Of a DNA stretch of 64,000 nt, positions 1-64,000 are shown piece by piece. The stretch spans positions 124,001 to 188,000 of the forward strand of contig NZ_FNJO01000003.1 in assembly GCF_900104095.1 (NCBI RefSeq), in the 5' to 3' direction. Numbering within the stretch: position 1 is the first letter of the stretch; each line of letters starts with the position of its first letter. The translations under genes and the position numbers were made by a program. Under the pieces are notes generated by a model that ran no database searches, was not told where the DNA came from, and was given only the letters and a program-made list of their open reading frames with translations. The stretch is from Ralstonia sp. 25mfcol4.1. Lineage in GTDB: Bacteria; Pseudomonadota; Gammaproteobacteria; Burkholderiales; Burkholderiaceae.

Positions 1-1094
1 GGATCGCGCATCTCAACGCTTCACACCTGCCGGTGTATGCGCTGGACATCCCGAGCGGGCTCTTTGCCGATACGGGCGCAGGGCAGCCAGCCGTGCGGGC
101 GCGCCGCACACTGACGTTCCTGGGCGCCAAGCCGGGCCTGCTGACGCTGGATGGCCGGGACTGCGCAGGCGCCATCGACATCGCCCCGCTGGGCCTGGAC
201 TATCCGCCCGCCGAGCGGCCGGTGGCCATCGTCAACCAGCCCGGCGCGTTCCTGCATGCGCTGCCACGCCGCGATCACGCCGCGAACAAGGGCCGCTTCG
301 GCAGCCTGGCCGTGATCGGCGGCAACCATGGCATGACCGGCGCACCGCTGCTGGGCGCGCGTGCCGCGTTGCATCTCGGCTCGGGCCGCGTGCACGTGGG
401 CTTCCTGGCCCAGCCGGCACCGGCCATTGATCCGGTTCACCCGGAACTGATGCTGCATCAGGCGACAGAACTGTCGCTCGATGCGATGTCGGCTTTCGTG
501 GCCGGGCCCGGCATGGGCATTGGCACGGTCGCGCGCAAGCAACTGGTCAAGCTGATCGACTTCTGTGCCAACGCGGCGCCGCCGGTGCCGCTGGTGCTCG
601 ACGCCGACGGCCTGAACCTGCTGGCTTCGGACGAGACCCTGAACCAGTCGCTGATCGACAGCGGGCTGGACTACGTGATGACGCCGCACCCCCTCGAAGC
701 GGCGCGCCTGCTGGGCAGCAATGTGGCAGACGTGCAGCGCGACCGCCTGGCTGCGGCGCACGCACTGGCCACCAGTTGGAAGGCCACGGTCGTACTGAAG
801 GGATCCGGCACGGTCATTGCGACGGCCGAAGGCGCGCCCGCCACCATCAATCCCACCGGCAATGCGGGATTGTCCACGGCCGGCACCGGCGATGTGCTGG
901 CCGGCATGATTGGCGCGTTGCTGGCGCAAGGCGTGCCGATGCTGTCCGCCGCACGTGCTGGCGTCTGGATTCACGGGCGTGCCGCCGATCGACTCGTGGA
1001 CGCCGGCACGGGCCCCGCCGGCCTGACCGCGAGCGAACTCTACCTGCCCGCACGGGCCATCTTCAACGCGTTGCTGCAAGGCGGCGCGGCATGA
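1..1094 (+). CDS. nnr: Bifunctional NAD(P)H-hydrate repair enzyme Nnr, C-terminal part (5' truncated by window)
   Basis: The open frame runs into the left window edge, so the gene is partial; 363 codons are visible. The first residues (ALDIPSGL..DTG) match the end of the NAD(P)HX epimerase domain. The rest is the ribokinase-like ADP/ATP-dependent NAD(P)H-hydrate dehydratase domain, with a glycine-rich VIGGNHGMTGAPLLGA segment near its start and the conserved GLSTAGTGDVLAGM motif near the C-terminus. The enzyme repairs hydrated NADH/NADPH in the cytosol. Its TGA overlaps the ATG of the next gene (ATGA at 1091-1094), so the two are probably translationally coupled. Confidence 0.93.
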   Translation, partial: IAHLNASHLPVYALDIPSGLFADTGAGQPAVRARRTLTFLGAKPGLLTLDGRDCAGAIDIAPLGLDYPPAERPVAIVNQPGAFLHALPRRDHAANKGRFGSLAVIGGNHGMTGAPLLGARAALHLGSGRVHVGFLAQPAPAIDPVHPELMLHQATELSLDAMSAFVAGPGMGIGTVARKQLVKLIDFCANAAPPVPLVLDADGLNLLASDETLNQSLIDSGLDYVMTPHPLEAARLLGSNVADVQRDRLAAAHALATSWKATVVLKGSGTVIATAEGAPATINPTGNAGLSTAGTGDVLAGMIGALLAQGVPMLSAARAGVWIHGRAADRLVDAGTGPAGLTASELYLPARAIFNALLQGGAA

Positions 1095-2038
1095 CTCAGG
1101 CTGCCACACTGGCCGGCGGCGAAAATGGCGATGGCGCGCGGCGCCGCCTGCTGACCGGCATCGCCCTGCTCGTTATCGGGCAATGGATCCTGAGCCTGCT
1201 CGACGCCACGGGCAAGACGCTGACCCAGCAGGGCCTGCCCGTGGTGGCCGTGGCGTGGGTCCGGTATCTCGGCCACGTGGTGGCGATCTTCCTGCTGATC
1301 GGGCCGGCGCGCTGGCAACGGCAGTCGCGTCCTGCCGCGCCGCGCCTGCAGTGGCTGCGCGGCGCGCTGATGCTGGCCTCGACGCTGGTGTTCTTCAGCG
1401 TGCTGAAGCTGATGCCGCTGGCCACCGCTACCGCGCTGAACTTCTGTGCGCCGCTGATCGTGGTAGCGCTGTCGCCGTGGCTGCTGGGCGAGCGCCCCGG
1501 CGTGCATGCGCGCTGGACACGTTGGATCGGCGTTGGCATCGGCTTCGCCGGCATGCTGGTGGTGGTCCGCCCCGGCGGCGAACTCGACGCCGTGGGCGTG
1601 GGGCTGGGACTGCTGTCGGCGCTGCTGTTTGCGCTGCTGCAGATGCTGACGCGCCGCATCGCCGCCCATGACGCGCCCATGACAACGCTGATCCAGAGCG
1701 GCGTGACAGGTGCCGCGCTGACCACGCTGCTGGTGCCGTTCTTCTGGTTCGAGTCGGTGCCAACCCTGGCCCAAGGGGCGCTGCTGCTGTCGGCAGGGCT
1801 CACCGGGTCGCTTGGGCATTACTTTGTGATCCGCGCATTCCAGTATGCCGACGCATCGTTCCTGAGCCCGTTCCTGTATCTGCAGATCTTTTCCGCCACC
1901 GTGGTCGGATACTTCGCATTCGGCCATCTGCCGGACTGGACCACCGCCCTTGGCATCGCCGTGATCTGCGCAGGCGGCCTGTGCGTCGCAGGCGGCGAGC
2001 CCCTACTGCGCCGGTTGGCCACGCGGCTGCGCCGATAG
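1091..2038 (+). CDS. EamA/DMT-family membrane transporter
   Basis: 315 codons. The start ATG at 1091 overlaps the nnr stop; longer in-frame extensions run through nnr coding sequence and are rejected. The protein has about ten hydrophobic segments arranged as two EamA repeats (for example GIALLVIGQWILSLLDATGK and the later LLLSAGLTGSLGHYFVIRAFQYA). This family carries drug/metabolite transporters of the inner membrane, and the substrate cannot be read from sequence. Sitting in one operon with nnr is probably convenience rather than shared pathway. Confidence 0.85.
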   Translation: MTQAATLAGGENGDGARRRLLTGIALLVIGQWILSLLDATGKTLTQQGLPVVAVAWVRYLGHVVAIFLLIGPARWQRQSRPAAPRLQWLRGALMLASTLVFFSVLKLMPLATATALNFCAPLIVVALSPWLLGERPGVHARWTRWIGVGIGFAGMLVVVRPGGELDAVGVGLGLLSALLFALLQMLTRRIAAHDAPMTTLIQSGVTGAALTTLLVPFFWFESVPTLAQGALLLSAGLTGSLGHYFVIRAFQYADASFLSPFLYLQIFSATVVGYFAFGHLPDWTTALGIAVICAGGLCVAGGEPLLRRLATRLRR

Positions 2039-2318
2039 TCGCTCGAGCCTGCGGCCCACCGCGGCAAACGCGCGCTGGCGCACATACCCCGCCACCGTTA
2101 CGGCGCACAAACACTGGGCAGCCCCGCGCACAAAGCCACCCCGCACGTCGGACAACGCCCGATACGGCGGGGAGACATCGCCTGTTAAGGTTTTGCCGAT
2201 GCCGCAAGTGGCGTTACGTTTTGCTGCTACTTTCGGCTTTTGACATCACATCGGAGCGATATACTTGCGCTCAGGCCCGTTACGGCGGGCCAATGCCCCG
2301 AGAATTTCAGAACACCCC

Positions 2319-3947
2319 ATGCCGACTGAACTCCACGCCTGGACTGCCCTGCGCCACCACTACGATGCCATCCGCCATACGCCGATGCAGCAGTGGTTCG
2401 CCGAGGCCGAAGCCGCCCGCCGCGTCGAGGACTTCTCGCTGGAAGCCGCCGGCCTGTACCTCGACTTCTCGAAGAACCGCATCACGTTCGAGACCTTTGC
2501 CCTGCTCATGAAGCTGGCCGAAGAAGCAGGCGTGGCCCAGCGCCGCGACGCCATGTTCGCCGGCGAGCATATCAATACGACGGAAGACCGCGCCGCGCTG
2601 CACGTGGCATTGCGCGCCCTGCCCGACGCCCCGTTCAAGGTGGATGGGGCATCGGTCATGCCCGGCATCAACGACGTGTTGCACCGCATGCGCGATTTCG
2701 CCGCCCGCGTGCGCACCGGCGGCTGGACCGGCTTCAACGGCCAGACCATCACCGACATCGTCAACATCGGCATTGGCGGTTCGGACCTCGGGCCGCGCAT
2801 GGTGTGCCGCGCCCTGGCCCACCTGGCGGATCCCAAAGGGCCACGCATGCATTTCGTGTCCAATGTCGACGGGACCGAACTGGCCGAAACCCTAGTACGG
2901 CTGGACCCGGCACGCACGCTGGTCATCGTGTGCTCGAAGACGTTCACGACGCTCGAAACCATGGCCAACGCATGCAGCATGCGCGACTGGTTCCTGCGTC
3001 ACGGCGTGGCCGAGAACCAGTTGGCACGCCATTTCGTTGCCGTGTCCACCAACCGCGAAGCCGTGGTCAAGTTCGGCATCGACCCGGCTAACATGTTCGA
3101 ATTCTGGGACTGGATCGGCGGCCGCTTTTCGCTCTGGTCGTCCGTTGGCCTGTCGATCGCGCTCGCCGTGGGCTTCGACGCGTTCGAAGACCTGCTGCTC
3201 GGTGGCCGGGCCATGGACGATCATTTCCGCACGGCCCCGCTGGCGCGGAACATGCCCGTGGTCATGGGCATGCTCGGCATCTGGTATCGCAATTTCTTTG
3301 GAATGCCGACCAGCTGCATGGCGCCGTATTCCACGTCGCTTGAGCTGTTCCCGGCCTTCCTGCAGCAACTGGAGATGGAGAGCAACGGGAAGTCGGTGCA
3401 GCTGAACGGCGACCCGGCACACGTGGAAACATCGCCTGTGGTCTGGGGCACGGCGGGTACCAACGGCCAGCATGCCTATTTCCAGATGATCCATCAGGGC
3501 TCGCAGATCGTACCTGTGGACTTCGTGGCGCCGCTGGTGCCACCGCGCGACGTGCCCGGCCATCACGCCAAGCTGCTTGCCAACTGCTTTGCCCAGGCCG
3601 AGGCGCTGATGCGCGGCCGTGGCGCCGATGAATTGCGCGCCGCCGGGGTCACCGACGAGGCGCGCATTCCGCATATGGTTTTCGAGGGTAACCGCCCCAG
3701 CAATACGCTGCTGATGGAAGACCTGACGCCCCACGTGCTGGGCGCGCTGATCGCCCTCTACGAGCACCGCACCTTCGTGCAGGGCGTGGTGTGGAACATC
3801 AATTCGTTCGACCAGTGGGGCGTGGAACTGGGCAAGATCCTGGCGCGCCCCATCGAACAGGAACTGACTGGCCAGGGCACGGCCACGCATGATGCGTCGA
3901 CCGCTGCGCTGATCGCCCGTGCACGCGGCGTGCTCGGGCGCGGCTGA
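2319..3947 (+). CDS. pgi: Glucose-6-phosphate isomerase
   Basis: 542 codons from ATG 2319 (MPTELHAW); an upstream in-frame ATG at 2265 adds residues that do not look like Pgi. It interconverts glucose-6-phosphate and fructose-6-phosphate. Visible SIS-domain motifs are [12 protein letters not shown], the sugar-phosphate loop SKTFTTLET, the first Pgi signature ([26 protein letters not shown] region, about residue 365) and the second ([17 protein letters not shown], about residue 490). Length is typical of bacterial Pgi. It is monocistronic, with the convergent lolD-like gene 59 bp downstream. Confidence 0.97.
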
Positions 3948-4006
3948 GCCGGGCAGCCGGATCTGGGCCCGCGCGGCCCTTTCATCCTCGCCTGGCCGGT
4001 AGCCGC

Positions 4007-4705
4007 CTAGATTTCCGTACCCATCAGCTCGTCGCTGGCCACCCGGCCGGCATCGATCGTCAGGATGCGGCCGCAACGCGCCGCCACCGAGCGGTCGTGC
4101 GTCACCAGTACCAGCGTCGAGCCGGCATCGCGATTGAGTTCGAACATCAGCGCGATCACGGCTTCGCCGGTAGCGGTGTCCAGGCTGCCGGTAGGCTCGT
4201 CGGCAAACAGGATGTCCGGCCGTGCCACGAAGGCGCGGGCCAGTGCCACGCGCTGCTGCTCGCCACCCGACAGCGTCCGCGGATAGTGCGTCAGGCGCTT
4301 GCCCAGTCCCACACGTTCGAGCATTTCCGTGGCACGCTCGCGTACGCGCCCCGTTTCTCCGCGCAGCTCCAGCGGCAGCATCACGTTTTCCAGCGCGGTA
4401 AGGTGCCCGACGAGCTGGAACGACTGGAACACAAAGCCGACATGGCGACCGCGCAGCGCGGCGCGCTGGTCTTCATCGAGCTGGAAGATATCCTGCCCGT
4501 GCAGGCGGACCGACCCGTTGCTGGGCAGGTCAAGCCCGGCCAGCAGGCCGAGCAGCGTGGATTTGCCCGACCCCGAAGCGCCAACGATGGCCAGCGTTTC
4601 ACCGGCCGTGACGGAAAACGAGACGTCGTGCAGAATCGTCAGCGAACCCGTCGTGTCAGCTACGGTCTTTCCGAGGGACTCGACAGCAAGAATGGAAGAG
4701 GACAT
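4007..4705 (-). CDS. ABC transporter ATP-binding protein, LolD/YbbA-like
   Basis: 232 codons. All ABC ATPase motifs are present: Walker [11 protein letters not shown]-loop FVFQSFQ, signature LSGGEQQR, Walker [13 protein letters not shown] and switch His in LVTHD. The FtsX/MacB/LolD-type subfamily is suggested by length and the [11 protein letters not shown] segment. Start is ATG at 4705, whose CAT shares bases with the ATG of the divergent esterase. In many proteobacteria a ybbA-like ATPase lies divergent to tesA, with an FtsX-like permease elsewhere; no permease is visible here. Confidence 0.88.
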
Positions 4706-5399
4706 GCGCGAGAGGATTGCAAACGTTGGTCGCCGGCGGATGCTGGCAGCTTGTAGTGCGACAGCGGTCGCCCTGTTCGGTTCACTGCCGGCGCCGCCCG
4801 CCATGGCGCAGGGCACGGCCACTGCATCGGCCGGGCCCGCGGTGCTGGTGCTGGGAGACAGCCTGTCGGCCGAATATGGCATTGCACGCGGCACGGGCTG
4901 GGCAAGCCTGCTTCAGGACCGCCTGCGCCGCGAGCGGTTCGATTATAGCGTCGTGAATGCCAGCATCAGCGGCGAGACCACGGTCGGCGGCAAGACCCGG
5001 CTCCCGGACCTGCTCAAGCGGCACAAGCCCGCCATCGTGATCGTGGAACTCGGCGCCAACGACGCGCTGCGCGGCCTGTCGCTGCCATCGACCGAAGCCA
5101 ACCTGCGCGGCATCATCGGCGATGCCCAGAAGGCCGGCGCACAGGTGGTGCTGGTGGGCATGCGCATCCCGCCGAACTACGGCGCCGACTACACCGAGCG
5201 GTTCGTCGGACTCTTCCCGAAGCTCGCCGGGGAATACCGGACCCAGCTGGTACCGTTCCTGCTCGACAAAGTCGTGACACGGCCCGAATGGTTCCAGGAA
5301 GACCGGATTCATCCGACATCGGCCGCCCAGCCGACGTTGCTCGACACGGTCTGGCCTGCGCTGAAGCCGCTGCTGAAGGCGCCTGCCAAGCGCCGCTGA
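4704..5399 (+). CDS. tesA: Arylesterase / thioesterase I-like SGNH hydrolase (TesA-like)
   Basis: 231 codons. An N-terminal signal peptide (RRR n-region, hydrophobic core, cleavage near APPAMA-Q) places it in the periplasm. SGNH blocks are visible: block I VLVLGDSLSAEYGI with the nucleophile Ser, block III GANDALRG, and block V DRIHPTSAAQ with catalytic Asp and His. It hydrolyses acyl esters or thioesters. ATG 4704 and ATG 4740 are both possible starts; 4704 is preceded closely by GGAAGAGG. It is divergent from the ABC ATPase and followed by a strong terminator hairpin. Confidence 0.92.
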   Translation: MRERIANVGRRRMLAACSATAVALFGSLPAPPAMAQGTATASAGPAVLVLGDSLSAEYGIARGTGWASLLQDRLRRERFDYSVVNASISGETTVGGKTRLPDLLKRHKPAIVIVELGANDALRGLSLPSTEANLRGIIGDAQKAGAQVVLVGMRIPPNYGADYTERFVGLFPKLAGEYRTQLVPFLLDKVVTRPEWFQEDRIHPTSAAQPTLLDTVWPALKPLLKAPAKRR

Positions 5400-5428
5400 T
5401 CCTGCGCCGCGCATCCCTGGCAGTAAAG

Positions 5429-5465
5429 AAAAAGCCCCTGCGGTATGCACCTGCAGGGGCTTTTT
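5429..5465. terminator. Bidirectional intrinsic terminator between tesA and ppiD
   Basis: Inverted repeat AAAAAGCCCCTGC (5429-5441) / GCAGGGGCTTTTT (5453-5465) with an 11-nt loop. It has A and T runs on both sides, so it can end both the rightward tesA and the leftward ppiD transcripts. Confidence 0.85.
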
Positions 5466-5488
5466 GCCATCCGGCGTAGCGCGCCGTA

Positions 5489-7435
5489 TCAGTGCGCGGC
5501 GGCTTCGCTGGCCGGGGACAGGTCATCCGACTTCACCGGATGCAGGATCTTGACCTTTGCCTGCGCCTTCAGCGCTTCATAGTAGGCCGCCAGTTCGGTC
5601 TGGCCGGCGAGCTGGCTCAGCTGTTGCGCATCGGCCTGGCGCTGCGAGGCATTGGCTTCCGTCGGCGTGCTGACCTTGCTGATGCGATAGATCGCATAGC
5701 CGTCCGCACCCAGGTCCACACCCACCACCGACGGCAGCTTGGTGGCGTCGGCACGCATGATGGCGTCGACGGCCTTCGGCGACAGGTTGTCGGCCTTGGC
5801 GCGCGACACCGTGACCGTCGGGCCGAACCCGCTGGCGCTGTCGGCCTTCTTCAGCGCCTCGAGCCTGGCCTCGCCATCCTTGCGGGCCAGTTCGGCCGCC
5901 TGCTGCGCAACATATGCCTGGCGCACCTGGGCTTCCACGTCCTCGAACTTGCGCGCGGTCGCCGGGCGGTAGTCGACGATACGCGCCGCCACCAGCGTCG
6001 TCGGGCCCACCTGGATGGCCTCGGTATTGCGCTTGTTCTTGATCGCGTCGCCGCTGAACAGGGCCTTGAGCACCTTGTCGTTGTTGAGCGGATTGTCCTT
6101 GCCCAGGGCCGGGTTCGGCTGGCGCGTGACATTGTCGGCGGTCTGGATCGTCAGCTTGAACTTGTCGGCTGCCGGCTTCAGGCTGTCGGACTGTTCATAG
6201 ACGGTATTGCCGAAGGCGTCCGCCTGCTCCGTGTACTTCTTGCTGGCCAGCTGCTTCTTCAGCTCGGCCTCGAGTTCCGGACGCACTTCTTCCAGCGGCT
6301 GGGTGGCAGCCGGCTTGATGCCGGTCAGCTTGATGATGTGGTAGCCGTAGTCGGTCTCCACGAGATCGCTGATCTGGCCGTCCTTGAGCGCGTACATGGC
6401 GTCCTCGAACGGCTTGACCAGTGCACCACGACCCATGAAGCCGAGGTCGCCGCCCTTCTCTGCCGAGCCCGGATCCTGCGAGTTCTTCTTCGCCACGTCC
6501 GCGAACGTTTCCGGGTGCTTGCGCACGTCTTCCAGCAGCTTCTGGGCCTTGTCCTTGGCGGCCTTGCGATCCGCGTCCTTGGCGTCCTTCGGAACCGTGA
6601 TCAGGATGTGGCTGGCGCGGCGCTGCTCTTCCGTACGAAAACGCTGGGCATTGCTGTCGTAGTAGGACTTCAGCTCTTCCGGCGTCACGGTCTGACTGGC
6701 TGCCATGGCATCGCCGGACAGCACCACGTACTCAACCTTGGCCTGCTCGGGGGTGGTGTAGGCCGACAGATGCGATTCGTAGTAGGCCTTCAGCGCGGCG
6801 GCATCGGACGTCACCTTGGAAGTGAAATCAGCGGGCTTGATCAGCAGGGCCTGCACGTCGCGCTGCTGGTCGCGGATGGCGATCAGGCGGTCGAGCAGCG
6901 ACTTCGGCACGAAAGCGGTGGTGCCCACGGCGCCGCCCAGTTGCTGCGTCGCCATTTCGAAACGCATGCGGGCGTCGAGCTGTTCGGGCGTCATGCCCTG
7001 CTGGGCCAGCAACTGGATATAGGCTTTCTCGTCGAGCTTGCCGTCCGGACTGCGCAGTTGGGCGATCGCCGGAATGGACTCGATGGCCTGGCGTAGCTGC
7101 TCGTTCGAAACGGTCAGATTCTTCTTGGCCGTGGCGTCGGCCACCACGCGCTGCAAAATCAGCTGGTCCAGCACGGACTGGCGTGCGGCGGCGCTCTCGA
7201 ACATGCGCGGGTCGTAGTTGCTGCCAAGCATCTGACGCATGCGCTCGGTCTGGTCACGCATCACGTTGTCGACTTCCTGCACGGTGATGGTACGGCCATC
7301 GACCTTGGCGGCGTCATGCGAGCTGTCCATGAAGCGCGAGTAGCTCTCGACACCGAAGAACACGAACGACGGGAAGACAAGCACCAGCAGCAGCAAAAGC
7401 ATCAGGCGCCGGTTGTTGCGTACGAAATCAAGCAT
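5489..7435 (-). CDS. ppiD: Periplasmic folding chaperone / peptidyl-prolyl isomerase PpiD
   Basis: 648 codons. One N-terminal membrane anchor ([19 protein letters not shown]) is followed by a SurA-like N-terminal domain ([15 protein letters not shown]...). A parvulin-type PPIC domain follows at about residues 265-370 ([43 protein letters not shown]), then a long C-terminal region. Known homologues help outer-membrane and periplasmic proteins fold at the SecYEG exit. It lies downstream of lon and two tRNA genes, the usual proteobacterial place for ppiD. Confidence 0.95.
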
Positions 7436-7612
7436 GCTTTTCGGGTGAAAGGGTTGAGGCCTTTGGGCCGACAGTCAAACTTTGCGATTCTATCAGGAGC
7501 AGGACGCCAGACCTGCGGAATATGTGGCGTGGAGTGAGTTTGCGTCAGGATGCTTGCACGTTCGGGCCAGCGAACTGGGACGCTCGCTGCGCGGATCAGA
7601 AGATGCAAAAAC

Positions 7613-7637
7613 AAAAAGCCCGCGATTGCGGGCTTTT
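7613..7637 (-). terminator. Intrinsic terminator after the tRNA-Val/tRNA-Asp operon
   Basis: Stem AAAAGCCCGC (7614-7623) / GCGGGCTTTT (7628-7637) with a 4-nt loop. Read on the minus strand it is followed by T5-G-T5. It lies just downstream of tRNA-Asp. Confidence 0.85.
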
Positions 7638-7641
7638 ATGT

Positions 7642-7718
7642 TGGCGGAGTGGACGGGACTCGAACCCGCGACCCCCGGCGTGACAGGCCGGTATTCTAAC
7701 CGACTGAACTACCACTCC
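7642..7718 (-). tRNA. tRNA-Asp (anticodon GUC)
   Basis: 77 nt including an encoded CCA. On the minus strand it starts GGAGTGGTAG, the acceptor stem pairs with CCACTCC, the anticodon loop is CTGTCAC (GTC), and the T-loop is GGTTCGAGTCC. It sits 44 bp downstream of tRNA-Val. Confidence 0.97.
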
Positions 7719-7762
7719 TTGCGTCGGCGCTACCTGCAAGACCTGTGCGCTGCGATCCAGTG

Positions 7763-7838
7763 TGGTGGGTGCTGAGGGGTTCGAACCCCCGACCTACGCC
7801 TTGTAAGGGCGCCGCTCTACCAGCTGAGCTAAGCACCC
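7763..7838 (-). tRNA. tRNA-Val (anticodon UAC)
   Basis: 76 nt including CCA. The minus strand begins GGGTGCTTAGCTCAGC. The anticodon loop is CTTACAA (TAC), the T-arm is GGGGGTTCGAACCCC, and the acceptor stem closes with AGCACCC. It is the first gene of a two-tRNA unit. Confidence 0.97.
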
Positions 7839-7936
7839 ACATGGACCACGCAAGCCAGTTGCCTGCAAGGTAATTCTCGCTGCGCACGATTCGGCGGTTA
7901 CTGCTTCGTTGCCGCTGTTTGCGTTGCGAGGCCGCG

Positions 7937-7966
7937 ATTGTAATACGAGACTTTTCGATTTGCCAA
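7937..7966 (-). promoter_or_regulatory. Sigma-70 promoter for tRNA-Val/tRNA-Asp
   Basis: On the minus strand TTGGCA (7966-7961), an 18-bp spacer, then TACAAT (7942-7937), about 100 bp upstream of tRNA-Val. Match and position are good; transcription start is inferred. Confidence 0.6.
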
Positions 7967-8010
7967 GCGTTGATTGCACGATTCTCTTGCATCACGCTGG
8001 CCGCGCAAAC

Positions 8011-8040
8011 AAAAAAGCCGCGGGGGCTAACCCGCGGCTC
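8011..8040 (-). terminator. Intrinsic terminator of lon
   Basis: Stem AGCCGCGGG (8016-8024) / CCCGCGGCT (8031-8039). On the minus strand it is followed by a T6 run. It lies 25 bp beyond the lon stop. Confidence 0.88.
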
Positions 8041-8064
8041 TTGGCGTTTCAACGATGGCGTCGA

Positions 8065-10479
8065 TCAGTGATGAATGCGCTCGACCTTGGCCTCGCCCTT
8101 GTCCGCCACTTCGGAAGGCTTGGCGTCTTCCTCGGGCAGCGCCTCGGGCTTGCGCTCGAGTGCCAGCTCCAGCACCTTGTCGATCCAGCGCACGGGCACG
8201 ATCTCGATGGCGTTCTTGACGTTGTCGGGGATGTCCGCCAGGTCCTTCACGTTTTCCTCGGGAATCAGCGCCAGCTTGATACCGCCACGGTGGGCAGCCA
8301 GCAGCTTTTCCTTGAGGCCACCGATCGGCAGCACTTCGCCGCGCAGCGTGATCTCGCCGGTCATCGCCACATCGGCACGCACGGGAATTCCCGTCAGCAC
8401 CGACACCAGCACGGTGGTCATCGCGATACCGGCCGACGGACCATCCTTGGGCGTGGCGCCTTCGGGCACGTGGATGTGGATGTCGCGCTTCTCGAACATC
8501 TCATCCGCAATACCCAGACGACGTGCGCGCGAACGCACCACCGAGCGCGCGGCCTCGACCGACTCCTTCATCACGTCGCCCAGCGAGCCGGTACGCGAGA
8601 TGTTGCCCTTGCCCGGCATGATCGCGGCTTCGATGGTCAGCAGATCGCCGCCCACCTCCGTCCACGCCAGACCAGTCACCTGGCCCACCTGGTTTTCCTT
8701 GTTGGCCAGGCCGAAGTCGTACTTGCGCACGCCGAGGAATTTGTCGAGGTTCTCGGAATCCACCTTTACCGCGCCCGACTCCTTCTTCAGCAGCAGCAGC
8801 TTGACCACCTTGCGGGCAATCTTCGACACCTCGCGTTCCAGCGAACGGACGCCCGCTTCACGCGTGTAGTAGCGAATGATGTCGCGGATGGCCGCTTCGG
8901 TGACTTCGATCTCGCCCTGCTTCAGACCATTGTTGCGGATCTGTTTCGGCAGCAGGTAGCGCGTGGCGATGTTCACCTTCTCGTCCTCGGTGTAACCCGA
9001 CAGACGGATCACTTCCATCCGGTCCAGCAGCGGCGGCGGAATGTTCAGCGAGTTCGACGTCGCCACGAACATCACGTCCGACAGGTCGAAGTCCACTTCG
9101 ATGTAGTGGTCCTGGAACGTGTGGTTCTGTTCCGGGTCCAGCACTTCGAGCAGGGCCGACGACGGGTCGCCGCGGAAGTCCATGCCCATCTTGTCGATCT
9201 CGTCGAGCAGGAACAGCGGATTGCGCACGCCAACCTTCGACAGGCTCTGCAGAATCTTGCCCGGCATCGACCCGATGTACGTACGGCGGTGACCGCGAAT
9301 CTCGGCCTCGTCACGCACACCACCCAGCGCCATGCGCACGAACTTGCGATTCGTGGCGCGTGCCACCGACTGGCCCAGCGACGTCTTGCCCACCCCGGGA
9401 GGCCCGACCAGGCACAGGATCGGCGCCTTCACCTTGTCCACGCGCTGTTGCACGGCAAGATACTCAAGGATACGTTCCTTGACCTTTTCCAGACCGTAGT
9501 GGTCTTCGTCCAGCACGCGCTCCGCGTTGGCCAGGTCGTTATTGACCTTGCTCTTCTTGCGCCACGGCAGGTTGACCAGCGTGTCGATGTAGTTACGCAC
9601 GACAGTCGCCTCGGCGGACATCGGCGACATCAGCTTGAGCTTCTTGAACTCGGCGTCGGCCTTCTTCTTGGCCTCCTTGGGCATGCGTGCGGCCTTGATG
9701 CGCTTATCCAGCTCTTCAAGGTCTGCACCTTCCTCGCCCTCACCCAGTTCCTTCTGGATGGCCTTGACCTGCTCGTTCAGGTAGTACTCGCGCTGAGACT
9801 TTTCCATCTGGCGCTTGACGCGACCACGGATGCGCTTTTCCACCTGCAGGATGTCGATCTCGCCCTCGAGCTGCGACAGCAGACTCTCCAGGCGTTCCGT
9901 CACCTTCACCATTTCCAGGATCTTCTGCTTCTGCTCGAGCTTGATCGGCAGATGCGCGGCAATGGTGTCGGCCAGGCGGCCAGCCTCGTCGATGCCCGAC
10001 AGCGATGTCAGGATCTCCGGCGGGATCTTCTTGTTGAGCTTTACGTACTGGTCGAACTGCGACACGATCGCGCGGCGCAGGGCCTCGGTCTCGGCCGATT
10101 CAGCCGGTGCGGGCGGCACAGGCACGGCTTCGCACATGAAGTGCGAATCGTCCTCGCTCACCTCGGTGATGTTTGCACGTTGCGTACCCTCGACCAGCAC
10201 CTTTACGGTACCGTCGGGCAGCTTCAGCATTTGCAGGATATTGGCGATGCAGCCAACCTCATAGAGGTCTTCGGCTGTCGGTTCGTCTTTGGCGGCCGTC
10301 TTCTGTGCCACGAGCATGATGCTCTTGCCCGACTCCATCGCAGTCTCGAGCGCCTTGATGGACTTCGGGCGTCCCACGAACAGTGGGATCACCATGTGCG
10401 GAAACACCACCACGTCGCGCAGCGGCAACAGTGGCAGGCGAATCGGCTCAGCCGGGAGGAGTTGTGTTCCGGACATCAT
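8065..10479 (-). CDS. lon: ATP-dependent protease La (Lon)
   Basis: 804 codons, full length. An N-terminal LON substrate-recognition domain ([25 protein letters not shown]) is followed by an AAA+ module with Walker [10 protein letters not shown] and Walker B region [11 protein letters not shown]. The C-terminal protease domain has catalytic Ser in [11 protein letters not shown] and Lys in the following [15 protein letters not shown] region. It degrades misfolded and short-lived regulatory proteins. A heat-shock-type promoter lies immediately upstream. It is the last gene of the tig-clpP-clpX-lon block. Confidence 0.98.
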
Positions 10480-10505
10480 TTTCCCCAGTCAGTCATTTAA
10501 GGCGT

Positions 10506-10533
10506 AAATAGGGTCTCGGGATTCGATTGCAAG
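10506..10533 (-). promoter_or_regulatory. Heat-shock (sigma-32-type) promoter of lon
   Basis: On the minus strand CTTGCAA (10533-10527), 13-bp spacer, CCCTATTT (10513-10506). The sigma-32 pattern is CTTGAAA-N11-16-CCCCATNT, so both elements match with one mismatch each. It ends 27 bp before the lon start. Confidence 0.6.
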
Positions 10534-10642
10534 ATACCCGTCATCAATTCCCGACACTAAAAAAACGTGCCGTAAACTGCACCCGCGACCCACTCTGAAA
10601 CAGCATACCCGCGTTTGCTCCCGTTAGTTTGTGGAATTGAAG

Positions 10643-10673
10643 AAAAAAAGCCGCTCGCTTTCCAGCGAACGGC
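10643..10673 (-). terminator. Intrinsic terminator of clpX
   Basis: Minus strand GCCGTTCGCT / AGCGAGCGGC stem (one G-U pair) with loop GGAA, then a T7 run. It separates clpX from the lon promoter. Confidence 0.85.
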
Positions 10674-10743
10674 AGCTTGAAAGTGTCGCCAGTATGGTTG
10701 GGACCACGTGGGTCCGGCACGTTCGGCGTCAGTTGGGCCTCGC

Positions 10744-12021
10744 TCAGTTCGATCCTGCCACCTTGGGCTGCTGCTCTTCGTACATCAGCAGCGGCGGTGC
10801 GTCGCCAGTAATCGTGCTTTCGTCGATCACCACCTTCTGCACGCCCTTGTAGTTGGGCAGGTCGTACATGACGTCCATCAGCGATTGTTCGAGAATCGAA
10901 CGCAGGCCACGGGCGCCCGTCTTGCGACGGATGGCCTTGCGCGCGATCGCGGTCAGCGCAGCCGGGCGAATTTCCAGCTCGACGCCTTCCATGGCAAGCA
11001 GCTTCTGATACTGCTTGACCAGCGCGTTCTTCGGCTCGACCAGGATCTGCATCAGCGCGGCTTCGTCCAGCTTGGCCAACGTTGCCACCACCGGCAGACG
11101 CCCGATGAGTTCCGGGATCAGACCGAACTTGATCAGATCCTCGGGCTCGGTCTGCGGAAGCACCTCGCTGACCTCGCGCTCTTCCTTGCTCTGCACCTGT
11201 GCGTCAAAACCGATGCCGGTCTTGTCCGAACGCTGCATGATGACCTTTTCCAGGCCGTCGAATGCGCCACCGCAGATGAACAGGATGTTCGTCGTATCCA
11301 CCTGCAGGAAGTCCTGATTCGGATGCTTGCGGCCGCCCTGCGGCGGTACCGAGGCCATGGTGCCTTCGATCAGCTTCAGCAGCGCCTGCTGCACGCCCTC
11401 GCCCGACACGTCACGCGTGATGGACGGGTTGTCGGACTTGCGCGAGATCTTGTCGATTTCGTCGATGTAGACGATGCCGCGCTGGGCCTTCTCGACCTCG
11501 TAATTGCAGTTCTGCAGCAGCTTCTGAATGATGTTCTCGACGTCTTCCCCCACGTAACCGGCTTCGGTCAGCGTGGTGGCGTCGGCGATCACGAACGGCA
11601 CGTTGAGCAGGCGCGCCAGCGTCTGGGCGAGCAGCGTCTTGCCCGAGCCGGTGGGCCCGATCAGCAGGATGTTGCTCTTCGACAGCTCGACGTCGTCCTT
11701 CTTGCCGAGGTGCTTCAGACGCTTGTAGTGGTTGTAGACCGCCACGGCCAGAATCTTCTTGGCCTGTTCCTGACCAATCACGTACTGGTCAAGGCTTTCG
11801 CGGATTTCGTGGGGCGTGGGCAGATCCGAGCGCGTGACAGCGGCGGCGTCCTTGTCGGTCGCGGCGGCCTCGTCACGAATGATCTCGTTGCACAGGTCGA
11901 TGCATTCGTCGCAAATGAACACCGACGGGCCCGCGATGAGCTTCTTTACCTCGTGCTGGCTCTTGCCGCAGAACGAGCAGTAGAGAAGTTTCTCGCTGGA
12001 TGAACCTTTTTTGTCCGCCAT
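10744..12021 (-). CDS. clpX: ATP-dependent Clp protease ATP-binding subunit ClpX
   Basis: 425 codons. The N-terminal C4 zinc-binding domain is CSFCGK...[10 protein letters not shown]. It has Walker A GPTGSGKT, pore loop AGYVGED, Walker [10 protein letters not shown], and an IGF-type ClpP-docking loop region near KTGIGFDA. It unfolds substrates and feeds them to ClpP, whose gene lies just upstream in the same direction. Confidence 0.98.
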
Positions 12022-12144
12022 AGGAATCAGTCACATTAGCAGTGTGGATCCCGCCAGAAACGTACGGGCGGGAAACGCATTAAACGCATCATACGCCAAA
12101 ACAATTGGCGCAGTCGGCGGCGTCCCCTGCGTGTGGGGCAAAAC

Positions 12145-12170
12145 GCAAAAACGAGGCGCACAGCCTCGTT
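12145..12170 (-). terminator. Hairpin with U-rich tail between clpP and clpX
   Basis: AACGAGGC (12150-12157) / GCCTCGTT (12163-12170) with a 5-nt loop. On the minus strand the stem is followed by TTTGCGTTTT. It could be a terminator or attenuator that uncouples clpX from clpP. Confidence 0.6.
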
Positions 12171-12295
12171 CCGGTGTAGCCTTCGTCATTTGGCACGACG
12201 CAAGCCAATGCGGCAGGTGCCCGGCCTTGCCGGTCACCGCCCGGATGCTTCCGATGGATGCTTCCGGGCTGATGTGCCGACACACCGGCCAAATT

Positions 12296-12946
12296 TCAAC
12301 TGCGGCGGGTAATCACCTTGTCGATCAGACCGTAGTCCACCGCCTGGTCGCCGCTCATGAAGTTGTCGCGATCGGTATCGCGGGCAATCTTCTCGACCGG
12401 CTGCCCGGTGACTTCCGACAGGATGCTGTTCAGCCGCTCGCGCAGGTACAGGATCTCGCGCGCCTGGATCTCGATGTCCGAGGCCTGGCCACGCGCACCG
12501 CCCAGCGGCTGGTGAATCATGATGCGCGAGTTCGGCAGCGCGCTGCGCTTGCCCTTGGCACCTGCAGCCAGCAGGAACGCGCCCATGCTCGCCGCCATGC
12601 CCATGCACAGGGTCTGCACGTCGGGCTTGATGAACTGCATCGTGTCGTAGATCGCCAGACCAGCCGAAACCGAACCGCCGGGCGAATTGATGTACAGCGA
12701 CACGTCCTTGTCCGGGTTTTCGCTTTCCAGGAACAGCAGCTGCGCCACCACCAGGTTGGCGGTCTGGTCGTTGACCTCGCCAACCATGAAGACGACGCGT
12801 TCCTTGAGCAGGCGCGAGTAGATGTCGTACGCGCGCTCGCCCCGGCCGGACTGCTCGACAACCATCGGCACCAGTCCGAGACCCTGGGTCTCCAGGGCAG
12901 AAGCCTGCGTGGTGGCGAGACGATCAAGCAAATCATTGCGGGTCAT
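12296..12946 (-). CDS. clpP: ATP-dependent Clp protease proteolytic subunit ClpP
   Basis: 216 codons from MTRNDLLD; this start has GGAGAA at a proper distance, while the longer frame start 33 bp upstream lacks one. The catalytic triad is visible: Ser in [10 protein letters not shown], His in RIMIHQP, Asp in [10 protein letters not shown]. It forms the tetradecameric protease chamber used by ClpX. It lies between tig and clpX. Confidence 0.97.
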
Positions 12947-12972
12947 GCAGGTTCTCCAGATATTCAGGAATG

Positions 12973-13007
12973 GTGTCAACCGGCCAGCGCGCGAGGCCGG
13001 TTGACAC
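12973..13007. promoter_or_regulatory. Perfect 13-bp inverted repeat in the tig-clpP gap
   Basis: GTGTCAACCGGCC (12973-12985) / GGCCGGTTGACAC (12995-13007), 9-nt loop, no U-run on either strand. It ends 27 bp before the clpP start. This is a stable mRNA hairpin or an operator, not a standard terminator. Confidence 0.55.
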
Positions 13008-13051
13008 GGACCGCCGCCGCGTCAACGCGCGGCATCCGGTCTTGCCCGACC

Positions 13052-14401
13052 TCAGGCTTGTGCGGGCGCGGCGGTGAGTTCCTCGAACGACACCGACTTG
13101 TCCGTAACCTTGGCCTTGTCGCACACGAAATTTACCACGTTGTTTTCGAGCACGTAGGCTTCCATCTCGGCCAGGCGCTGCTGGTCACCGTAGTACCAGC
13201 GCATGACTTCCTTCGGGTCTTCGTAGCTCTTCGCGAAGTCCTCGATCTCGGCCTTGACCTGTTCCGGCTTGGCTTCCAGGCCGTTGGCCTTGACGATCTC
13301 GGCCAGGATCAGGCCCAGCTTCACGCGGCGTTCGGCCTGCTGGGCGAACATCTCGGCCGGAATCGGCATGTCCTTGGCGTTCGGCATGCCACGCTGCTCG
13401 AGGTCACGACGAGCCATTTCCACCAGGCGTTCCTGATCCTGTTCGATCAGGGCCTTCGGCACGTCCAGCTCGCTGACCTTCAGCAGGGCTTCCATGACTT
13501 CGTCCTTCAGCATGGAATGCGTGCGGCGCTTGACTTCGCGCTCCAGGTTTTCGCGGATGTCGGCGCGCATCTTTTCGACGCTGCCGTCAGCGATGCCGAG
13601 CGACTTTGCGAACGCATCGTCCACTTCCGGCATGTGCGCCCACTCGACCTTCTTCAGCGTGATCGTGAACTCGGCGGTCTTGCCGGCCACTTCCTTGCCG
13701 TGGTAGTCCTCGGGGAACGTCAGCGGGAACGTCTTGCTCTCGCCTTCCTTCAGGCCCAGCGTGGCCTGCTCGAACTCGGGCAGCATGCGGCCTTCGCCCA
13801 GCACGTACACGAAGTCTTCGGCCTTGCCGCCGGCGAATTCCACGCCGTCGATCTTGCCGACGAAGTCGATCGTCACGCGATCGCCGTTCTTGGCATCCAC
13901 TTCGGCGCCACCGTCGCCATGGGCGCCGGCTTCACCGCGGTGGTGGTAGTGCACACGCTGCTTGCGCAGGATGTCGACGGTCTTGTCGATCTCGGCGTCG
14001 CCGATCTCGGTCTTGGTGCGGGTTACTTCGGCCGATGCCAGCTCGCCGATCTTGACTTCCGGATACACCTCGAAGGTGGCTTCGAAAGCCAGTTCGTCGT
14101 CGGCAACGCCTTCGGTCTTGATGTCGAACTTCGGCTGACCGGCCACCTTCACGTCCTGGGCCTGGGTGATGTCGAAGAACTTGCGGGCGGCCTTGTCGAA
14201 GCGCACTTCGAATTCCACCTGCTGGCCGTATTGCTTCTCGACCATCTTCATCGGCACCTTGCCCGGACGGAAACCGGACATTTTCACGGTCTTCGACAGA
14301 CGTACCAGGCGTTCCTGCGTTTCCTTCTGCACTTCGGCCTTGGGAATAGCCAGGGTCACCTTGCGGTCCAGCTTGCCGAGGTTTTCAATGACGTTCGACA
14401 T
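13052..14401 (-). CDS. tig: Trigger factor
   Basis: 449 codons. The N-terminal ribosome-binding domain has the [17 protein letters not shown] signature. A central FKBP-type PPIase domain follows ([40 protein letters not shown]), then a long helical C-terminal chaperone domain. A histidine/glycine-rich insertion ([19 protein letters not shown]) precedes the FKBP domain. It folds nascent chains at the ribosome exit tunnel and heads the tig-clpP-clpX-lon block. Confidence 0.97.
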
Positions 14402-14559
14402 GGTCGTTAATCCAATCCAGAAATAGTTGTTGTCAGCGCATCCGTCTGCGCACCTTGCCGCCTGGCCGCGGCCAGTGCTCGCGAGCGGAGTTCTCCGCGC
14501 AAACGGAAAACGCGGATTATCGCACGGTTTTCATTCGCTTCCGGCAGTTTTTACCCTAG

Positions 14560-16569
14560 TCAGTCTGGATCCGGCTCCGGATCCTGCCCCGACGGGTCTG
14601 CCGCCTGCCCACGACGCAGTGCGCGCAGAAGCAGACGGGCCGGATCGACGGCATCGGCCAGATCCGCCTCCAGGGGCAGCGGTTCACCTTCAAGCTGGCA
14701 GGCGATCAGTTCGGCGCCCAGTGCGGCCCATGTGAGGCCGCGCGACGCGTATGCAAGAGCCGCGTAGAGCCCAGGCAGACGAGGCAGGTCGCGCAAATGC
14801 GCGCCGCGGAGCGCACCGGCGTGTGCCAGCGCCTGCGGCTCGTCGGCCATGTGGCCGATCAGCGGCAGGCGGTTGTGCGTGACGGTGCGCACGCCCACGT
14901 AACCCGTCAGCGTCCCAGCGTCGATCCGGGCCAGCGCGGCTGCCCGGTCGGGAAGCAGCGACGCCACACGCCCCAGGTTGGCGGCATGTACCGCGGCGCT
15001 TTCGGCCAGCGGGCCCGTGTCGGGCTCGTAGCTGGAACCCACCCGGGCCCCACCCTGCTCGCCACGCGGCAACAGATAGCCGCTGCCGGTCACCACGCAG
15101 TCGGGCCATCCGCCCAGCGCTTCGACATGGGCAGGGGTCAGATCGGTCAGTTGCCCGCGTACGCGGCGCAGCGCCAGGAAGCCGGCCGGCACCAGCCGTT
15201 CGGCCTCGTGCGCATTTGCCACCACCAGTACCGGCGCGCTGGCCAGCACCGCGCCCGATGCATCGCGAGCAAGCCACTTTCCATCGACATGCTCGATGGC
15301 CGCCACCCGACATCCGAAGCGGGCATCCAGCCGGTTGCCGGCGGCGGCCAGCTGGGCCCGGCAGATATCGGGCGGCGCCACCCACCCGCCCTGCGGAAAC
15401 CAGAGCCCGCCACGGCTCACCGTGGCGCCGTGGGACGCCGCAGCCTCGCCAGGCGACATCCATCGCACGAACGATTCGGGAAAGCCCAGTGCGTCAAGTG
15501 CGGCATGTTGCGCCGCGTTTTCGATGTCATCCTCGCCGGTCTGCAACACGCCGCAGCCATGCCATCCCACCGGATGGCCGGCGTCGGCCAGCGCCCGCCA
15601 CGCACGCAAGGCATGCAGGTTCCCGGCGCGCGACAGCCGCGACAGCAGGCTGTCGTCGGCCGAAACGTGCGCGTGCATGGCCGCCGCGCGATGCCCGGAG
15701 GTCTGGCGCGCCGGCCCGTCGTGGGCATCGAACAGCGTGACGCGCCAGCCGCGCGCGGCCAACCGCTCGGTGACCGCGCATCCGGCCAGCCCCGCGCCGA
15801 TGACGATGGCATGCCGCTCGGCCCAGCGAGCGGCGTCGGGCGGCGCGTGGCGGCGATTTTTCCAGACGGGCGCAAAGCGTGCGACTGTCATGTCACGTTT
15901 GCCGCCAAATCCGGGAGCCTTGCTGACTTCGAAGCCAGCGGCCTGCAGGCCCCGGCGCACGAATCCGGCCGCCGTGTAGGTAGCCAGTGTCGCCCCCATG
16001 CGTGCCATCCGGGCCAGGCCGCGAAACACGATGTCCGACCACATGTCGGCGTTGCGCGACGGCGAGAAGCCGTCGAGGTAGAACGCATCGGCGCCAGCCA
16101 CGAGCTTCGGCAGCATGGCCTGCACGTCGCCGAACGCCAGCGTCAGCGTCAACGCCCCGCCCTCGAACGTCAGGCGATGCAGGCCCGGCAGCGCGTCGGG
16201 CCACTGCTGCTGGAGTTGCGCGGCCAGCGGCAGCAGATCGCCCAAACCGGCATGCAACTGTGCCAGCCCTTCCCGCGTGAACGGGTGCTTTTCGATGGAA
16301 ACAAAGTGCAGGCGCGCGCAGCGCTGCGGCGCGTTGCGCCAGGCCTGCCAGGTGGCCAGGAAGTTCAGCCCCTGCCCGAAGCCGGTCTCGACGATGACGA
16401 ATTGCTCGCGCCCAGCCCAGTTGGCCGGCAATCCGTTGCCACCCAGGAAGACATGCCGGGCCTGTGCCAGGCCGCCTGCAGTGCTGTGATAGACGTCGTC
16501 GTAACGCGGCGAATACGGGATGCCGTCGTCGGACAGGATGGGCTCGGCGGCCTCAAGGGTACACGGCAT
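14560..16569 (-). CDS. mnmC: Bifunctional tRNA mnm5s2U34 methyltransferase / FAD-dependent oxidoreductase MnmC
   Basis: 669 codons. The N-terminal SAM-dependent domain has [15 protein letters not shown] and [10 protein letters not shown]. The C-terminal DAO-type FAD domain has the dinucleotide-binding motif [13 protein letters not shown] at about residue 260 and [17 protein letters not shown] near the end. The two domains finish the wobble-uridine modification cmnm5s2U to mnm5s2U in tRNA. It is divergent from rlmJ. Confidence 0.95.
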
Positions 16570-16652
16570 GGCAGGACGGAAACAGGAGCAAGTACGACAG
16601 GAAAACGGCCGGAAATGGCGGCGGATGGTAGCATAGCCCCCTTCGCGCAGAC

Positions 16653-16704
16653 CGCCTGCCGGCCTTTGTCTGACTGGACGCCTGCCGGCCTTTGTCTGAC
16701 TGGA
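16653..16704 (+). repeat. Exact 26-bp tandem duplication upstream of rlmJ
   Basis: The unit CGCCTGCCGGCCTTTGTCTG plus six more bases occurs at 16653-16678 and again, unchanged, at 16679-16704, with no spacer. It lies in the mnmC-rlmJ divergent gap, 28 bp before the rlmJ start. Confidence 0.9.
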
Positions 16705-16731
16705 GTTTGCGCGCCGTCATCCCGCCTTGCC

Positions 16732-17589
16732 ATGCTCAGTTATCGTCACGCCTTTCACGCCGGCAATCACGCCGATGTCCTCAAGCACGCCGTTGTCGTC
16801 CAGTTGCTCGACTATCTGACGCAGAAGGACAAACCGTTCTGGTACGTCGACACGCATGCCGGGGCTGGCCTGTACGCGCTGGATCATGCCTACGCGCAGA
16901 AAAAGTCGGAATTCGAGACCGGCATCGCGCCGCTGTGGCGCGCCGCGGCCAAGGGCCAGGCCCTGCCCGAACTGCTCGAAGCCTATCTTGAGCAGGTTCG
17001 CGAACTGAACCAGGATGGGAATCTCAAGCACTATCCGGGATCACCCTGGCTGGCCTGGCAGATGCTGCGAGATGCCGACCGTTTGCGGCTGTTCGAACTT
17101 CATAGCACCGAAATCCAGGTGCTTCGCGACAACTTCCGTGGCGCGGGTCGGAAGGTCATGCTCTATGACGGCGACGGCTTCAACGGCATCAAGGCCATCC
17201 TGCCCCCGCCACCGCGCCGCGCGCTGGTGCTGATCGACCCTTCCTACGAAGACAAGCAGGACTATGCGCGCACGGTCGACACGCTCAAGGCGGGCCTGGA
17301 ACGGTTTGCGAATGGCGTTTATGCGATCTGGTATCCCGAAGTGCAGCGCCGCGAGTCTGTCCAGTTGCCAGCGCAACTGAAACGGCTTCCGCTCAAGAGC
17401 TGGCTGCATGTGACCTTGACCGTCAAGCATCCGGTGGAAGGCGGCCTGGGTCTGCACGGCAGCGGCATGTTCGTGGTCAATCCGCCGTGGACGCTCAAGG
17501 CTGCACTGCAGGAAGCGATGCCAAAGCTCGTGGAATTGCTAGGCCAGGACGCCGGCGCCGGCTTCACGCTCGAATCGCTCGACAACTAA
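16732..17589 (+). CDS. rlmJ: 23S rRNA (adenine(2030)-N6)-methyltransferase RlmJ
   Basis: 285 codons from ATG 16732 (MLSYRHAFHAGNHADVLKH, the typical RlmJ N-terminus). The long in-frame extension upstream is antisense mnmC and is rejected. The motif IV-like ALVLIDPSYEDKQDY contains the DPPY-type catalytic segment, and DTHAGAGLYAL is the SAM-binding loop. It methylates A2030 of 23S rRNA. Confidence 0.95.
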   Translation: MLSYRHAFHAGNHADVLKHAVVVQLLDYLTQKDKPFWYVDTHAGAGLYALDHAYAQKKSEFETGIAPLWRAAAKGQALPELLEAYLEQVRELNQDGNLKHYPGSPWLAWQMLRDADRLRLFELHSTEIQVLRDNFRGAGRKVMLYDGDGFNGIKAILPPPPRRALVLIDPSYEDKQDYARTVDTLKAGLERFANGVYAIWYPEVQRRESVQLPAQLKRLPLKSWLHVTLTVKHPVEGGLGLHGSGMFVVNPPWTLKAALQEAMPKLVELLGQDAGAGFTLESLDN

Positions 17590-17707
17590 CGGTGCGGTGG
17601 CCGGCTCTTCTGTGCCGCAGCCCACAGACTGGGGCGATCGGGCGCGCGATGGTGACAGGATTCCCGCCAGGGGATGCCCCCAACATGCCCGGACCGCCGA
17701 GATCGCC

Positions 17708-18070
17708 GTGACACGCCTGACACCGACCCACTATCGCTTTCTCTTCTCGATCTGCGCACTGGCGGTGCTGGTGCTCTCGCTGCTGCCGCCGGATACGGCC
17801 GAACCGTCCACCGGCTGGGATAAGACGAATCACCTGCTGGCATTCGGCACGCTGGCCGTACTGGGCCTCCGCGCCTGGCCGGCGCGGATCTGGCAACTGG
17901 CCTTGGCCCTGACGGCCTACGGCGCGGCGATCGAGGTCCTTCAGTCGCTGACGACCTATCGCACTTCTTCCTGGGCCGACCTGCTGGCCGACGTGTTGGG
18001 CATCGGGATCGGGATGGCGCTCGGTTTTCGCGCGATCCGCGCCGGACGATCGACATCGGGCAGCACCTGA
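17708..18070 (+). CDS. VanZ-like membrane protein
   Basis: 120 codons from a GTG at 17708 (MTRLTPTHYRFLF). An upstream in-frame ATG at 17597 gives a charged, non-membrane extension that looks spurious. Four hydrophobic segments and the pattern SLLPPDT...GWDKTNHLLAFG...EVLQSLTTYRTSSWADLLADVLGIGIG match the VanZ family. Its role is unknown outside glycopeptide-resistance clusters. Confidence 0.8.
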   Translation: MTRLTPTHYRFLFSICALAVLVLSLLPPDTAEPSTGWDKTNHLLAFGTLAVLGLRAWPARIWQLALALTAYGAAIEVLQSLTTYRTSSWADLLADVLGIGIGMALGFRAIRAGRSTSGST

Positions 18071-18199
18071 CCCTGACCAGACGACGCAGACACCCCGCAT
18101 CGGGCATCGCACCGGCGGCGCCTCCTACGGAAATCGCGCCTCAAGCCGGCGCTTAATATGTCGTTAATACTCCACATCGCGTCAAGCTTCGTGGATCAA

Positions 18200-19747
18200 A
18201 TGGTCGCCATCTCTTCCGTAGGGTCGCAAGTTCTCGCCGGCACAGCCCGTGCCAATTCCGCGTCGGCAGCCACCGGCGCGCCAGCGCAGGGCGAGGGATC
18301 GTCCGCAACGTCTGTCACGCTGAGCCGGGCCACGCCCCTGCCGGCCAACTGGCCAACCTATTCTGCCAAAAGCATGGGCCCGACCCCGGTCTGGGAGCAT
18401 GCGATCGGTGATCCGATCTCGATGCGCATGGCAGGCAACGTATCGGCGTCCAAGCTATCCGCGCGATTCAGCGGTCTTGGCGAGGCACTGATGAACCAGA
18501 TCGCTGGCGGCGGCGGCAGTTTCTCGCAGTCGATCATCCAGTTGCCCGCCGACGAGCCGATCGACGCGGTGGCGTCGTCGAGCTTTCAAGCCCACTCGAG
18601 CAACGAAATCCAGCTGACCATCACCACACGCGGCGGCGCCAAGGTAGGCATCACGCTGGGCAGCGACGGGGACCGCCTGCGCGTGCAGGCAACGGTCAGC
18701 GACGGCCAACTGTCCGATGGTGAGCGCGAGGCAATCGGAAAACTCTCGGCAGCGTTCCAGAAATCGATCGACGCGCTGAACGAGGTGCCGCCGCGCATCG
18801 ACGTGAACGGCTTGATGCAATACGACGCCACCCAGTTTGCGTCCGTGCATCTGCAGGCAAACCTGGCCCTAGGCGGCAATCAGACGCAGACACTTGATTT
18901 TCAGGCCGACGACAAGGTGCGGTCGCTGACGTCGACCGGACCGACCGGCACGATAAAGCTCAGCGTCGACACCAGCAACCCGACGATTTTCGGCACCCCG
19001 GCGCAACAAGCCAAGGCCGTCAGCCAGTACCTGAAGCAGTTCGACGACGCCAAGGCGCGCGGCCAGGGCGACGCCGCGCTGATCGCCATGTTCAAGGACG
19101 CTTTCAGCGCCCTGCATAGTCACTACAACACCGCCACCACCCAGCAATCGCGCTTCAGCTTCAGCGCCGGCGACCACGGCATGCTGACGGGGCTTGCCGA
19201 CTTCTCGGCCTCGATCTCGCAGGCGCCCGCCTCCATCAATCCGCTGCGCTCCGACGAGACGGACACATTCGACTATCAGGCCTCGCAAACCACCCAGCTG
19301 CTAGGCCGCGGCCAGGCCGACCGCGGCGCCAGGCAGCAACAGCAGTCGAGCCTGGATGCCAGCTACCACAGCGCCCTGTCCGCCGACACGCCGCTGTCCC
19401 TGGACGAAAGCCCGTACTCGCAAAACTACTACTACGAACAAATCCACGACAAGGCCAGCAGCGAATCAGAATTCGCCTATCGCAAGGGCGACCTGATGAA
19501 GGCAACGATCACGCAATCGGTCGACCAGTCGCGCCATACCCAGAAATACGTCATGGGCCATCTCGAGGAAGATTCGACCAGCCCATCCTCCAAATCGCGC
19601 ACGATCGACGTCCTGGCCCTGGTCAAGGCCGCCGAGAACCAATCCGGCCTCGGCCTGCGCCGGAACAGCGAAGCGCGTGAACGCGTGCTGGCGGGCATGC
19701 ACGACAAAGTCTTGCTGGTGGCCGATACGGCCGGACTAACACGTTAG
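18200..19747 (+). CDS. Hypothetical protein, Ser/Ala/Gln-rich
   Basis: 515 codons from ATG 18200 (MVAISSVGSQVLAG); an in-frame ATG at 18158 is an alternative. I do not recognise the family. The protein is rich in Ser, Ala, Thr and Gln, has no transmembrane segment, and has a low-complexity N-terminal third. Later come segments such as NEIQLTITTRGGAKVGITLGSDGDRLRVQ and two motifs with SxSFSAGDH. Codon use is host-like. Composition recalls secreted or surface-associated proteins, but no signal peptide is clear. Confidence 0.7.
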   Translation: MVAISSVGSQVLAGTARANSASAATGAPAQGEGSSATSVTLSRATPLPANWPTYSAKSMGPTPVWEHAIGDPISMRMAGNVSASKLSARFSGLGEALMNQIAGGGGSFSQSIIQLPADEPIDAVASSSFQAHSSNEIQLTITTRGGAKVGITLGSDGDRLRVQATVSDGQLSDGEREAIGKLSAAFQKSIDALNEVPPRIDVNGLMQYDATQFASVHLQANLALGGNQTQTLDFQADDKVRSLTSTGPTGTIKLSVDTSNPTIFGTPAQQAKAVSQYLKQFDDAKARGQGDAALIAMFKDAFSALHSHYNTATTQQSRFSFSAGDHGMLTGLADFSASISQAPASINPLRSDETDTFDYQASQTTQLLGRGQADRGARQQQQSSLDASYHSALSADTPLSLDESPYSQNYYYEQIHDKASSESEFAYRKGDLMKATITQSVDQSRHTQKYVMGHLEEDSTSPSSKSRTIDVLALVKAAENQSGLGLRRNSEARERVLAGMHDKVLLVADTAGLTR

Positions 19748-19974
19748 GTATGCAATGCGGTACAAGCGCACCCGCCCGGATGGGCGAAAGAGCGCAATGA
19801 CGCACTTTTGACGCGCAGATTTGCGCGATCAAGCGCCCCGGCTTCATTGAGCGTCGCCAGTTTGCTTTCTGGCCCAGGGAGGTGGTGAGGGAAAACACTT
19901 TCCCCCTACTGGGCGGTGTCTACGTAGTGTTCGACGAAGTAGACTCGGCAAACAAGCCATCCCGCAGGGGGCCT

Positions 19975-21198
19975 ATGTCGTCGTCGAATAACGAGCGCCC
20001 GTCCACGCGCCGCCTGACGGTCTACGCCTTGGCGGCTCTCGCCATCCAGATCCTCGTATTGGGCATATGGATCTTCCGGCTCTACATCGTGGAAGACCAC
20101 TCATCTCCGATGGTCGGCATCGACTTCGCGATTTTCTGGTCTGCGGCAAAGGTGGCCATGGCGCATGGAGCCGCCGCCGTCTTTTCGCCACAGTGGATGC
20201 AGCCGATGGAACTCGCGTTAGGGCTCGACACCTATTCCGCCTGGCCGTATCCACCGACATTTCTGCTGGCAGTCTTGCCGTTTGGGCAGTTGCCCTTTGG
20301 TATGGCTCTGTCCATTTACTCCATGCTCGGATTGCTGGCCTATGGGGCCGTGCTCGCGCGCCTCTGCCGCGGGATCGACCGCGCATATCTGCCGCTGCTG
20401 CTGGCGTTCCCCGGCGTCGCCATTGCTATCGGGCTAGGGCAGAATTCCCTGTTCACGGTTGCGGCTGCCGGCGCTGCACTGGCCATGATCGAGGCTGAGA
20501 CCGCTCTTGCGGGAGTATGCATCGCCATGCTCGCCATCAAGCCGCAATTTGGCGTGCTGTTCCCGCTGGCGCTCGTCTGTGCCGGGCAATGGAAGACATT
20601 CGGCGTATCCGCACTTTGCACCCTTGCAATTGTCGGCGCGAGCCTTCTGGCGTTCGGCGTAGATGCCTGGCTGGCATTTGCGGAATTCCTGCCGCAGTTC
20701 AGCACGCTGGCGGTAGAGCAAGGCGGCATCATGATGTGGCCCGGTATGCCAACTGCCTTCGCGCTGGGCCGAAGCGCTGGCTTGTCGGTCACTGCTTCCT
20801 ACCTGTTGCATGGTGTTGTGGTGACACCCGCGGTCCTTGCATTGGCTTATCTGTGGACGCGGCGGGCCAGATTCGAACTCAGGGCCGCCTCGCTCATTAT
20901 CGCCACGTTGCTGGTGCAGCCCTACATCATGTTCTATGACCTGGTGTGGCTAATCTTGCCGCTCGTCCTTCTCATTCGTGACCACCGGGCCGTGGCGCTG
21001 GGGCGCATGGAATGGATTGTCATCGGCGCAGCCTGGCTGGCGCCCGCCCAAGCCGTCCTCTCAGCGTACCTTCACCAATACCTGAACGTTCTCCCGGCCG
21101 TAATGATCGCCTTGCTGATCATCGTGGTGCGGCGGCATTCGGCGACGGCACGCGAATCAACCGACGCCTGCGGAGAGACATCCCGGCGCACTTGTTGA
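19975..21198 (+). CDS. GT87/DUF2029-like polytopic membrane protein
   Basis: 407 codons from ATG 19975 (MSSSNNERPSTRRL), chosen because CAGGGGG lies 7 bp upstream; an in-frame ATG at 19882 is less likely. There are about ten hydrophobic segments, with FAIFWSAAKVAMAHGAAAVFSP and YSAWPYPPTFLLAVLPFGQLPFG near the N-terminus. This layout fits the mannosyltransferase-like GT87 (DUF2029) family that uses polyprenyl-phosphate sugars. Substrate unknown. It is the last chromosomal gene before the prophage. Confidence 0.8.
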   Translation: MSSSNNERPSTRRLTVYALAALAIQILVLGIWIFRLYIVEDHSSPMVGIDFAIFWSAAKVAMAHGAAAVFSPQWMQPMELALGLDTYSAWPYPPTFLLAVLPFGQLPFGMALSIYSMLGLLAYGAVLARLCRGIDRAYLPLLLAFPGVAIAIGLGQNSLFTVAAAGAALAMIEAETALAGVCIAMLAIKPQFGVLFPLALVCAGQWKTFGVSALCTLAIVGASLLAFGVDAWLAFAEFLPQFSTLAVEQGGIMMWPGMPTAFALGRSAGLSVTASYLLHGVVVTPAVLALAYLWTRRARFELRAASLIIATLLVQPYIMFYDLVWLILPLVLLIRDHRAVALGRMEWIVIGAAWLAPAQAVLSAYLHQYLNVLPAVMIALLIIVVRRHSATARESTDACGETSRRTC

Positions 21199-21253
21199 CC
21201 ACCGGCGTCATCGACAACGGCCCTACGAGGTCGAAGAACTGGAAGTGCTGCCG

Positions 21254-21392
21254 ATTGCGCGACGACAAAGGGGGGAAATCACCCGCCGGCCTTTGCTGGG
21301 CTTGGCTTCGCGGCACTAAGTGCCACCGATTGGCGTGGAGTGCAAATGTTGCGATTACGCAACAAAGAGGTAGGTTGGTGCGAGGGAGGGGA
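21254..21392. repeat. attL-side direct repeat (displaced 3' end of tRNA-Leu plus flank)
   Basis: 139 nt nearly identical to 58822-58960, with five mismatches counted by eye. It ends with the last 17 nt of tRNA-Leu (minus strand) and includes about 122 nt of tRNA-downstream flank. A 16-bp palindrome GTTGCGATTACGCAAC is at 21348-21363. Confidence 0.9.
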
Positions 21393-21530
21393 AGCGTGAG
21401 CGCTGGGAAATCAGCGCGTTAGCAGACTTCCGGGGGAATCCTGGGGACTTGTAGCTCGCCCGATTCTGTTATGTGAGGGGCTCTCCCCACGGGGACGCGC
21501 CAAGTTTACAGGCCGTTGCACTCGGCCATA

Positions 21531-21550
21531 TACTGTATAAATATACAGTA
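21531..21550. promoter_or_regulatory. LexA/SOS-type box 1
   Basis: TACTGTATAAATATACAGTA: two perfect 9-bp arms around AA, matching CTGT-N8-ACAG. It overlaps a possible -10 (TATAAA) and ends 14 bp before ATG 21565. A promoter at this spot would be blocked by LexA and opened by DNA damage. Confidence 0.75.
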
Positions 21551-21564
21551 CTCAACAGTGCATC

Positions 21565-21867
21565 ATGGGTAACAACAGACTGGCTCGGACCTGCCAAATC
21601 CCCACAAACGCTGCCGCGCCTGGCGACATCGTCCCCACCGAAAACGGAATCCTTGGCCGAGTGCCTGGCGTTTATGTTGCGCAAGCGGTGAACTCACTCC
21701 CTCCTCCTACGGCGATCGGGCCCGGCGCCGCGACGGTCGTGGTGGAGGCGGGAGAGCTGGGCCTCGTGCATGTTTCGGTCGAGCGCCGGCGGGCCAAGCA
21801 CGGCCGGCACTCGCATTACTTCTGGACGGCCGTTCGGGCCGAGCCATTGGATGATCCGACCCGGTGA
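21565..21867 (+). CDS. Small prophage protein under a LexA-type box
   Basis: 100 codons from ATG 21565. No recognised family. The central part (GIGPGAATVVVEAGELGLVHVSVERRRAKHGRHSHYF) suggests a short beta-rich fold with a basic stretch. It overlaps the next ORF by GTGA (21864-21867). In coliphage 186 the LexA-controlled antirepressor gene tum occupies a similar genome end, so an induction role is possible, but no sequence similarity to Tum is seen. Confidence 0.6.
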   Translation: MGNNRLARTCQIPTNAAAPGDIVPTENGILGRVPGVYVAQAVNSLPPPTAIGPGAATVVVEAGELGLVHVSVERRRAKHGRHSHYFWTAVRAEPLDDPTR

Positions 21868-22034
21868 GCGTGGCAGTGCGTGAGCTAACCGGCGGAATCG
21901 AGACGAAAGACGGCCGTCGCTTCTCTCTGCTTGATCTGTCCAAGCTGCATAAGCACTTTGCCTCACCACTGTATATACATACAGCCAATTTCCGCCGGAT
22001 GGTGAAAGTCGGTGGGGGCACCGGAAAAAGGTAA
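21864..22034 (+). CDS. Short ORF with weak KilA-N/antirepressor-like segment
   Basis: 56 codons from GTG 21864, translationally coupled to the preceding ORF (GTGA). It reads through ETKDGRRFSLLDLSKLHKHF, which loosely resembles the DGRRFSLNDLHKAAG start of phage KilA-N domains. The TAA stop is inside the first GGTAACC of the repeat array, so the ORF may be a truncated remnant. A second LexA-type box lies within it. Confidence 0.4.
   Translation: MSVAVRELTGGIETKDGRRFSLLDLSKLHKHFASPLYIHTANFRRMVKVGGGTGKR
21969..21984. promoter_or_regulatory. LexA/SOS-type box 2
   Basis: CTGTATATACATACAG, i.e. CTGT-N8-ACAG with perfect 6-bp arms. It lies inside the short ORF 21864-22034 and 37 bp before the GGTAAC array. 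Confidence 0.6.
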
Positions 22035-22315
22035 CCTTGGTAACCACGTCTGGAGAATTGCCCGCAAACCGTTGTGGTGCAAGGCTTAGCGGGTTTCGAG
22101 CAAAAGGTAACATTGGGGTAACTTTAAGGTAACCAGATTACCTTTTTCATAGGTAACACCTTCCAAATCACCCCCTCAATAAAATCAATGACTTAGCGAG
22201 AGGTTACCTTTTAGGTTACCCAAGATTACCTTCCAAAGGTAACCACCGCTTTCCTTATAAATCATGTAGTTAGACGGCATTTTCGGGCTTAGTTACCGAG
22301 GTTACCTTTTTCCGG
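22021..22315. repeat. GGTAACC/GGTTACC iteron-like array bounded by 24-bp inverted repeats
   Basis: Thirteen GGTAAC-type sites in 295 bp, starting at 22030, 22039, 22106, 22117, 22128, 22137, 22152, 22202, 22214, 22225, 22238, 22292 and 22300. Left copies read mostly GGTAACC and right copies mostly GGTTACC, often beside A or T runs. The outer ends form an inverted repeat, 22021-22044 against 22292-22315, 23 of 24 matching (CCGGAAAAAGGTAACCT at the left). Irregular spacing excludes CRISPR. A replication-origin, repressor-binding or small-element function is possible. Confidence 0.85.
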
Positions 22316-22672
22316 ACCCTGCCCTAGTTCATAGGATTGAAGCGGCATCGCCCCGGAGCGATGTACTGGAGGCTTGTTGCGACGATAGGCGCCGAGAATT
22401 GAAAATTTCACTGCTGTCGTACGTCGTCCGCTGGCGCCAAGACTGGCGGGTGGAAGCGGCGCCGCACGCGTGCATCAAAACTGACCTACGAGGCGCGCCG
22501 GCGAGGCGGGGTCGAAGTGGCGCGCTGAAGGATGACATATCGGTCGTCGGGTAGTCCTAGTCACATTACCCTCACAGACTTCCAGATGCGGCAAAATTTG
22601 AATGTCTAGTGCTCCATTCGGAGGGGATGCCGCGTGCAGCACGTCCATTTCTATCAGCATGAGGCAGCTTGA
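22316..22672. other. Intergenic stretch between the array and the nuclease gene
   Basis: 357 bp with no convincing gene. Short minus-strand ORFs here have no RBS or family look. No clear promoter, but the nuclease gene must be read from here or from upstream. Confidence 0.5.
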
Positions 22673-24724
22673 ATGCGAACCGACGAGTTCATTGATCTTG
22701 TACGACACGCCTGGCCTACAGAGAGCAATAGCGACCCAAGCACGGACGTGCTCCAGGTCTCGACCCCTCCCTATTCGCGCGAGCGTAGCCAGAAAATCAG
22801 GAACTGCTTCCCGCATGACACAAACGCAATCCGACAACAAATAGCAAGGATACGAAAAGAACTTATTTTGCGATCAGTATGCAGTGAAGAGGACGTGCAA
22901 CGTCCTTTAATCGTTGCTCACGAGTTAATCCTCAATTATTTGAGGGGTGAACCTGAAGGCGAAATTCAGGGGCACGTGGAGTGGCGAAAGGCACTCGAGC
23001 TAATGTGTAGTGCTCCGCGCTCACCGCATTTCTCCAACTATGAATCGGTTCTAGGCAGCTGCGAGGATGAGCGAGCCTTGGCTACGGCAGTGCAATATCT
23101 TAAGAAAGTCGGATACGATATCAATTTCGCAGAAGGCGAGCTAAAAATATCCGACGACGAAGAAAGGAAACTTGCAACTGACATCGACTCGCTCGTAGCA
23201 ACTGTGGGCGGACGCGTAGTATTGGACTGTGTATTCCATCAAATTAACCATCTATTCGACCCCAGATTTCAACGATACCGCTTCGTAAGAAAGACAAGCC
23301 AATGGAATCACCAAGTAAACCCCCAGCAGCCTTTTGGATATTTGATTAACCTTGCCGTAAAGCATTGGCATCTCGAACCAAAAGAAACAAATCTGAATCT
23401 ACTAGATAAAATTCAACACCTTTCCACTGCCTACAGCGCATTGCATGAGGTCCAACCATACAACCCATACTCGTCCCTGTTCGTTGACACCCAAAATATA
23501 ATTAATTTTCTTCAGCGATCGGTGCGCTACGACTCATTATTCAGCATCTTTCAACTCAGAGTTACTGACGCGAAAATTTTATATAAAGGCTTGCTGCGAA
23601 AGCATATTTCATCACGCACCACCATTCGAGGGATTGGCGTGGCCGAAGTAATTCGATTGACGGACTTCATCATTGATCGACATTGCCGCGGAAATTTCAA
23701 GATTCCTTTCAGCGCGAAATCGATAGCGCAAGAAAGAAAAATGAGGGAATCAACTGTACGGAAGATAATTGACACAGTGCTCGCTCATGAGCCACATGCC
23801 GCAAACAAGGATTACCTTCTTGCCGCTAATGTAGACTTGGTCAATTTTCAAGACAGACCTCTACTGAAACAAAAGAATGGGACCTATCAGATCATTTCCC
23901 CTTCAATTTGCGGGCCCGCCTTCGTAACGTCTCTTCTCCAATTTGCCAGCGGGGCCGACAGTAATTTTTACGCCGACCTCGGGCGCCAAGCCGAGCACCT
24001 ACTCCGGGAAAAACTGACGGCTCACGGCATAACTTGGCATACTGGAGAGTACTCTTCCGTATATGAAGGAAGATTGGAGAAAGGAGAGTGCGACATCGTA
24101 ATCGAAACCAAGGACGTGGTGTTTTTCTTAGAGACAAAGAACAAGACTCTTACAAATTTGGCTCGCAGCGGCAGCGATCTTCACTTATTCACGGATCTCG
24201 CTCTTGGTGCAGTGCATGCGGCAAGCCAAATCATTCGGCACGAACTATTACTAAAATCCAACGGCACATTGACGCTTAAAGATGGTGATTTAAATCATAC
24301 AGTACACCTCAACAACCGCCATGTTGAGAGGATATCTATCAGCCTACCGGAATTTGGCGCACTCCAAGACCGGATAATTTTGGACCATCTGTTGAACGCC
24401 TTTTTGCGAGCTGACTTTTCAACCAACAGCGGAGTAATGAAAAAGCAGTTTTCGCAAGCAAACAAAATTGCACAAAGTCTGAGGAATTCTTGCGCGGGAC
24501 TTGCGAAACTGGGCGCCGACACCACGAGAATGTTCTTCTCAAACTGGCATTTGAGCTTTGCTCAATTATGTGTTCTGCTGGACAGAGTGAAATCGAATGA
24601 GGATTTCAAATCGGAGCTATGGCGAACGAGAAATATTGTGACGGGCACGCATGATTGGTATCACGATCAGAGCCACATGATCGGTCTTTATGAAAACGTG
24701 ACAGCCAGTACAGATGCTGGTTAG
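22673..24724 (+). CDS. Large cargo protein with PD-(D/E)XK nuclease-like motif (candidate antiphage factor)
   Basis: 683 codons, visibly AT-richer than its neighbours, so recently acquired. Start ATG 22673 has GAGG about 9 bp upstream. Around residues 450-485 the run VYEGRLEKGECDIVIETKDVVFFLETKNKT gives the Asp and Glu-X-Lys spacing of PD-(D/E)XK nucleases, with hydrophobic strands before each. The N-terminal two-thirds is mainly alpha-helical and unrecognised. It sits next to portal gene Q, at the genome end equivalent to the P2 old/tin defence locus. Function inferred only from motif and place. Confidence 0.75.
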   Translation: MRTDEFIDLVRHAWPTESNSDPSTDVLQVSTPPYSRERSQKIRNCFPHDTNAIRQQIARIRKELILRSVCSEEDVQRPLIVAHELILNYLRGEPEGEIQGHVEWRKALELMCSAPRSPHFSNYESVLGSCEDERALATAVQYLKKVGYDINFAEGELKISDDEERKLATDIDSLVATVGGRVVLDCVFHQINHLFDPRFQRYRFVRKTSQWNHQVNPQQPFGYLINLAVKHWHLEPKETNLNLLDKIQHLSTAYSALHEVQPYNPYSSLFVDTQNIINFLQRSVRYDSLFSIFQLRVTDAKILYKGLLRKHISSRTTIRGIGVAEVIRLTDFIIDRHCRGNFKIPFSAKSIAQERKMRESTVRKIIDTVLAHEPHAANKDYLLAANVDLVNFQDRPLLKQKNGTYQIISPSICGPAFVTSLLQFASGADSNFYADLGRQAEHLLREKLTAHGITWHTGEYSSVYEGRLEKGECDIVIETKDVVFFLETKNKTLTNLARSGSDLHLFTDLALGAVHAASQIIRHELLLKSNGTLTLKDGDLNHTVHLNNRHVERISISLPEFGALQDRIILDHLLNAFLRADFSTNSGVMKKQFSQANKIAQSLRNSCAGLAKLGADTTRMFFSNWHLSFAQLCVLLDRVKSNEDFKSELWRTRNIVTGTHDWYHDQSHMIGLYENVTASTDAG

Positions 24725-24775
24725 GAACAGGCAGAGCCACGCGCGTATTTACCGCCCACGCCCAATGTCAACTTC

Positions 24776-25804
24776 CTAAACAGGCAGATCGTTCAACCCA
24801 TACCCCCCAAACCTAACCACCCCCTCCCCAACCCACTCATTCACCTCCGCCAGCCGCTCCTGCAGCGGCTTCACCTCATTCCTCGCAAAAACCAAAGCCG
24901 CTTTTTCAGCATCCCCAAATCCCCCAGTATTAGCCGGAATAATCCCCATCAACTGCGGCGGCACCCGATGCGCGGCCAGCTGGTCGTCCCGCGTCACGTT
25001 CTTGATATTCCAGAACTCATCCTTGGCAGCCACCTCGGAAACAGGAATCAACTGAATCCCGTCCTTTTTGCCCGAAGGCGCATACATAAACAGGTTCCGG
25101 AAATTTCCCGGTCCTTTGCTGTTCTTCAGCGCCTCGCGCAACGCGTCCACGTCTTCCTGCTTCTGCGCCGCGTCCGTCATGTACAGGATGAACCCGGCAT
25201 GGCTGCCGTTCTTGTAATACCGCCGCCGGAACAGCGTCGCTGATTCGTTCAGCCAGGTCGCGTTCAGCGCCGACAGGTATTCGGGCAGCCCATACACCTC
25301 CTGGTTGATATCTGGCTCCATCAGGTGGAACACGCTACCAGATTTGAACCGATGCACGTCCTGCATGTTTTGCACGAAGAAGTAGCTGTCCAGATCCAGC
25401 CCCCGCCGCATGTACTTTGCCAGGGCCGGCTCCAGCGCCACCGGCCGCCCCAGCACGTTGTCGCGCCGCTCCAGGTATCCATTCCCGAACACCAGAAAAT
25501 CCTGCACCCACCGCGCGAACGCCGACCGCGACAGCAGCTTGTGCGGGATGAACGTCGACACCAGGATGTTCCGCTTCACGTAAATCGGCGAGCTGTTATG
25601 CACCGCCGCGCGAAACGTGCGCGCCAGCCCCTCCCAGGGCATCGGCGGCTCGAACCAGTCGCCCACGCGCAGGCATTCCACGTAGTCCAGCAGCTCGCGC
25701 CGATCCAGCACGGCCACCGGGTCGCCAAACGTGAACGCCTCCAACGCCCCGGCGCCAGCGCGCGCCGCCGTGCCACCCTTCCGACGAAATTTCCCCATGC
25801 TCAT
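24776..25804 (-). CDS. Q: Phage portal protein (P2 Q-like)
   Basis: 342 codons, the usual size for P2 Q / PBSX-type portals. Start ATG 25804 (MSMGKFRRKGG) overlaps the terminase stop as ATGA; the longer frame upstream is antisense terminase. Motifs include PPMPWEGLARTFRAAVHNSSPIYVKRNIL, DFLVFGNGYLERRDN and the C-terminal HRVPPQLMGIIPANTGGFGDAEKA. It forms the dodecameric portal for DNA entry into the capsid. Confidence 0.95.
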   Translation of the reverse strand: MSMGKFRRKGGTAARAGAGALEAFTFGDPVAVLDRRELLDYVECLRVGDWFEPPMPWEGLARTFRAAVHNSSPIYVKRNILVSTFIPHKLLSRSAFARWVQDFLVFGNGYLERRDNVLGRPVALEPALAKYMRRGLDLDSYFFVQNMQDVHRFKSGSVFHLMEPDINQEVYGLPEYLSALNATWLNESATLFRRRYYKNGSHAGFILYMTDAAQKQEDVDALREALKNSKGPGNFRNLFMYAPSGKKDGIQLIPVSEVAAKDEFWNIKNVTRDDQLAAHRVPPQLMGIIPANTGGFGDAEKAALVFARNEVKPLQERLAEVNEWVGEGVVRFGGYGLNDLPV

Positions 25805-27582
25805 GACATCTCCATAATGCTGGTGTTCGTTGTGGTCACACCCTCCAACGGCTCGTGCGCGATGGCGTGCATACAGGCCCAGGCCAGATCCGCGTGGCTG
25901 GTTTCCTCCGACCGGCCGGCCTGATAGGTGACCCGCCCCCCGGCAGCCGTGGTGGTCTTCCGGATAGACATGAACGACGCGGCGAAGTCCGTCCACCCGG
26001 CATCGAATTCCAGCCGCCCCTTGCTGATCACGTCGTGCGCCTTCAGCACCAGGCCGGTCTTCACGTCCACGGAATAGGTAAAGCCCCGCGCATCGGGCCG
26101 GAACTTACTGACCAGCTGGAACACGGCATCGCCAATGCCCGTCCGGTCGATGCCGATGTACGCCACGCTGTACCGCTCGCACACCCGCTTGATCGCCGCC
26201 GCCTGCTCCTCGTAGTCGATGCCGCGGAACTGGTGCTTCTCCAGCACCCGGAACTTGCCGCCGGCCACCAGCGGCGGCGCCACCACCACAAGCGCCGCGC
26301 TGTCGCCGCCGCCACCGTTCGGGTCATAGCCCACCCACACATCCCGGTTGCCAAACGGTCGCGGCGACCAGTGCCGGAAGTCCTCCCACACCTCCCAGCT
26401 ATCCACCGTGCAGCGCATCAGCATCGACAGCGGAAACACCGACGCCGTATCGTCGATAAACCCGCACATCAGCAGGTTCTCGAAGTCGGCATCGCTGTAT
26501 TCCAGGCGCAGCTGCTCGATGTCGAACAGGTTGCAACCGCCGGCAATCGCATCCTCCACGGTCACAATCTGCCGCCACTGCCCGTCCGCGCAACGCCGGC
26601 CGCCCTTCAGGTTCGCGTGGCTCACATCCACGCGGATGTGGTCTTGCTTCTTCCGCCCCCGATTGAACAGCGCCCCGGACCAGAAGGGGTACGCCTCATG
26701 CGCCAGGCTCGAAGGCGTCGAGAAATATGTCTGCCGCCATTTCGAATGGATGGCCATCCCCGACGCCACCTTGCGCAGCTCCTGAAAACGCTGGATCCAG
26801 AAATACTCGTCCAGGTACAGGTTGCCGTGGTAGCTCTGCGCCGTGCGCGCGTTGGTGCCCAGGAAGTACAGCGTGGCGCCGTTCGGCAGCACCATCGGGT
26901 CACCCTTCAGGTCCACCCCGACGGCAACCCTGGCGAACTGCATGATGTACTGCTTGAAGACGTGCGCCTGCGCCTTGCTGGCCGACAGAAAGATCTGGTT
27001 GCGCCCCGTGGTCAGCGCATCGACCAGCGCCTCGCGCGCGAAGTACCAGGTCGCGCCGATCTGCCGGCTCTTCAGGATGTTGCGGATCCGCTCGGCCAGG
27101 CCTGCCTCGTACCAGAGTCGCTGATACGCGAACATCGAATCCATGAACGCGTCCACCAGCTCGCCCTGCTGCGCCTCGCTAATCGCGTTGCGCTCCACCT
27201 TGCGCCGAGCGCCCTTGTTCCGGTTGGCCACCTTGGGATTCAGGTCGACCTCGTTGCCGCTGGCCTCATAACGCCGCACACGCGCAAGCCGCTCGATCTG
27301 CCGGCCCAGCAGGTCGATTTCCTTGTAGTCCTTGCCCTCCTTCTGGTCCTTGGCCACCAGCAGCGCCATCCGCGCCTCCAGGCTCGCGCCCACGCGGTCC
27401 ACCGTGTCCGCCTTGTGCCACGCCTCACGGCGCTTCCAGCTATGCACGGTCGCGGCCTTGATGCCGAGCATCTCGGCGATGCGCGCGACGCGGTATCCCT
27501 GCCAGTAGAGCCCGCGCGCAATGCGGCGCGGGTCCATCTGCGGGTCGAATTGATGCGTGGAAATGGGCGGCAGCGTAGTCAT
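25801..27582 (-). CDS. P: Terminase large subunit, ATPase (P2 P-like)
   Basis: 593 codons. The N-terminal helix-turn-helix segment is RVARIAEMLGIKAATVHSWKRREAW. The atypical Walker A is KSRQIGATWYFAREALV. Walker B/catalytic region is NLYLDEYFWIQRFQEL, and the C-terminal nuclease-like region has VGYDPNGGGGDSAALVVVAPP. It packages DNA into the prohead together with M. A late-activator-type dyad lies 44 bp upstream of its start. Confidence 0.96.
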   Translation of the reverse strand: MTTLPPISTHQFDPQMDPRRIARGLYWQGYRVARIAEMLGIKAATVHSWKRREAWHKADTVDRVGASLEARMALLVAKDQKEGKDYKEIDLLGRQIERLARVRRYEASGNEVDLNPKVANRNKGARRKVERNAISEAQQGELVDAFMDSMFAYQRLWYEAGLAERIRNILKSRQIGATWYFAREALVDALTTGRNQIFLSASKAQAHVFKQYIMQFARVAVGVDLKGDPMVLPNGATLYFLGTNARTAQSYHGNLYLDEYFWIQRFQELRKVASGMAIHSKWRQTYFSTPSSLAHEAYPFWSGALFNRGRKKQDHIRVDVSHANLKGGRRCADGQWRQIVTVEDAIAGGCNLFDIEQLRLEYSDADFENLLMCGFIDDTASVFPLSMLMRCTVDSWEVWEDFRHWSPRPFGNRDVWVGYDPNGGGGDSAALVVVAPPLVAGGKFRVLEKHQFRGIDYEEQAAAIKRVCERYSVAYIGIDRTGIGDAVFQLVSKFRPDARGFTYSVDVKTGLVLKAHDVISKGRLEFDAGWTDFAASFMSIRKTTTAAGGRVTYQAGRSEETSHADLAWACMHAIAHEPLEGVTTTNTSIMEMS

Positions 27583-27625
27583 GCCGCAACGCTACCGTTC
27601 GCGCGCACGCGTGCCACGCGGACGA

Positions 27626-27650
27626 TGTTGTCTGCCCGGCGCCAACAACA
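27626..27650. promoter_or_regulatory. Late-activator-type dyad between P and O
   Basis: TGTTGT (27626-27631), 13 bp, ACAACA (27645-27650), exact arms. It lies in the divergent P/O gap and can serve both directions. Resembles the hyphenated TGT/ACA dyad bound by P2 Ogr; spacing here is 13, against 12 for the P2 core. Confidence 0.7.
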
Positions 27651-27719
27651 CCGCGACGTTGCCCGCGCGAGTCCGCCTGCTCACCATGGCAACACCACTG
27701 ATTCACCGACGAGACAGCC

Positions 27720-28571
27720 ATGGCCAGCAGCAAGCCCAAGTTCTTCCGCATCGCCACCGAAGGCGCCACCAGCGACGGCCGCGTGATCGACCGCCAGATG
27801 CTCCTGCAGATGGCCGCCAGCTATACGCCGCAGACGTACGGCGCCCGCATCAACCTCGAACACATTCGCGGCATCGACCCCAAGGGCATGTTCCAGGCCT
27901 ACGGCGACGTCCTGGCCCTGAAAGCCGAAGAACAAGACGGCAAGATGCGGCTCTTCGCGCAGCTCGACCCCACGCCCGAACTGGTATCGCTCACCAAAGC
28001 TCGCCAGAAAATCTTCTGCTCGATGGAGGTGAACCCCGATTTTGCGGATACCGGCGAGGCCTACCTGACCGGTCTGGCCGTCACGGACAATCCGGCCAGC
28101 CTGGGCTGCGAGATGCTGCAATTCAGCGCCAAGGCCAAGGTCAATCCGCTGGCCGACCGTAAGCAGGATCCGAACAACCTGTTCTCCGAAGCCGTCGAAG
28201 TCGAACTCGACTTCACCGCCGACGATCCGAGCGAACCTGCCCAGCCCACCAACGGCCTGGCCGCATCCATCAAGCGCCTGTTCGGCTGCGTCGACAAGTC
28301 CGAAGCCGGCAGCCAGGCGCAGCACGCGGACACACGCGAGGCCGTCGAGCAACTGGCCCGCGAGATCCACGCGATGGGCGGCACCTTCACGAAGGTCACC
28401 CAGGCGCTGGAATCCATCGCCAGTCGCGTCGACACGATCCAGTCCGAGCAGCAAAAAGACAAGGCCGAGTTCTCCACCTTGAAAACCGCGCTCGATTCGA
28501 CCGAGTCGTACAGCCGCCGCCCACCGGCCACAGGGGGCAACGGCAGCACCGCCGCCTCGACCGACTGCTGA
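27720..28571 (+). CDS. O: Capsid scaffolding protein/protease (P2 O-like)
   Basis: 283 codons. It begins MASSKPKFFRIATEGATSDGR, typical of GpO. The N-terminal protease domain carries a conserved His in INLEHIRG and Ser in FCSMEVN. The C-terminal helical part (about residues 195-265) is the scaffold. It shapes the prohead and processes capsid proteins. First gene of the O-N-M-L operon. Confidence 0.95.
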   Translation: MASSKPKFFRIATEGATSDGRVIDRQMLLQMAASYTPQTYGARINLEHIRGIDPKGMFQAYGDVLALKAEEQDGKMRLFAQLDPTPELVSLTKARQKIFCSMEVNPDFADTGEAYLTGLAVTDNPASLGCEMLQFSAKAKVNPLADRKQDPNNLFSEAVEVELDFTADDPSEPAQPTNGLAASIKRLFGCVDKSEAGSQAQHADTREAVEQLAREIHAMGGTFTKVTQALESIASRVDTIQSEQQKDKAEFSTLKTALDSTESYSRRPPATGGNGSTAASTDC

Positions 28572-28602
28572 CCCGACACCCCATTCCTCCGGAGCCCATC
28601 CC

Positions 28603-29628
28603 ATGCGCAACGACACCCGCCGCCTGTACACGGCCTACGAACAACGCATCGCAGAACTGAACGACGTGGACCGCGTCGACCGCAAGTTCAGCGTCGCGCC
28701 CACCATCCAGCAGAAGCTGGAAACCCGCGTGCAGGAATCGAGCGAATTCCTTTCGCGGATCAACATCATTGGCGTGCCCGAGCTGGAGGGCGAGAAGGTC
28801 GGCCTGGGCGTATCCGGCCCCGTGGCCAGCACCACGGATACGTCGAAGAAGGAACGCCAGACCACCGATCTGGCCGCGCTCGACAATCGCAAGTACCGCT
28901 GCGAGAAGACCGACTCCGACACGCACATCACCTACCAGCGCCTGGACACCTGGGCCAAGTTTCCAGACTTCCAGACGCGCCTGCGCGACGCCATCCTGCG
29001 CCGCCAGGCACTGGACCGCATCATGATCGGCTTCCACGGCATTGGCCGCGCTGCCACGTCCGACCGCAAGGCGAATCCGATGCTGCAGGACGTGAACACG
29101 GGCTGGCTGGAACACCTGCGCAAGGAAGCAAAGGAGCGCGTCATGACCGGCGCCAAGGCGGCCGACAAGATCGTCGTAGGCGGCTTCGATGGCGAACCGG
29201 GCCGCGACTACGCCAGCCTCGACGCCCTGGTCTTCGACCTGTGCAACAACCTGATCGCGCCGTGGTACGCCGAAGATCCGGACCTAGTAGTCATCTGTGG
29301 CCGCAAGCTGCTGGCCGACAAGTATTTCCCGCTAGTCAACCGCGACCGGGAACCGACCGAAAAGCTGGCCACAGACATCATCATGAGCCAGAAGCGCATC
29401 GGCAACCTGCCCGCCATCCGCGTGCCGTATTTCCCGCCGGACGCCCTGCTCGTGACCCGCCTGGACAACCTGTCGATCTACTGGCAGGAGGGCAGCCGCC
29501 GCCGCACCATCGTCGACAACGCCAAACGCGACCGCATCGAGAACTACGAATCGAGCAACGACGCCTACGTGGTCGAGGACTTCGAATGCGTGGCGATGGC
29601 CGAAAACATCGAGGTGGTCGACGTATGA
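28603..29628 (+). CDS. N: Major capsid protein (P2 N-like)
   Basis: 341 codons, 31 bp after O. The P2 N pattern is clear: TRRLYTAYEQRIAELN, FLSRINIIGVPELEGEKVGLG, TYQRLDTWAKFPDFQ, DRIMIGFHGI and VDNAKRDRIENYESSNDAYVVED. It has the HK97-like capsid fold by family. Its TGA overlaps the ATG of M. Confidence 0.97.
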   Translation: MRNDTRRLYTAYEQRIAELNDVDRVDRKFSVAPTIQQKLETRVQESSEFLSRINIIGVPELEGEKVGLGVSGPVASTTDTSKKERQTTDLAALDNRKYRCEKTDSDTHITYQRLDTWAKFPDFQTRLRDAILRRQALDRIMIGFHGIGRAATSDRKANPMLQDVNTGWLEHLRKEAKERVMTGAKAADKIVVGGFDGEPGRDYASLDALVFDLCNNLIAPWYAEDPDLVVICGRKLLADKYFPLVNRDREPTEKLATDIIMSQKRIGNLPAIRVPYFPPDALLVTRLDNLSIYWQEGSRRRTIVDNAKRDRIENYESSNDAYVVEDFECVAMAENIEVVDV

Positions 29629-30356
29629 CCAGCCCTGCCCGCAGCCACTTCCTCCGCATGGCCGCTGCACGCTCCGCAGCTGATGCCGAAGCGGACAACC
29701 CGCTCCGCCACGCCACCGGCTACGAGCTGATGCTGGCTCAGCTTGCCGAGCACAAGCGCGCCCTGAAGCTGATCCAGTCCATCAAGCGCAAGGCCGACGC
29801 CAAGCGCACGATGCTGCCCGAGTACCAGGCCTGGATCGAAGGCGTTATCGCCGCCGACGCCGCCGTCCAGGACGAAGTCTTCATGACCGTCATGGTCTGG
29901 CACATCGACGTGGGCGACTTCACTGGCGCCCTGCCGCTGGCGCGACACGCCATCCGCCACCGCCTGGCCATGCCCGACCAGTACCAGCGGACCACCGCCT
30001 GCCTGATCGCCGAGGAGTACGCCACCATGGCCATCAAGGCTGCCGAGGCCGGCGATCCCGTGGATACCGACGCACTGGCCGACATCGCCCAACTCGTGGA
30101 AGGCGAAGACATGCCCGACGAGGTGCGCGCGAAGTTGCACAAGGCCATCGGCTACAGCAGCCTGACCGGCATCCCCGCCCTGCCGGCCGACCAGCAGCAG
30201 CGCGCCCGGCAGGCCGCCCTCGCTCATCTGCAACGCGCCTTGACGCTGCACGACAAGTCAGGCGTGAAGAAAGACATCGAGCGCCTGGAGCGCGAGATCC
30301 GAAACGCAGCCACCGCCGCGCCGCCTGAAGACAAGCCAGGCGACGGATCCGGCTGA
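29625..30356 (+). CDS. M: Terminase small/endonuclease subunit (P2 M-like)
   Basis: 243 codons from ATG 29625 (ATGA overlap with N). Family pattern: TGYELMLAQLAEHKRALKLIQS, then ALPLARHAIRHRLAMPDQYQR, then a helical C-terminus. It recognises and cuts cos with P. The longer in-frame extension inside N is rejected. Confidence 0.93.
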   Translation: MTSPARSHFLRMAAARSAADAEADNPLRHATGYELMLAQLAEHKRALKLIQSIKRKADAKRTMLPEYQAWIEGVIAADAAVQDEVFMTVMVWHIDVGDFTGALPLARHAIRHRLAMPDQYQRTTACLIAEEYATMAIKAAEAGDPVDTDALADIAQLVEGEDMPDEVRAKLHKAIGYSSLTGIPALPADQQQRARQAALAHLQRALTLHDKSGVKKDIERLEREIRNAATAAPPEDKPGDGSG

Positions 30357-30476
30357 CCCCGAGCGTGACCCCGCGCACCAGGCGGCACGGGGTGCCCAAG
30401 GCCAGGCCACGCGCCGCACCGACAGTCACCCCGTCCACCGCCTCCATCGCCTCTACTGTCCCCAACAGGTCCAGCC

Positions 30477-30944
30477 ATGTCTTCGTTCCTCGCCAAAGCG
30501 CCAGCGCCACCCGGACAGACCGTCATCGCCAACGACGGCTTCTTCCCCGACATCGATGTCAGCGTCGCCATGGCCGCGATGCGCCAGGACGGCACCGTCA
30601 CCGCGGGGCGCCTGCGCGCGGCGCTCGTCGAGGCCATCCTGTCGGTGAACGAAGACCTGGCGTCATGGCGGGTCGCCCGGCAGACCGCCGGCCACGCCAG
30701 GCTCGAAGCCGTACCGACCGACAAGATCGACGGCAAGCCCGCCCACGTCCACCGATACCTGCGCGCGGTGTACTGCGAGGCCCGCGCCGGTCTGATCGAA
30801 CGCTATCGGGACTATGACGCTACCGCTGCCGGCGACCGCAAGGCCGAGGCGCTGATGCAGGCGGTGGAAGACCTGCGCCGCGACGCCCGCTGGGCTGTCA
30901 GCGACATCGTCGGGCGCCAGCGCAGCACCGTGGACCTGATCTGA
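30477..30944 (+). CDS. L: Head completion/stabilisation protein (P2 L-like)
   Basis: 155 codons. It begins MSSFLAKAPAPPGQTVIANDGFFPDIDV, with YLRAVYCEARAGLIERYRDYD and the C-terminal DARWAVSDIVGRQRSTVDLI expected for GpL. It closes the filled head. The 120-bp gap from M contains no gene that I can support. Confidence 0.93.
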   Translation: MSSFLAKAPAPPGQTVIANDGFFPDIDVSVAMAAMRQDGTVTAGRLRAALVEAILSVNEDLASWRVARQTAGHARLEAVPTDKIDGKPAHVHRYLRAVYCEARAGLIERYRDYDATAAGDRKAEALMQAVEDLRRDARWAVSDIVGRQRSTVDLI

Positions 30945-31219
30945 TGCGCGCCATCGCCATGCAGGGCGACACCGTGGACGCCATCTGCCACCGCGTCTAC
31001 GGCCAGACCGCCGGTATCACCGAGGCGGTCCTAGAAGCGAATCCGGGCCTGGCCGATCTCGGCCCGGTCCTTCCCCACGGCACGGTCGTGAACCTGCCCG
31101 ACCTGCCACCCCAGCCGGATGTGAAGCGCGTCCCAGCTGTGGGACTGACACCAAGGACCAAGCAAGGACCAACATGGCTGAACCCATCTCCACCAGCTCG
31201 ACCGCCGCCCTCGCGGTAA
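30944..31219 (+). CDS. X: Tail protein X (P2 X-like), frameshifted near its end
   Basis: LysM-like tail protein: MRAIAMQGDTVDAICHRVYG...VLEANPGLADLGPVLPHGTVVNLPDL. P2-type X ends in a short [QN]LW[DE] tail of about 67 residues. Here that ending (QLWD then TGA at 31146-31148) is in the next frame, and the open frame runs on to 31219 with a proline-rich, non-homologous tail. Removing one C from the CCC at 31132-31134 restores the normal end. Either a real mutation or a sequencing error. Confidence 0.85.
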   Translation: MRAIAMQGDTVDAICHRVYGQTAGITEAVLEANPGLADLGPVLPHGTVVNLPDLPPQPDVKRVPAVGLTPRTKQGPTWLNPSPPARPPPSR

Positions 31220-31563
31220 CCGGCGTCGGCGCCGTCTCCCTGCTGCCAGGCGTCGACGCCGCCACCGTGCTGGGCGCCTTCGCTGGCGCCGCCGTCTTCG
31301 CGCTGAACTCGGACGAGCTGTCCACCGGCAAGAAGGTCGCCTTCCTGCTGCTGTCGATCGTCATGGGCTGGCTCACCGCCCCGCTCGCCGCATCGCTGCT
31401 GGCGCGGCTGCTGCCGTCCGACACCGAGGTCAGCCACGGCGTCGGCGCCCTGGTCGCCTCGGCCGTCCTGGTCAAGCTCCTGCTGGCGCTGATCCGGCTG
31501 GCCGACCGCAGCGACCGGCTGATGTCCCTGATCCGTGGTCACCATGAAAGGAGTGGCAAATGA
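31174..31563 (+). CDS. Putative phage holin
   Basis: 129 codons. Three hydrophobic segments (TAALAVTGVGAVSLL, ATVLGAFAGAAVFAL, VAFLLLSIVMGWLTAPLAASLLA) and a charged C-terminus. Position between X and the endolysin fits the P2-like holin. It overlaps the next membrane gene by ATGA (31560). Confidence 0.85.
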   Translation: MAEPISTSSTAALAVTGVGAVSLLPGVDAATVLGAFAGAAVFALNSDELSTGKKVAFLLLSIVMGWLTAPLAASLLARLLPSDTEVSHGVGALVASAVLVKLLLALIRLADRSDRLMSLIRGHHERSGK

Positions 31564-31907
31564 AGCTGCTGTTCATCCTCCAGGCGCTGCTGTGCGCGTT
31601 GATCGCCGTCCGGCTGCTGCTGTTCCGCCGCGCCGGTGGCGTCCACCGGCCCTGGGCAGCCCGCCTGGCCTATGGCCTGATCGTGCTGACCAGCACCGGC
31701 GCCATCGGCGGACTCTGCGGTCGCTATGAATGGGCGCTGCTGGCTCAGAACGGCATCACCGCCGTGCTATGCCTGGCCATCTACGCCGTGCGCGGCAACG
31801 TGGTCGAACTGTTCCGCATCACGGGGCTCGATCGCGCCGCCGATGGGGATTCCTTCCTGCTTCGCCTGCTCCGGAGATCCCGCCATGACGATCCTGCGAC
31901 GCGGTAA
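31560..31907 (+). CDS. Second small membrane protein, phage holin/antiholin type
   Basis: 115 codons with three hydrophobic segments (LFILQALLCALIAVRLLLF, LAYGLIVLTSTGAIGGLC, NGITAVLCLAIYAV), of the phage_holin_3 kind. It is translationally coupled to the preceding holin and overlaps the endolysin start. It probably acts as holin or antiholin in timing lysis. Confidence 0.83.
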   Translation: MKLLFILQALLCALIAVRLLLFRRAGGVHRPWAARLAYGLIVLTSTGAIGGLCGRYEWALLAQNGITAVLCLAIYAVRGNVVELFRITGLDRAADGDSFLLRLLRRSRHDDPATR

Positions 31908-32691
31908 CGTCGGCGCCGATGTGCGCGAGTTGCAGCGCCTGCTGCGCACGCGTGGCGCACAAATCGAACTGACCGCCGAATTCGACGGGGCGACGGTCGC
32001 AGCCGTCCTGGCCGCCCAAGCCCGCTACGGCCTGGTCGTGGACGGCCTGGCCGGTCCCAAAACGCTGATTGCCCTGCAGTTGGACGGCCGGCAGCCCGGC
32101 CAGCTTGGCGCCGACGACTTGCGCCGCGCGGCCGCCCAGCTCGAAGTGCCGCTGGCCAGTGTCCGCGCCGTGAACGAAGTGGAAAGCGCCGGCCCCGGCT
32201 TCCTGCCGGACGGCCGCCCGGTCATCCTGTTCGAGCGCCACATCATGTACCGGCAGGTACGCGCGCTCGGCCTCGATGCCGATGCGCTGGCCCGCCAGTA
32301 CCCGAACATCGTCAACCCGAAGCGCGGAGGCTACATGGGCAAGGCGGCCGAGCACATGCGCCTGACCCGCGCGGCGGAAATCAACCAGGCCTGCGCGCTG
32401 GCGTCGGCCAGCTGGGGCATGTTCCAGGTCATGGGCTACCACTGGGAGCGCCTGGGCTACGCCAGCGTCGAGACGTTCGCCGACGCCATGCGCCAAAGCG
32501 AAGCGGACCAACTCGATGCCTTCGTGCGCTTCGTGCTGGCCGACCCGGCGCTCCACAAGGCGCTGAAAGCCCGCCGCTGGGCCACCTTCGCCGCCGGCTA
32601 CAACGGCCCGGCGTACAAGGACAACCTATACGACGTCAGGCTGGCGCGCGCCTACGCACGCTACGAGGCCGAAGATCGGGAGGCCGCATGA
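31885..32691 (+). CDS. Endolysin: peptidoglycan-binding domain + N-acetylmuramidase
   Basis: 268 codons from ATG 31885. N-terminal PG_binding_1 repeat (LRRGNVGADVRELQRLLRTRG...FDGATVAAV), then an N-acetylmuramidase domain with the likely catalytic Glu in VRAVNEVESAG and conserved GRPVILFERHIMYRQ and ASASWGMFQVMGYHW. It cleaves peptidoglycan once holin opens the membrane. No signal peptide. Its TGA overlaps lysB (ATGA 32688). Confidence 0.93.
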   Translation: MTILRRGNVGADVRELQRLLRTRGAQIELTAEFDGATVAAVLAAQARYGLVVDGLAGPKTLIALQLDGRQPGQLGADDLRRAAAQLEVPLASVRAVNEVESAGPGFLPDGRPVILFERHIMYRQVRALGLDADALARQYPNIVNPKRGGYMGKAAEHMRLTRAAEINQACALASASWGMFQVMGYHWERLGYASVETFADAMRQSEADQLDAFVRFVLADPALHKALKARRWATFAAGYNGPAYKDNLYDVRLARAYARYEAEDREAA

Positions 32692-33195
32692 ACCGCACCC
32701 TGTACATCGCCCTGGCCGCGCTGTTGGCCGTCCTCGGCATCGCTGGCGCTGGCGCGTGGCTCACCAGCCAGTACCGCGCCGCCCAGCAGCGCGCCACTGC
32801 CGCCGAGACGCTGGTCGCATCGCTGCGCGCCCAACTCGACAGCACCGACGTCGGCGTGGTCGAAGTCATCCGTTACGTAGACCGCGTCAAAACCATCCGG
32901 CTCAAAGGCAACACCATCATCAAGGAGGTACCCCGCTATGTCACCGTCGAGGCTGATGCTGCCTGGTGTGCCTGCTGGCTTTGTCCGCCTGCACAACGCC
33001 GCCGCAGCCGGTGCAATGCTCGATCCGCATCCCGGAGATCCTGATGCGGCCCCCTCAGGCGTTCCACTCTCTGCCGTCGCCGCAACCGTCGCCACCAACT
33101 ACACCACCGGCCACGCCAACGCCGCCCAACTGACAGCGCTCCAGGACACACTGCGCGCCCAGGACGTCACCATCATCGCGGAACCGGCACCATGA
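32688..33195 (+). pseudogene. lysB: LysB (Rz-like inner-membrane spanin), split by a 1-nt insertion
   Basis: The first frame gives a signal-anchor (YIALAALLAVLGIAGAGAW) and coiled-coil region up to PRYVTVEADAA, then nonsense. The expected C-terminus (VPAGFVRLHNAAAAG...NAAQLTALQDTLRAQDVTII) follows in the +1 frame, to 33195. Dropping one G at 32965-32966 joins both parts into a protein of about 168 residues ending at the ATGA start of R. Rz-type spanins fuse inner and outer membranes in the last step of lysis. Confidence 0.8.
32938..33133 (+). pseudogene. lysC: LysC (Rz1-like lipoprotein spanin) nested in lysB, broken by the same insertion
   Basis: Starts MSPSRLMLP in the +1 frame at 32938. 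After the extra G at 32965-32966 the third frame reads VCLLALSACTTPPQPVQC, a clear lipoprotein signal with lipobox LSAC. A proline-rich tail (PSPQPSPPTTPPATPTPPN) runs to TGA 33131-33133. One base removed restores a continuous Rz1 of about 64 residues, entirely embedded in lysB, the classic Rz/Rz1 arrangement. Too small for standard gene finders. Confidence 0.8.
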
Positions 33196-33632
33196 AAAAA
33201 CCCGCCCAGTTGCGAGCCGCCATCACCGCGGCGGTGCCCGACCTGCAGCGCAACCCCGAGAAGCTGCACCTATTCGTCGAGGAAGGCCGCCTGGTGGCCA
33301 CCGGCGCGAAGTCCCTCTCCTTCGAATACCAGTACACCCTTAGCCTGCTGGTGACCGACTTCGCCGACAGTGCCGACGCCATCACCGTGCCTGTGCTGGC
33401 GTGGCTGCGGGAGAACCAGCCCGAGCTGTTCACGAACCCCGACAAACGGCTGGATGGCTTCAAGTTCGAAACGGACGTGTTGAATCACGACTGCGTGGAT
33501 CTGCTGGTGAAGCTGCCGCTGACTGAGCGCGTGATCGTGAAGGTGGCCGACGGGAGGTATGAGGTCACCCACGCGGACGAGCCGGTGGATCCATACGACG
33601 ATCCGTCCGGATGGAAGCTGCCCGCGCGATGA
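33192..33632 (+). CDS. R: Tail completion protein R (P2 R-like)
   Basis: 146 codons starting at ATGA with lysB. Family pattern MKKPAQLRAAITAAVPDLQRNPEKLHLFVEEG, LAWLRENQPELF and the acidic DEPVDPYDDPSGW end. It is needed for tail completion with S, to which it is coupled by another ATGA (33629). Confidence 0.93.
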   Translation: MKKPAQLRAAITAAVPDLQRNPEKLHLFVEEGRLVATGAKSLSFEYQYTLSLLVTDFADSADAITVPVLAWLRENQPELFTNPDKRLDGFKFETDVLNHDCVDLLVKLPLTERVIVKVADGRYEVTHADEPVDPYDDPSGWKLPAR

Positions 33633-34090
33633 AAGATCTGGACGAACTGACCACCTGGGCCGGCGCCCTTGTGCAGACGCTGGACGCTCGGCAACGGCGG
33701 GCGCTGATGCGGGCGGTCGTCACCGAACTGCGGCGGCGCCAGACCGCACGGATTGCGGCGCAGCGTAACCCCGATGGGTCGGCCTACGAACCGCGCAAGC
33801 CGCAGCTCAGGAAGAAGCAAGGCCGGCTGCGCCGTACGATGTTCGCCCGGCTGAGGATGGCCCGGACGATGAAGGCCCAGTCGGATGCGGGCAGCGCGGT
33901 GGTGTTGTTTGCTGGCTACGCCGGGAATATCGCGGCGGTGCACCAGTACGGGTTGCGGGATCGGGTGAATCGGAAGGGGAATCTTGAGGTGAGGTATGCG
34001 CGGCGGGAGTTGTTGGGGTTCGCGGAGGGGGATGTGGATCGGTTGGCCGACATGGTACTTAGCCATGTCGTGCCACGCGAAACCCTTTGA
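33629..34090 (+). CDS. S: Tail completion / virion morphogenesis protein S (P2 S-like)
   Basis: 153 codons from ATG 33629. Pattern RRALMRAVVTELRRRQTARIAAQRNPDGSAYEPR, KLRRTMFARLR-type helix, HQYGLRDRV and YARRELLGF match P2 S. In P2 gene V follows; here a cargo block of about 1.9 kb separates S from V. Confidence 0.92.
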   Translation: MKDLDELTTWAGALVQTLDARQRRALMRAVVTELRRRQTARIAAQRNPDGSAYEPRKPQLRKKQGRLRRTMFARLRMARTMKAQSDAGSAVVLFAGYAGNIAAVHQYGLRDRVNRKGNLEVRYARRELLGFAEGDVDRLADMVLSHVVPRETL

Positions 34091-34115
34091 TGCGAATGAT
34101 CATCGTGCCTGCGCT

Positions 34116-34250
34116 TTACTCAGAAGCGAATAGCAGCTTGCGGTGCCATTCGAGATACTTGATGGCTTCCTTGTGACGCTGAGTCAGGCCCATCTGAGAT
34201 CGCTGATCGAAAGCCGTTTGTAGACGTTGTGGAAGACTCGGGCTGATCAT
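34116..34250 (-). CDS. Small cargo ORF, third in a coupled trio
   Basis: 44 codons (MISPSLPQRLQTAFDQRSQM...). Its ATG overlaps the upstream gene stop as TGATG at 34248-34252. Basic and helical, no known family. Kept because of the coupling, but it may be a remnant. Confidence 0.4.
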   Translation of the reverse strand: MISPSLPQRLQTAFDQRSQMGLTQRHKEAIKYLEWHRKLLFASE

Positions 34251-34558
34251 CAGCCTGCAGCAAACTGGACTGCTTTGAAATACTTCGTGACCGCAGCTGC
34301 CTTGGCGGCAAACTCTGCGGGACGCTCTGCCACTTCGGCACCGACGAACGTACCCGCGCAATATCCGTCATAGCGGAGTTCCACTCCGTGGGACACGCCG
34401 AGAATCCCAACGGCATCTCGCAAACATTCCTCGATGCTGGTCCCATTGCCAGAATCCAGCGCAGGCGGCCCGCCCGAATCCGCCTCGGCCACCCACTCGT
34501 ACAGTGAGGTTTCCAGCTTCTCGATCCGCAGCACGATAAAGAAGAACTGATTACTCAT
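34250..34558 (-). CDS. Small cargo protein of unknown function
   Basis: 102 codons from MSNQFFFIVLRIEKLETSLYEW. The start overlaps the upstream gene stop (ATGA 34555-34558). Segments SIEECLRDAVGILGVSHG and KAAAVTKYFKAVQFAAG suggest a small alpha/beta protein. No family recognised. Second gene of a leftward trio opposite to the tail operon. Confidence 0.6.
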   Translation of the reverse strand: MSNQFFFIVLRIEKLETSLYEWVAEADSGGPPALDSGNGTSIEECLRDAVGILGVSHGVELRYDGYCAGTFVGAEVAERPAEFAAKAAAVTKYFKAVQFAAG

Positions 34559-34752
34559 ATGCGCACGTACCTCCACGTTTTCAGCCCGAGAGCTTGGGCC
34601 GCGAGTTTGGCCGTCTCCTTGTCGGCAAAGTGCGGGACTTGCTTCAATTCCAGCTTGTCCAAGAGCTCAAACTGACCCGGTTCCAAGTCACCGTTGTATC
34701 TGAACTTGTACCACCGCACCGTTTCGTCCGTGGTCGCCAAGATGTATGTCAC
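34555..34752 (-). CDS. Small cargo protein of unknown function
   Basis: 65 codons from a GTG start with AAGGAT upstream. Sequence MTYILATTDETVRWYKFRYNG...HFADKETAKLAAQALG has a predicted beta-hairpin then helix. First gene of the leftward trio. No family recognised. Confidence 0.55.
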   Translation of the reverse strand: MTYILATTDETVRWYKFRYNGDLEPGQFELLDKLELKQVPHFADKETAKLAAQALGLKTWRYVRI

Positions 34753-34950
34753 GCCGAATCCTTAGAAAGAACGTCCAATTTGCTAGTTCCAGAGCAATTG
34801 CTCTCGCGCGGATGAGAGCACGTCGCTGTGCGGTACCGCTTCTTGCCACCGGTAAATCTTCGCATTTGAAATCCTCCGCCAATACCCCCAGCAAGAATGG
34901 CATGCCGACACCACTTCGCCCGTCACTCCACGTCGCAGCACCAAAAATAC

Positions 34951-35940
34951 TCAGTTGCCGACCCGCTTTGCGCGTACGGTTTCAGCGCGCAGGACGCTAT
35001 GGACGACGCGGTGACAATTTGCGCATAAGCACTGCACGTCATCGAGAGTTGTCACATGCCCGCTCTCCATCTTGCTAACGTGAGTTTCTGCGTGATGCAC
35101 TTCGATACACGATTCGGCATGCTCCTCATCGTAGTGCTTCGCGGGATCGAAACCACAACGCTCGCATCGCAAAGCTCCGTGGAGTCGACGAAACTGGGCC
35201 TTCTTTGCTTTTGATAGCCCTGCTGCTCTCTCTCGCTTGAGATGCGACACTAGCCGAGGCTTTCCTTCGTGCCATTCCTTGTCCGGATCCGTCTCTGGCT
35301 GAGAAGGTTCGACAGAATCCTTGGGGACCACGACATAGCCTGCTTCACGCAAAATGCGAAAACAAGCGGACGACTCGCCCCCCGAAAAGTGCTTCGGTTC
35401 AACAGTTTCACCGCCTAGGGCCATCGATAGAGCGACCCCAAAAACGGCCTTCGGGGGAAACCTCCGACCATCCTCGGTAAGCAGGTCGTAGTCGGTCGAA
35501 GGTGCAAACACATGTTGAGCGGTACCTTCCCTAAACTGGCGGACCGCCTCGAACAAATGTTCGGCAGTTACCTTTTCGAGCACGTCGACTGGCCAGCGAT
35601 TGTTGTCTCCCACAGGCTGGTAACGAACGAATTTGTATGCGCCCTTGAGCTTTCGTTCTGCTTCCTTCAACAGAAGTTCATCGAAGTAGGCGATCCATTC
35701 AGTTTCCAGCACCAGTGCTTCGACACTCAGATCCAGCCGGTGCTTATTGGAAAGCTCGACAAAGCCATCTGAAGGGTACTTTCCTGCCAGCAACTTACAC
35801 GCCGTGGCGTAGCCGCCATCGGCGTTCAGCATCTTGATGAACTGGTTGGGCGGATAACCAGTATCTCTTTTGATTTCAGCTGCCTTCTCACGCAAAAAGG
35901 CGGTAAACCGCTCGTCCGTTGCTCTATCCATTTTCGCCAT
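34951..35940 (-). CDS. HNH endonuclease, McrA-like (candidate restriction/defence gene)
   Basis: 329 codons from MAKMDRATDERF, with a strong RBS (GAGGAGG) 7 bp upstream; the longer frame runs through antisense gene V. The middle part (DYDLLTEDGRRFPPKAVFGVALSMALGG...HFSGGESSACFRILREAGY) resembles the N-terminal head domain of ScoMcrA-type type IV restriction enzymes. The C-terminal HNH finger is CERCGF...IEVHHAETHV...CLCANCHRVVH. It would cut modified or foreign DNA. It is inserted between tail genes S and V, on the opposite strand. Confidence 0.85.
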   Translation of the reverse strand: MAKMDRATDERFTAFLREKAAEIKRDTGYPPNQFIKMLNADGGYATACKLLAGKYPSDGFVELSNKHRLDLSVEALVLETEWIAYFDELLLKEAERKLKGAYKFVRYQPVGDNNRWPVDVLEKVTAEHLFEAVRQFREGTAQHVFAPSTDYDLLTEDGRRFPPKAVFGVALSMALGGETVEPKHFSGGESSACFRILREAGYVVVPKDSVEPSQPETDPDKEWHEGKPRLVSHLKRERAAGLSKAKKAQFRRLHGALRCERCGFDPAKHYDEEHAESCIEVHHAETHVSKMESGHVTTLDDVQCLCANCHRVVHSVLRAETVRAKRVGN

Positions 35941-36004
35941 GTGGTCACCTCCTCGGGGATCTGCGAGTGCATTTATTCTGAGGACGCATTCTATCGCCCA
36001 TCTT

Positions 36005-36029
36005 TGTTGTCTTGCTCCGTCATACAACA
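36005..36029. promoter_or_regulatory. Late-activator-type dyad upstream of V
   Basis: TGTTGT (36005-36010), 13 bp, ACAACA (36024-36029), exact arms, 44 bp before the V start. This matches the place of the P2 V-operon late promoter. Confidence 0.7.
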
Positions 36030-36073
36030 CGCAACCAATGCTAGCCCCGCGCGCCTGAGGCACGCTGGCGGTC

Positions 36074-36691
36074 ATGTCTTCCGTCAGCCTCCTCCGCCTA
36101 CTCGAAAACCTCCTGCGCCTCGGCACCATCACCGAGCTGCAGCACACCACCCCACCCCGCGTCCGCGTCCAAGCCGGCGGCCTGACCACCGACTGGCTCC
36201 CCTGGCTCGAACGCCGCGCCGGCTCCACCCGCACCTGGAACCCGCCGACCATCGGCGAACAGGTCCTCATGCTCTGCCCCAGCGGCGACCTCCGCAACGG
36301 CATCGTCCTCTGCGGCATCCCGTGCGACACCAACGACACGCCCAGCCACAGCCCCGACGAAACGGTGACGCTGTATCCGGATGGTGCGACGACGCGCTAC
36401 AACCACACATCCGGCGTCTTAACGCTTATCGGCGTCCAGCGGGTCACGATTGAAGCCGCCACCAGCGTCCTGGTGAAATCCCCCAACACCACCTTCGAAG
36501 GCGACGTCACCGTTACCGGCCTGCTCTCCTACCAAAACGGCATCTCCGGCCAGGCCGGCGCCAACGGCAACGCCATTCAGGGCGATATCACCCATTCGGG
36601 TGGGGATCTGTCCTCCAACGGCGTTGTCGTCCACAAGCACGACCACGGCGGCGTGCGGCGTGGCGGGGATCGCACGGGAGGTCCGCAATGA
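36074..36691 (+). CDS. V: Baseplate assembly / tail spike protein V (P2 V-like)
   Basis: 205 codons. OB-fold-type N-terminus (RVRVQAGGLTTDWLPWLERRAGSTRTWNPPTIGEQVLMLCPSG) and a beta-helical C-terminal spike with the HKHDHGGV metal-binding-like end. It punctures the outer membrane at the tail tip. Overlaps W by ATGA. Confidence 0.94.
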   Translation: MSSVSLLRLLENLLRLGTITELQHTTPPRVRVQAGGLTTDWLPWLERRAGSTRTWNPPTIGEQVLMLCPSGDLRNGIVLCGIPCDTNDTPSHSPDETVTLYPDGATTRYNHTSGVLTLIGVQRVTIEAATSVLVKSPNTTFEGDVTVTGLLSYQNGISGQAGANGNAIQGDITHSGGDLSSNGVVVHKHDHGGVRRGGDRTGGPQ

Positions 36692-37050
36692 CATACCAGG
36701 GCCTGAACAGCGCCACTGGTGGCCCCATCGCGGATCTGGACCACATCCAGCAATCAATCCGCGATATCCTCACCACCCCTGTCGGCACGCGCCTCATGCG
36801 GCGCCGGTACGGCTCGGACGTGCCGATGCTGATCGATCAGCCGCTGAACGACATTACGCGGCTGCGCGTCATGTCGGCGTCCGTGGCCGCCATCGTCCAG
36901 TGGGAGCCACGGGTACAGGTCAACGCGGCCTGGTTCTCCGTGGACGCCGCAGGCGGCATGGTGGTCGACCTGGATGCGGATCGCATCGACGGCGCGCGGG
37001 CCAGCGCCATGGGCAGGCTCTCCATCCCTGTACGAGAGGCCAAGCGATGA
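36688..37050 (+). CDS. W: Baseplate wedge protein W (P2 W-like, gp25 family)
   Basis: 120 codons. Contains HIQQSIRDILTTPVGTRLMRRRYGSDVP, the gp25/GPW lysozyme-like baseplate signature. Coupled to V and J by ATGA overlaps. Confidence 0.95.
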   Translation: MTYQGLNSATGGPIADLDHIQQSIRDILTTPVGTRLMRRRYGSDVPMLIDQPLNDITRLRVMSASVAAIVQWEPRVQVNAAWFSVDAAGGMVVDLDADRIDGARASAMGRLSIPVREAKR

Positions 37051-37961
37051 CCTCCCCGATTGACCTGTCCCGCCTGCCCGCGCCCGACGTGGTCGAAACG
37101 CTCGACTTCGAAACCATCCTCGCCAGGCGTAGAGCGCGGTACATCGACCTGCACCCGCCCGAACAGCGCGCCGCCGTGGCCAAGGCGCTCCAGCTGGAAT
37201 CCGAGCCGGCCCTGAAGCTGCTGCAGGAAAACGCCTACCTCGAAATCGTGCTGCGCCAGCGCATCAACGACGCGGCGCGGGCTCGCATGCTGGCCTACGC
37301 CGAAGGCAAGGATCTCGAACACATCGCGGCTAACTACAACGTCCGGCGCCTGGTGGTATCACCGGCGAACCCGGCCGCGACGCCGCCCGCCGCCGCCGTG
37401 ATGGAAGACGACGACTCCCTGACCGAGCGCACGCAACTTGCCTTCGAAGGTCTATCGACCGCCGGACCGCGCGAGGGATACAAGTTCCATGCGCGCAGCG
37501 CCGATGGCCGCATTGCCGATGTCAGCGCCACCAGCCCGGAACCATGCGAAGTGGTGATCACCGTGCTCGGCATCGAGGGAGACGGCACAGTCGGCCAGGA
37601 CCTGCTCCACAACGTAGAAACAGCCCTGAGCGACGAGGACGTCCGCCCGATGGCCGACCGCCTGACCGTCCAGTCCGCGCGTATCGTGCGCTACGAGATC
37701 GACGCCACGGTCTACACCAAGACCAACGGCCCCGAACGCGAACTGGTACTGGCAGAGTCGCGCAAGCGCGCCGACGCCTATCGCAAAGCCAGCCGACGCC
37801 TGGGCCGCGACATCGACCGATCTGCCATCAACAACGCCCTGTTCGCCGAGGGCGTATCGCGCGTGGAGATCCGTCTGCCGGACGTCGACGTGGCGCTGGA
37901 CGACACCCAGGCCGGCTACTGCACGGCCGTGAACATCGTGGACGGGGGCGCGCGTGAGTAG
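37047..37961 (+). CDS. J: Baseplate assembly protein J (P2 J-like)
   Basis: 304 codons from ATG 37047. Pattern IDLSRLPAPDVVETLDFETI, YLEIVLRQRINDAARARMLAYAEGKDLEHIAA and the ERTQLAFEGLSTAGPREGYKFHA segment typical of the Mu gp47/P2 J family. Forms the baseplate wedge. Confidence 0.95.
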   Translation: MTSPIDLSRLPAPDVVETLDFETILARRRARYIDLHPPEQRAAVAKALQLESEPALKLLQENAYLEIVLRQRINDAARARMLAYAEGKDLEHIAANYNVRRLVVSPANPAATPPAAAVMEDDDSLTERTQLAFEGLSTAGPREGYKFHARSADGRIADVSATSPEPCEVVITVLGIEGDGTVGQDLLHNVETALSDEDVRPMADRLTVQSARIVRYEIDATVYTKTNGPERELVLAESRKRADAYRKASRRLGRDIDRSAINNALFAEGVSRVEIRLPDVDVALDDTQAGYCTAVNIVDGGARE

Positions 37962-38658
37962 CCTGTTGCCACCCAACGCCACGCCGCTGGAGCGCAACCT
38001 GGCTGCGGCGGGCGCGGCCATCGCGGAGATTCCGATCCCAATTCGGGATATTGGCGACTCGGCCACCTGCCCCACCGCCGTCCTGCCGTTCCTCGCCTGG
38101 GAACGCTCCGTAGACCGATGGGATCCCGACTGGCCCGAAGCCACCAAGCGCGCCGTGATCGACGCCGCGTTCCTGGTGCATCAACGCAAGGGCACGGTCG
38201 GCGCCATCCGCCGCGCCATCGAGCCGCTTGGCTACCGGGTGCGGCTGGTGCCCTGGTACGAGATGGATCCAGTGGGCCGTCGCGGCACGTTCGCCATACA
38301 GGTCGAAGTCGGTGAACGTGGCGTGGCCGAAGACCTTCACGAGGAAATCGCTCGGCTCATTGATGATGCCAAGCCGCTGGCGCGGCACCTCACGGCGCTG
38401 ACCATGCAACTGGAGACGCGTGGGCACCTTCGGATTGGCGGCGCCCCAATCCTGGGCGACATCATCACCGTCCATCCAAATCTCTCCCACGCTGTCGAAG
38501 TCCGTGGGGGCCTGCGTCATGGCGGCGCGTTTCACGTCATCGACACCCTCACCGTACACCCTGGCCCCACCAGCCCCGTCGAGGTGTCGGGGCGCCTGGC
38601 GCAGGGAGCAGCATTCCACGTTACCGATACCGTCACCGTCACCCAACTGTCGCTATGA
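37954..38658 (+). CDS. I: Tail protein I (P2 I-like), with duplicated C-terminal segment
   Basis: 234 codons from a GTG overlapping the end of J. P2 I core: LLPPNATPLERNLAAAG, PFLAWERSVDRWDPDWPEATKRAVI, HQRKGTVGAIRRAIEPLGY. The C-terminal 70 residues carry repeats of the type GAFHVIDTLTVHP / AAFHVTDTVTVTQ, which probably form repeated beta strands near the fibre joint. Confidence 0.93.
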   Translation: MSSLLPPNATPLERNLAAAGAAIAEIPIPIRDIGDSATCPTAVLPFLAWERSVDRWDPDWPEATKRAVIDAAFLVHQRKGTVGAIRRAIEPLGYRVRLVPWYEMDPVGRRGTFAIQVEVGERGVAEDLHEEIARLIDDAKPLARHLTALTMQLETRGHLRIGGAPILGDIITVHPNLSHAVEVRGGLRHGGAFHVIDTLTVHPGPTSPVEVSGRLAQGAAFHVTDTVTVTQLSL

Positions 38659-39812
38659 CCCAACGATATTTCCTGATGCCCACTGCGGCCGGCGAAGCCC
38701 GCATCGCCAATGCCCAGGCACTCGGCAAGCCATTTAGGCTGACCCACATGGCCGTGGGCGATGGCAACGGTGCCTTGCCCGAGCCTAGCCGCCAGCGCTC
38801 CGCCTTGGTCAACGAAAAACGCCGCGCACCGCTGAACATGCTGTCGCCCGATCCGGACAACCCCGGCCAGTACATCGCCGAGCAGGTGATCCCTGCCGAA
38901 GTCGGAGGATGGTGGATGCGCGAAGCCGGCCTCTACGACGAAGATGGCATGCTCTGCTACTACAGCAACCTGCCGGAGACGTACAAGCCGCGCCTGGCGG
39001 AAGGGTCCGGCCGCACGCAGGTGATCCGACTGGTCGTCCTGGTCACTGGTCAAGTCAAAGTCGAGCTGAAGATCGACGCTTCTGCCGTGCTGGCCACGCG
39101 CGAGTACGTCGACAACCGATTTGGCGCATGCACTGCCGCCAGCCTTCCCGCCGTCCTGGGCACGGCCGCAGGTGTGGGCGCGGATCTAGCCGTGACCAAT
39201 GCGGCGGCGGGCGACCTCAACGCGCTGGTGACGCCCGGCGAGTACTTCTACTCCAGCGCGAATCCAAACGCGCCGAGTGACGCAGGTGTCATGAAGGTCT
39301 GGCGTGAGGACTCGCAGTGGGTGTCCCAACTATGCCAGTCAAGAAGCGGCGAGCTGTTCGTGCGCACGCGCAATGCCGATGGCGCCTGGTCGCCATGGCG
39401 CTGGAATGCCACGCTACCCAGCGATCGTGCGGCCTACGCCGCTGTCGGCGTCACAGTGGAAGTTGGGATCGCCAACGAATTGCGTACCCCTCAGATCCAG
39501 CTGGCGCGCGGTGTTTATGTCATCGCGCCTTACAACTGCGGCTTCGAAATTGAGAACAGCCACGGCTCCTACTACCTCACGTGCTTCGCGCAATTTGACG
39601 CAGGGATCGGTGAATCCGGCTTCACCAACGTGCCACAGGTCAATCCCTCGCCCTATAACCAGTCGCCGTTCGTTGTGCGGGTCTTTTCAGCAATGGCTAC
39701 CGTGAGGTTCGTCCTGAAAAACAACGGCAGCATTCCGTCCGGGCATGGCACTGTCCGCATTCGCGGCGGCAACTACAACGCATTTGCGTTTTATGGCAAC
39801 AAGGTACTCTGA
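38655..39812 (+). CDS. H: Tail fibre protein H (P2 H-like), short form
   Basis: 385 codons. The N-terminal tail-collar domain (MTQRYFLMPTAAGEARIANA, GGWWMREAGLYDEDG) joins the baseplate. The middle has WVSQLCQSRSGELFVRTRNADGAWSPWR, a common fibre repeat. The last 120 residues are a unique beta-rich receptor-binding end. Shorter than P2 H. Confidence 0.92.
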   Translation: MTQRYFLMPTAAGEARIANAQALGKPFRLTHMAVGDGNGALPEPSRQRSALVNEKRRAPLNMLSPDPDNPGQYIAEQVIPAEVGGWWMREAGLYDEDGMLCYYSNLPETYKPRLAEGSGRTQVIRLVVLVTGQVKVELKIDASAVLATREYVDNRFGACTAASLPAVLGTAAGVGADLAVTNAAAGDLNALVTPGEYFYSSANPNAPSDAGVMKVWREDSQWVSQLCQSRSGELFVRTRNADGAWSPWRWNATLPSDRAAYAAVGVTVEVGIANELRTPQIQLARGVYVIAPYNCGFEIENSHGSYYLTCFAQFDAGIGESGFTNVPQVNPSPYNQSPFVVRVFSAMATVRFVLKNNGSIPSGHGTVRIRGGNYNAFAFYGNKVL

Positions 39813-39813
39813 C

Positions 39814-40425
39814 ATGCAGAACATCTACATGGAAATGCCAACCGTAGCCGGCGTCCGGATGCCGGGCATCATCGCCGCCGGCGTACAGGTGCCACAGGAT
39901 GAATTCAACGAGACCTGGCGGCAGTTTCAGGACTTTGTCGCAGACGGGGGCGTGCCTCTTCCCTTCGATGGCGCGCGCCAGTGGGACGGACAGAGCTACG
40001 TCCTCGATGACGAACTAGCGGCGCAATCGCTTGCAGAGGCAAAGAAACAAGCTCTGCTGCGCGTTGACGCCTTCCATGCCGAAGCCGTTCAAACCATGGT
40101 AGACAACCCCACACAGGTCGAAAAGGACACGTGGGCACTGAAGCTTGAAACGGCAGGCGCCATCACGGCTGGTTCCGAGCTTTCTGCTGCGGGCGAGCAG
40201 TTTGTCGCCGCGGCTGGCTTGAATGACGCGGCGGCCAGGCGATCATGGGCGACTTCGGTCCTCGCCAACGCCACCGCGTACGCCAAGATCGTCGGCCTGG
40301 CCGAGCGTCTGCGCGACGACGCACGCACCGCCATCCGCGCCGCGAAGGACGAAGCCGAGATCACCGACATCCTTACCGCGCAGACAGAAGCGGCACACGC
40401 CGCCGCGTCCAGGCTGCAACGCTGA
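39814..40425 (+). CDS. Tail fibre assembly-type protein (P2 G position)
   Basis: 203 codons from ATG 39814. Begins [20 protein letters not shown]; the middle has [39 protein letters not shown], a segment frequent in fibre-assembly proteins of Burkholderiaceae P2-like phages. The C-terminal half is helical. It probably chaperones H. Confidence 0.75.
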
Positions 40426-40430
40426 CCGGC

Positions 40431-40787
40431 ATGTCGAGCTTCACCCGCCCTGCCGACCTGCGCATGCTGGACAACTACCGCTGGCAGCTGCTGGCGGCGT
40501 TCGAATACCACGTCGGCGACTACCCCAGCGCCGACGTGATCTGCGTGCCCGCAGGCACCATCACCGACCTGGCCAGTGTGCCGCGCCTGCTCTGGGCACT
40601 GTTCCCGCCGCATGGACGGTGGGCGAAGGCGGCGATCATCCACGACTACCTGTATGCCAACGCGATTGGCAGCAAGGCGTATGCGGATCGGACGTTTCGG
40701 GAAGCCATGGAAGTACTCGGCGTTTCGCGGCCAGTCCGCTGGCTGATGTATTGGGCGGTGCGGGTCGGGGGACGGGGAGCCTACTAG
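40431..40787 (+). CDS. DUF1353 domain protein
   Basis: 118 codons from ATG 40431. DUF1353 pattern: [42 protein letters not shown]. The family is common in phage genomes near tail genes, function unknown. Conserved His-Asp in IIHDYLY could bind metal. Confidence 0.88.
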
Positions 40788-40808
40788 CCCGCCCAATGCC
40801 CCACCAGG

Positions 40809-40833
40809 TGTTGTCTCAGATGCTGGCACAACA
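40809..40833. promoter_or_regulatory. Late-activator-type dyad upstream of FI
   Basis: TGTTGT (40809-40814), 13 bp, ACAACA (40828-40833), exact arms, 82 bp before the sheath gene. Equivalent to the P2 F promoter. Confidence 0.7.
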
Positions 40834-40915
40834 CCCTCTTCGCGACACCCTCGCGCGTACGCCGCATCCTTACCGGACGATCCCGGCCATCACCTGGCCC
40901 ACCCCGGAGGACTGC

Positions 40916-42088
40916 ATGCCAACTGGCTACCATCACGGCGTCCGTGTCGTTGAAATCAACGAAGGCACCCGCCCTATCCGCACTATCGAGACCGCCGTGC
41001 CTGGCATCGTCTGCACCGCCGACGACGCCGATGCGGCGGTCTTTCCAATGAACCGGCCCGTCCTGCTGACCAACCCCATGGCTTCCCTGGGCAAGGCCGG
41101 CGATACGGGCACGCTGGCCCACACGCTCGATGCCATCACCGACCAGGCGAATCCGCTGACGGTCGTCGTGCGCGTGCCGGAGGGCGAAACGGTTGCGGAG
41201 ACCACTACCAACCTGATCGGCGGCACCGACGCCAACGGACGCTTTACCGGCATGAAGGCGCTGCTGTCCGCGAAGAACACGCTGGGCGTGACGCCGCGCA
41301 TCCTGGGCATTCCCGGCCTGGACAGCCTGCCCATAGCCGCCGAGTTGGCCGCCATCGCGCAGAAGCTGCGGGCCTTTGCCTACGTGTCCGCCTTCGGCTG
41401 CGAAACGAAGGAAGAAGCGGTGGCCTACCGTTCCAACTTCGGCCAGCGCGAGCTGATGACGATCTGGCCGGAGTTTGTCGGGTGGAACACGGTCAGCAAC
41501 GCCGAATCCACGCTCTGGGCCACGGCCCGCGCCTTGGGCCTGCGGGCCAAGCTCGACAACGAGGTGGGCTGGCACAAGACCCTGTCGAACGTGGCCGTCA
41601 ACGGCGTGACCGGGCTGTCGAAAGACGTGTTCTGGGATCTGCAGGATCCGGCCACCGATGCCGGCTACCTGAACCGGAACGAAGTCACCACGCTCGTCAA
41701 TTTCCAGGGCTTCCGCTTCTGGGGCTCACGCACCTGCAGCGCGGACCCGCTCTTCGCCTTCGAGAACTACACCCGCACGGCACAAGTCCTGGCCGACACC
41801 ATGGCCGAAGCCCACGCCTGGGCGATGGATCTGCCGATGCACCCTTCGCTGGTGCGCGACATCCTGGAAGGCATCAATGCCAAGATGCGCGGTCTCAAGC
41901 GCAACGGCTACCTGCTGGGCGGCGAGGCTTGGTTCGACCCGGAAGTCAATACCCAAGACACGCTGAAAGCCGGCCAGCTTGCCATCGACTACGACTACGG
42001 GCCGGTACCGCCGCTGGAGAACCTGACGCTGCGCCAGCGCATCACCGACCGCTACCTCATGCAGTTCGCCCGCGCGGTCACCGCGTGA
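40916..42088 (+). CDS. FI: Major tail sheath protein (P2 FI-like)
   Basis: 390 codons from ATG 40916 with GGAGG 8 bp upstream. Pattern [34 protein letters not shown] and C-terminal [20 protein letters not shown]. It is the contractile sheath subunit. Confidence 0.97.
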
Positions 42089-42122
42089 GTGTTCGACCGG
42101 CCATCACTCGAAGGAACAGACC

Positions 42123-42632
42123 ATGGCGTTGCCACGCAAACTCAAGAACTTCAACGTGTTCCACGACGGCGTCAGCTACGTGGGCGAATGCGAGGAATTC
42201 ACGCAGCCCAAGCTGGCCCGCAAGCTGGAGGAGTATCGCGCCGGCGGCATGAACGGTCCCGTCGATATCGACCTGGGCGCCGAGAAGATGGAAACGGAAG
42301 CGACCTACGGCGGCCTGATGCGCGAGCCCTTCAAGGCATGGGGCATCACGGCGGTAGACGGCGTGCTGCTGCGCTTCGCTGGCGCCTATCAGCGCGACGA
42401 CTCCGACGCGGTCGATGCGGTAGAGGTCGTCATCCGCGGCCGGCATACGGAGCTGGACATGGGCGCCGCCAAGGCAGGCGACAACAGCCAGTTCAAGGTC
42501 AAGTCCTCCATCAGCTACTACAAGCTCACCGTCAACGGCGAAGTCTGGTGCGAGATCGACCACGCGAACTTTATCGAGATCATCTTCGGCGTCGACCGCC
42601 TGGCGGAGCAACGCCGCGCGATGGGCCTGTAG
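42123..42632 (+). CDS. FII: Major tail tube protein (P2 FII-like)
   Basis: 169 codons. Begins MALPRKLKNFNVFHDGVSYVGECEEF, with GVLLRFAGAYQRDDSDAVDAVEV and YKLTVNGEVWCEIDHANFIEI. It is the inner tail tube. Confidence 0.97.
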   Translation: MALPRKLKNFNVFHDGVSYVGECEEFTQPKLARKLEEYRAGGMNGPVDIDLGAEKMETEATYGGLMREPFKAWGITAVDGVLLRFAGAYQRDDSDAVDAVEVVIRGRHTELDMGAAKAGDNSQFKVKSSISYYKLTVNGEVWCEIDHANFIEIIFGVDRLAEQRRAMGL

Positions 42633-42664
42633 CCCTCCCCCAACCACCTTGTGTCTGAACGATC

Positions 42665-42994
42665 ATGACCCCACCCACCACCGTAGACATCGACCTCGAC
42701 CACCCCATCCAGCGCGGCGGGCAGACCATCTCGAAGATCCAGGTGCGCAAGCCTGGCTCCGGCGAGTTGCGCGGCTGCAGCCTGATCGACCTGATGCGCA
42801 TGGACGTGTCCGCCCTTCACCTCGTGCTGCCGCGCATCACCAACCCGACGCTGACGCAGCATGATGTCGGCAGGCTGGATCCGGCAGACCTGACCCAGCT
42901 CGGCACGGCGGTAACCGGTTTTTTGCTGCCGAAGTCGGCCAGGGAGGACAACTTCCAGACCGAATCGATCACGCCGTCGCCGACATTGCAGTGA
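42665..42994 (+). CDS. E: Tail protein E (P2 E-like, zero-frame product)
   Basis: 109 codons. Pattern DLDHPIQRGGQTISKIQVRKPGSGELRG and LTQHDVGRLDPADLTQLGTAV. A -1 slippery site lies within codons 85-87, so a second, longer product is made. Tape-measure chaperone by analogy with lambda G. Confidence 0.93.
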   Translation: MTPPTTVDIDLDHPIQRGGQTISKIQVRKPGSGELRGCSLIDLMRMDVSALHLVLPRITNPTLTQHDVGRLDPADLTQLGTAVTGFLLPKSAREDNFQTESITPSPTLQ

Positions 42995-43092
42995 TCTTCC
43001 ACTGGCCCCCAGACGTGATGTACGCCATGGGAATCGCCGAACTGATGGAATGGCGCCAGCGCGCCTACGAGCGTAGCGGATCCGACGAATGA
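42665..43092 (+). CDS. E': Tail protein E+E' made by programmed -1 frameshift
   Basis: At 42919-42925 the heptamer T TTT TTG is in the right phase for a -1 slip. After it the -1 frame reads AAEVGQGG... to IFHWPPDVMYAMGIAELMEWRQRAYERSGSDE, ending at TGA 43090-43092, which overlaps the T start. The last segment is the GpE/GP41-type domain found in P2-like phages. P2 uses the same T6G device in this operon (established knowledge). Confidence 0.88.
42919..42925 (+). other. T6G slippery heptamer for E/E' frameshift
   Basis: TTTTTTG preceded by GG; zero-frame codons are GGT TTT TTG, giving the X-XXY-YYZ arrangement. Confidence 0.88.
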
Positions 43093-45689
43093 GCACCCCG
43101 AGAAATCTCAGGCTGGAAGTCGTGCTGCAGGCCGTCGACAAGATGACGCGGCCGTTCAAGGCGATCATGGGCGGCAGCAGCAAGCTGGCGAAGACGGTCA
43201 AGGCCACGCGGGACCAGCTGAAGGAGCTGAACCGCGTCCAGGCCGACACCGAGAGCTTCCGCAAGCTGTCGAAGGATGCAGCGATTGCCGACAATGCGCT
43301 GCGCAAGGCGAAGGCCCAGATGAAGGCGCTGGGGCTGGAAATGGACGCCGCCGGCCGGCCCACGGCTGCGATGACCCGCGCGTTCAACAAGGCAGATCGC
43401 GAAGTTGACGCACTAAGCAAAAAGAGCGCGGAACTGCAACGGAGCCTGGGCGGCGTCAAGGAACGGCTGCAAGCTGCCGGCATCAGCACGCAGACGTTGC
43501 GGCGAGGCCAGGCGGATCTGCGGGAAAAGATCACCTCGGTCACTGCCGCCCTTGCCAAGCAAGAAGCCCAGCTCAAGGCTGTGAGCGAGCGCAACAGCCG
43601 GATGGCTGCCGCCCAGGCGCAGTACCAGAAAGGCATGGCAGCGCGGAATGCTCTGCTCAATGCTGGTGCATCGGCCATGGCCGGCGGCGGCGCGATACTG
43701 GCGCCAGTCGTCAAGACGGTCAAGGACTACGTGACCTTCGAGGACGCCATGCTCGGCATCGCCCGCCAGGTAGAGGGTGCGCGCGACGAAGGCGGCAAGC
43801 TAACCGTCGTCTACCACGACATGGCGCGCGAGATCCGCCAGTTGGCCCGCGAGCTTCCCGTCCCTACGGCACAAATCGCTGACATGGTAACGGCCGGCGC
43901 CCGGATGGAAGTGCCGCGCGACGCCCTGATCGAGTACACCCGGACGGTCACGATGATGGCCACGGCTTTCGATGCCGTGCCCGACGAGATCGCCGAGAGC
44001 ATGGGCAAGGTCGCCAAGAACTTCCGGATCCCCACTGGCGCCATCATGGGCTTGGCCGACACGATCAACTATCTCGACGATAACGCAATCAGCAGAGGCG
44101 ACGACATCATCAACGTCCTGAACCGCGTGTCGGGAGTTGTGTCGGGTGTCGCCATGCCGGCATCCGATGCAGCCGCACTGGCTTCGACGCTGTTGACACT
44201 GGGGGAGCGCCGGGAAACCGCCGGCACGGCCATCAACGCCATCACGCAGAAGTTTGCTGCCGCCGAGAAAGGGTCAAAAAAGTTCCGCGCCGCCATGGAT
44301 GAGATCGGCCTTTCGACGGCCGCCGTCCAGCGGGGAATGGCGACCGACGCAACGGGCACGCTCTTCACGGTCATCGACGCCATCCGCAAGCTACCCAGCG
44401 ACAAGCGCATCGGCGTGATGGTGGAGCTTGCCGGCATGGAGCACTCGGACACACTGGCCAAGCTTGTCGACAAGCCTGACGAGCTGCGGCGCCAACTTGA
44501 CCTGGCCAACGGTGCGAAGGCTCAGGGGTCCATGTCGCGCGAATTCGCGGCGCGGCAGGACACGGTTTCTGCCCGCTGGCAACGCCTGCAGAACCAGATG
44601 TTCAATACCAGCAGCGCCGGAGGCGGGGCGCTGCGCTCGACGCTCGTCGGGTTGATGGATACGGTGGGACGCCTGATCGACCGCTTCAACGCCTTCGCCC
44701 AGGCGCATCCGCAGCTTGTGTCCTGGCTTCTCAAAGGCGCCGCCTCCGTGGGTGCGTTGCTGACGGTGCTGGGCGCCTTGACCCTGGCGCTGGCGGCCGC
44801 GTTCGGTCCGCTGGTGATTGCGCGTTATGGGATGGCGATGCTGGGTATCCAGCTTGGCCGTGGTGTCGGTATTGCAACCCGCCTGGCCGGGGCTTTCAAT
44901 TTCCTGATGAAGACGCTCGCGTTCGTTGGCCGCGCGTTCCTGCTCAATCCCATCGGTCTGGCCGTCACAGCCATCGCCCTCGGCGCCTACCTGCTGATCA
45001 AGTATTGGGAGCCGATCAAGGCGTTCTTTACTGGCCTTTGGGCACGGGTGACCGCCACGTTCCAGGGCGGCCTCGGCGGCGTGCTTGCTCTGGTTGCGAA
45101 CTGGTCGCTGCTCGGCACCTTGTACAACGTGATGGCGCCCGTCCTACGCTGGTTCGGCATCGATCTCCCCGCGCGCTTCAGCCAATTCGGCACCAACCTG
45201 CTGCAGGGGCTGGTGGCTGGCATCAAGAGCCGAGTGTCCGCTGTCCGTGATGCTATCTCGTCGGTGGGCGACAGCGTGGTGGGCTGGTTCAAAGACAAGC
45301 TCGGCATCCGCTCGCCCAGCCGCGTCTTCGCCCAGCTGGGCGGCTTCACCATGCAGGGGCTGGAACGCGGGCTCACACGCGCCCAGGACGGCCCGCTGGG
45401 CATCGTCTCCCGCGTCGCCACGGCGATGGCCGGTATCGGCGCCGGCCTGGCCATCGGCACCGGCCAAGCCACCGCAGCCGTGCGGTTTGACACCCGGCCG
45501 CCCATCGCAGCCCCCTCCCGCGCCGCGACTGCTGCGCCGCCGGCGGCTTCGGCGCCGGTCGTTATCCACATCCACCCGCCAGCCGGCGCCGACGAGCACC
45601 TGATCGCGCGCCTGGTGGCCGAGCGGATCGAGCGGCTGGAGGCGCAGCGCGCCGCCCGCGCCCGGTCCCGGCTCACCGACAGGGACTGA
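43089..45689 (+). CDS. T: Tail tape measure protein (P2 T-like)
   Basis: 866 codons, the longest late gene. The N-terminal 170 residues are coiled coil (KTVKATRDQLKELNRVQADTESF). Next is a TP901-type tape-measure domain (FEDAMLGIARQVEGARDEGG...LPVPTAQIADMVTAGARM), then hydrophobic segments (SVGALLTVLGALTLALAAAFG). The C-terminus is GIRSPSRVFAQLGGFTMQGLERGL and an Ala/Pro-rich end. It sets tail length. Starts by ATGA overlap with E'. Confidence 0.96.
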   Translation: MSTPRNLRLEVVLQAVDKMTRPFKAIMGGSSKLAKTVKATRDQLKELNRVQADTESFRKLSKDAAIADNALRKAKAQMKALGLEMDAAGRPTAAMTRAFNKADREVDALSKKSAELQRSLGGVKERLQAAGISTQTLRRGQADLREKITSVTAALAKQEAQLKAVSERNSRMAAAQAQYQKGMAARNALLNAGASAMAGGGAILAPVVKTVKDYVTFEDAMLGIARQVEGARDEGGKLTVVYHDMAREIRQLARELPVPTAQIADMVTAGARMEVPRDALIEYTRTVTMMATAFDAVPDEIAESMGKVAKNFRIPTGAIMGLADTINYLDDNAISRGDDIINVLNRVSGVVSGVAMPASDAAALASTLLTLGERRETAGTAINAITQKFAAAEKGSKKFRAAMDEIGLSTAAVQRGMATDATGTLFTVIDAIRKLPSDKRIGVMVELAGMEHSDTLAKLVDKPDELRRQLDLANGAKAQGSMSREFAARQDTVSARWQRLQNQMFNTSSAGGGALRSTLVGLMDTVGRLIDRFNAFAQAHPQLVSWLLKGAASVGALLTVLGALTLALAAAFGPLVIARYGMAMLGIQLGRGVGIATRLAGAFNFLMKTLAFVGRAFLLNPIGLAVTAIALGAYLLIKYWEPIKAFFTGLWARVTATFQGGLGGVLALVANWSLLGTLYNVMAPVLRWFGIDLPARFSQFGTNLLQGLVAGIKSRVSAVRDAISSVGDSVVGWFKDKLGIRSPSRVFAQLGGFTMQGLERGLTRAQDGPLGIVSRVATAMAGIGAGLAIGTGQATAAVRFDTRPPIAAPSRAATAAPPAASAPVVIHIHPPAGADEHLIARLVAERIERLEAQRAARARSRLTDRD

Positions 45690-45692
45690 CCC

Positions 45693-46133
45693 ATGATGAT
45701 GGCCCTCGGGTTGTTCGTCTTCGCCCTGGAGACGGCGCCCTACCAGGAATTCCAGCAGCAGATCGGCTGGCGCCACCCGTCGAACAACCGGGTGGGTCGC
45801 CGGCCATCGCGCCAGTACACCGGGCTGGATGACGAGACCGTAACCCTGTCCGGCGTGCTGCTGCCCGAGCTGAGTGGCGGCGACAACACCATCGACCTGC
45901 TGCGGCAAATGGGCGACACGGGCCAGCCCTACGTGCTTATCGAGGGCTCGGGCCGGTACTACGGCATGTTCGAGATCGATTCGCTATCAATCACCCGCAC
46001 CCTCTTCTTCCGCGACGGCAAGGCGCGGCGCATCGAGTTTTCCGTTCGGCTGACGCGAGTGGACGGCCAGGCCGAGGATGTCATCGGTGGCGGTCTCTTC
46101 GGTATGCTGCCACGCACGACACCAGGCCTATGA
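45693..46133 (+). CDS. U: Tail protein U (P2 U-like)
   Basis: 146 codons; three ATGs in a row at 45693-45701 make the exact start uncertain. Pattern MALGLFVFALETAPYQEFQQQIGWRHPSNNRVG and GRYYGMFEIDSLSITRTLFF. Coupled to D by ATGA (46130). Confidence 0.95.
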   Translation: MMMALGLFVFALETAPYQEFQQQIGWRHPSNNRVGRRPSRQYTGLDDETVTLSGVLLPELSGGDNTIDLLRQMGDTGQPYVLIEGSGRYYGMFEIDSLSITRTLFFRDGKARRIEFSVRLTRVDGQAEDVIGGGLFGMLPRTTPGL

Positions 46134-47482
46134 CAGCCATCCCGCCGACCACCACCCTGCCCGACAGTATCTCTGGCACCGCCGCTGTGCCCGTGTACCG
46201 ACTGATGCAGGGGAAGCACGACATCACCAGCCGCTTCCAGGGCCGGCTGATCTCCCTGACGCTGACCGACAACCGTGGCTTCGAAGCCGACCAGCTGGAC
46301 ATCGAACTGGACGATGCAGACGGTATGCTCGACCTGCCCGACAAAGGCGCCACGCTGTCACTGGCCCTGGGCTGGCAGGACACGGGCGTGGTCGACAAGG
46401 GCACGTACAAGGTCGACGAGCTGGAACACACCGGCCCACCAGACCGCCTAACCATCCGCGCCCGCAGCGCCGACCTCGCCAGCGGCCTTACCACGCGCAA
46501 GGAACAGTCGTACCGCGGCCAAACCATCGGCGTCATCGTCCGGGCCATCGCCGCGCGGCATGGCCTGACAGCCGCAATCGCCGCCGCCCTCGACCACCTG
46601 GTCATCGACCATATAGATCAGACCGGCGAATCGGATGCCAACTTCCTCACGCGCCTGGCTAAGGACCACGACGCCATCGCCACGGTCAAGCAAGGCAAGC
46701 TGCTGTTCATCAGCACCGGCGCGGCGCAGAGCGCGTCAGGCGTGCCGCTGCCCACCGTTACGATCACACGGGCCAGCGGGGACACCCACAGCTTTACGGT
46801 CGCGGATCGGGACAACTACAACGGCGTGAAGGCGTACTACCAGGACGCACGGCGGGCAGAGAAAGGTGAAGTGGTGGTGGATGGGTCGAACGGGATGGAA
46901 GCTGCCGCCAGTTCATCTTCGGCCGGAGAGCCTACGGCGGCCAACGTCCTGGCGAACTCCGATCCGGACAACCTGAAGGTGCTGCGGCATACCTATGCCA
47001 CCAAGTCCAACGCTGAGCGCGCAGCACGGGCGGAATGGCAGAGGATCCAACGTGGGGTCGCGTCGTTCCGGATCACCCTGGCTCGAGGGCGGCCGGAGGT
47101 GTTTCCGGAGTTGGCGGCGAGCGTGAGGGGGTGGAAGACGGAGATTGATGGGACGGGGTGGGTGGTCGCAAAGGTTACGCACGCATACTCGGGGAATGGA
47201 TTCACATCGGCGTTAGAGATGGAAGTGGCCACTCGTGTACGGAAGTTGCCGACGAGTCCTGAAGGTCGTGTATCGACCCTAACCGGTCATCGACTCCGCT
47301 CCCAAGCGGCCTTTCAGATTGCGGTACGCGAACGCTTGACCTGCTGCGCGAGGTGCCAAGCCCTACTGCGAAGTGCTTCAAAGCGCTCATTCAGCGCCTC
47401 ATACCCCGGCTTCCACGCGAAAGTACCATCGCGGGTTGTTTGGCCCAGAACGAGGTCGTTGATTGAACCCATACCGCCGTAG
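46130..47482 (+). CDS. D: Late control / tail protein D (P2 D-like) with odd C-terminal extension
   Basis: 450 codons. The GpD core is clear: YRLMQGKHDITSRFQGRLISLTLTDNRGFEADQLDIELDDADG, then the baseplate-hub-like domain to about residue 375 (ALEMEV). The remaining 75 or so residues are Arg/Cys/Ser-rich and non-homologous. They are encoded largely opposite the 3' end of the minus-strand DUF6966-like gene, so the native stop was probably lost when the cargo block joined. Confidence 0.92.
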   Translation: MTAIPPTTTLPDSISGTAAVPVYRLMQGKHDITSRFQGRLISLTLTDNRGFEADQLDIELDDADGMLDLPDKGATLSLALGWQDTGVVDKGTYKVDELEHTGPPDRLTIRARSADLASGLTTRKEQSYRGQTIGVIVRAIAARHGLTAAIAAALDHLVIDHIDQTGESDANFLTRLAKDHDAIATVKQGKLLFISTGAAQSASGVPLPTVTITRASGDTHSFTVADRDNYNGVKAYYQDARRAEKGEVVVDGSNGMEAAASSSSAGEPTAANVLANSDPDNLKVLRHTYATKSNAERAARAEWQRIQRGVASFRITLARGRPEVFPELAASVRGWKTEIDGTGWVVAKVTHAYSGNGFTSALEMEVATRVRKLPTSPEGRVSTLTGHRLRSQAAFQIAVRERLTCCARCQALLRSASKRSFSASYPGFHAKVPSRVVWPRTRSLIEPIPP

Positions 47483-47637
47483 GCTTGCAACAAATACTCA
47501 ACACCTGAACCGTCGCTATCGGTCAATCTGCCAGCAGCCCGACGTACCCACAGACTCCAATGACGGTCGCGGTCGCTCTCGAGTAGCTGCGCGAGTTCCT
47601 CAATAGTGCTCACGAGTTCTTGTATTGCAGAGTCCAT
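47314..47637 (-). CDS. DUF6966-like protein, immunity-type cargo
   Basis: 107 codons from ATG 47637, preferred over a TTG at 47724 because AGGGA lies just upstream. Sequence has HWSLWVRRAAGRLTDSDGSGVEYLLQAYGGMGSINDLVL and NERFEALRSRAWHLA, the pattern of DUF6966 proteins often found beside polymorphic toxins. It overlaps D tail to tail by 169 bp. Third in a leftward cluster. Confidence 0.72.
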   Translation of the reverse strand: MDSAIQELVSTIEELAQLLESDRDRHWSLWVRRAAGRLTDSDGSGVEYLLQAYGGMGSINDLVLGQTTRDGTFAWKPGYEALNERFEALRSRAWHLAQQVKRSRTAI

Positions 47638-47760
47638 GGTTCCCTGACTTGAAGCGCTGGATTGAAGTTGGCGAATGGCTGCACCTAGCCGGCCCGCGAC
47701 ATCTGCCGGAACCGTACCGGGCAAGCGTTGTTGTAGGTTTCTGGCGCTAGCGTCGCCCAG

Positions 47761-48078
47761 TCAAATCTCGAAGAGCGCAGCCAGGTCCGAAAAGCAATCT
47801 GCGATGCGGATGGCGCAATCTGGTGCCATGCCGATCATTGGCAGCATGAAAACGGCGCCGGCATGATCGAAAGCCAACAGCTCTCCGCCGCCGTCGCCCC
47901 CAAAGGCTAGAAATCCTGGTGCATAGACCTCGATTTCGACATCAACGTTGTTGCCGCGTATTTCATCTAGGGGCCATAGCGCGACGTACCCGGGCCTAGT
48001 TCCGTCCGCCGTAAATCCTTCGAAGACTCCATGGGCAGCCAGATAATCACTGTACTGACGCGGGACTGAAGGCAGCAT
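47761..48078 (-). CDS. SMI1/KNR4 (SUKH) family immunity protein
   Basis: 105 codons. SUKH pattern: GYVALWPLDEIRGNNVDVEIEVYAPGFLAFGGDGGGELLAFD followed by AGAVFMLPMIGMAP. Family members neutralise toxins of contact-dependent and secreted polymorphic systems in the cytosol. No toxin gene is visible nearby. Confidence 0.82.
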   Translation of the reverse strand: MLPSVPRQYSDYLAAHGVFEGFTADGTRPGYVALWPLDEIRGNNVDVEIEVYAPGFLAFGGDGGGELLAFDHAGAVFMLPMIGMAPDCAIRIADCFSDLAALFEI

Positions 48079-48168
48079 GTATTCGCTCTCGGTTGGGGGT
48101 GACTTACGGAGACTCTAGCAGCATTCGGGATTTCCTAACGAGCATCGACCAATGTCCGCTCATGGCCG

Positions 48169-48516
48169 TTACAGGCTATCAATGACGTTCTTCAGCAGTT
48201 CACCATCGAACCAGACATCCTCATAGTCCGGCGCAAGCAATACACGCCATCCCGGCGGTAGTGCCAAGTAAGGGACGATATTCGGACAGCGCTCGATCAA
48301 GTGGGCGACATGAAGCGGCTGATAGAAGTTAGCGTCCGGCGAGTACTCGCCACCGTAAATATACCAACCGCACGTACCGTTATCCGGGGATAGCCGAACC
48401 GCGTGAAGCGGCACATCTTCAAGGGATCCAAGCGAGATTCCTACCTTCTGGCTCGCCTCAGGCGGCATGTATTCCGTACCGAATCGCTGGCAAACATTTC
48501 TTTGATCATTGGACAT
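48169..48516 (-). CDS. Imm33/DUF2185-like immunity-type protein
   Basis: 115 codons from MSNDQRNVCQRFGTEYMPPEA; longer frame to 48705 has an unlikely N-terminus. GTCGWYIYGGEYSPDANFYQPLHVAHLIERCPNIVPYLALPPGWRVLLAPDYEDVWFD resembles the Imm33-type immunity domain. First of the leftward immunity cluster. Confidence 0.68.
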   Translation of the reverse strand: MSNDQRNVCQRFGTEYMPPEASQKVGISLGSLEDVPLHAVRLSPDNGTCGWYIYGGEYSPDANFYQPLHVAHLIERCPNIVPYLALPPGWRVLLAPDYEDVWFDGELLKNVIDSL

Positions 48517-48723
48517 GGTCGCGCGGAATATGCTCAACTCGTCGTGATTGTCGCCGATTCCGACTGCGTGGTCGACCGACCGCTTGTGGCCGGTCTCGGC
48601 CCACCGGGTGACGGCGCCGTCATGGCCGGCGGGCTCTGACCGACCCGAAGCGGACGGACGGATATCTCGAAAGCAGACGTCCGACGTAATATCGTAACCC
48701 CTCATTGTTCGAGCTTTCGCATC

Positions 48724-49005
48724 ATGCCCAGATCCGACCTTACTGAAGTTGTAAACGCGTTCCAGGATTGGGAAAAGCCATGGACGTTCTATTCGACTGT
48801 TTTGAGTCAGTTATCTCGTGATTCCGAGGACCCAGACACGCTCTCGCAAATCTGGGCCGAGGCATGCCGTGCCGACCACTGGCAGCAGGCGGACATATCG
48901 AAGGCCTGCGATGCAGTCGACTGTGGACTCAAAATACAGTTCTCGTGGTTGCCTGAGGACGCCCGTAGGCCGTTCGTGCGGGCTGCATCGTACCAATGGA
49001 AATGA
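48724..49005 (+). CDS. Small conserved-looking protein, divergent from the immunity cluster
   Basis: 93 codons. WAEACRADHWQQADISKACDAVDCG and SWLPEDARRPFVRAASYQWK look like a small family seen near immunity genes; I cannot name it. It points rightward, opposite to the cluster. No clear RBS. Confidence 0.5.
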   Translation: MPRSDLTEVVNAFQDWEKPWTFYSTVLSQLSRDSEDPDTLSQIWAEACRADHWQQADISKACDAVDCGLKIQFSWLPEDARRPFVRAASYQWK

Positions 49006-49349
49006 TGCGTCCCCATGGCCAATTCGGTGCGATCCCATATTCAAATCGCCAGGTATGCCGACCGGCCGCTTTTGGCCGAACTCCGCCGTCAGCCGGCTCT
49101 CCAGCATTTCTTCGTGGAAGCGCCAGACTTCCCGCGCTGTCGCGTTGTTGTAAGCGTGTGAGCAACTACAGGCTCCATGTGCGCTCCCCGCACACGCGCG
49201 TGACAATCGATTCGTCAGCAGAAAGAAAGACGCGGCGACGGGACTGGTGTTAGCGCACCAACCACGCCCCGTTCCAGCAGAACCAGCCTGCCAGTCCGGC
49301 CAGGGCCGCGCCACCTCGCGAGGCGCAGGCATCCTAGCACACGCTGGGA
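49006..49349. other. Leader region of the com-methyltransferase operon
   Basis: 344 bp without a supported gene. It contains the fourth late-activator-type dyad (49146-49170) and presumably the com promoter. Confidence 0.5.
49146..49170. promoter_or_regulatory. Late-activator-type dyad upstream of com
   Basis: TGTTGT (49146-49151), 13 bp, ACTACA (49165-49170), one mismatch in the right arm. About 180 bp before com. It suggests that modification genes belong to the late regulon. Confidence 0.5.
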
Positions 49350-49556
49350 GTGCAAATCATGCAGGAAATCCGCTGCGGTAGCTGTAACCGCAAGCTCGGC
49401 ATGGGCGACTACGTTTGCCTTGCCATCAAGTGCCCGCGCTGCGGCACGATGAACCAACTGAGGGCCGAGCGCCCCGTCCCCGAGAGCCCGCGAGCTTCGT
49501 GTATCGGAGATGCCCGCGATGAAGCTCGACCGCCTCTACCAAAGCAACGCCCTTGA
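49350..49556 (+). CDS. com: Com-like zinc-finger translational regulator
   Basis: 68 codons (ATG 49350, or in-frame ATG 49359). Pattern QEIRCGSCNRKLGMGDYVCLAIKCPRCGTMNQLRAERP has the CxxC...CxxC knuckle of Mu Com. Mu Com binds a stem-loop in the mom mRNA and opens its start site. Here com overlaps the methyltransferase start by 47 nt, with a matching hairpin at that start. Confidence 0.88.
   Translation: MQIMQEIRCGSCNRKLGMGDYVCLAIKCPRCGTMNQLRAERPVPESPRASCIGDARDEARPPLPKQRP
49491..49528 (+). promoter_or_regulatory. Hairpin around the methyltransferase start codon
   Basis: CGAGCTTC (49491-49498) and GAAGCTCG (49521-49528) form an exact 8-bp stem. The 22-nt loop contains the RBS-like CGGAGA and ATG 49510. 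This is the layout of the Com-controlled mom translation start in Mu. The pairing is seen; control by Com is inferred. Confidence 0.55.
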
Positions 49557-50271
49557 CATGCTGCGCGGCTTGCCCGACAAGTCGGTGGACCTGTTTTTCA
49601 CCGACCCGCCCTACTCGTCCGGCGGCCTGCACGCCAGCACGCGCGCTCAGGCCCCGGGCCAGAAGTACATCGGCGCGGACGTGAAGACCGTCTATCCCGA
49701 ATTCAGCCACGATAACAAGGACCAGCGGTCCTGGACTTACTGGTGCATGAGTTGGCTAAGCGAGGCGTTCCGCGCTGCAAAGGACGGTGGCCACCTGGTC
49801 TGCTTCATCGACTGGCGGCAGTTGCCCAGCCTGACTGACGCCATTCAGGGCGCCGGCTTCATCTGGCGCAGCGTGGCCGTCTGGGACAAGACCGCCGGCG
49901 GCGCGCGGCCGCGCCTGGGCGGGTTTTCGCAGCAGGCAGAGTTCATGGTGTGGGCGACGAAGGGCGCGGTGCGCACCGACCACAAAGTACATCTGCCAGG
50001 CGTCTTCGCCGAACGCCTGCCCCGCCCCAAGTCTCACATGACGCAGAAGCCCGCCGGCCTGGCGCGCGAAGTCGTGCGCCTGGTGCCGGCGGGCAGTGTT
50101 GTCTGCGATCCGTTTGCCGGCTCAGGCACGTTCCTGGCTGCGGCGAAGGAGCACGGGCATCGGTGGATTGGGTGTGAAATTGAGGCTGCGTATCACGCGG
50201 CCTCTGTAGCTCGATTGCGTGCCGCAGTAGCATCGCCTCCCACCCGTTACTTAAACGACATCACTTCGTAG
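49510..50271 (+). CDS. DNA N6-adenine/N4-cytosine methyltransferase
   Basis: 253 codons. Catalytic motif IV is FFTDPPYSSGG near residue 35; SAM-binding motif I is CDPFAGSGTFLAAA near residue 205. This beta-class order belongs to the N6/N4 methylase family. The HMTQKPAGLAREVVRLV motif precedes motif I. It may modify phage DNA against host restriction, or pair with the convergent nuclease gene that overlaps its 3' end by 25 bp. Confidence 0.92.
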   Translation: MPAMKLDRLYQSNALDMLRGLPDKSVDLFFTDPPYSSGGLHASTRAQAPGQKYIGADVKTVYPEFSHDNKDQRSWTYWCMSWLSEAFRAAKDGGHLVCFIDWRQLPSLTDAIQGAGFIWRSVAVWDKTAGGARPRLGGFSQQAEFMVWATKGAVRTDHKVHLPGVFAERLPRPKSHMTQKPAGLAREVVRLVPAGSVVCDPFAGSGTFLAAAKEHGHRWIGCEIEAAYHAASVARLRAAVASPPTRYLNDITS

Positions 50272-51236
50272 TCAACCGGCAAGCCGTAGGTGCACTGCAA
50301 ATACTTGATGTACTTCGAGTTGTCGGAGTCCAGCTTCGTTGGTCCAACCACAATGAGCTGTACCTTTCTGTGAGTTGCGTCCACCGCGTGATACGCGTAC
50401 TCGAGCAATTGCCCTAGCGCGTTGCGTACTGCCACGCGGGCCAAGCGATCAGATTTGATTTCGTACAACCGGATCTCTGTTTCGGTTTGCACAAGCACAT
50501 CCACGAAATTCTTCTCGGCTTCGACTACAGCGTTTGGATACTCCTTCTTCAGCCTCTCAAAGAGTCGTCGTTGCATTGTTCGATGATGCTGTGTGACTCG
50601 CACCGGTTTCGTTCCAACACGGACATACGCTTCAATCTCAGATAGAACTGGGTCTGCACGCCGACTCCTGCGCTGACTCGGAGAAACATGCGAAGCATCC
50701 GTAAGGCCCGTAATGATGTACCGGCTTTGCCTCCACGCAGCGTGGCTTCGCTCAATGTACGAGCCCGCAGGAAACATATGGACGTTCTTCGCGCGAAACC
50801 GAACGTTGAAGAGGCTCCTCGCGGAATCGACCCTTGCCAAATTCAACGCCTTGCGGCCGAGTGCATCAATTTCCTTCTGCATGATCTTCAGCCATCCGTT
50901 TTTCCGGAATGCCTTGAAGGCCATCTCAGCGTCATCGTCACTAATGGCCTCTGCCTGGAGGATCTCTGCCACCAGGCGACGCTGTTTGAAGGGCTCTATC
51001 GTGTAAAGCGTCACATCAAAGGCACCTTCCTCCTGAAGCTTTTTGTGGCTTTTCCCTACTCCCTGCAAGAATGCATAGCGCCATCCTTGATGAACCCATT
51101 GATTTCGAAACAACCACTCCTCGTGTGCAAAGCCAAACTCCCGAGCATAGGTTTTCGATGTCTCGAGTGCTCCAGCGTCGCCGGACGGGCGGCGCCAGCC
51201 CGCGGTGTTATACGCAATGCGCGTGATCTTCTTCAT
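50247..51236 (-). CDS. PD-(D/E)XK nuclease-like protein (candidate restriction/defence nuclease)
   Basis: 329 codons from ATG 51236 (MKKITRIAYNTAGWRR). C-terminal third has the nuclease core EKNFVDVLVQTETEIRLYEIKSDRLARVAVRNALGQLLEYAYH, with Asp, Glu-Ile-Lys and a following Gln-containing helix as in PD-(D/E)XK enzymes. The N-terminal domain (AREFGFAHEEWLFRNQWVHQGWRYAFLQG, FDVTLYTI) is unrecognised and could recognise DNA. Convergent with the methyltransferase, so a modification/cleavage pair is possible. Confidence 0.8.
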   Translation of the reverse strand: MKKITRIAYNTAGWRRPSGDAGALETSKTYAREFGFAHEEWLFRNQWVHQGWRYAFLQGVGKSHKKLQEEGAFDVTLYTIEPFKQRRLVAEILQAEAISDDDAEMAFKAFRKNGWLKIMQKEIDALGRKALNLARVDSARSLFNVRFRAKNVHMFPAGSYIERSHAAWRQSRYIITGLTDASHVSPSQRRSRRADPVLSEIEAYVRVGTKPVRVTQHHRTMQRRLFERLKKEYPNAVVEAEKNFVDVLVQTETEIRLYEIKSDRLARVAVRNALGQLLEYAYHAVDATHRKVQLIVVGPTKLDSDNSKYIKYLQCTYGLPVDYEVMSFK

Positions 51237-51288
51237 TATCGACCTGTTCTTTTGATCAAGAGTCCAACAACTGGACAATGCGTCCCCC

Positions 51289-51939
51289 TCAGTCGATATC
51301 GACCAATCCACGCCGCCATTTAGCCTTCGTCAGGATTTCCCCCGTGTCCAACCGCGTCACCTTTCCAATGATGCGCGAATATAGAAACGTACGCGTGTCC
51401 ATGCGCATCATGCAAAAACCCTGAAAGTGATCCTCGCCGGCACGCTCGACCATCACGTGCCTGTCGGTCTCGTTGCCACCAGCGTCACGGTAGGAAAAGA
51501 TGACATGCTCTGTTTCGGCTAGTGACACCATGCCCAGCCCGTCGTCCTCGTCATCCTCGTCGAATCTTTCGATGTAGGCGTCGTATCTCACAGACTGTCG
51601 CGGTCTCAGTGGCGCCATCCTTCGCAGTGCGGCTATCTCGGCCTGGACCTTCGCTTCCGTGTCGACCGGCACTGCATTTGGCTTCGACGCGCTCACAGCG
51701 GGAGAGGCCCACACCTTGGGCTGTGGGACGACCGGCTTGGCTATCACCTTCGACACGGTCCGGCCCGACTTTTCGTTCGACTTTCCCTGGGCAGGCTCGT
51801 CCTTCGCCTTGGGCTCCGTTCTAACGGGCGCCGTCGCCGTGGCCTCCGATGGAATATGCGGCGGCTGCGGAGGCCGGGGCACAGCAAATATGTCGTCGAA
51901 CACCGCCTTCAATACGGCTTTGAATCCTGCTCCGAACAT
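51289..51939 (-). CDS. Hypothetical prophage protein with Pro/Lys-rich linker
   Basis: 216 codons from MFGAGFKAVLKAVFDD, with GGGAGG upstream. Short N-terminal helix, a 60-residue Pro/Ala/Lys-rich linker, then a beta-rich C-terminal domain (EHVIFSYRDAGGNETDRHVMVERAGEDHFQGFCMMR ... RIIGKVTRLDTGEIL). The C-terminal part resembles small WYL-like domains only loosely. Function unknown. Lies between the nuclease and repressor genes. Confidence 0.7.
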   Translation of the reverse strand: MFGAGFKAVLKAVFDDIFAVPRPPQPPHIPSEATATAPVRTEPKAKDEPAQGKSNEKSGRTVSKVIAKPVVPQPKVWASPAVSASKPNAVPVDTEAKVQAEIAALRRMAPLRPRQSVRYDAYIERFDEDDEDDGLGMVSLAETEHVIFSYRDAGGNETDRHVMVERAGEDHFQGFCMMRMDTRTFLYSRIIGKVTRLDTGEILTKAKWRRGLVDID

Positions 51940-52010
51940 CGATACCTCCCATAGCGCGGCTTCATTCTCATGAGCCACAATCTGTTAGGGGGCGCTTCGA
52001 TTCAAAAAAC

Positions 52011-52469
52011 CTAGATTGGCCGTAACGCAAACTCCGACCATTTGTGAGCCCTGCCGCCGACTGACTCCAGGCACTCTCGGGCGAGGCCATCGGACATCTT
52101 GACGATGCTTCCGGCTGAGTATTGCCGACCATCGAAATGGCACTGGCTTGCCACCGGCTGAGCTGGTTCGCATTCCGCGAAGTGGCTTCGGACGGTAGCC
52201 ACGAGAGCCCCGCACGCAGCTGCTGCGGCGAGGGCCACGGCCAGCTTGATCCGGCGGAAGCGTTGCGCTACTGCGGCGCACTTGTGGCACTTCGCCGAGG
52301 GCTTACATTCGGGCTCAGTGCCGGCGTCGGCCTGCTCTACCGATCCGGACATATTTATGGCGTTGCTAACCTGCCCTGGCCCGCTGCTCGCGTGATACAC
52401 CACACTCGACGCCATCACTACCTGGCCCACATCTCCGTCAACCACCAGATCGCTTTTTTCTTTCCTCAT
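52011..52469 (-). CDS. DUF1496-like membrane protein with GDVGQ motif
   Basis: 152 codons from MRKEKSDLVVDGDVGQVVMA. A cytosolic N-terminus with the GDVGQ-type motif also seen in the adjacent repressor is followed by CxxC (KCHKCAA), one membrane span (LAVALAAAAACGALVATV), and a C-terminal DUF1496-like domain (CHFDGRQYSAGSIVKMSDG). Possible membrane-linked partner of the repressor; inference only. Confidence 0.68.
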   Translation of the reverse strand: MRKEKSDLVVDGDVGQVVMASSVVYHASSGPGQVSNAINMSGSVEQADAGTEPECKPSAKCHKCAAVAQRFRRIKLAVALAAAAACGALVATVRSHFAECEPAQPVASQCHFDGRQYSAGSIVKMSDGLARECLESVGGRAHKWSEFALRPI

Positions 52470-52546
52470 CGCATTCCCAAAAAAGAAACTACGACTACGG
52501 TCGACCCCTGCCATTGGCGCGCGTCGTGGCACGCGCACTGTGTGAA

Positions 52547-52981
52547 TCAGTTCTTTCGCTTCTTTCCCATGTTGATGGTGACCGGCGCTGACGTGTGCAA
52601 ATTGCCTTCGATCAGTTGCCCCACGTCGCCCTTGACGTGTACCCGTTGCTCGGGCTCTGGCTGCATGCCGCTGAGCAGGGCCATGACGCCGGCGCGTGCT
52701 CGCGTATTGAGCCGACGGTACCCGGACACCAGGGCGGTTTCTTCAACCGACAGGGGTTCGAATGTTCGCTCGCCAACCAGGATGTACATCACGTCGAAGC
52801 TCTCCCGCGCAATCGCGGCCAGGTAGGCAGCGTCCGGAACGCGCTCAGACTTCTCATAGAACACCTGCGTTTTTGGCGAGACGCCGCCCATCGCTGCGAG
52901 CGCGGCCTGCGTGAGCCCCGCCCGCTTCCGTTCTTCGTATAGGCGTTTTCCTAAACCTTCCTTTTCTTCCCTTGAGATCAT
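52547..52981 (-). CDS. XRE-family phage repressor (C-like)
   Basis: 144 codons from MISREEKEGLGKRL; an upstream extension to 53134 is less likely. HTH: KRLYEERKRAGLTQAALAAMGGVSPKTQVFYEKSERVPD. No LexA-type peptidase domain, so induction must not be RecA-cleavage of this protein. C-terminus carries HVKGDVGQLIEGN...VTINMGKKRK. Divergent from the RHH/ogr operon, with a 70-bp operator gap. Confidence 0.88.
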   Translation of the reverse strand: MISREEKEGLGKRLYEERKRAGLTQAALAAMGGVSPKTQVFYEKSERVPDAAYLAAIARESFDVMYILVGERTFEPLSVEETALVSGYRRLNTRARAGVMALLSGMQPEPEQRVHVKGDVGQLIEGNLHTSAPVTINMGKKRKN

Positions 52982-53051
52982 TGAAAAACTTTCCTCTTGG
53001 TAAGACACTGCGTGTTGTGCATCGCTAACTTTCACACAGAGTATATCCGCC

Positions 53052-53276
53052 ATGTCTCGTGCGAAAACGCCGGTAAGTCGCGCCCCGCGTGGGGTGCTGA
53101 AGGACAAGCCAATCAGCATGCGTCTGCTCTCCAAGGAGCGCGAGCAGCTGGAGCAGTTGGCGCTGGTCGAGAACCGCTCGCTGTCGAGCCTGGCGCGGTT
53201 GATCCTGCTGGAAGGGCTGTCTGCCTACGAGTGCAAACCGGCACGCACGATCCCACTGCGGAGCAACGCGAGATGA
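53052..53276 (+). CDS. Ribbon-helix-helix regulator (Cox/antirepressor position)
   Basis: 74 codons. DKPISMRLLSKEREQLEQLALVENRSLSSLARLILLEGL is an Arc/MetJ-type RHH. Divergent from the repressor, first gene of the early operon, so a good candidate for the opposing switch protein. ATGA overlap with the Ogr-like gene. Confidence 0.8.
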   Translation: MSRAKTPVSRAPRGVLKDKPISMRLLSKEREQLEQLALVENRSLSSLARLILLEGLSAYECKPARTIPLRSNAR

Positions 53277-53521
53277 TGATGCTCTGCCCCCACTGCACCT
53301 ACCGCCTGCAGATTCGCACCAGCCGCGCCGTCTCGCTGCTCTCCCGAGAGCTGTACGCGCAGTGCCCGAACGTCGAGTGCGCCTACACCTGCAAGATGCT
53401 GCTGTCGGCCGTGCACACCATCGCGCCGAGCATGATGCCCAACCCCAAGGCGTACCTGCCGCAAGGCAGGGCGCGCGGCACGCCGCAGGACACGCGGCAG
53501 ATGGATTTGCTGCCTACGTAG
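53273..53521 (+). CDS. ogr: Ogr/Delta-like zinc-finger late activator
   Basis: 82 codons from ATG 53273. CPHCTYRLQIRTSRAVSLLSRELYAQCPNVECAYTC matches the four-Cys Ogr/Delta finger with the TSR..S segment. It activates P2 late promoters by binding TGT/ACA dyads. It sits in the early operon between the switch gene and primase, not after D as in P2. Confidence 0.9.
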   Translation: MMMLCPHCTYRLQIRTSRAVSLLSRELYAQCPNVECAYTCKMLLSAVHTIAPSMMPNPKAYLPQGRARGTPQDTRQMDLLPT

Positions 53522-53602
53522 CGGCCTGACTTTCCCATTCCGGTTTCTTTCGTTCACGGCGCGTCCGGCGCACCGTGAGGGACACCCTTTTGCCTGGATT
53601 CC

Positions 53603-56311
53603 ATGGACCCATCCCTGCACTCCGATGTCACCAGCCGCCTGCTGCGCGACTACGCGTTCAAGCAGAAACAGTCCGGTGCGAAGCTGGAAGCCGGCCACTG
53701 CCCGTCCTGCGGCAAGAAGGCGCTGTGGGCGTTCGGCGATGCGCCGTGGGTGATCCGCTGCAATCGGCTGAACAACTGCGGCGCCGAGCTGCACATCAAG
53801 GATCTGTACCCGGATCTTTTTGACAGCTGGTCGGACCGCTTTCGCCCGACACCTGAGAACCCGAAGGCGTCGGCCGATGCGTATATGCGCGACGGCCGCG
53901 GCTTTGATCTGGACAAGGTGCGCGACTGGTACACCCAGGAGAGCTATTACAGCCACGAACTCAAGATTGGCAGCGCCACGGTGCGTTTTGCGCTGGCGCT
54001 CGGCGTCTATTGGGAACGGATCATCGACCAGGCACACCGCTTCGGTGACCGTAAGGCGACGTTCCATGGCAGCTATGGGGGCATGTGGTGGCAGCCGCCG
54101 GGGGCTACCCATTGCGGCGCAGAAGAACTGTGGATCGTCGAGGGCGTGTTCGATGCCATCGCCCTGCTCCACCACGGCATCACCGCAGCGTCGGCCCTGT
54201 CCTGCACGAACTACCCCGCGCAGGCGTTGCGCGGCCTGGCCGAACAGTGCGCGGCGAACGGCAATCCTCGGCCAAGGCTGGTGTGGGCGCTGGATGCCGA
54301 CAAGGCCGGCATGCGGTACGCCATGCAATGGCTCAAGCGCAGCCGCGAGGAAGGCTGGGAAGCCTCCATCGCGCTGCCGAAGCAGAAAGGCAAGAAAAAG
54401 CTCGACTGGAACGACCTGCACCAGCTGGACAAGCTGACCGAGCCGGACATTGCCGAATACCGCTACCTGGGCGACCTGCTGGCCGCACCCACGGCGGCCG
54501 AGAAGGCCCGGCTGATCTACGGCCGCACCAGCATGAGCCAGTTCGCGTTCGACTTCGAGAGCCGGCTCTACTGGTTCAAGCTGGACCTGGACGCGCTGAC
54601 ACGCGAGATGGACGCCGTGCGCAGCGCGCACGGCGACATGGATGAAACCGAGATCCGCGACGAGGCGATGCTCAAGGCCGGCGTGGTCACGAACATCGCG
54701 ACGTGTCTGCCCACCGTCCTTTACTACCAGGCGAACGCTGCGACCGACGAAGCCTGGTACTACTTCCGCGTTGCCTTCCCGCACGATGCCGCGCCGATCA
54801 GGAACACATTCACCAGCGCGCAGGTGGCGTCGGCCACGGAGTTCAAGAAGCGCCTGCTGGCCGTGGCGCCGGGGGCGTTCTACACCGGATCGAACGGGCA
54901 ACTGGACGCCTACCTGAAGGAGCAGATGCACCGCATCAAGAGCGTGCAGACGATCAACTATGTCGGGTACACGAGGGAGAGCGGCTGCTACGTGTACTCG
55001 GACGTGGCGGTGAAGGACGGCAAGCTTTACACCCTCAACGACGAGGACTTCTTCGACATCGGCCGGCTGTCGATCAAGAGCATTCTCGGCTCGGCCGGCC
55101 TGTCGCTTAACACGGACCTGAAGGCGTTTCGGCACGACTGGCTGGACACCCTGTGGCGCGCGTTCGGCGCGAAGGCCATCGTCGCGCTGGCGTTCTGGCT
55201 GGGGTCGCTGTTTGTGGAGCAGATCCGCGAAGGCGACGGCATCAAGCAAAAGAGCTACCCGTTTCTGGAAGTGGTGGGCGAACCCGGCGCCGGCAAATCG
55301 ACGCTGATCGAGTTCCTGTGGAAGCTGTGTGGGCGGCGTGACTACGAGGGCTTCGACCCGTCCAAGGCGTCGATTGCGGCGCGGGCGCGCAATTTCTCGC
55401 AGGTGTCGAACCTGCCGGTCGTGATGATCGAGGCCGACCGTGGTGACGATGGTGCGAAGGTCAAGGGTTTCGACTGGAACGAACTGAAGACCGCCTACAA
55501 CGGCCGCAGCTCACGCTCGCGCGGCGTGAAGAATTCCGGCAACGAGACAGACGAATCGCCCTTCCGTGGCGCCGTGGTGATCAGCCAGAACGCCGACGTG
55601 TGCGCCAGCGACGCCATCCTGCAGCGGATCGTCCACCTGTACTTCGACCGCTCGGGCCAGAACGCCGACACCTTTGCCGCCGCCCGCGCGCTGGAGCAGA
55701 TGCCGGTGGAGGACGTGTCGGGCTTTCTGCTGTCCGCCATCCTGAAGGAAAGCGAGATCCTGGCGCGCTTTGTCGAGCGCATGCCGCACTACCAGGACAT
55801 GCTGATCCGCAACCCGGACGTGAAGAACCAGCGCCTGGCGAAGAACCACGCACAGATCATGGCGATGGTCGACTGCCTGCCCATTGTGTTGCCGCTGCCG
55901 GCTGAGTACCGCGACGCCGCACAGCGCCAGTTGGTGCAGATGGCCGTGGAGCGCCAGCAAGCCATCGGCGCAGACCATCCGCTGGTACAGGACTTTTGGG
56001 AACTGTACGACCACCTCGAATCCGCCGCCGACGACCAGGCCGTGCTGAACCACGCCCGAGGCAATGGCGTCATCGCCATCAGCCTGCGCCATTTCGAACA
56101 GGTGGCAAACGACCGCCGCCTGAACCTTCCCCCGCTGCCCGAACTGAAACGCGTGCTGAAGACATCCCGGCACCGCAAGTTCATTGATCTGCGGGTCGTC
56201 AACAGCGCAATCAACGCGCGATTCAACGCCGAGCACATCCACCAGCCGAAACGCCCTGCCACTGTGAAGTGCTGGGTGTTCGAGGATCGGCCGGCGAACA
56301 CAGGAGCGTGA
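53603..56311 (+). CDS. Toprim primase-helicase (replication protein)
   Basis: 902 codons. N-terminal zinc finger (HCPSCGKKALWAF...RCNRLNNCG), Toprim core (EELWIVEGVFDAIAL, then VWALDADKAGMRYAM), and a C-terminal helicase/ATPase with Walker A VVGEPGAGKSTL near residue 560. It initiates and primes phage replication, the role held by P4 alpha or P2 A. Primase-helicases of the P4 type bind iterons, which makes the GGTAAC array a possible target. Confidence 0.92.
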   Translation: MDPSLHSDVTSRLLRDYAFKQKQSGAKLEAGHCPSCGKKALWAFGDAPWVIRCNRLNNCGAELHIKDLYPDLFDSWSDRFRPTPENPKASADAYMRDGRGFDLDKVRDWYTQESYYSHELKIGSATVRFALALGVYWERIIDQAHRFGDRKATFHGSYGGMWWQPPGATHCGAEELWIVEGVFDAIALLHHGITAASALSCTNYPAQALRGLAEQCAANGNPRPRLVWALDADKAGMRYAMQWLKRSREEGWEASIALPKQKGKKKLDWNDLHQLDKLTEPDIAEYRYLGDLLAAPTAAEKARLIYGRTSMSQFAFDFESRLYWFKLDLDALTREMDAVRSAHGDMDETEIRDEAMLKAGVVTNIATCLPTVLYYQANAATDEAWYYFRVAFPHDAAPIRNTFTSAQVASATEFKKRLLAVAPGAFYTGSNGQLDAYLKEQMHRIKSVQTINYVGYTRESGCYVYSDVAVKDGKLYTLNDEDFFDIGRLSIKSILGSAGLSLNTDLKAFRHDWLDTLWRAFGAKAIVALAFWLGSLFVEQIREGDGIKQKSYPFLEVVGEPGAGKSTLIEFLWKLCGRRDYEGFDPSKASIAARARNFSQVSNLPVVMIEADRGDDGAKVKGFDWNELKTAYNGRSSRSRGVKNSGNETDESPFRGAVVISQNADVCASDAILQRIVHLYFDRSGQNADTFAAARALEQMPVEDVSGFLLSAILKESEILARFVERMPHYQDMLIRNPDVKNQRLAKNHAQIMAMVDCLPIVLPLPAEYRDAAQRQLVQMAVERQQAIGADHPLVQDFWELYDHLESAADDQAVLNHARGNGVIAISLRHFEQVANDRRLNLPPLPELKRVLKTSRHRKFIDLRVVNSAINARFNAEHIHQPKRPATVKCWVFEDRPANTGA

Positions 56312-56313
56312 GT

Positions 56314-56472
56314 ATGTCTGCTTTCCTCGTCTGCATCGTTTCCCACGCCGGCGTCCGCATCGAGTTCACCAGGCTGGCCCGTACGCGCCTCGATGCGCAA
56401 TTGGGCGCGCTGGACTGCCTGACCGAGCCACCCCGCTTCTGCCGCGCTACCGCCATCGGGAGGGCTGCCTGA
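56314..56472 (+). CDS. Small early prophage protein
   Basis: 52 codons from ATG 56314 with AGGAG upstream (MSAFLVCIVSHAGVRIEF...). No known family. TGATG overlap with the next gene. Confidence 0.6.
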   Translation: MSAFLVCIVSHAGVRIEFTRLARTRLDAQLGALDCLTEPPRFCRATAIGRAA

Positions 56473-56714
56473 TGTACGCCCTGCTCAATGTCTGGATGAT
56501 CGCCACGGCTGTGGCCTCCGTCTACCTGTTCAACGCCGGCGCGCATCGGGTGCGTTGGGGCGCGTTGATCGGCCTGGTCGGACAGCCCGCGTGGCTGCAC
56601 CTGACGATGGCCACCGACGAGCCCGGCATGTTCGTGGTCAGCCTGTTTTTCACGCTGTGCTACGGCCGGGGCGTGTGGGACGGGTTCATTCGCCAGGGAG
56701 GCGCCCGTGGATAA
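56472..56714 (+). CDS. Small membrane protein of the early operon
   Basis: 80 codons with two or three hydrophobic segments (NVWMIATAVASVYLF, WGALIGLVGQPAWLHL, GMFVVSLFFTLCYG). Function unknown. Similar small membrane proteins occur after the primase in related prophages (recollection, not checked). Confidence 0.7.
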   Translation: MYALLNVWMIATAVASVYLFNAGAHRVRWGALIGLVGQPAWLHLTMATDEPGMFVVSLFFTLCYGRGVWDGFIRQGGARG

Positions 56715-56925
56715 ACCCTTCGTCACCGAAGCGCAGCTGCGGCGCACGCACCAGGCGCTTCGCATCGCCACCCCCTTCGACGCCATGTCGGACCTGCTGC
56801 GCCGCACCGTAGCCGCCGCAGCCCGTGCCATGGCTGCGCGAGACATGGCTGCGCGCGGCCAGGCCCGGCCACGCGCCCTTTCCATCGACCTAAAACGCCG
56901 CGCTGCCGGCGACTTTGAGGACTGA
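56707..56925 (+). CDS. Small early prophage protein
   Basis: 72 codons from GTG 56707, overlapping the previous gene. Helical, Ala/Arg-rich, with a twofold MAARDMAARGQ repeat. Unknown function. Confidence 0.6.
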   Translation: MDKPFVTEAQLRRTHQALRIATPFDAMSDLLRRTVAAAARAMAARDMAARGQARPRALSIDLKRRAAGDFED

Positions 56926-56927
56926 CC

Positions 56928-57425
56928 ATGCCAGCAAGCAAACACCGGAAGAACCGCCGCGCGCACCAGCCGCGTGTGGCCCGCCTGCCGTCTTGTTATC
57001 GCTTCAGCAACAAGGCCGAGGTGGATCTGCAGCTCATTCCCCATGTGGAGCTGAGCAAGATCCTGGACGGCACAGCCACGGAGAATGCCTGGTTCACCCT
57101 GGGCTTCCGTGTGAACGTCGGCCAGCTGGCGGCGGCGCTCTACTTTGCGGAAAACCGTGAGCTGCGCGAGGCGATGGATGCAGCCGTGGAAGCGATTGCC
57201 GCTGTGGGAAAGCGGTATCGGGCGCGCGGCCGGCTGGGGGTTACTGGCGACGAGTATCGGGTGATCGGGCGGGCGTTGAATCTGACGGATGAGATTCAGA
57301 GGATGTGTACCAGGAGGGAGTTGTTGGAGGTTTCGTTGGCGGTGGAAGACCAGCAAAACCACGGCGACAATGCGCCACGGTGGCGCGCGGTGCATGCACG
57401 CATCGAGGGAGCACGGGATGAATGA
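56928..57425 (+). CDS. Early prophage protein of unknown function
   Basis: 165 codons. Basic N-terminus (KHRKNRRAHQPRVARLP), helical middle and C-terminus. No family recognised. Coupled by overlap to the AlpA-like gene. Confidence 0.72.
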   Translation: MPASKHRKNRRAHQPRVARLPSCYRFSNKAEVDLQLIPHVELSKILDGTATENAWFTLGFRVNVGQLAAALYFAENRELREAMDAAVEAIAAVGKRYRARGRLGVTGDEYRVIGRALNLTDEIQRMCTRRELLEVSLAVEDQQNHGDNAPRWRAVHARIEGARDE

Positions 57426-57726
57426 CGGGCACCTGATCAAACGCATCGCCTTGGCCGTGGCGGATCACGTGCGGCCGGCGCTGCCGGTGAGCGTGGCGCT
57501 TTGGGATGTGGACCGGATCGCGGAATTCCTGGTGCGCTCGCCCAAGGTGGTGCGGGAACGGATTGTTACGCTGCCGGACTTTCCGAAGGCGATTCGGATA
57601 CCTTCCGTGCAATCGGGCGGTGGGGCGCCGGCCAAGGCGCTGCCCCGCTGGAGGGCCTCCGAGGTGGTGGCCTGGGCGGAATCGTACAAGGATCAGCCGC
57701 GTGGCCGCCCGCGCAAGGCGGATTGA
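57418..57726 (+). CDS. AlpA/excisionase-like DNA-binding protein
   Basis: 102 codons from ATG 57418. WDVDRIAEFLVRSPKVVRERIVTLPDFPKAIRIPS then RWRASEVVAWAESY is a MerR/AlpA-type winged helix. Next to the integrase (convergent), it may be the excisionase or its regulator. Confidence 0.78.
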   Translation: MNDGHLIKRIALAVADHVRPALPVSVALWDVDRIAEFLVRSPKVVRERIVTLPDFPKAIRIPSVQSGGGAPAKALPRWRASEVVAWAESYKDQPRGRPRKAD

Positions 57727-57750
57727 CCACGCGTTGCAGCGCCTGCGGCG

Positions 57751-58758
57751 TCAGCCCAGGCGCTGCGCGATGCTGGACGCCGACTCGTTGTAGTAAGTCA
57801 TCAGTTCCTGCAGGTTGGTATGGCCTGTCATGCGGGCCAGGTCCAGCGGCTGCAGCTTCTTCGCCAGGCGGGTGATGGCTTCGTGCCGTGTGTCGTGGAA
57901 CGTCAGGTCGACGATGCAGGCCTTGTTTCTGGCTTTGCGGAACAGCGCGTCGCGGCTGGCTGGTACCAGGCTGAACAGCGGCGCCCCTTCGTCCACCGCC
58001 GGCAGCATCCGCAGCAGCTCGATGGCGCGGCCCGACAAGGGTACCTCTCTCGCCAGGCCGTTTTTGGTCAGCGGCAGCCGCGCCACCCGCCGCTCAAAAT
58101 CCACTGTGAAGCTGGTCAGGCCGATTATCTCGCCTGACCGCATGGCCGTCTCCAGCGCAAACAGGAAAGCCACGGCGACGCGCTGGGAAGCCCGCACGAC
58201 CGGCATGCCTTCGATGTAGCCCAGGGCGATCAGTACCGCGTCGATCTCCGCCTGGGGAATCAGCCGCTCGCGCGGCGGGTTGTCGGGCGGCCGGCGCACC
58301 TCCTTCATCGGGTCGGTCACCAGCCAGCCCCATTCGGTGCGCGCCACCTGCAGGGCGTGCGACAGCAGGGACATTTCGCGGGACACAGACGACCCGGCCA
58401 CGCCATCGCGCAGCCGCGCGTCGCGCCAGGCGGCGATGTGGGCGGGCCGCAGGTTGACCAGGAGGATGTCGCGGAACGGGCTGCCCTCGATCTCCTTGCG
58501 GCCGATGAGGTCCAGGCGGAGCTTTTCCCACCGGGCGCCACGCTTTGTCGGGCTGACTTTGCGCTGGTAGTCGTCCAGGACGTCGCCGATGGTGTGTGTT
58601 TTGCTGCCCTTACCGCCTTGCAGCGACCGGAGTTCGGACTTGCGCCGATCCGCCCATTCCTGGGCAAGTGCCTTATTCGGAAAACACCTGCTCTCGCGAT
58701 GGCCCTTCACGTCGATCTGAACGCGCCATCCAGTCCCTGTCTTTTGCAACGATGCCAT
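57751..58758 (-). CDS. int: Tyrosine recombinase / phage integrase
   Basis: 335 codons from MASLQKTGTGWRVQID; longer frame to 58836 is doubtful. Catalytic residues: Arg in ALETAMRSGEI, His-x-x-Arg in FHDTRHEA, His in GHTNLQELM and Tyr in MTYYNES. N-terminal arm-binding domain. It lies beside attR and the intact tRNA-Leu, the usual arrangement for tRNA-targeting integrases. Confidence 0.95.
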   Translation of the reverse strand: MASLQKTGTGWRVQIDVKGHRESRCFPNKALAQEWADRRKSELRSLQGGKGSKTHTIGDVLDDYQRKVSPTKRGARWEKLRLDLIGRKEIEGSPFRDILLVNLRPAHIAAWRDARLRDGVAGSSVSREMSLLSHALQVARTEWGWLVTDPMKEVRRPPDNPPRERLIPQAEIDAVLIALGYIEGMPVVRASQRVAVAFLFALETAMRSGEIIGLTSFTVDFERRVARLPLTKNGLAREVPLSGRAIELLRMLPAVDEGAPLFSLVPASRDALFRKARNKACIVDLTFHDTRHEAITRLAKKLQPLDLARMTGHTNLQELMTYYNESASSIAQRLG

Positions 58759-58821
58759 GGGGGCTCCGTGGGGGATTTCTGGGGGCGCGCGGAAATTATA
58801 GAGTGGCGCGGAGGGGCACCA

Positions 58822-58960
58822 ATTGCGCGACGACAAAGGGGGGAAATCACCCGCCGGCCTTTGCGGGGCTTGGCTTCGCGGCGTTAAGTGCCACCGATTG
58901 GCGTGGAGTGTAAATGTTGCGATTACGCAACAAAAAGGTAGGTTGGTGCGAGGGAGGGGA
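58822..58960. repeat. attR-side direct repeat including the tRNA-Leu 3' end
   Basis: 139 nt matching 21254-21392 with five mismatches counted by eye. Includes the last 17 nt of tRNA-Leu and its 16-bp palindrome at 58916-58931. Lies between int and the rest of the tRNA. Confidence 0.9.
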
Positions 58961-59030
58961 CTCGAACCCCTACACCATTGCTGGCGTCAGGACCTAAACC
59001 TGGTGCGTCTACCAATTTCGCCACCCTCGC
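58944..59030 (-). tRNA. tRNA-Leu (anticodon UAG), prophage target
   Basis: 87 nt with encoded CCA. Minus strand starts GCGAGGGTGGCGAAATTGG. The anticodon loop TTTAGGT gives UAG. Long variable arm, T-arm GGGGTTCGAGTCCCC. Its 3' 17 nt lie in the att repeat, so integration restored a full gene. Confidence 0.97.
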
Positions 59031-59056
59031 AGTCCTGGAACCGGGCAGGCACAAAG

Positions 59057-59086
59057 CAAAAAAGGCGGCTGGACTGCCCGCCTTTT
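59057..59086 (-). terminator. Hairpin with U-rich tail downstream of the MFS gene
   Basis: AAAAGGCGG (59060-59068) / CCGCCTTTT (59078-59086), followed on the minus strand by T6 and GCTTT. Likely ends the MFS-side transcript before tRNA-Leu, unless the tRNA promoter lies upstream of it. Confidence 0.55.
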
Positions 59087-59240
59087 CCTGCTTGTGGCTT
59101 GCTGTGGCGCGTTGCGCGCCGGGATCCGGTTCGTGCCGCCGGCGTAACTTCAGCCTGCGGCGCAATAAGGATGCGGATTGTATCGCAAGGCGTCGGGGGA
59201 ATCCAGCCCCCGCGCCTCCGGCCGACAATGCCGCTCCACT

Positions 59241-60566
59241 TTACTGGCGGGCGCGGATGAACGCGATCACCAGGACCGTGGCGCAGGCCTCCAGGGCGGC
59301 CACGAAGTACAGGCCCGAGGCCAGCTGGCCGGTGGTGGTCTTGAACCAGCCGATCATGTACGGCGCAACAAAGCCGGCCAGGTTGCCGATCGAGTTGATC
59401 AGCGCGATGCCGCCGGCGGCGGCCGTGCCGGCCAGGAAGGCCGAGGGCAGCGACCAGAACACCGGGAATGCGGCCAGGATCCCGACCGACGCAAGGGTCA
59501 GCGCGACCAGCGCCAGCACGGCGCTGTGCAGCCAGAAGCCCGTCAGGGTCAGGCCCACGGCGGCCAGCAGCGTAGCCAGCGCGCAGTGCATGCGGCGCTC
59601 GCCGGTGCGGTCCGAGTGGATGCCATTAAGCACCATGGCGATGGTGCCGGCCACGAACGGGATGGCCGAGATCAGGCCGATCCGCAGGTTGCCCTGCACG
59701 CCCAGTTCCTTGATGATCGACGGCGACCAGAACGCGATGGTGGCGTTGCCGCTCACCACGCAGAAGTAGATCGCCGCGCAGATCCAGACGCGCGAGTTCG
59801 CAAAGGCGGCCTTCAGCGACGAATGCTTGGCAGGATCGCGCGCCTCCTGTTCGATGTCCCGCGTGACGATTTCCTGTTCCTGCTGCGACAGCCACCTGGC
59901 GTTGACGGGCTTTTCCGGCAGGTACATCAGCACGGCGATACCGGCCAGCACCGACGGAATGCCTTCGATCACGAACAGCCATTGCCAGTTGGCCAGGCCG
60001 TCCACGCCGTCCATCGCGCTCATGATGAAGCCGGCCAGCGGGCCGCCGATCACGCCTGCGATGGCAAACGACGTCATGAACAGGCCGTTGATGCGTGCGC
60101 GCCGCGCGGCCGGGAACCAGTAGGTCAGGTACAGCACCACGCCCGGGAAGAAGCCGGCCTCGAAGATGCCCAGCATGAAGCGCAGCGTGTAGAACTGCAT
60201 CGGCGTCTTCACGAAGATCATCGCCATCGAGGCCAGGCCCCACAGGATAGTGATGCGCGCCAGCGTCTTGCGTGCGCCGATCTTTTCCAGCAGCAGGTTG
60301 CTCGGCACCTCGAACAGGAAGTAGCCGATAAAGAAGATTCCCGCGCCCAGCCCGTACACGGCCTCGCTGAACTGCAGGTCCTGCAGCATCTGAAGCTTGG
60401 CGAAGCCCACGTTGACGCGGTCGATCCAGGCCAGGATGAACAGGAATACCAGGAACGGGATCAGGCGCACGGTGATCTTGCGGTACGCCTCGTTGCGTTG
60501 CTGCGCCAGTTGCGCTGGCGGCAGGCTCTCCAGGGCGCCGGGGGCGCCGCTCATCACGGAAGACAT
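59241..60566 (-). CDS. MFS transporter, ACS (anion:cation symporter) family
   Basis: 441 codons with twelve membrane segments. RVNVGFAKLQM, LFEVPSNLLLEKIGARKTLARI and RFMLGIFEAGFFPGVVLYLTYWF are ACS-family signatures (phthalate, tartrate, glucarate type uptake). It is the last gene of a cluster with an amidase and DUF2848 protein, so the cargo is perhaps an amide or organic acid. Confidence 0.92.
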   Translation of the reverse strand: MSSVMSGAPGALESLPPAQLAQQRNEAYRKITVRLIPFLVFLFILAWIDRVNVGFAKLQMLQDLQFSEAVYGLGAGIFFIGYFLFEVPSNLLLEKIGARKTLARITILWGLASMAMIFVKTPMQFYTLRFMLGIFEAGFFPGVVLYLTYWFPAARRARINGLFMTSFAIAGVIGGPLAGFIMSAMDGVDGLANWQWLFVIEGIPSVLAGIAVLMYLPEKPVNARWLSQQEQEIVTRDIEQEARDPAKHSSLKAAFANSRVWICAAIYFCVVSGNATIAFWSPSIIKELGVQGNLRIGLISAIPFVAGTIAMVLNGIHSDRTGERRMHCALATLLAAVGLTLTGFWLHSAVLALVALTLASVGILAAFPVFWSLPSAFLAGTAAAGGIALINSIGNLAGFVAPYMIGWFKTTTGQLASGLYFVAALEACATVLVIAFIRARQ

Positions 60567-60701
60567 CGGTGACTACTCCTTGGGTGTGGTTGGCGGGGCG
60601 CCGCTACGTTGGCGGCGCCCTCTCGCATTGCGCTGTGCTGGCGCTTGCTGCGGCGGCCGTGGGAATCCGGCCGGTGCTACGTGTAATGCAAAGGTACGGC
60701 G

Positions 60702-62024
60702 TCAGGCCAGGGCCTGCTCGATGGCCGCGGCCACCTGCAGCACGCGGGCATCGTTGCCATGCAGGCCGCAGACGCCCAGACCCATGCCCTCGCCCATCGG
60801 CAGCGACGCCGCGCAGCCATCGAGGAAATTGATCACGCTCGGGTTACGCAGCACCAGGCCGTTGATCGCGAAGAAATCCTCGTCGCGCTGCAGCGCATCC
60901 AGGCGCGGCGGACGCTCGGCCACGCTCGGCATCAGCCAGGCATCGGCATCGCGCAGCAGCTCGGCGGCGCGTTGCTGCATGGCGCGGCGTTCGGCCAGCA
61001 GGACGATGTAGTCGGTGGCCGTCAGCTTCTCGCCGCGGCGGATGCGCTGGGCCACACGCTGGTCGTACTGGTCGCCCTTCGTTTGCAGCAGCTCGCGATG
61101 CCAGGTCCACGCTTCGGCCGCGGTCAGGCCGCCGGCAGCGTTGATCTCGGGCAGGCGGCGCAGTTCGGGGAAAGCGAATTCCACGATGTGCGCGCCTTGC
61201 GCCGCCAGCTTCGCCAGCGTGGCCTCGAATGCCTGGGCCACCTCGGCATCGAGCCCGTCAGCGACGAAGTCGCGGGTCACGTAGAAGCGCAGGCCGCGCA
61301 GGTTGGCGGCGCGCGTGTCCAGCGTTTCGCCGCTGAGCACCGCATCCATCGCCACGCAGCAGGCCACCGAGCGGGCCAGCGGGCCGGCCGAGTCGAGCGA
61401 CGTGGACAGCGGCACGGCGCCGTCCAGCGGCACGCGGCGCGCGGTGGGCTTGAAGCCGGTCAGGCCGCAGAAGGCCGACGGGATGCGGATCGAGCCGCCG
61501 GTGTCGGTGCCCAGCGTGGCCACGGCCATCTGCTCCGCCACGCTCACGGCGCCGCCCGACGTCGAGCCGCCGCTGATGCGGTCGGGATCGAACGGCGTGC
61601 GCGGTGTGCCGTAGTGCGGGTTCAGGCCAAGGCCCGAGAACGCGAACTCGCTCATGTTGGTGCGACCGATCAGCACGGCGCCAGCGGCGCGCAGCCGCGC
61701 CACGGCCGGGGCGTCGGCCCGGGCCGGCGCGCGGCCGTCCAGTGCCTTCGAGCCCGCACGCGTCACCTGACCGCGCACATCGAACAGGTCCTTGACCGAT
61801 ACTGGCAGCCCCGCCAGCGGCGATGCCACGTAGCCTGCCGAGCGGGCCTGGTCGGCCGCATGGGCCTGTGCCAGCGCGCCCTTGGCGTCGACGCTCATGA
61901 ACGCCGCGCCGCCAGCCTGCATATGACGGTCGATCCTGGCCAGCGCGTCTTCGGTCAGCGCCACGCTGGTGGTCCGGCCGGATGCCAGCGCGGCGGCCAG
62001 TTCTGCAATGGTCGGTGCAGTCAT
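60702..62024 (-). CDS. Amidase signature family hydrolase
   Basis: 440 codons from ATG 62024; a GTG at 62036 overlapping the upstream stop is the alternative. Ser-cisSer-Lys triad: Lys in PVSVKDLFDV, cis-Ser in DRISGGSTSGGAVSVAE, nucleophile Ser in TDTGGSIRIPSAFCG. Substrate unknown. The large extended frame to 62840 runs through antisense/frame shadow of DUF2848. Confidence 0.93.
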   Translation of the reverse strand: MTAPTIAELAAALASGRTTSVALTEDALARIDRHMQAGGAAFMSVDAKGALAQAHAADQARSAGYVASPLAGLPVSVKDLFDVRGQVTRAGSKALDGRAPARADAPAVARLRAAGAVLIGRTNMSEFAFSGLGLNPHYGTPRTPFDPDRISGGSTSGGAVSVAEQMAVATLGTDTGGSIRIPSAFCGLTGFKPTARRVPLDGAVPLSTSLDSAGPLARSVACCVAMDAVLSGETLDTRAANLRGLRFYVTRDFVADGLDAEVAQAFEATLAKLAAQGAHIVEFAFPELRRLPEINAAGGLTAAEAWTWHRELLQTKGDQYDQRVAQRIRRGEKLTATDYIVLLAERRAMQQRAAELLRDADAWLMPSVAERPPRLDALQRDEDFFAINGLVLRNPSVINFLDGCAASLPMGEGMGLGVCGLHGNDARVLQVAAAIEQALA

Positions 62025-62032
62025 GGCGATGC

Positions 62033-62710
62033 TCACTCGGCTACGGCCAGCGTTTCCACGCGATAGGCGTGGCGCAGGCTGCGGTTGCGTACGGGATCGT
62101 GCAGTTCCACTTCGAACGATTCGCCGTGGCCCATCTCGCCGATCACCGCCTGGGTGCCGCAGAACATCGCGGTGCCCGGCGGCAGCTGCGATTCGCCGGT
62201 CAGGCGTTCGATCAGGTCGCGCGGGTCCAGCAGGCGCGTAACCTTGCCTTCCTGGTACAGCGCACGCTGGCCGTCGCGCACGCGCCAGCAACGCATTTCC
62301 AGTGCGTCCCAGTGATCGGCCACCTCGTCGAAGCGCCACACTTCGCGGCCCATGGGCTTGGCGCACATCTGCTTGGATACCGTCACGTCGTACGCTTCGA
62401 CCTTGCGGTCGGTATGGTCCGAGCCGATGCCGATATAGAGCGCGTCGGCGCCCTGCAGCAGCACGAATTCCGTCTCGCCCGACGAGTCGTCGCGCGGCAC
62501 TTCCAGCACGTCGTCGGTGGTCAGCAGCTGGGCGGCCAGCGGATAGAACGTGGGCACGGTGGCCGGCGGCTTCACGCCGATGGCCTTCAGTTCGTCGATA
62601 TGGTGCTGGACGGCTGCCATGTCGCGGCCAGTCCAGCCGGCGATGATCAGTCGTTCGATGTCGAGGGCGAGCGCGCCCCCGCCGGCTACCTGGAGATGCA
62701 GTGTCGGCAT
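62033..62710 (-). CDS. DUF2848 family protein (fumarylacetoacetase-like fold)
   Basis: 225 codons. VPTFYPLAAQLLTTDDVLEV and FVLLQGADALYIGIGSDHTDRKVEAYDVTVSKQMCAKP are typical of DUF2848. GTAMFCGTQAVIGEMG near the C-terminus. It often sits beside amidases and MFS/ABC uptake genes; enzyme activity unknown. Confidence 0.88.
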   Translation of the reverse strand: MPTLHLQVAGGGALALDIERLIIAGWTGRDMAAVQHHIDELKAIGVKPPATVPTFYPLAAQLLTTDDVLEVPRDDSSGETEFVLLQGADALYIGIGSDHTDRKVEAYDVTVSKQMCAKPMGREVWRFDEVADHWDALEMRCWRVRDGQRALYQEGKVTRLLDPRDLIERLTGESQLPPGTAMFCGTQAVIGEMGHGESFEVELHDPVRNRSLRHAYRVETLAVAE

Positions 62711-62745
62711 TGCGTACTACCTTTGTTACGAGGAAAAAGTTCGGG

Positions 62746-63444
62746 TCAGAGTGTCCGGATGATGTTCTTCCGGAATTCGTCAATGTGTTCGCGGATGGCC
62801 TCGCGCACGGCCGGCACGTCGCGCCGCTCCAGGGCGTCAACGATCTCCAGGTGCTCCTGGTAGACGTTCTCCAGGTGCTGCGGATCGGACAGCGACAGGA
62901 ACCAGAAACGCGCCTGCTTCTCGTGCAGGCCGCGCAGGAGATCGGCCAGCACGCGGTTGCGCGAGGCGGCTGACATCGCCGTGTGGAACTTCAGATCCAG
63001 GGCGGCCAGCGCGGGGATGTCGCGCCGGGCGACCAGTTCTGGCGAGCGGTCGACGATGTCGCGCATGGCCTTGAAATCGCTGTCGTGGCCGCGCTCGCAG
63101 GCCAGCGTGGCGCACAGCACCTCGTTGGTGGCGCGCACTTCGATCATGTCGAGCACTTCATTGAGAGACAGCGGCGTCACCAGCACGCCCTTGCGCGGCA
63201 GGATCGACACCAGCCCTTCCACTTCCAGCCGGTGGAGCGCCTGGTGCACCGGCGTACGGCCCAGGCCCAGCAGCGCGGCCACCTGGGCCTCGTTCAGCGG
63301 TTCGCCCGGACGGAACTCGCACGCGATGATGCGGCGCTTGATTTCGGTATAGGCCTGCTCGCGCATTGCCGCGCCGCTCTGGGCGGCGGTGGGCAGTGCG
63401 GGCGCGGGGTCGGCGGCGCCAACCAGTCGAATCGGATTCACCAC
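62746..63444 (-). CDS. GntR-family regulator, FCD subfamily
   Basis: 232 codons. Winged HTH: QAYTEIKRRIIACEFRPGEPLNEAQVAALLGLGRTPVHQALHRLEVEGLV. FCD effector domain with metal-binding type DLKFHTAMSAAS and the final REHIDEF segment. Probably controls the downstream amidase cluster in the same direction. Confidence 0.93.
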   Translation of the reverse strand: MVNPIRLVGAADPAPALPTAAQSGAAMREQAYTEIKRRIIACEFRPGEPLNEAQVAALLGLGRTPVHQALHRLEVEGLVSILPRKGVLVTPLSLNEVLDMIEVRATNEVLCATLACERGHDSDFKAMRDIVDRSPELVARRDIPALAALDLKFHTAMSAASRNRVLADLLRGLHEKQARFWFLSLSDPQHLENVYQEHLEIVDALERRDVPAVREAIREHIDEFRKNIIRTL

Positions 63445-63598
63445 GGCAGGATCAGTGTCTGTTCGTTTGAAGTTGTTGTGATACTAGTGTGATATTTCAC
63501 TGGACACAACCGGGAATTTCCTAGGGGTAAACGCTAGGCATCGCGCCTCGGCTGGCCATGTGACGGCCGTTGCGCCTATCATTAGCCGTCCGCTATGA

Positions 63599-63611
63599 AT
63601 CGATAATCGAT
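63599..63611. promoter_or_regulatory. Palindromic operator-like site in the GntR/IclR gap
   Basis: ATCGAT-A-ATCGAT in the 246-bp divergent gap, in an AT-rich stretch. Candidate binding site for either regulator. Nothing else is clear in the gap. Confidence 0.35.
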
Positions 63612-63690
63612 ACATAAATATCTTGGTGCAATATTTAACAATCGTGGTGCAGCGGATCACGACGATGGTGCCGAATCCGGATCCACCCCC

Positions 63691-64000
63691 ATGGCCATCA
63701 ACGACGGCGACCGTCCCGACCCGCTCTTCAACCAGTCCCTGGAAAAAGGGCTCGAAGTCCTGCGCGCATTCAGCGCCGTGCATCGCACGCTGACCCTGGT
63801 GGAACTGGCCGCGCTGACCGGCATGACGAAGAGTTCGGCGCAGCGCACCGTCCATACGCTGGAACGGCTTGGCTACGTCGACAAGCACCCGCAGACGCGG
63901 CGCTTCCGGCTGACGCCCAAGGTGATGGAAATCGGCTACAACTACCTGGCTGCCGACGCGCTGATTCCGATTGCCAGCCCCTATCTGTCGCAACTGGCCA
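63691..64000 (+). CDS. IclR-family transcriptional regulator (3' truncated by window)
   Basis: About 103 codons visible from ATG 63691. N-terminal winged HTH: QSLEKGLEVLRAFSAVHRTLTLVELAALTGMTKSSAQRTVHTLERLGYV, then the start of the effector domain (RFRLTPKVMEIGYNYLAAD). Divergent from the GntR gene. Confidence 0.9.
   Translation, partial: MAINDGDRPDPLFNQSLEKGLEVLRAFSAVHRTLTLVELAALTGMTKSSAQRTVHTLERLGYVDKHPQTRRFRLTPKVMEIGYNYLAADALIPIASPYLSQLA

Follow-up and report, generated by a model that had tools for sequence, protein, structure and literature searches.

A dyad-symmetric iteron array in a P2-like prophage

The block at positions 22021–22315 of the 64,000-nucleotide stretch analysed here (the window) is, as judged from sequence comparisons, highly likely to be the replication origin of a P2-like prophage, bound by the prophage's own primase-helicase. 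The array sits inside this prophage, which extends from ~21.3 to 59.0 kb and also carries tail genes, at ~0.63 kb from attL. The features of the prophage are as follows.

21254–21392, no strand: left attachment repeat, 96% identical over 139 bp with 58822–58960
21565–21867, plus strand: ORF of 100 amino acids, also found in the closest relative (L028)
22021–22315, no strand: dyad-symmetric iteron array, the proposed phage replication origin, with 13 GGTAAC-type sites and 24-bp terminal inverted repeats
22500–22518, plus strand: P2-type cos word beginning GGCGAGGCGGGG, 185 bp from the array
24776–25996, minus strand: P2-type portal protein (Q), the first late gene on the array side
53603–56311, plus strand: primase-helicase of family phrog_1139, with cysteines C33–C59, toprim at residues 175–272 and Walker A near 556–567
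57751–58836, minus strand: tyrosine integrase
58822–58960, no strand: right attachment repeat, overlapping the 3′ end of tRNA-Leu 58944–59030 (minus strand)

The cos word was matched to the P2 cos sequence given in a passage of PMC3931495, and the conserved cysteines of the primase are Zn ribbon-like. In the lysogen, the primase gene and the array lie at opposite prophage ends; in the excised circle ~3.3 kb, containing int and attP, separates them. The prophage further encodes an HTH protein (52547–53134) and a sub-threshold RHH-like ORF (53052–53276). An AT-rich ORF of 683 amino acids is located between cos and the portal gene (22673–24724), and its only family matches, to NERD nuclease and RuvA_N, were sub-threshold. 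SUKH-1-like and Imm33-like ORFs, both of immunity-type families, are found between the tail and early genes (47761–48705).

A sequence-only reading of this DNA had described 13 GGTAAC-type sites in 295 bp with 24-bp terminal inverted repeats, and our recount agreed. Sites are located at 22030, 22039, 22106, 22117, 22128, 22152 and 22238 on the plus strand and at 22137, 22203, 22215, 22225, 22292 and 22301 on the minus strand, and 23 of 24 bases of the termini (22021–22044 and 22292–22315) pair in inverted orientation (96% complementary). That the array lies far beyond chance, as had been claimed, was borne out by two tests. Exact GGTWACC words number 10 in the window, seven of them within the block, against 2.4 expected for the whole window, and none of 100 shuffles reached 10; the top 7-mer cluster of the prophage gave a −log10P of 19.1 versus 5.3 to 6.8 in 12 Markov resamples. 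The G+C content is 0.44 in the block versus 0.63 in the window. The switch from mostly GGTAACC on the left to mostly GGTTACC on the right, also noticed before, corresponds to a mirror symmetry about 22168, in which 10 of the 13 sites form five pairs (tolerance of 1 bp), and only 1 of 5,000 random placements equalled this pairing. The sites at 22137, 22152 and 22238 have no mirror partner. The array centre (22111–22290) is 57 to 63% A+T versus 37% for the window. A mechanically called minus-strand ORF (21694–22113) overlaps the left end of the array and shows no sign of being a gene. Known phage DNA gave no match to 21500–22700 at an E value of 1e-5, and GC skew along the prophage was uninformative. 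The elements of the array and its left flank are listed below.

21533–21548, no strand: second LexA box CTGTATAAATATACAG, upstream of the ORF at 21565–21867
21969–21984, no strand: LexA box CTGTATATACATACAG, 51 bp left of the array, start to start
22030–22044, plus strand: left outer tandem iteron pair, 9 bp apart, mirror of 22292–22306
22061–22093, no strand: imperfect palindrome CCCGC..GCGGG, separating outer and inner iterons and discernible in many aligned arrays
22106–22133, plus strand: left inner iteron triplet (22106, 22117 and 22128), mirror of 22225, 22215 and 22203
22183–22195, plus strand: IHF-type site AATCAATGACTTA, a perfect match to WATCAANNNNTTR
22203–22230, minus strand: right inner iteron triplet
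22260–22272, plus strand: second IHF-like site AATCATGTAGTTA, with one mismatch to the consensus and 77 bp from the first
22292–22306, minus strand: right outer tandem iteron pair

IHF-type sites were called with the IHF consensus WATCAANNNNTTR and LexA boxes with the LexA motif CTGT-N8-ACAG. Perfect IHF-type sites recur in related arrays: 37 were found in 28 arrays (in 23 of the 28), versus a mean of 0.5 expected and a maximum of 3 in 100 resamples. Another 30 arrays, including four loci with bad coordinates, held 20 such sites in 16 arrays (mean of 0.7 expected). Two perfect sites spaced by 76 to 77 bp are present in 13 of the first 22 arrays and in 4 of the 30 further ones, one of which repeats G039. 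LexA boxes occur in 8 of 10 Cupriavidus arrays and in 14 of the first 22, but not in G018 and G007, and in the eight Cupriavidus loci the box starts 51 bp left of the array, with a 1-bp shift in one.

Copies and relatives of the array

A search for such clusters in related prophages and elsewhere in the genome had been proposed as a check. The whole genome contains two copies of the array, both in P2-like prophages beside the portal gene, and arrays are present in primase-bearing relatives. Ten full-length or near-full-length arrays were recovered by DNA similarity from nine of 60 genus genomes (G000 has two), and the portal region of the window was found in the 18 to 20 kb around each of the nine non-window copies. 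A clustered-word scan revealed similar-sized arrays in Pseudomonas phage Dobby, Stenotrophomonas phage Smp131, Halomonas phage 4908, PfPro and ESSI2, as well as an array in phi3 and a weaker one in 2F_1. Of 21 phage records with a relative of the window primase, eight were fetched and seven of these have an array (the clusters of 2F_1 and ESSI2 being the weakest); none was found in the eighth, ZY1, a record that starts and stops inside genes.

In an alignment of 26 arrays, iteron positions are fixed in most rows, and the outer sites span ~277 bp in most arrays. The iteron itself varies with the primase: it is GGTAACC in the window type, GGTAATT in Dobby, TGTGAYG in ESSI2, CTGACAG in PfPro and CCGGAACA in phi3. 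The CGGAAAA/TTTTCCG ends are kept even in ESSI2.

Six partial matches were rejected as arrays. Those in G011, G043 and G051 consist of the palindrome with no clustered iterons around it, and those in G008, G017 and G031 of an IHF-type site between TGTTACA words, apparently at a shared chromosomal locus. The latter is a similar non-coding locus in all three (L039, L041 and L040, at ~8.85 to 9.25 kb). Primase-bearing records also yielded a clustered inverted repeat, TACCGTCA (L113, 13175–13407; L161, 15159–15446; L168, 15373–15561), which is perhaps the origin of another element. Next to the array on contig C27 of G096 (L281, 4427–8017) lie an ATPase/nuclease-like and a UvrD-like ORF. We presume that these resemble the Gabija pair, which suggests a defence-gene slot at that locus.

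The array is linked to the phrog_1139 primase

A sequence-only profile, R1, was built from the alignment of 26 arrays. The primase search gave 80 loci, of which 48 were used for the R1 test after 32 had been left out (short contigs, genus repeats and two Cupriavidus). Among the 48 is G086, whose genome is identical with that of the R1 training row G039. R1 matched 48 of 48 primase-bearing genomes at an E value of ≤1e-3, the weakest best E value being 5e-7. Array and primase share a contig in 44 of them, and the distances, read by eye from coordinates, were 16 to 38 kb in 40 and 0.4 to 1.3 kb in four (G092, G121, G124 and G126). In G091, G096, G111 and G114 the two are on separate contigs. A distance of 16 to 38 kb is expected, because integration at attP places array and primase at opposite ends of the prophage.

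A family sample of 200 genomes was also searched, with primase positives defined by an E value of ≤1e-30; the array and primase searches are assumed to have covered the same 200, as the listed handles agree. The array was found in 13 of 13 primase-positive genomes (partial in G261) and an array match in 5 of 187 primase-negative ones, namely, G016, G035, G192, G160 and G194. The G160 match is partial, on an 8-kb contig, and that in G194 (E value of 5e-4) is likely due to chance. In the genus sample of 60 genomes, eight loci with a full-length primase and a ninth divided between two contigs were detected, each with an array 28 to 32 kb away on the same contig; a further two genomes, G016 and G035, carry the array but lack a phrog_1139 primase. 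Weaker phrog_1139 matches without an R1 array were seen in 10 genus genomes. Four of these 10 were examined, and all four carry clustered repeats of other kinds: in G036, G048 and G010 (whose primase match is in pieces) the repeats follow directly downstream of the match, and in G058 they are ~6 kb off. A different array directly downstream of the primase gene is a feature of distant relatives, comprising phi3, these three genomes and Providencia/Xenorhabdus. In the Providencia elements such arrays are at 12992–13263 of L213 and at 12992–13263 and 13386–13646 of L220, the latter two being tandem arrays of the CGTTACA and GGTTACA types.

Several arrays lack a phrog_1139 primase nearby. G192 has a full-length array and another primase, G016, G035 and contig C62 of G089 hold prophage remnants, and G160 is a fragment; the idea that such orphans belong to satellites was rejected for G089:C62 and G016, which are prophage remnants. 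Near the arrays on G252:C2 and G096:C15, no phage genes of the window prophage's type were matched. At the former (L273, 11022–12808), a full-length array lies next to a tRNA-Asn and to a different integrase of the tyrosine type; in the stretches covered, the phage genes of the window were not matched and a clear second att repeat was not found. Either a remnant or a satellite that borrows the origin may be present at this locus.

Among viral records with the primase, 26 were taken from 39 loci, and 12 have an array (including G085). No array was found in the other 14, 13 of which (all except G070) were inspected further, not always over the whole contig. The records of G060, G076 and G078 stop within ~1 kb of the portal gene and that of G064 stops after 2 kb; G068 and G072 extend 4.2 and 3.5 kb past it, and both are cut ~345 bp after the primase. 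The portal was not matched in seven of the array-less records.

Iterons and primase change together in a sister family

Two natural experiments bear on the relationship between iteron and primase. G192, of the Pandoraea group, has kept a GGTAACC array that shares 88% identity with an array found elsewhere in the group, and its primase is of the CHC2 type, 76% identical to that of phage KS5. A second array, with eight ACTCGTGGA sites in 316 bp, is located between this CHC2 primase and the integrase. We read this as a new primase that arrived with its own array, the old array being left behind.

The second case concerns phages AP3, KS5 and KL3, in which the arrays occupy the gap between primase and integrase (L047, L048 and L154). 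KL3 and KS5 have RCTSGTGG-type or ACTSGTGGC-type iterons beside a CHC2 primase. AP3 has a primase of the same family, 95% identical, and the same array block with the iteron-core T changed: all 12 TGG/CCA iteron-core words common to KL3 and KS5 carry the identical T-to-G (A-to-C) change to GGG/CCC in AP3. Of the substitutions unique to the AP3 primase, 13 of 22 fall in residues 801–931 (the last 131), 5 of these 13 in the last seven residues, versus 1 of 25 for KS5 and 2 of 23 for KL3. This C-terminal clustering is significant against KS5 and KL3 together (3 of 48; Fisher P = 3.6e-6, with 4e-5 and 7e-5 at two other cuts). These sequence data point to the C-terminal region of the primase as the part that reads the iterons. 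The co-variation belongs to the CHC2 sister family, not to phrog_1139, and supports the class rather than the window array directly. AP3, KS5, KL3 and FLC10 serve as controls for the GGTAAC type only. FLC10 itself holds five ATTCGGACA words (L155, 931–1124), a possible origin or plasmid iteron set, and a tandem repeat at 18.4 kb that overlaps an annotated ORF.

For the window primase (53603–56311), we propose that the C terminus is likewise the iteron reader. Its alignment with P4 alpha by hhalign (90%, E value of 1.6e-6) covers residues 148–311 only, and hhalign detected no likeness outside the toprim part. DUF5906 was weakly matched in 16 of 20 phrog_1139 members, and sequence searches of the PDB returned one chance-level match and otherwise weak DnaG toprim matches.

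Alternative explanations for the array

The array could instead be a packaging site, bound by the terminase near cos as an analogue of cosB at which DNA packaging starts. Of the first 22 arrays, 10 indeed have a P2-type cos word at a distance of ~250 bp or less, as do 10 of the 30 further ones, the window included. However, the arrays of ESSI2, PfPro and phi3 are 8.2, 8.5 and 3.1 kb from the portal gene and nearer to int or primase, which is an indirect argument, as no cos was located in these three. AP3, KS5 and KL3, with portals 61 to 62% identical, have no GGTAAC-type cluster among their top ones and carry other arrays beside the primase. The iterons also follow the primase. The packaging reading is disfavoured, and we regard it as very unlikely.

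A second possibility, raised by the sequence-only reading, is a regulator-binding array, that is, operators through which a phage repressor/XRE or RHH protein silences the region. Multiple symmetric sites and a nearby LexA box would suit such a role, and the HTH protein and RHH-like ORF of the prophage would be candidate binders. Yet no conserved gene beside the array was apparent in the eight Cupriavidus loci inspected, and the presence of the array follows the primase, so this option too is disfavoured and very unlikely.

Iteron arrays also serve partition, and a centromere or incompatibility array rather than an origin was considered; phage FLC10 has a ParA-like gene. The prophage is integrated, though, its array is linked to the primase, and no ParA/ParB family was seen among the scanned ORFs, which make up part of those of the prophage. 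A partition site is therefore disfavoured as well, with a slim chance at best. The remaining idea of the sequence-only reading, a MITE or other small mobile repeat, is suggested by the 24-bp terminal inverted repeats, the ~300-bp length and the orphan copy beside another integrase in G252, but it is excluded by a copy number of two with no scatter unlinked to prophages, the very test set for it, and its inverted repeats are the ends of a larger dyad of sites.

The first option of the sequence-only reading had been a cis-acting replication site for the primase-helicase, on the model of the P4 alpha iterons. This fits best of its three options: presence tracks the primase, the P4 crr is similar in size, mixed orientation and tandem spacing, and the iterons of the sibling phages change with the primase C terminus.

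Comparison with known replication origins

As an analogy, P4 crr and the origins of PICIs provide the closest working models for the array. The P4 crr measures 300 bp and is located between attP and the primase gene; its ten 8-bp repeats run in both directions, and some are in tandem with a spacing of 9 bp. Like it, the window array is a non-coding block of short, mixed-orientation iterons close to attP and primase, and in both cases the element that carries the array also encodes a cognate toprim primase linked to it (apart from the arrays without primase). There are also clear differences: P4 has two sites, crr and ori, and the window prophage one GGTAAC cluster; the repeat unit differs, being TGTTCACC/GGTGAACA in P4; P4 crr/ori gave no match to the IHF-type consensus, in contrast to the window array; and the homology to P4 alpha is confined to residues 148–311 of the window primase rather than full length. 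Because of the toprim-only alignment and the single site cluster, we did not file the array as a P4 replicon.

PICI origins are described, in part of PMC6092414, as two iteron sets around an AT-rich region, and the window array likewise has two iteron sets flanking an AT-rich centre. In the pri-rep-ori arrangement of SaPIs/PICIs the origin lies directly 3′ of pri-rep, whereas the window array is ~3.3 kb off, across int and attP; placement directly 3′ of the primase is found in phi3, G036, G048 and Providencia. Unlike SaPI/PICI origins, the array belongs to a full P2-like phage and often has IHF-type sites at fixed spacing.

Phage P2 has its origin in gene A and replicates by the rolling-circle mode. 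The window prophage shares the virion type and the cos word with P2, but the replication gene found in it is another one, a primase. Iteron plasmid origins that use IHF combine iterons, an AT-rich segment and an IHF bend. The window array has iterons, an AT-rich segment and an IHF-type site, at which a bend would form, but its proposed initiator is a primase-helicase and not a RepA-type protein. The portion of PMC3091744 available to us states that the P2-like phages of the BCC share with P2 almost only structural, not replication, genes. PMC2647930, in the part available, deals with a plasmid-type island and bears on iterons in general only.

No description of the array, or of an origin for these phages, was found in the titles and opening abstract lines of the open-licence literature. 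Term searches of the accessible text of the Smp131 paper (PMC3931495) and the paper on BCC P2-like phages (PMC3091744) found no phage origin, and in that text both name a primase-like or CHC2 protein.

Proposed mechanism and implications

We propose that the toprim primase-helicase binds the iterons, probably via its C-terminal region. The two half-arrays, with five mirror-paired iterons each, would flank the AT-rich centre with its IHF-type site, and an IHF bend would bring them together. The AT-rich centre would then melt, and theta-type replication would be initiated by the helicase/primase once the prophage is induced. The array is very probably a well-defined new variant of an iteron origin served by a primase-helicase.

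We also considered a bolder model, which is rather unlikely, that the Cupriavidus array is an SOS-gated origin. LexA at the fixed box would silence the origin directly, and DNA damage alone would license initiation. Because the array lies ~0.6 kb inside attL, an origin that fired before excision would drive a replication fork into the host DNA and could contribute to lateral transduction. A precedent for such spill-over is the rep-dependent in situ amplification of a Halomonas prophage whose replication module is of another kind, reported in an excerpt of PMC11131426. In wider terms, the primase C terminus and the iterons would form an evolvable origin-specificity code across Peduoviridae.

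Many P2-like phages are devoid of the P2 replication genes, and where their replication starts is not described in the parts of the literature found. With an origin of this kind, the fixed architecture would allow origins to be located from sequence in the prophages of many Proteobacteria, and the natural variants would allow the DNA-binding part of the primase to be predicted. In situ prophage replication and its effect on the adjoining host DNA would become directly testable.
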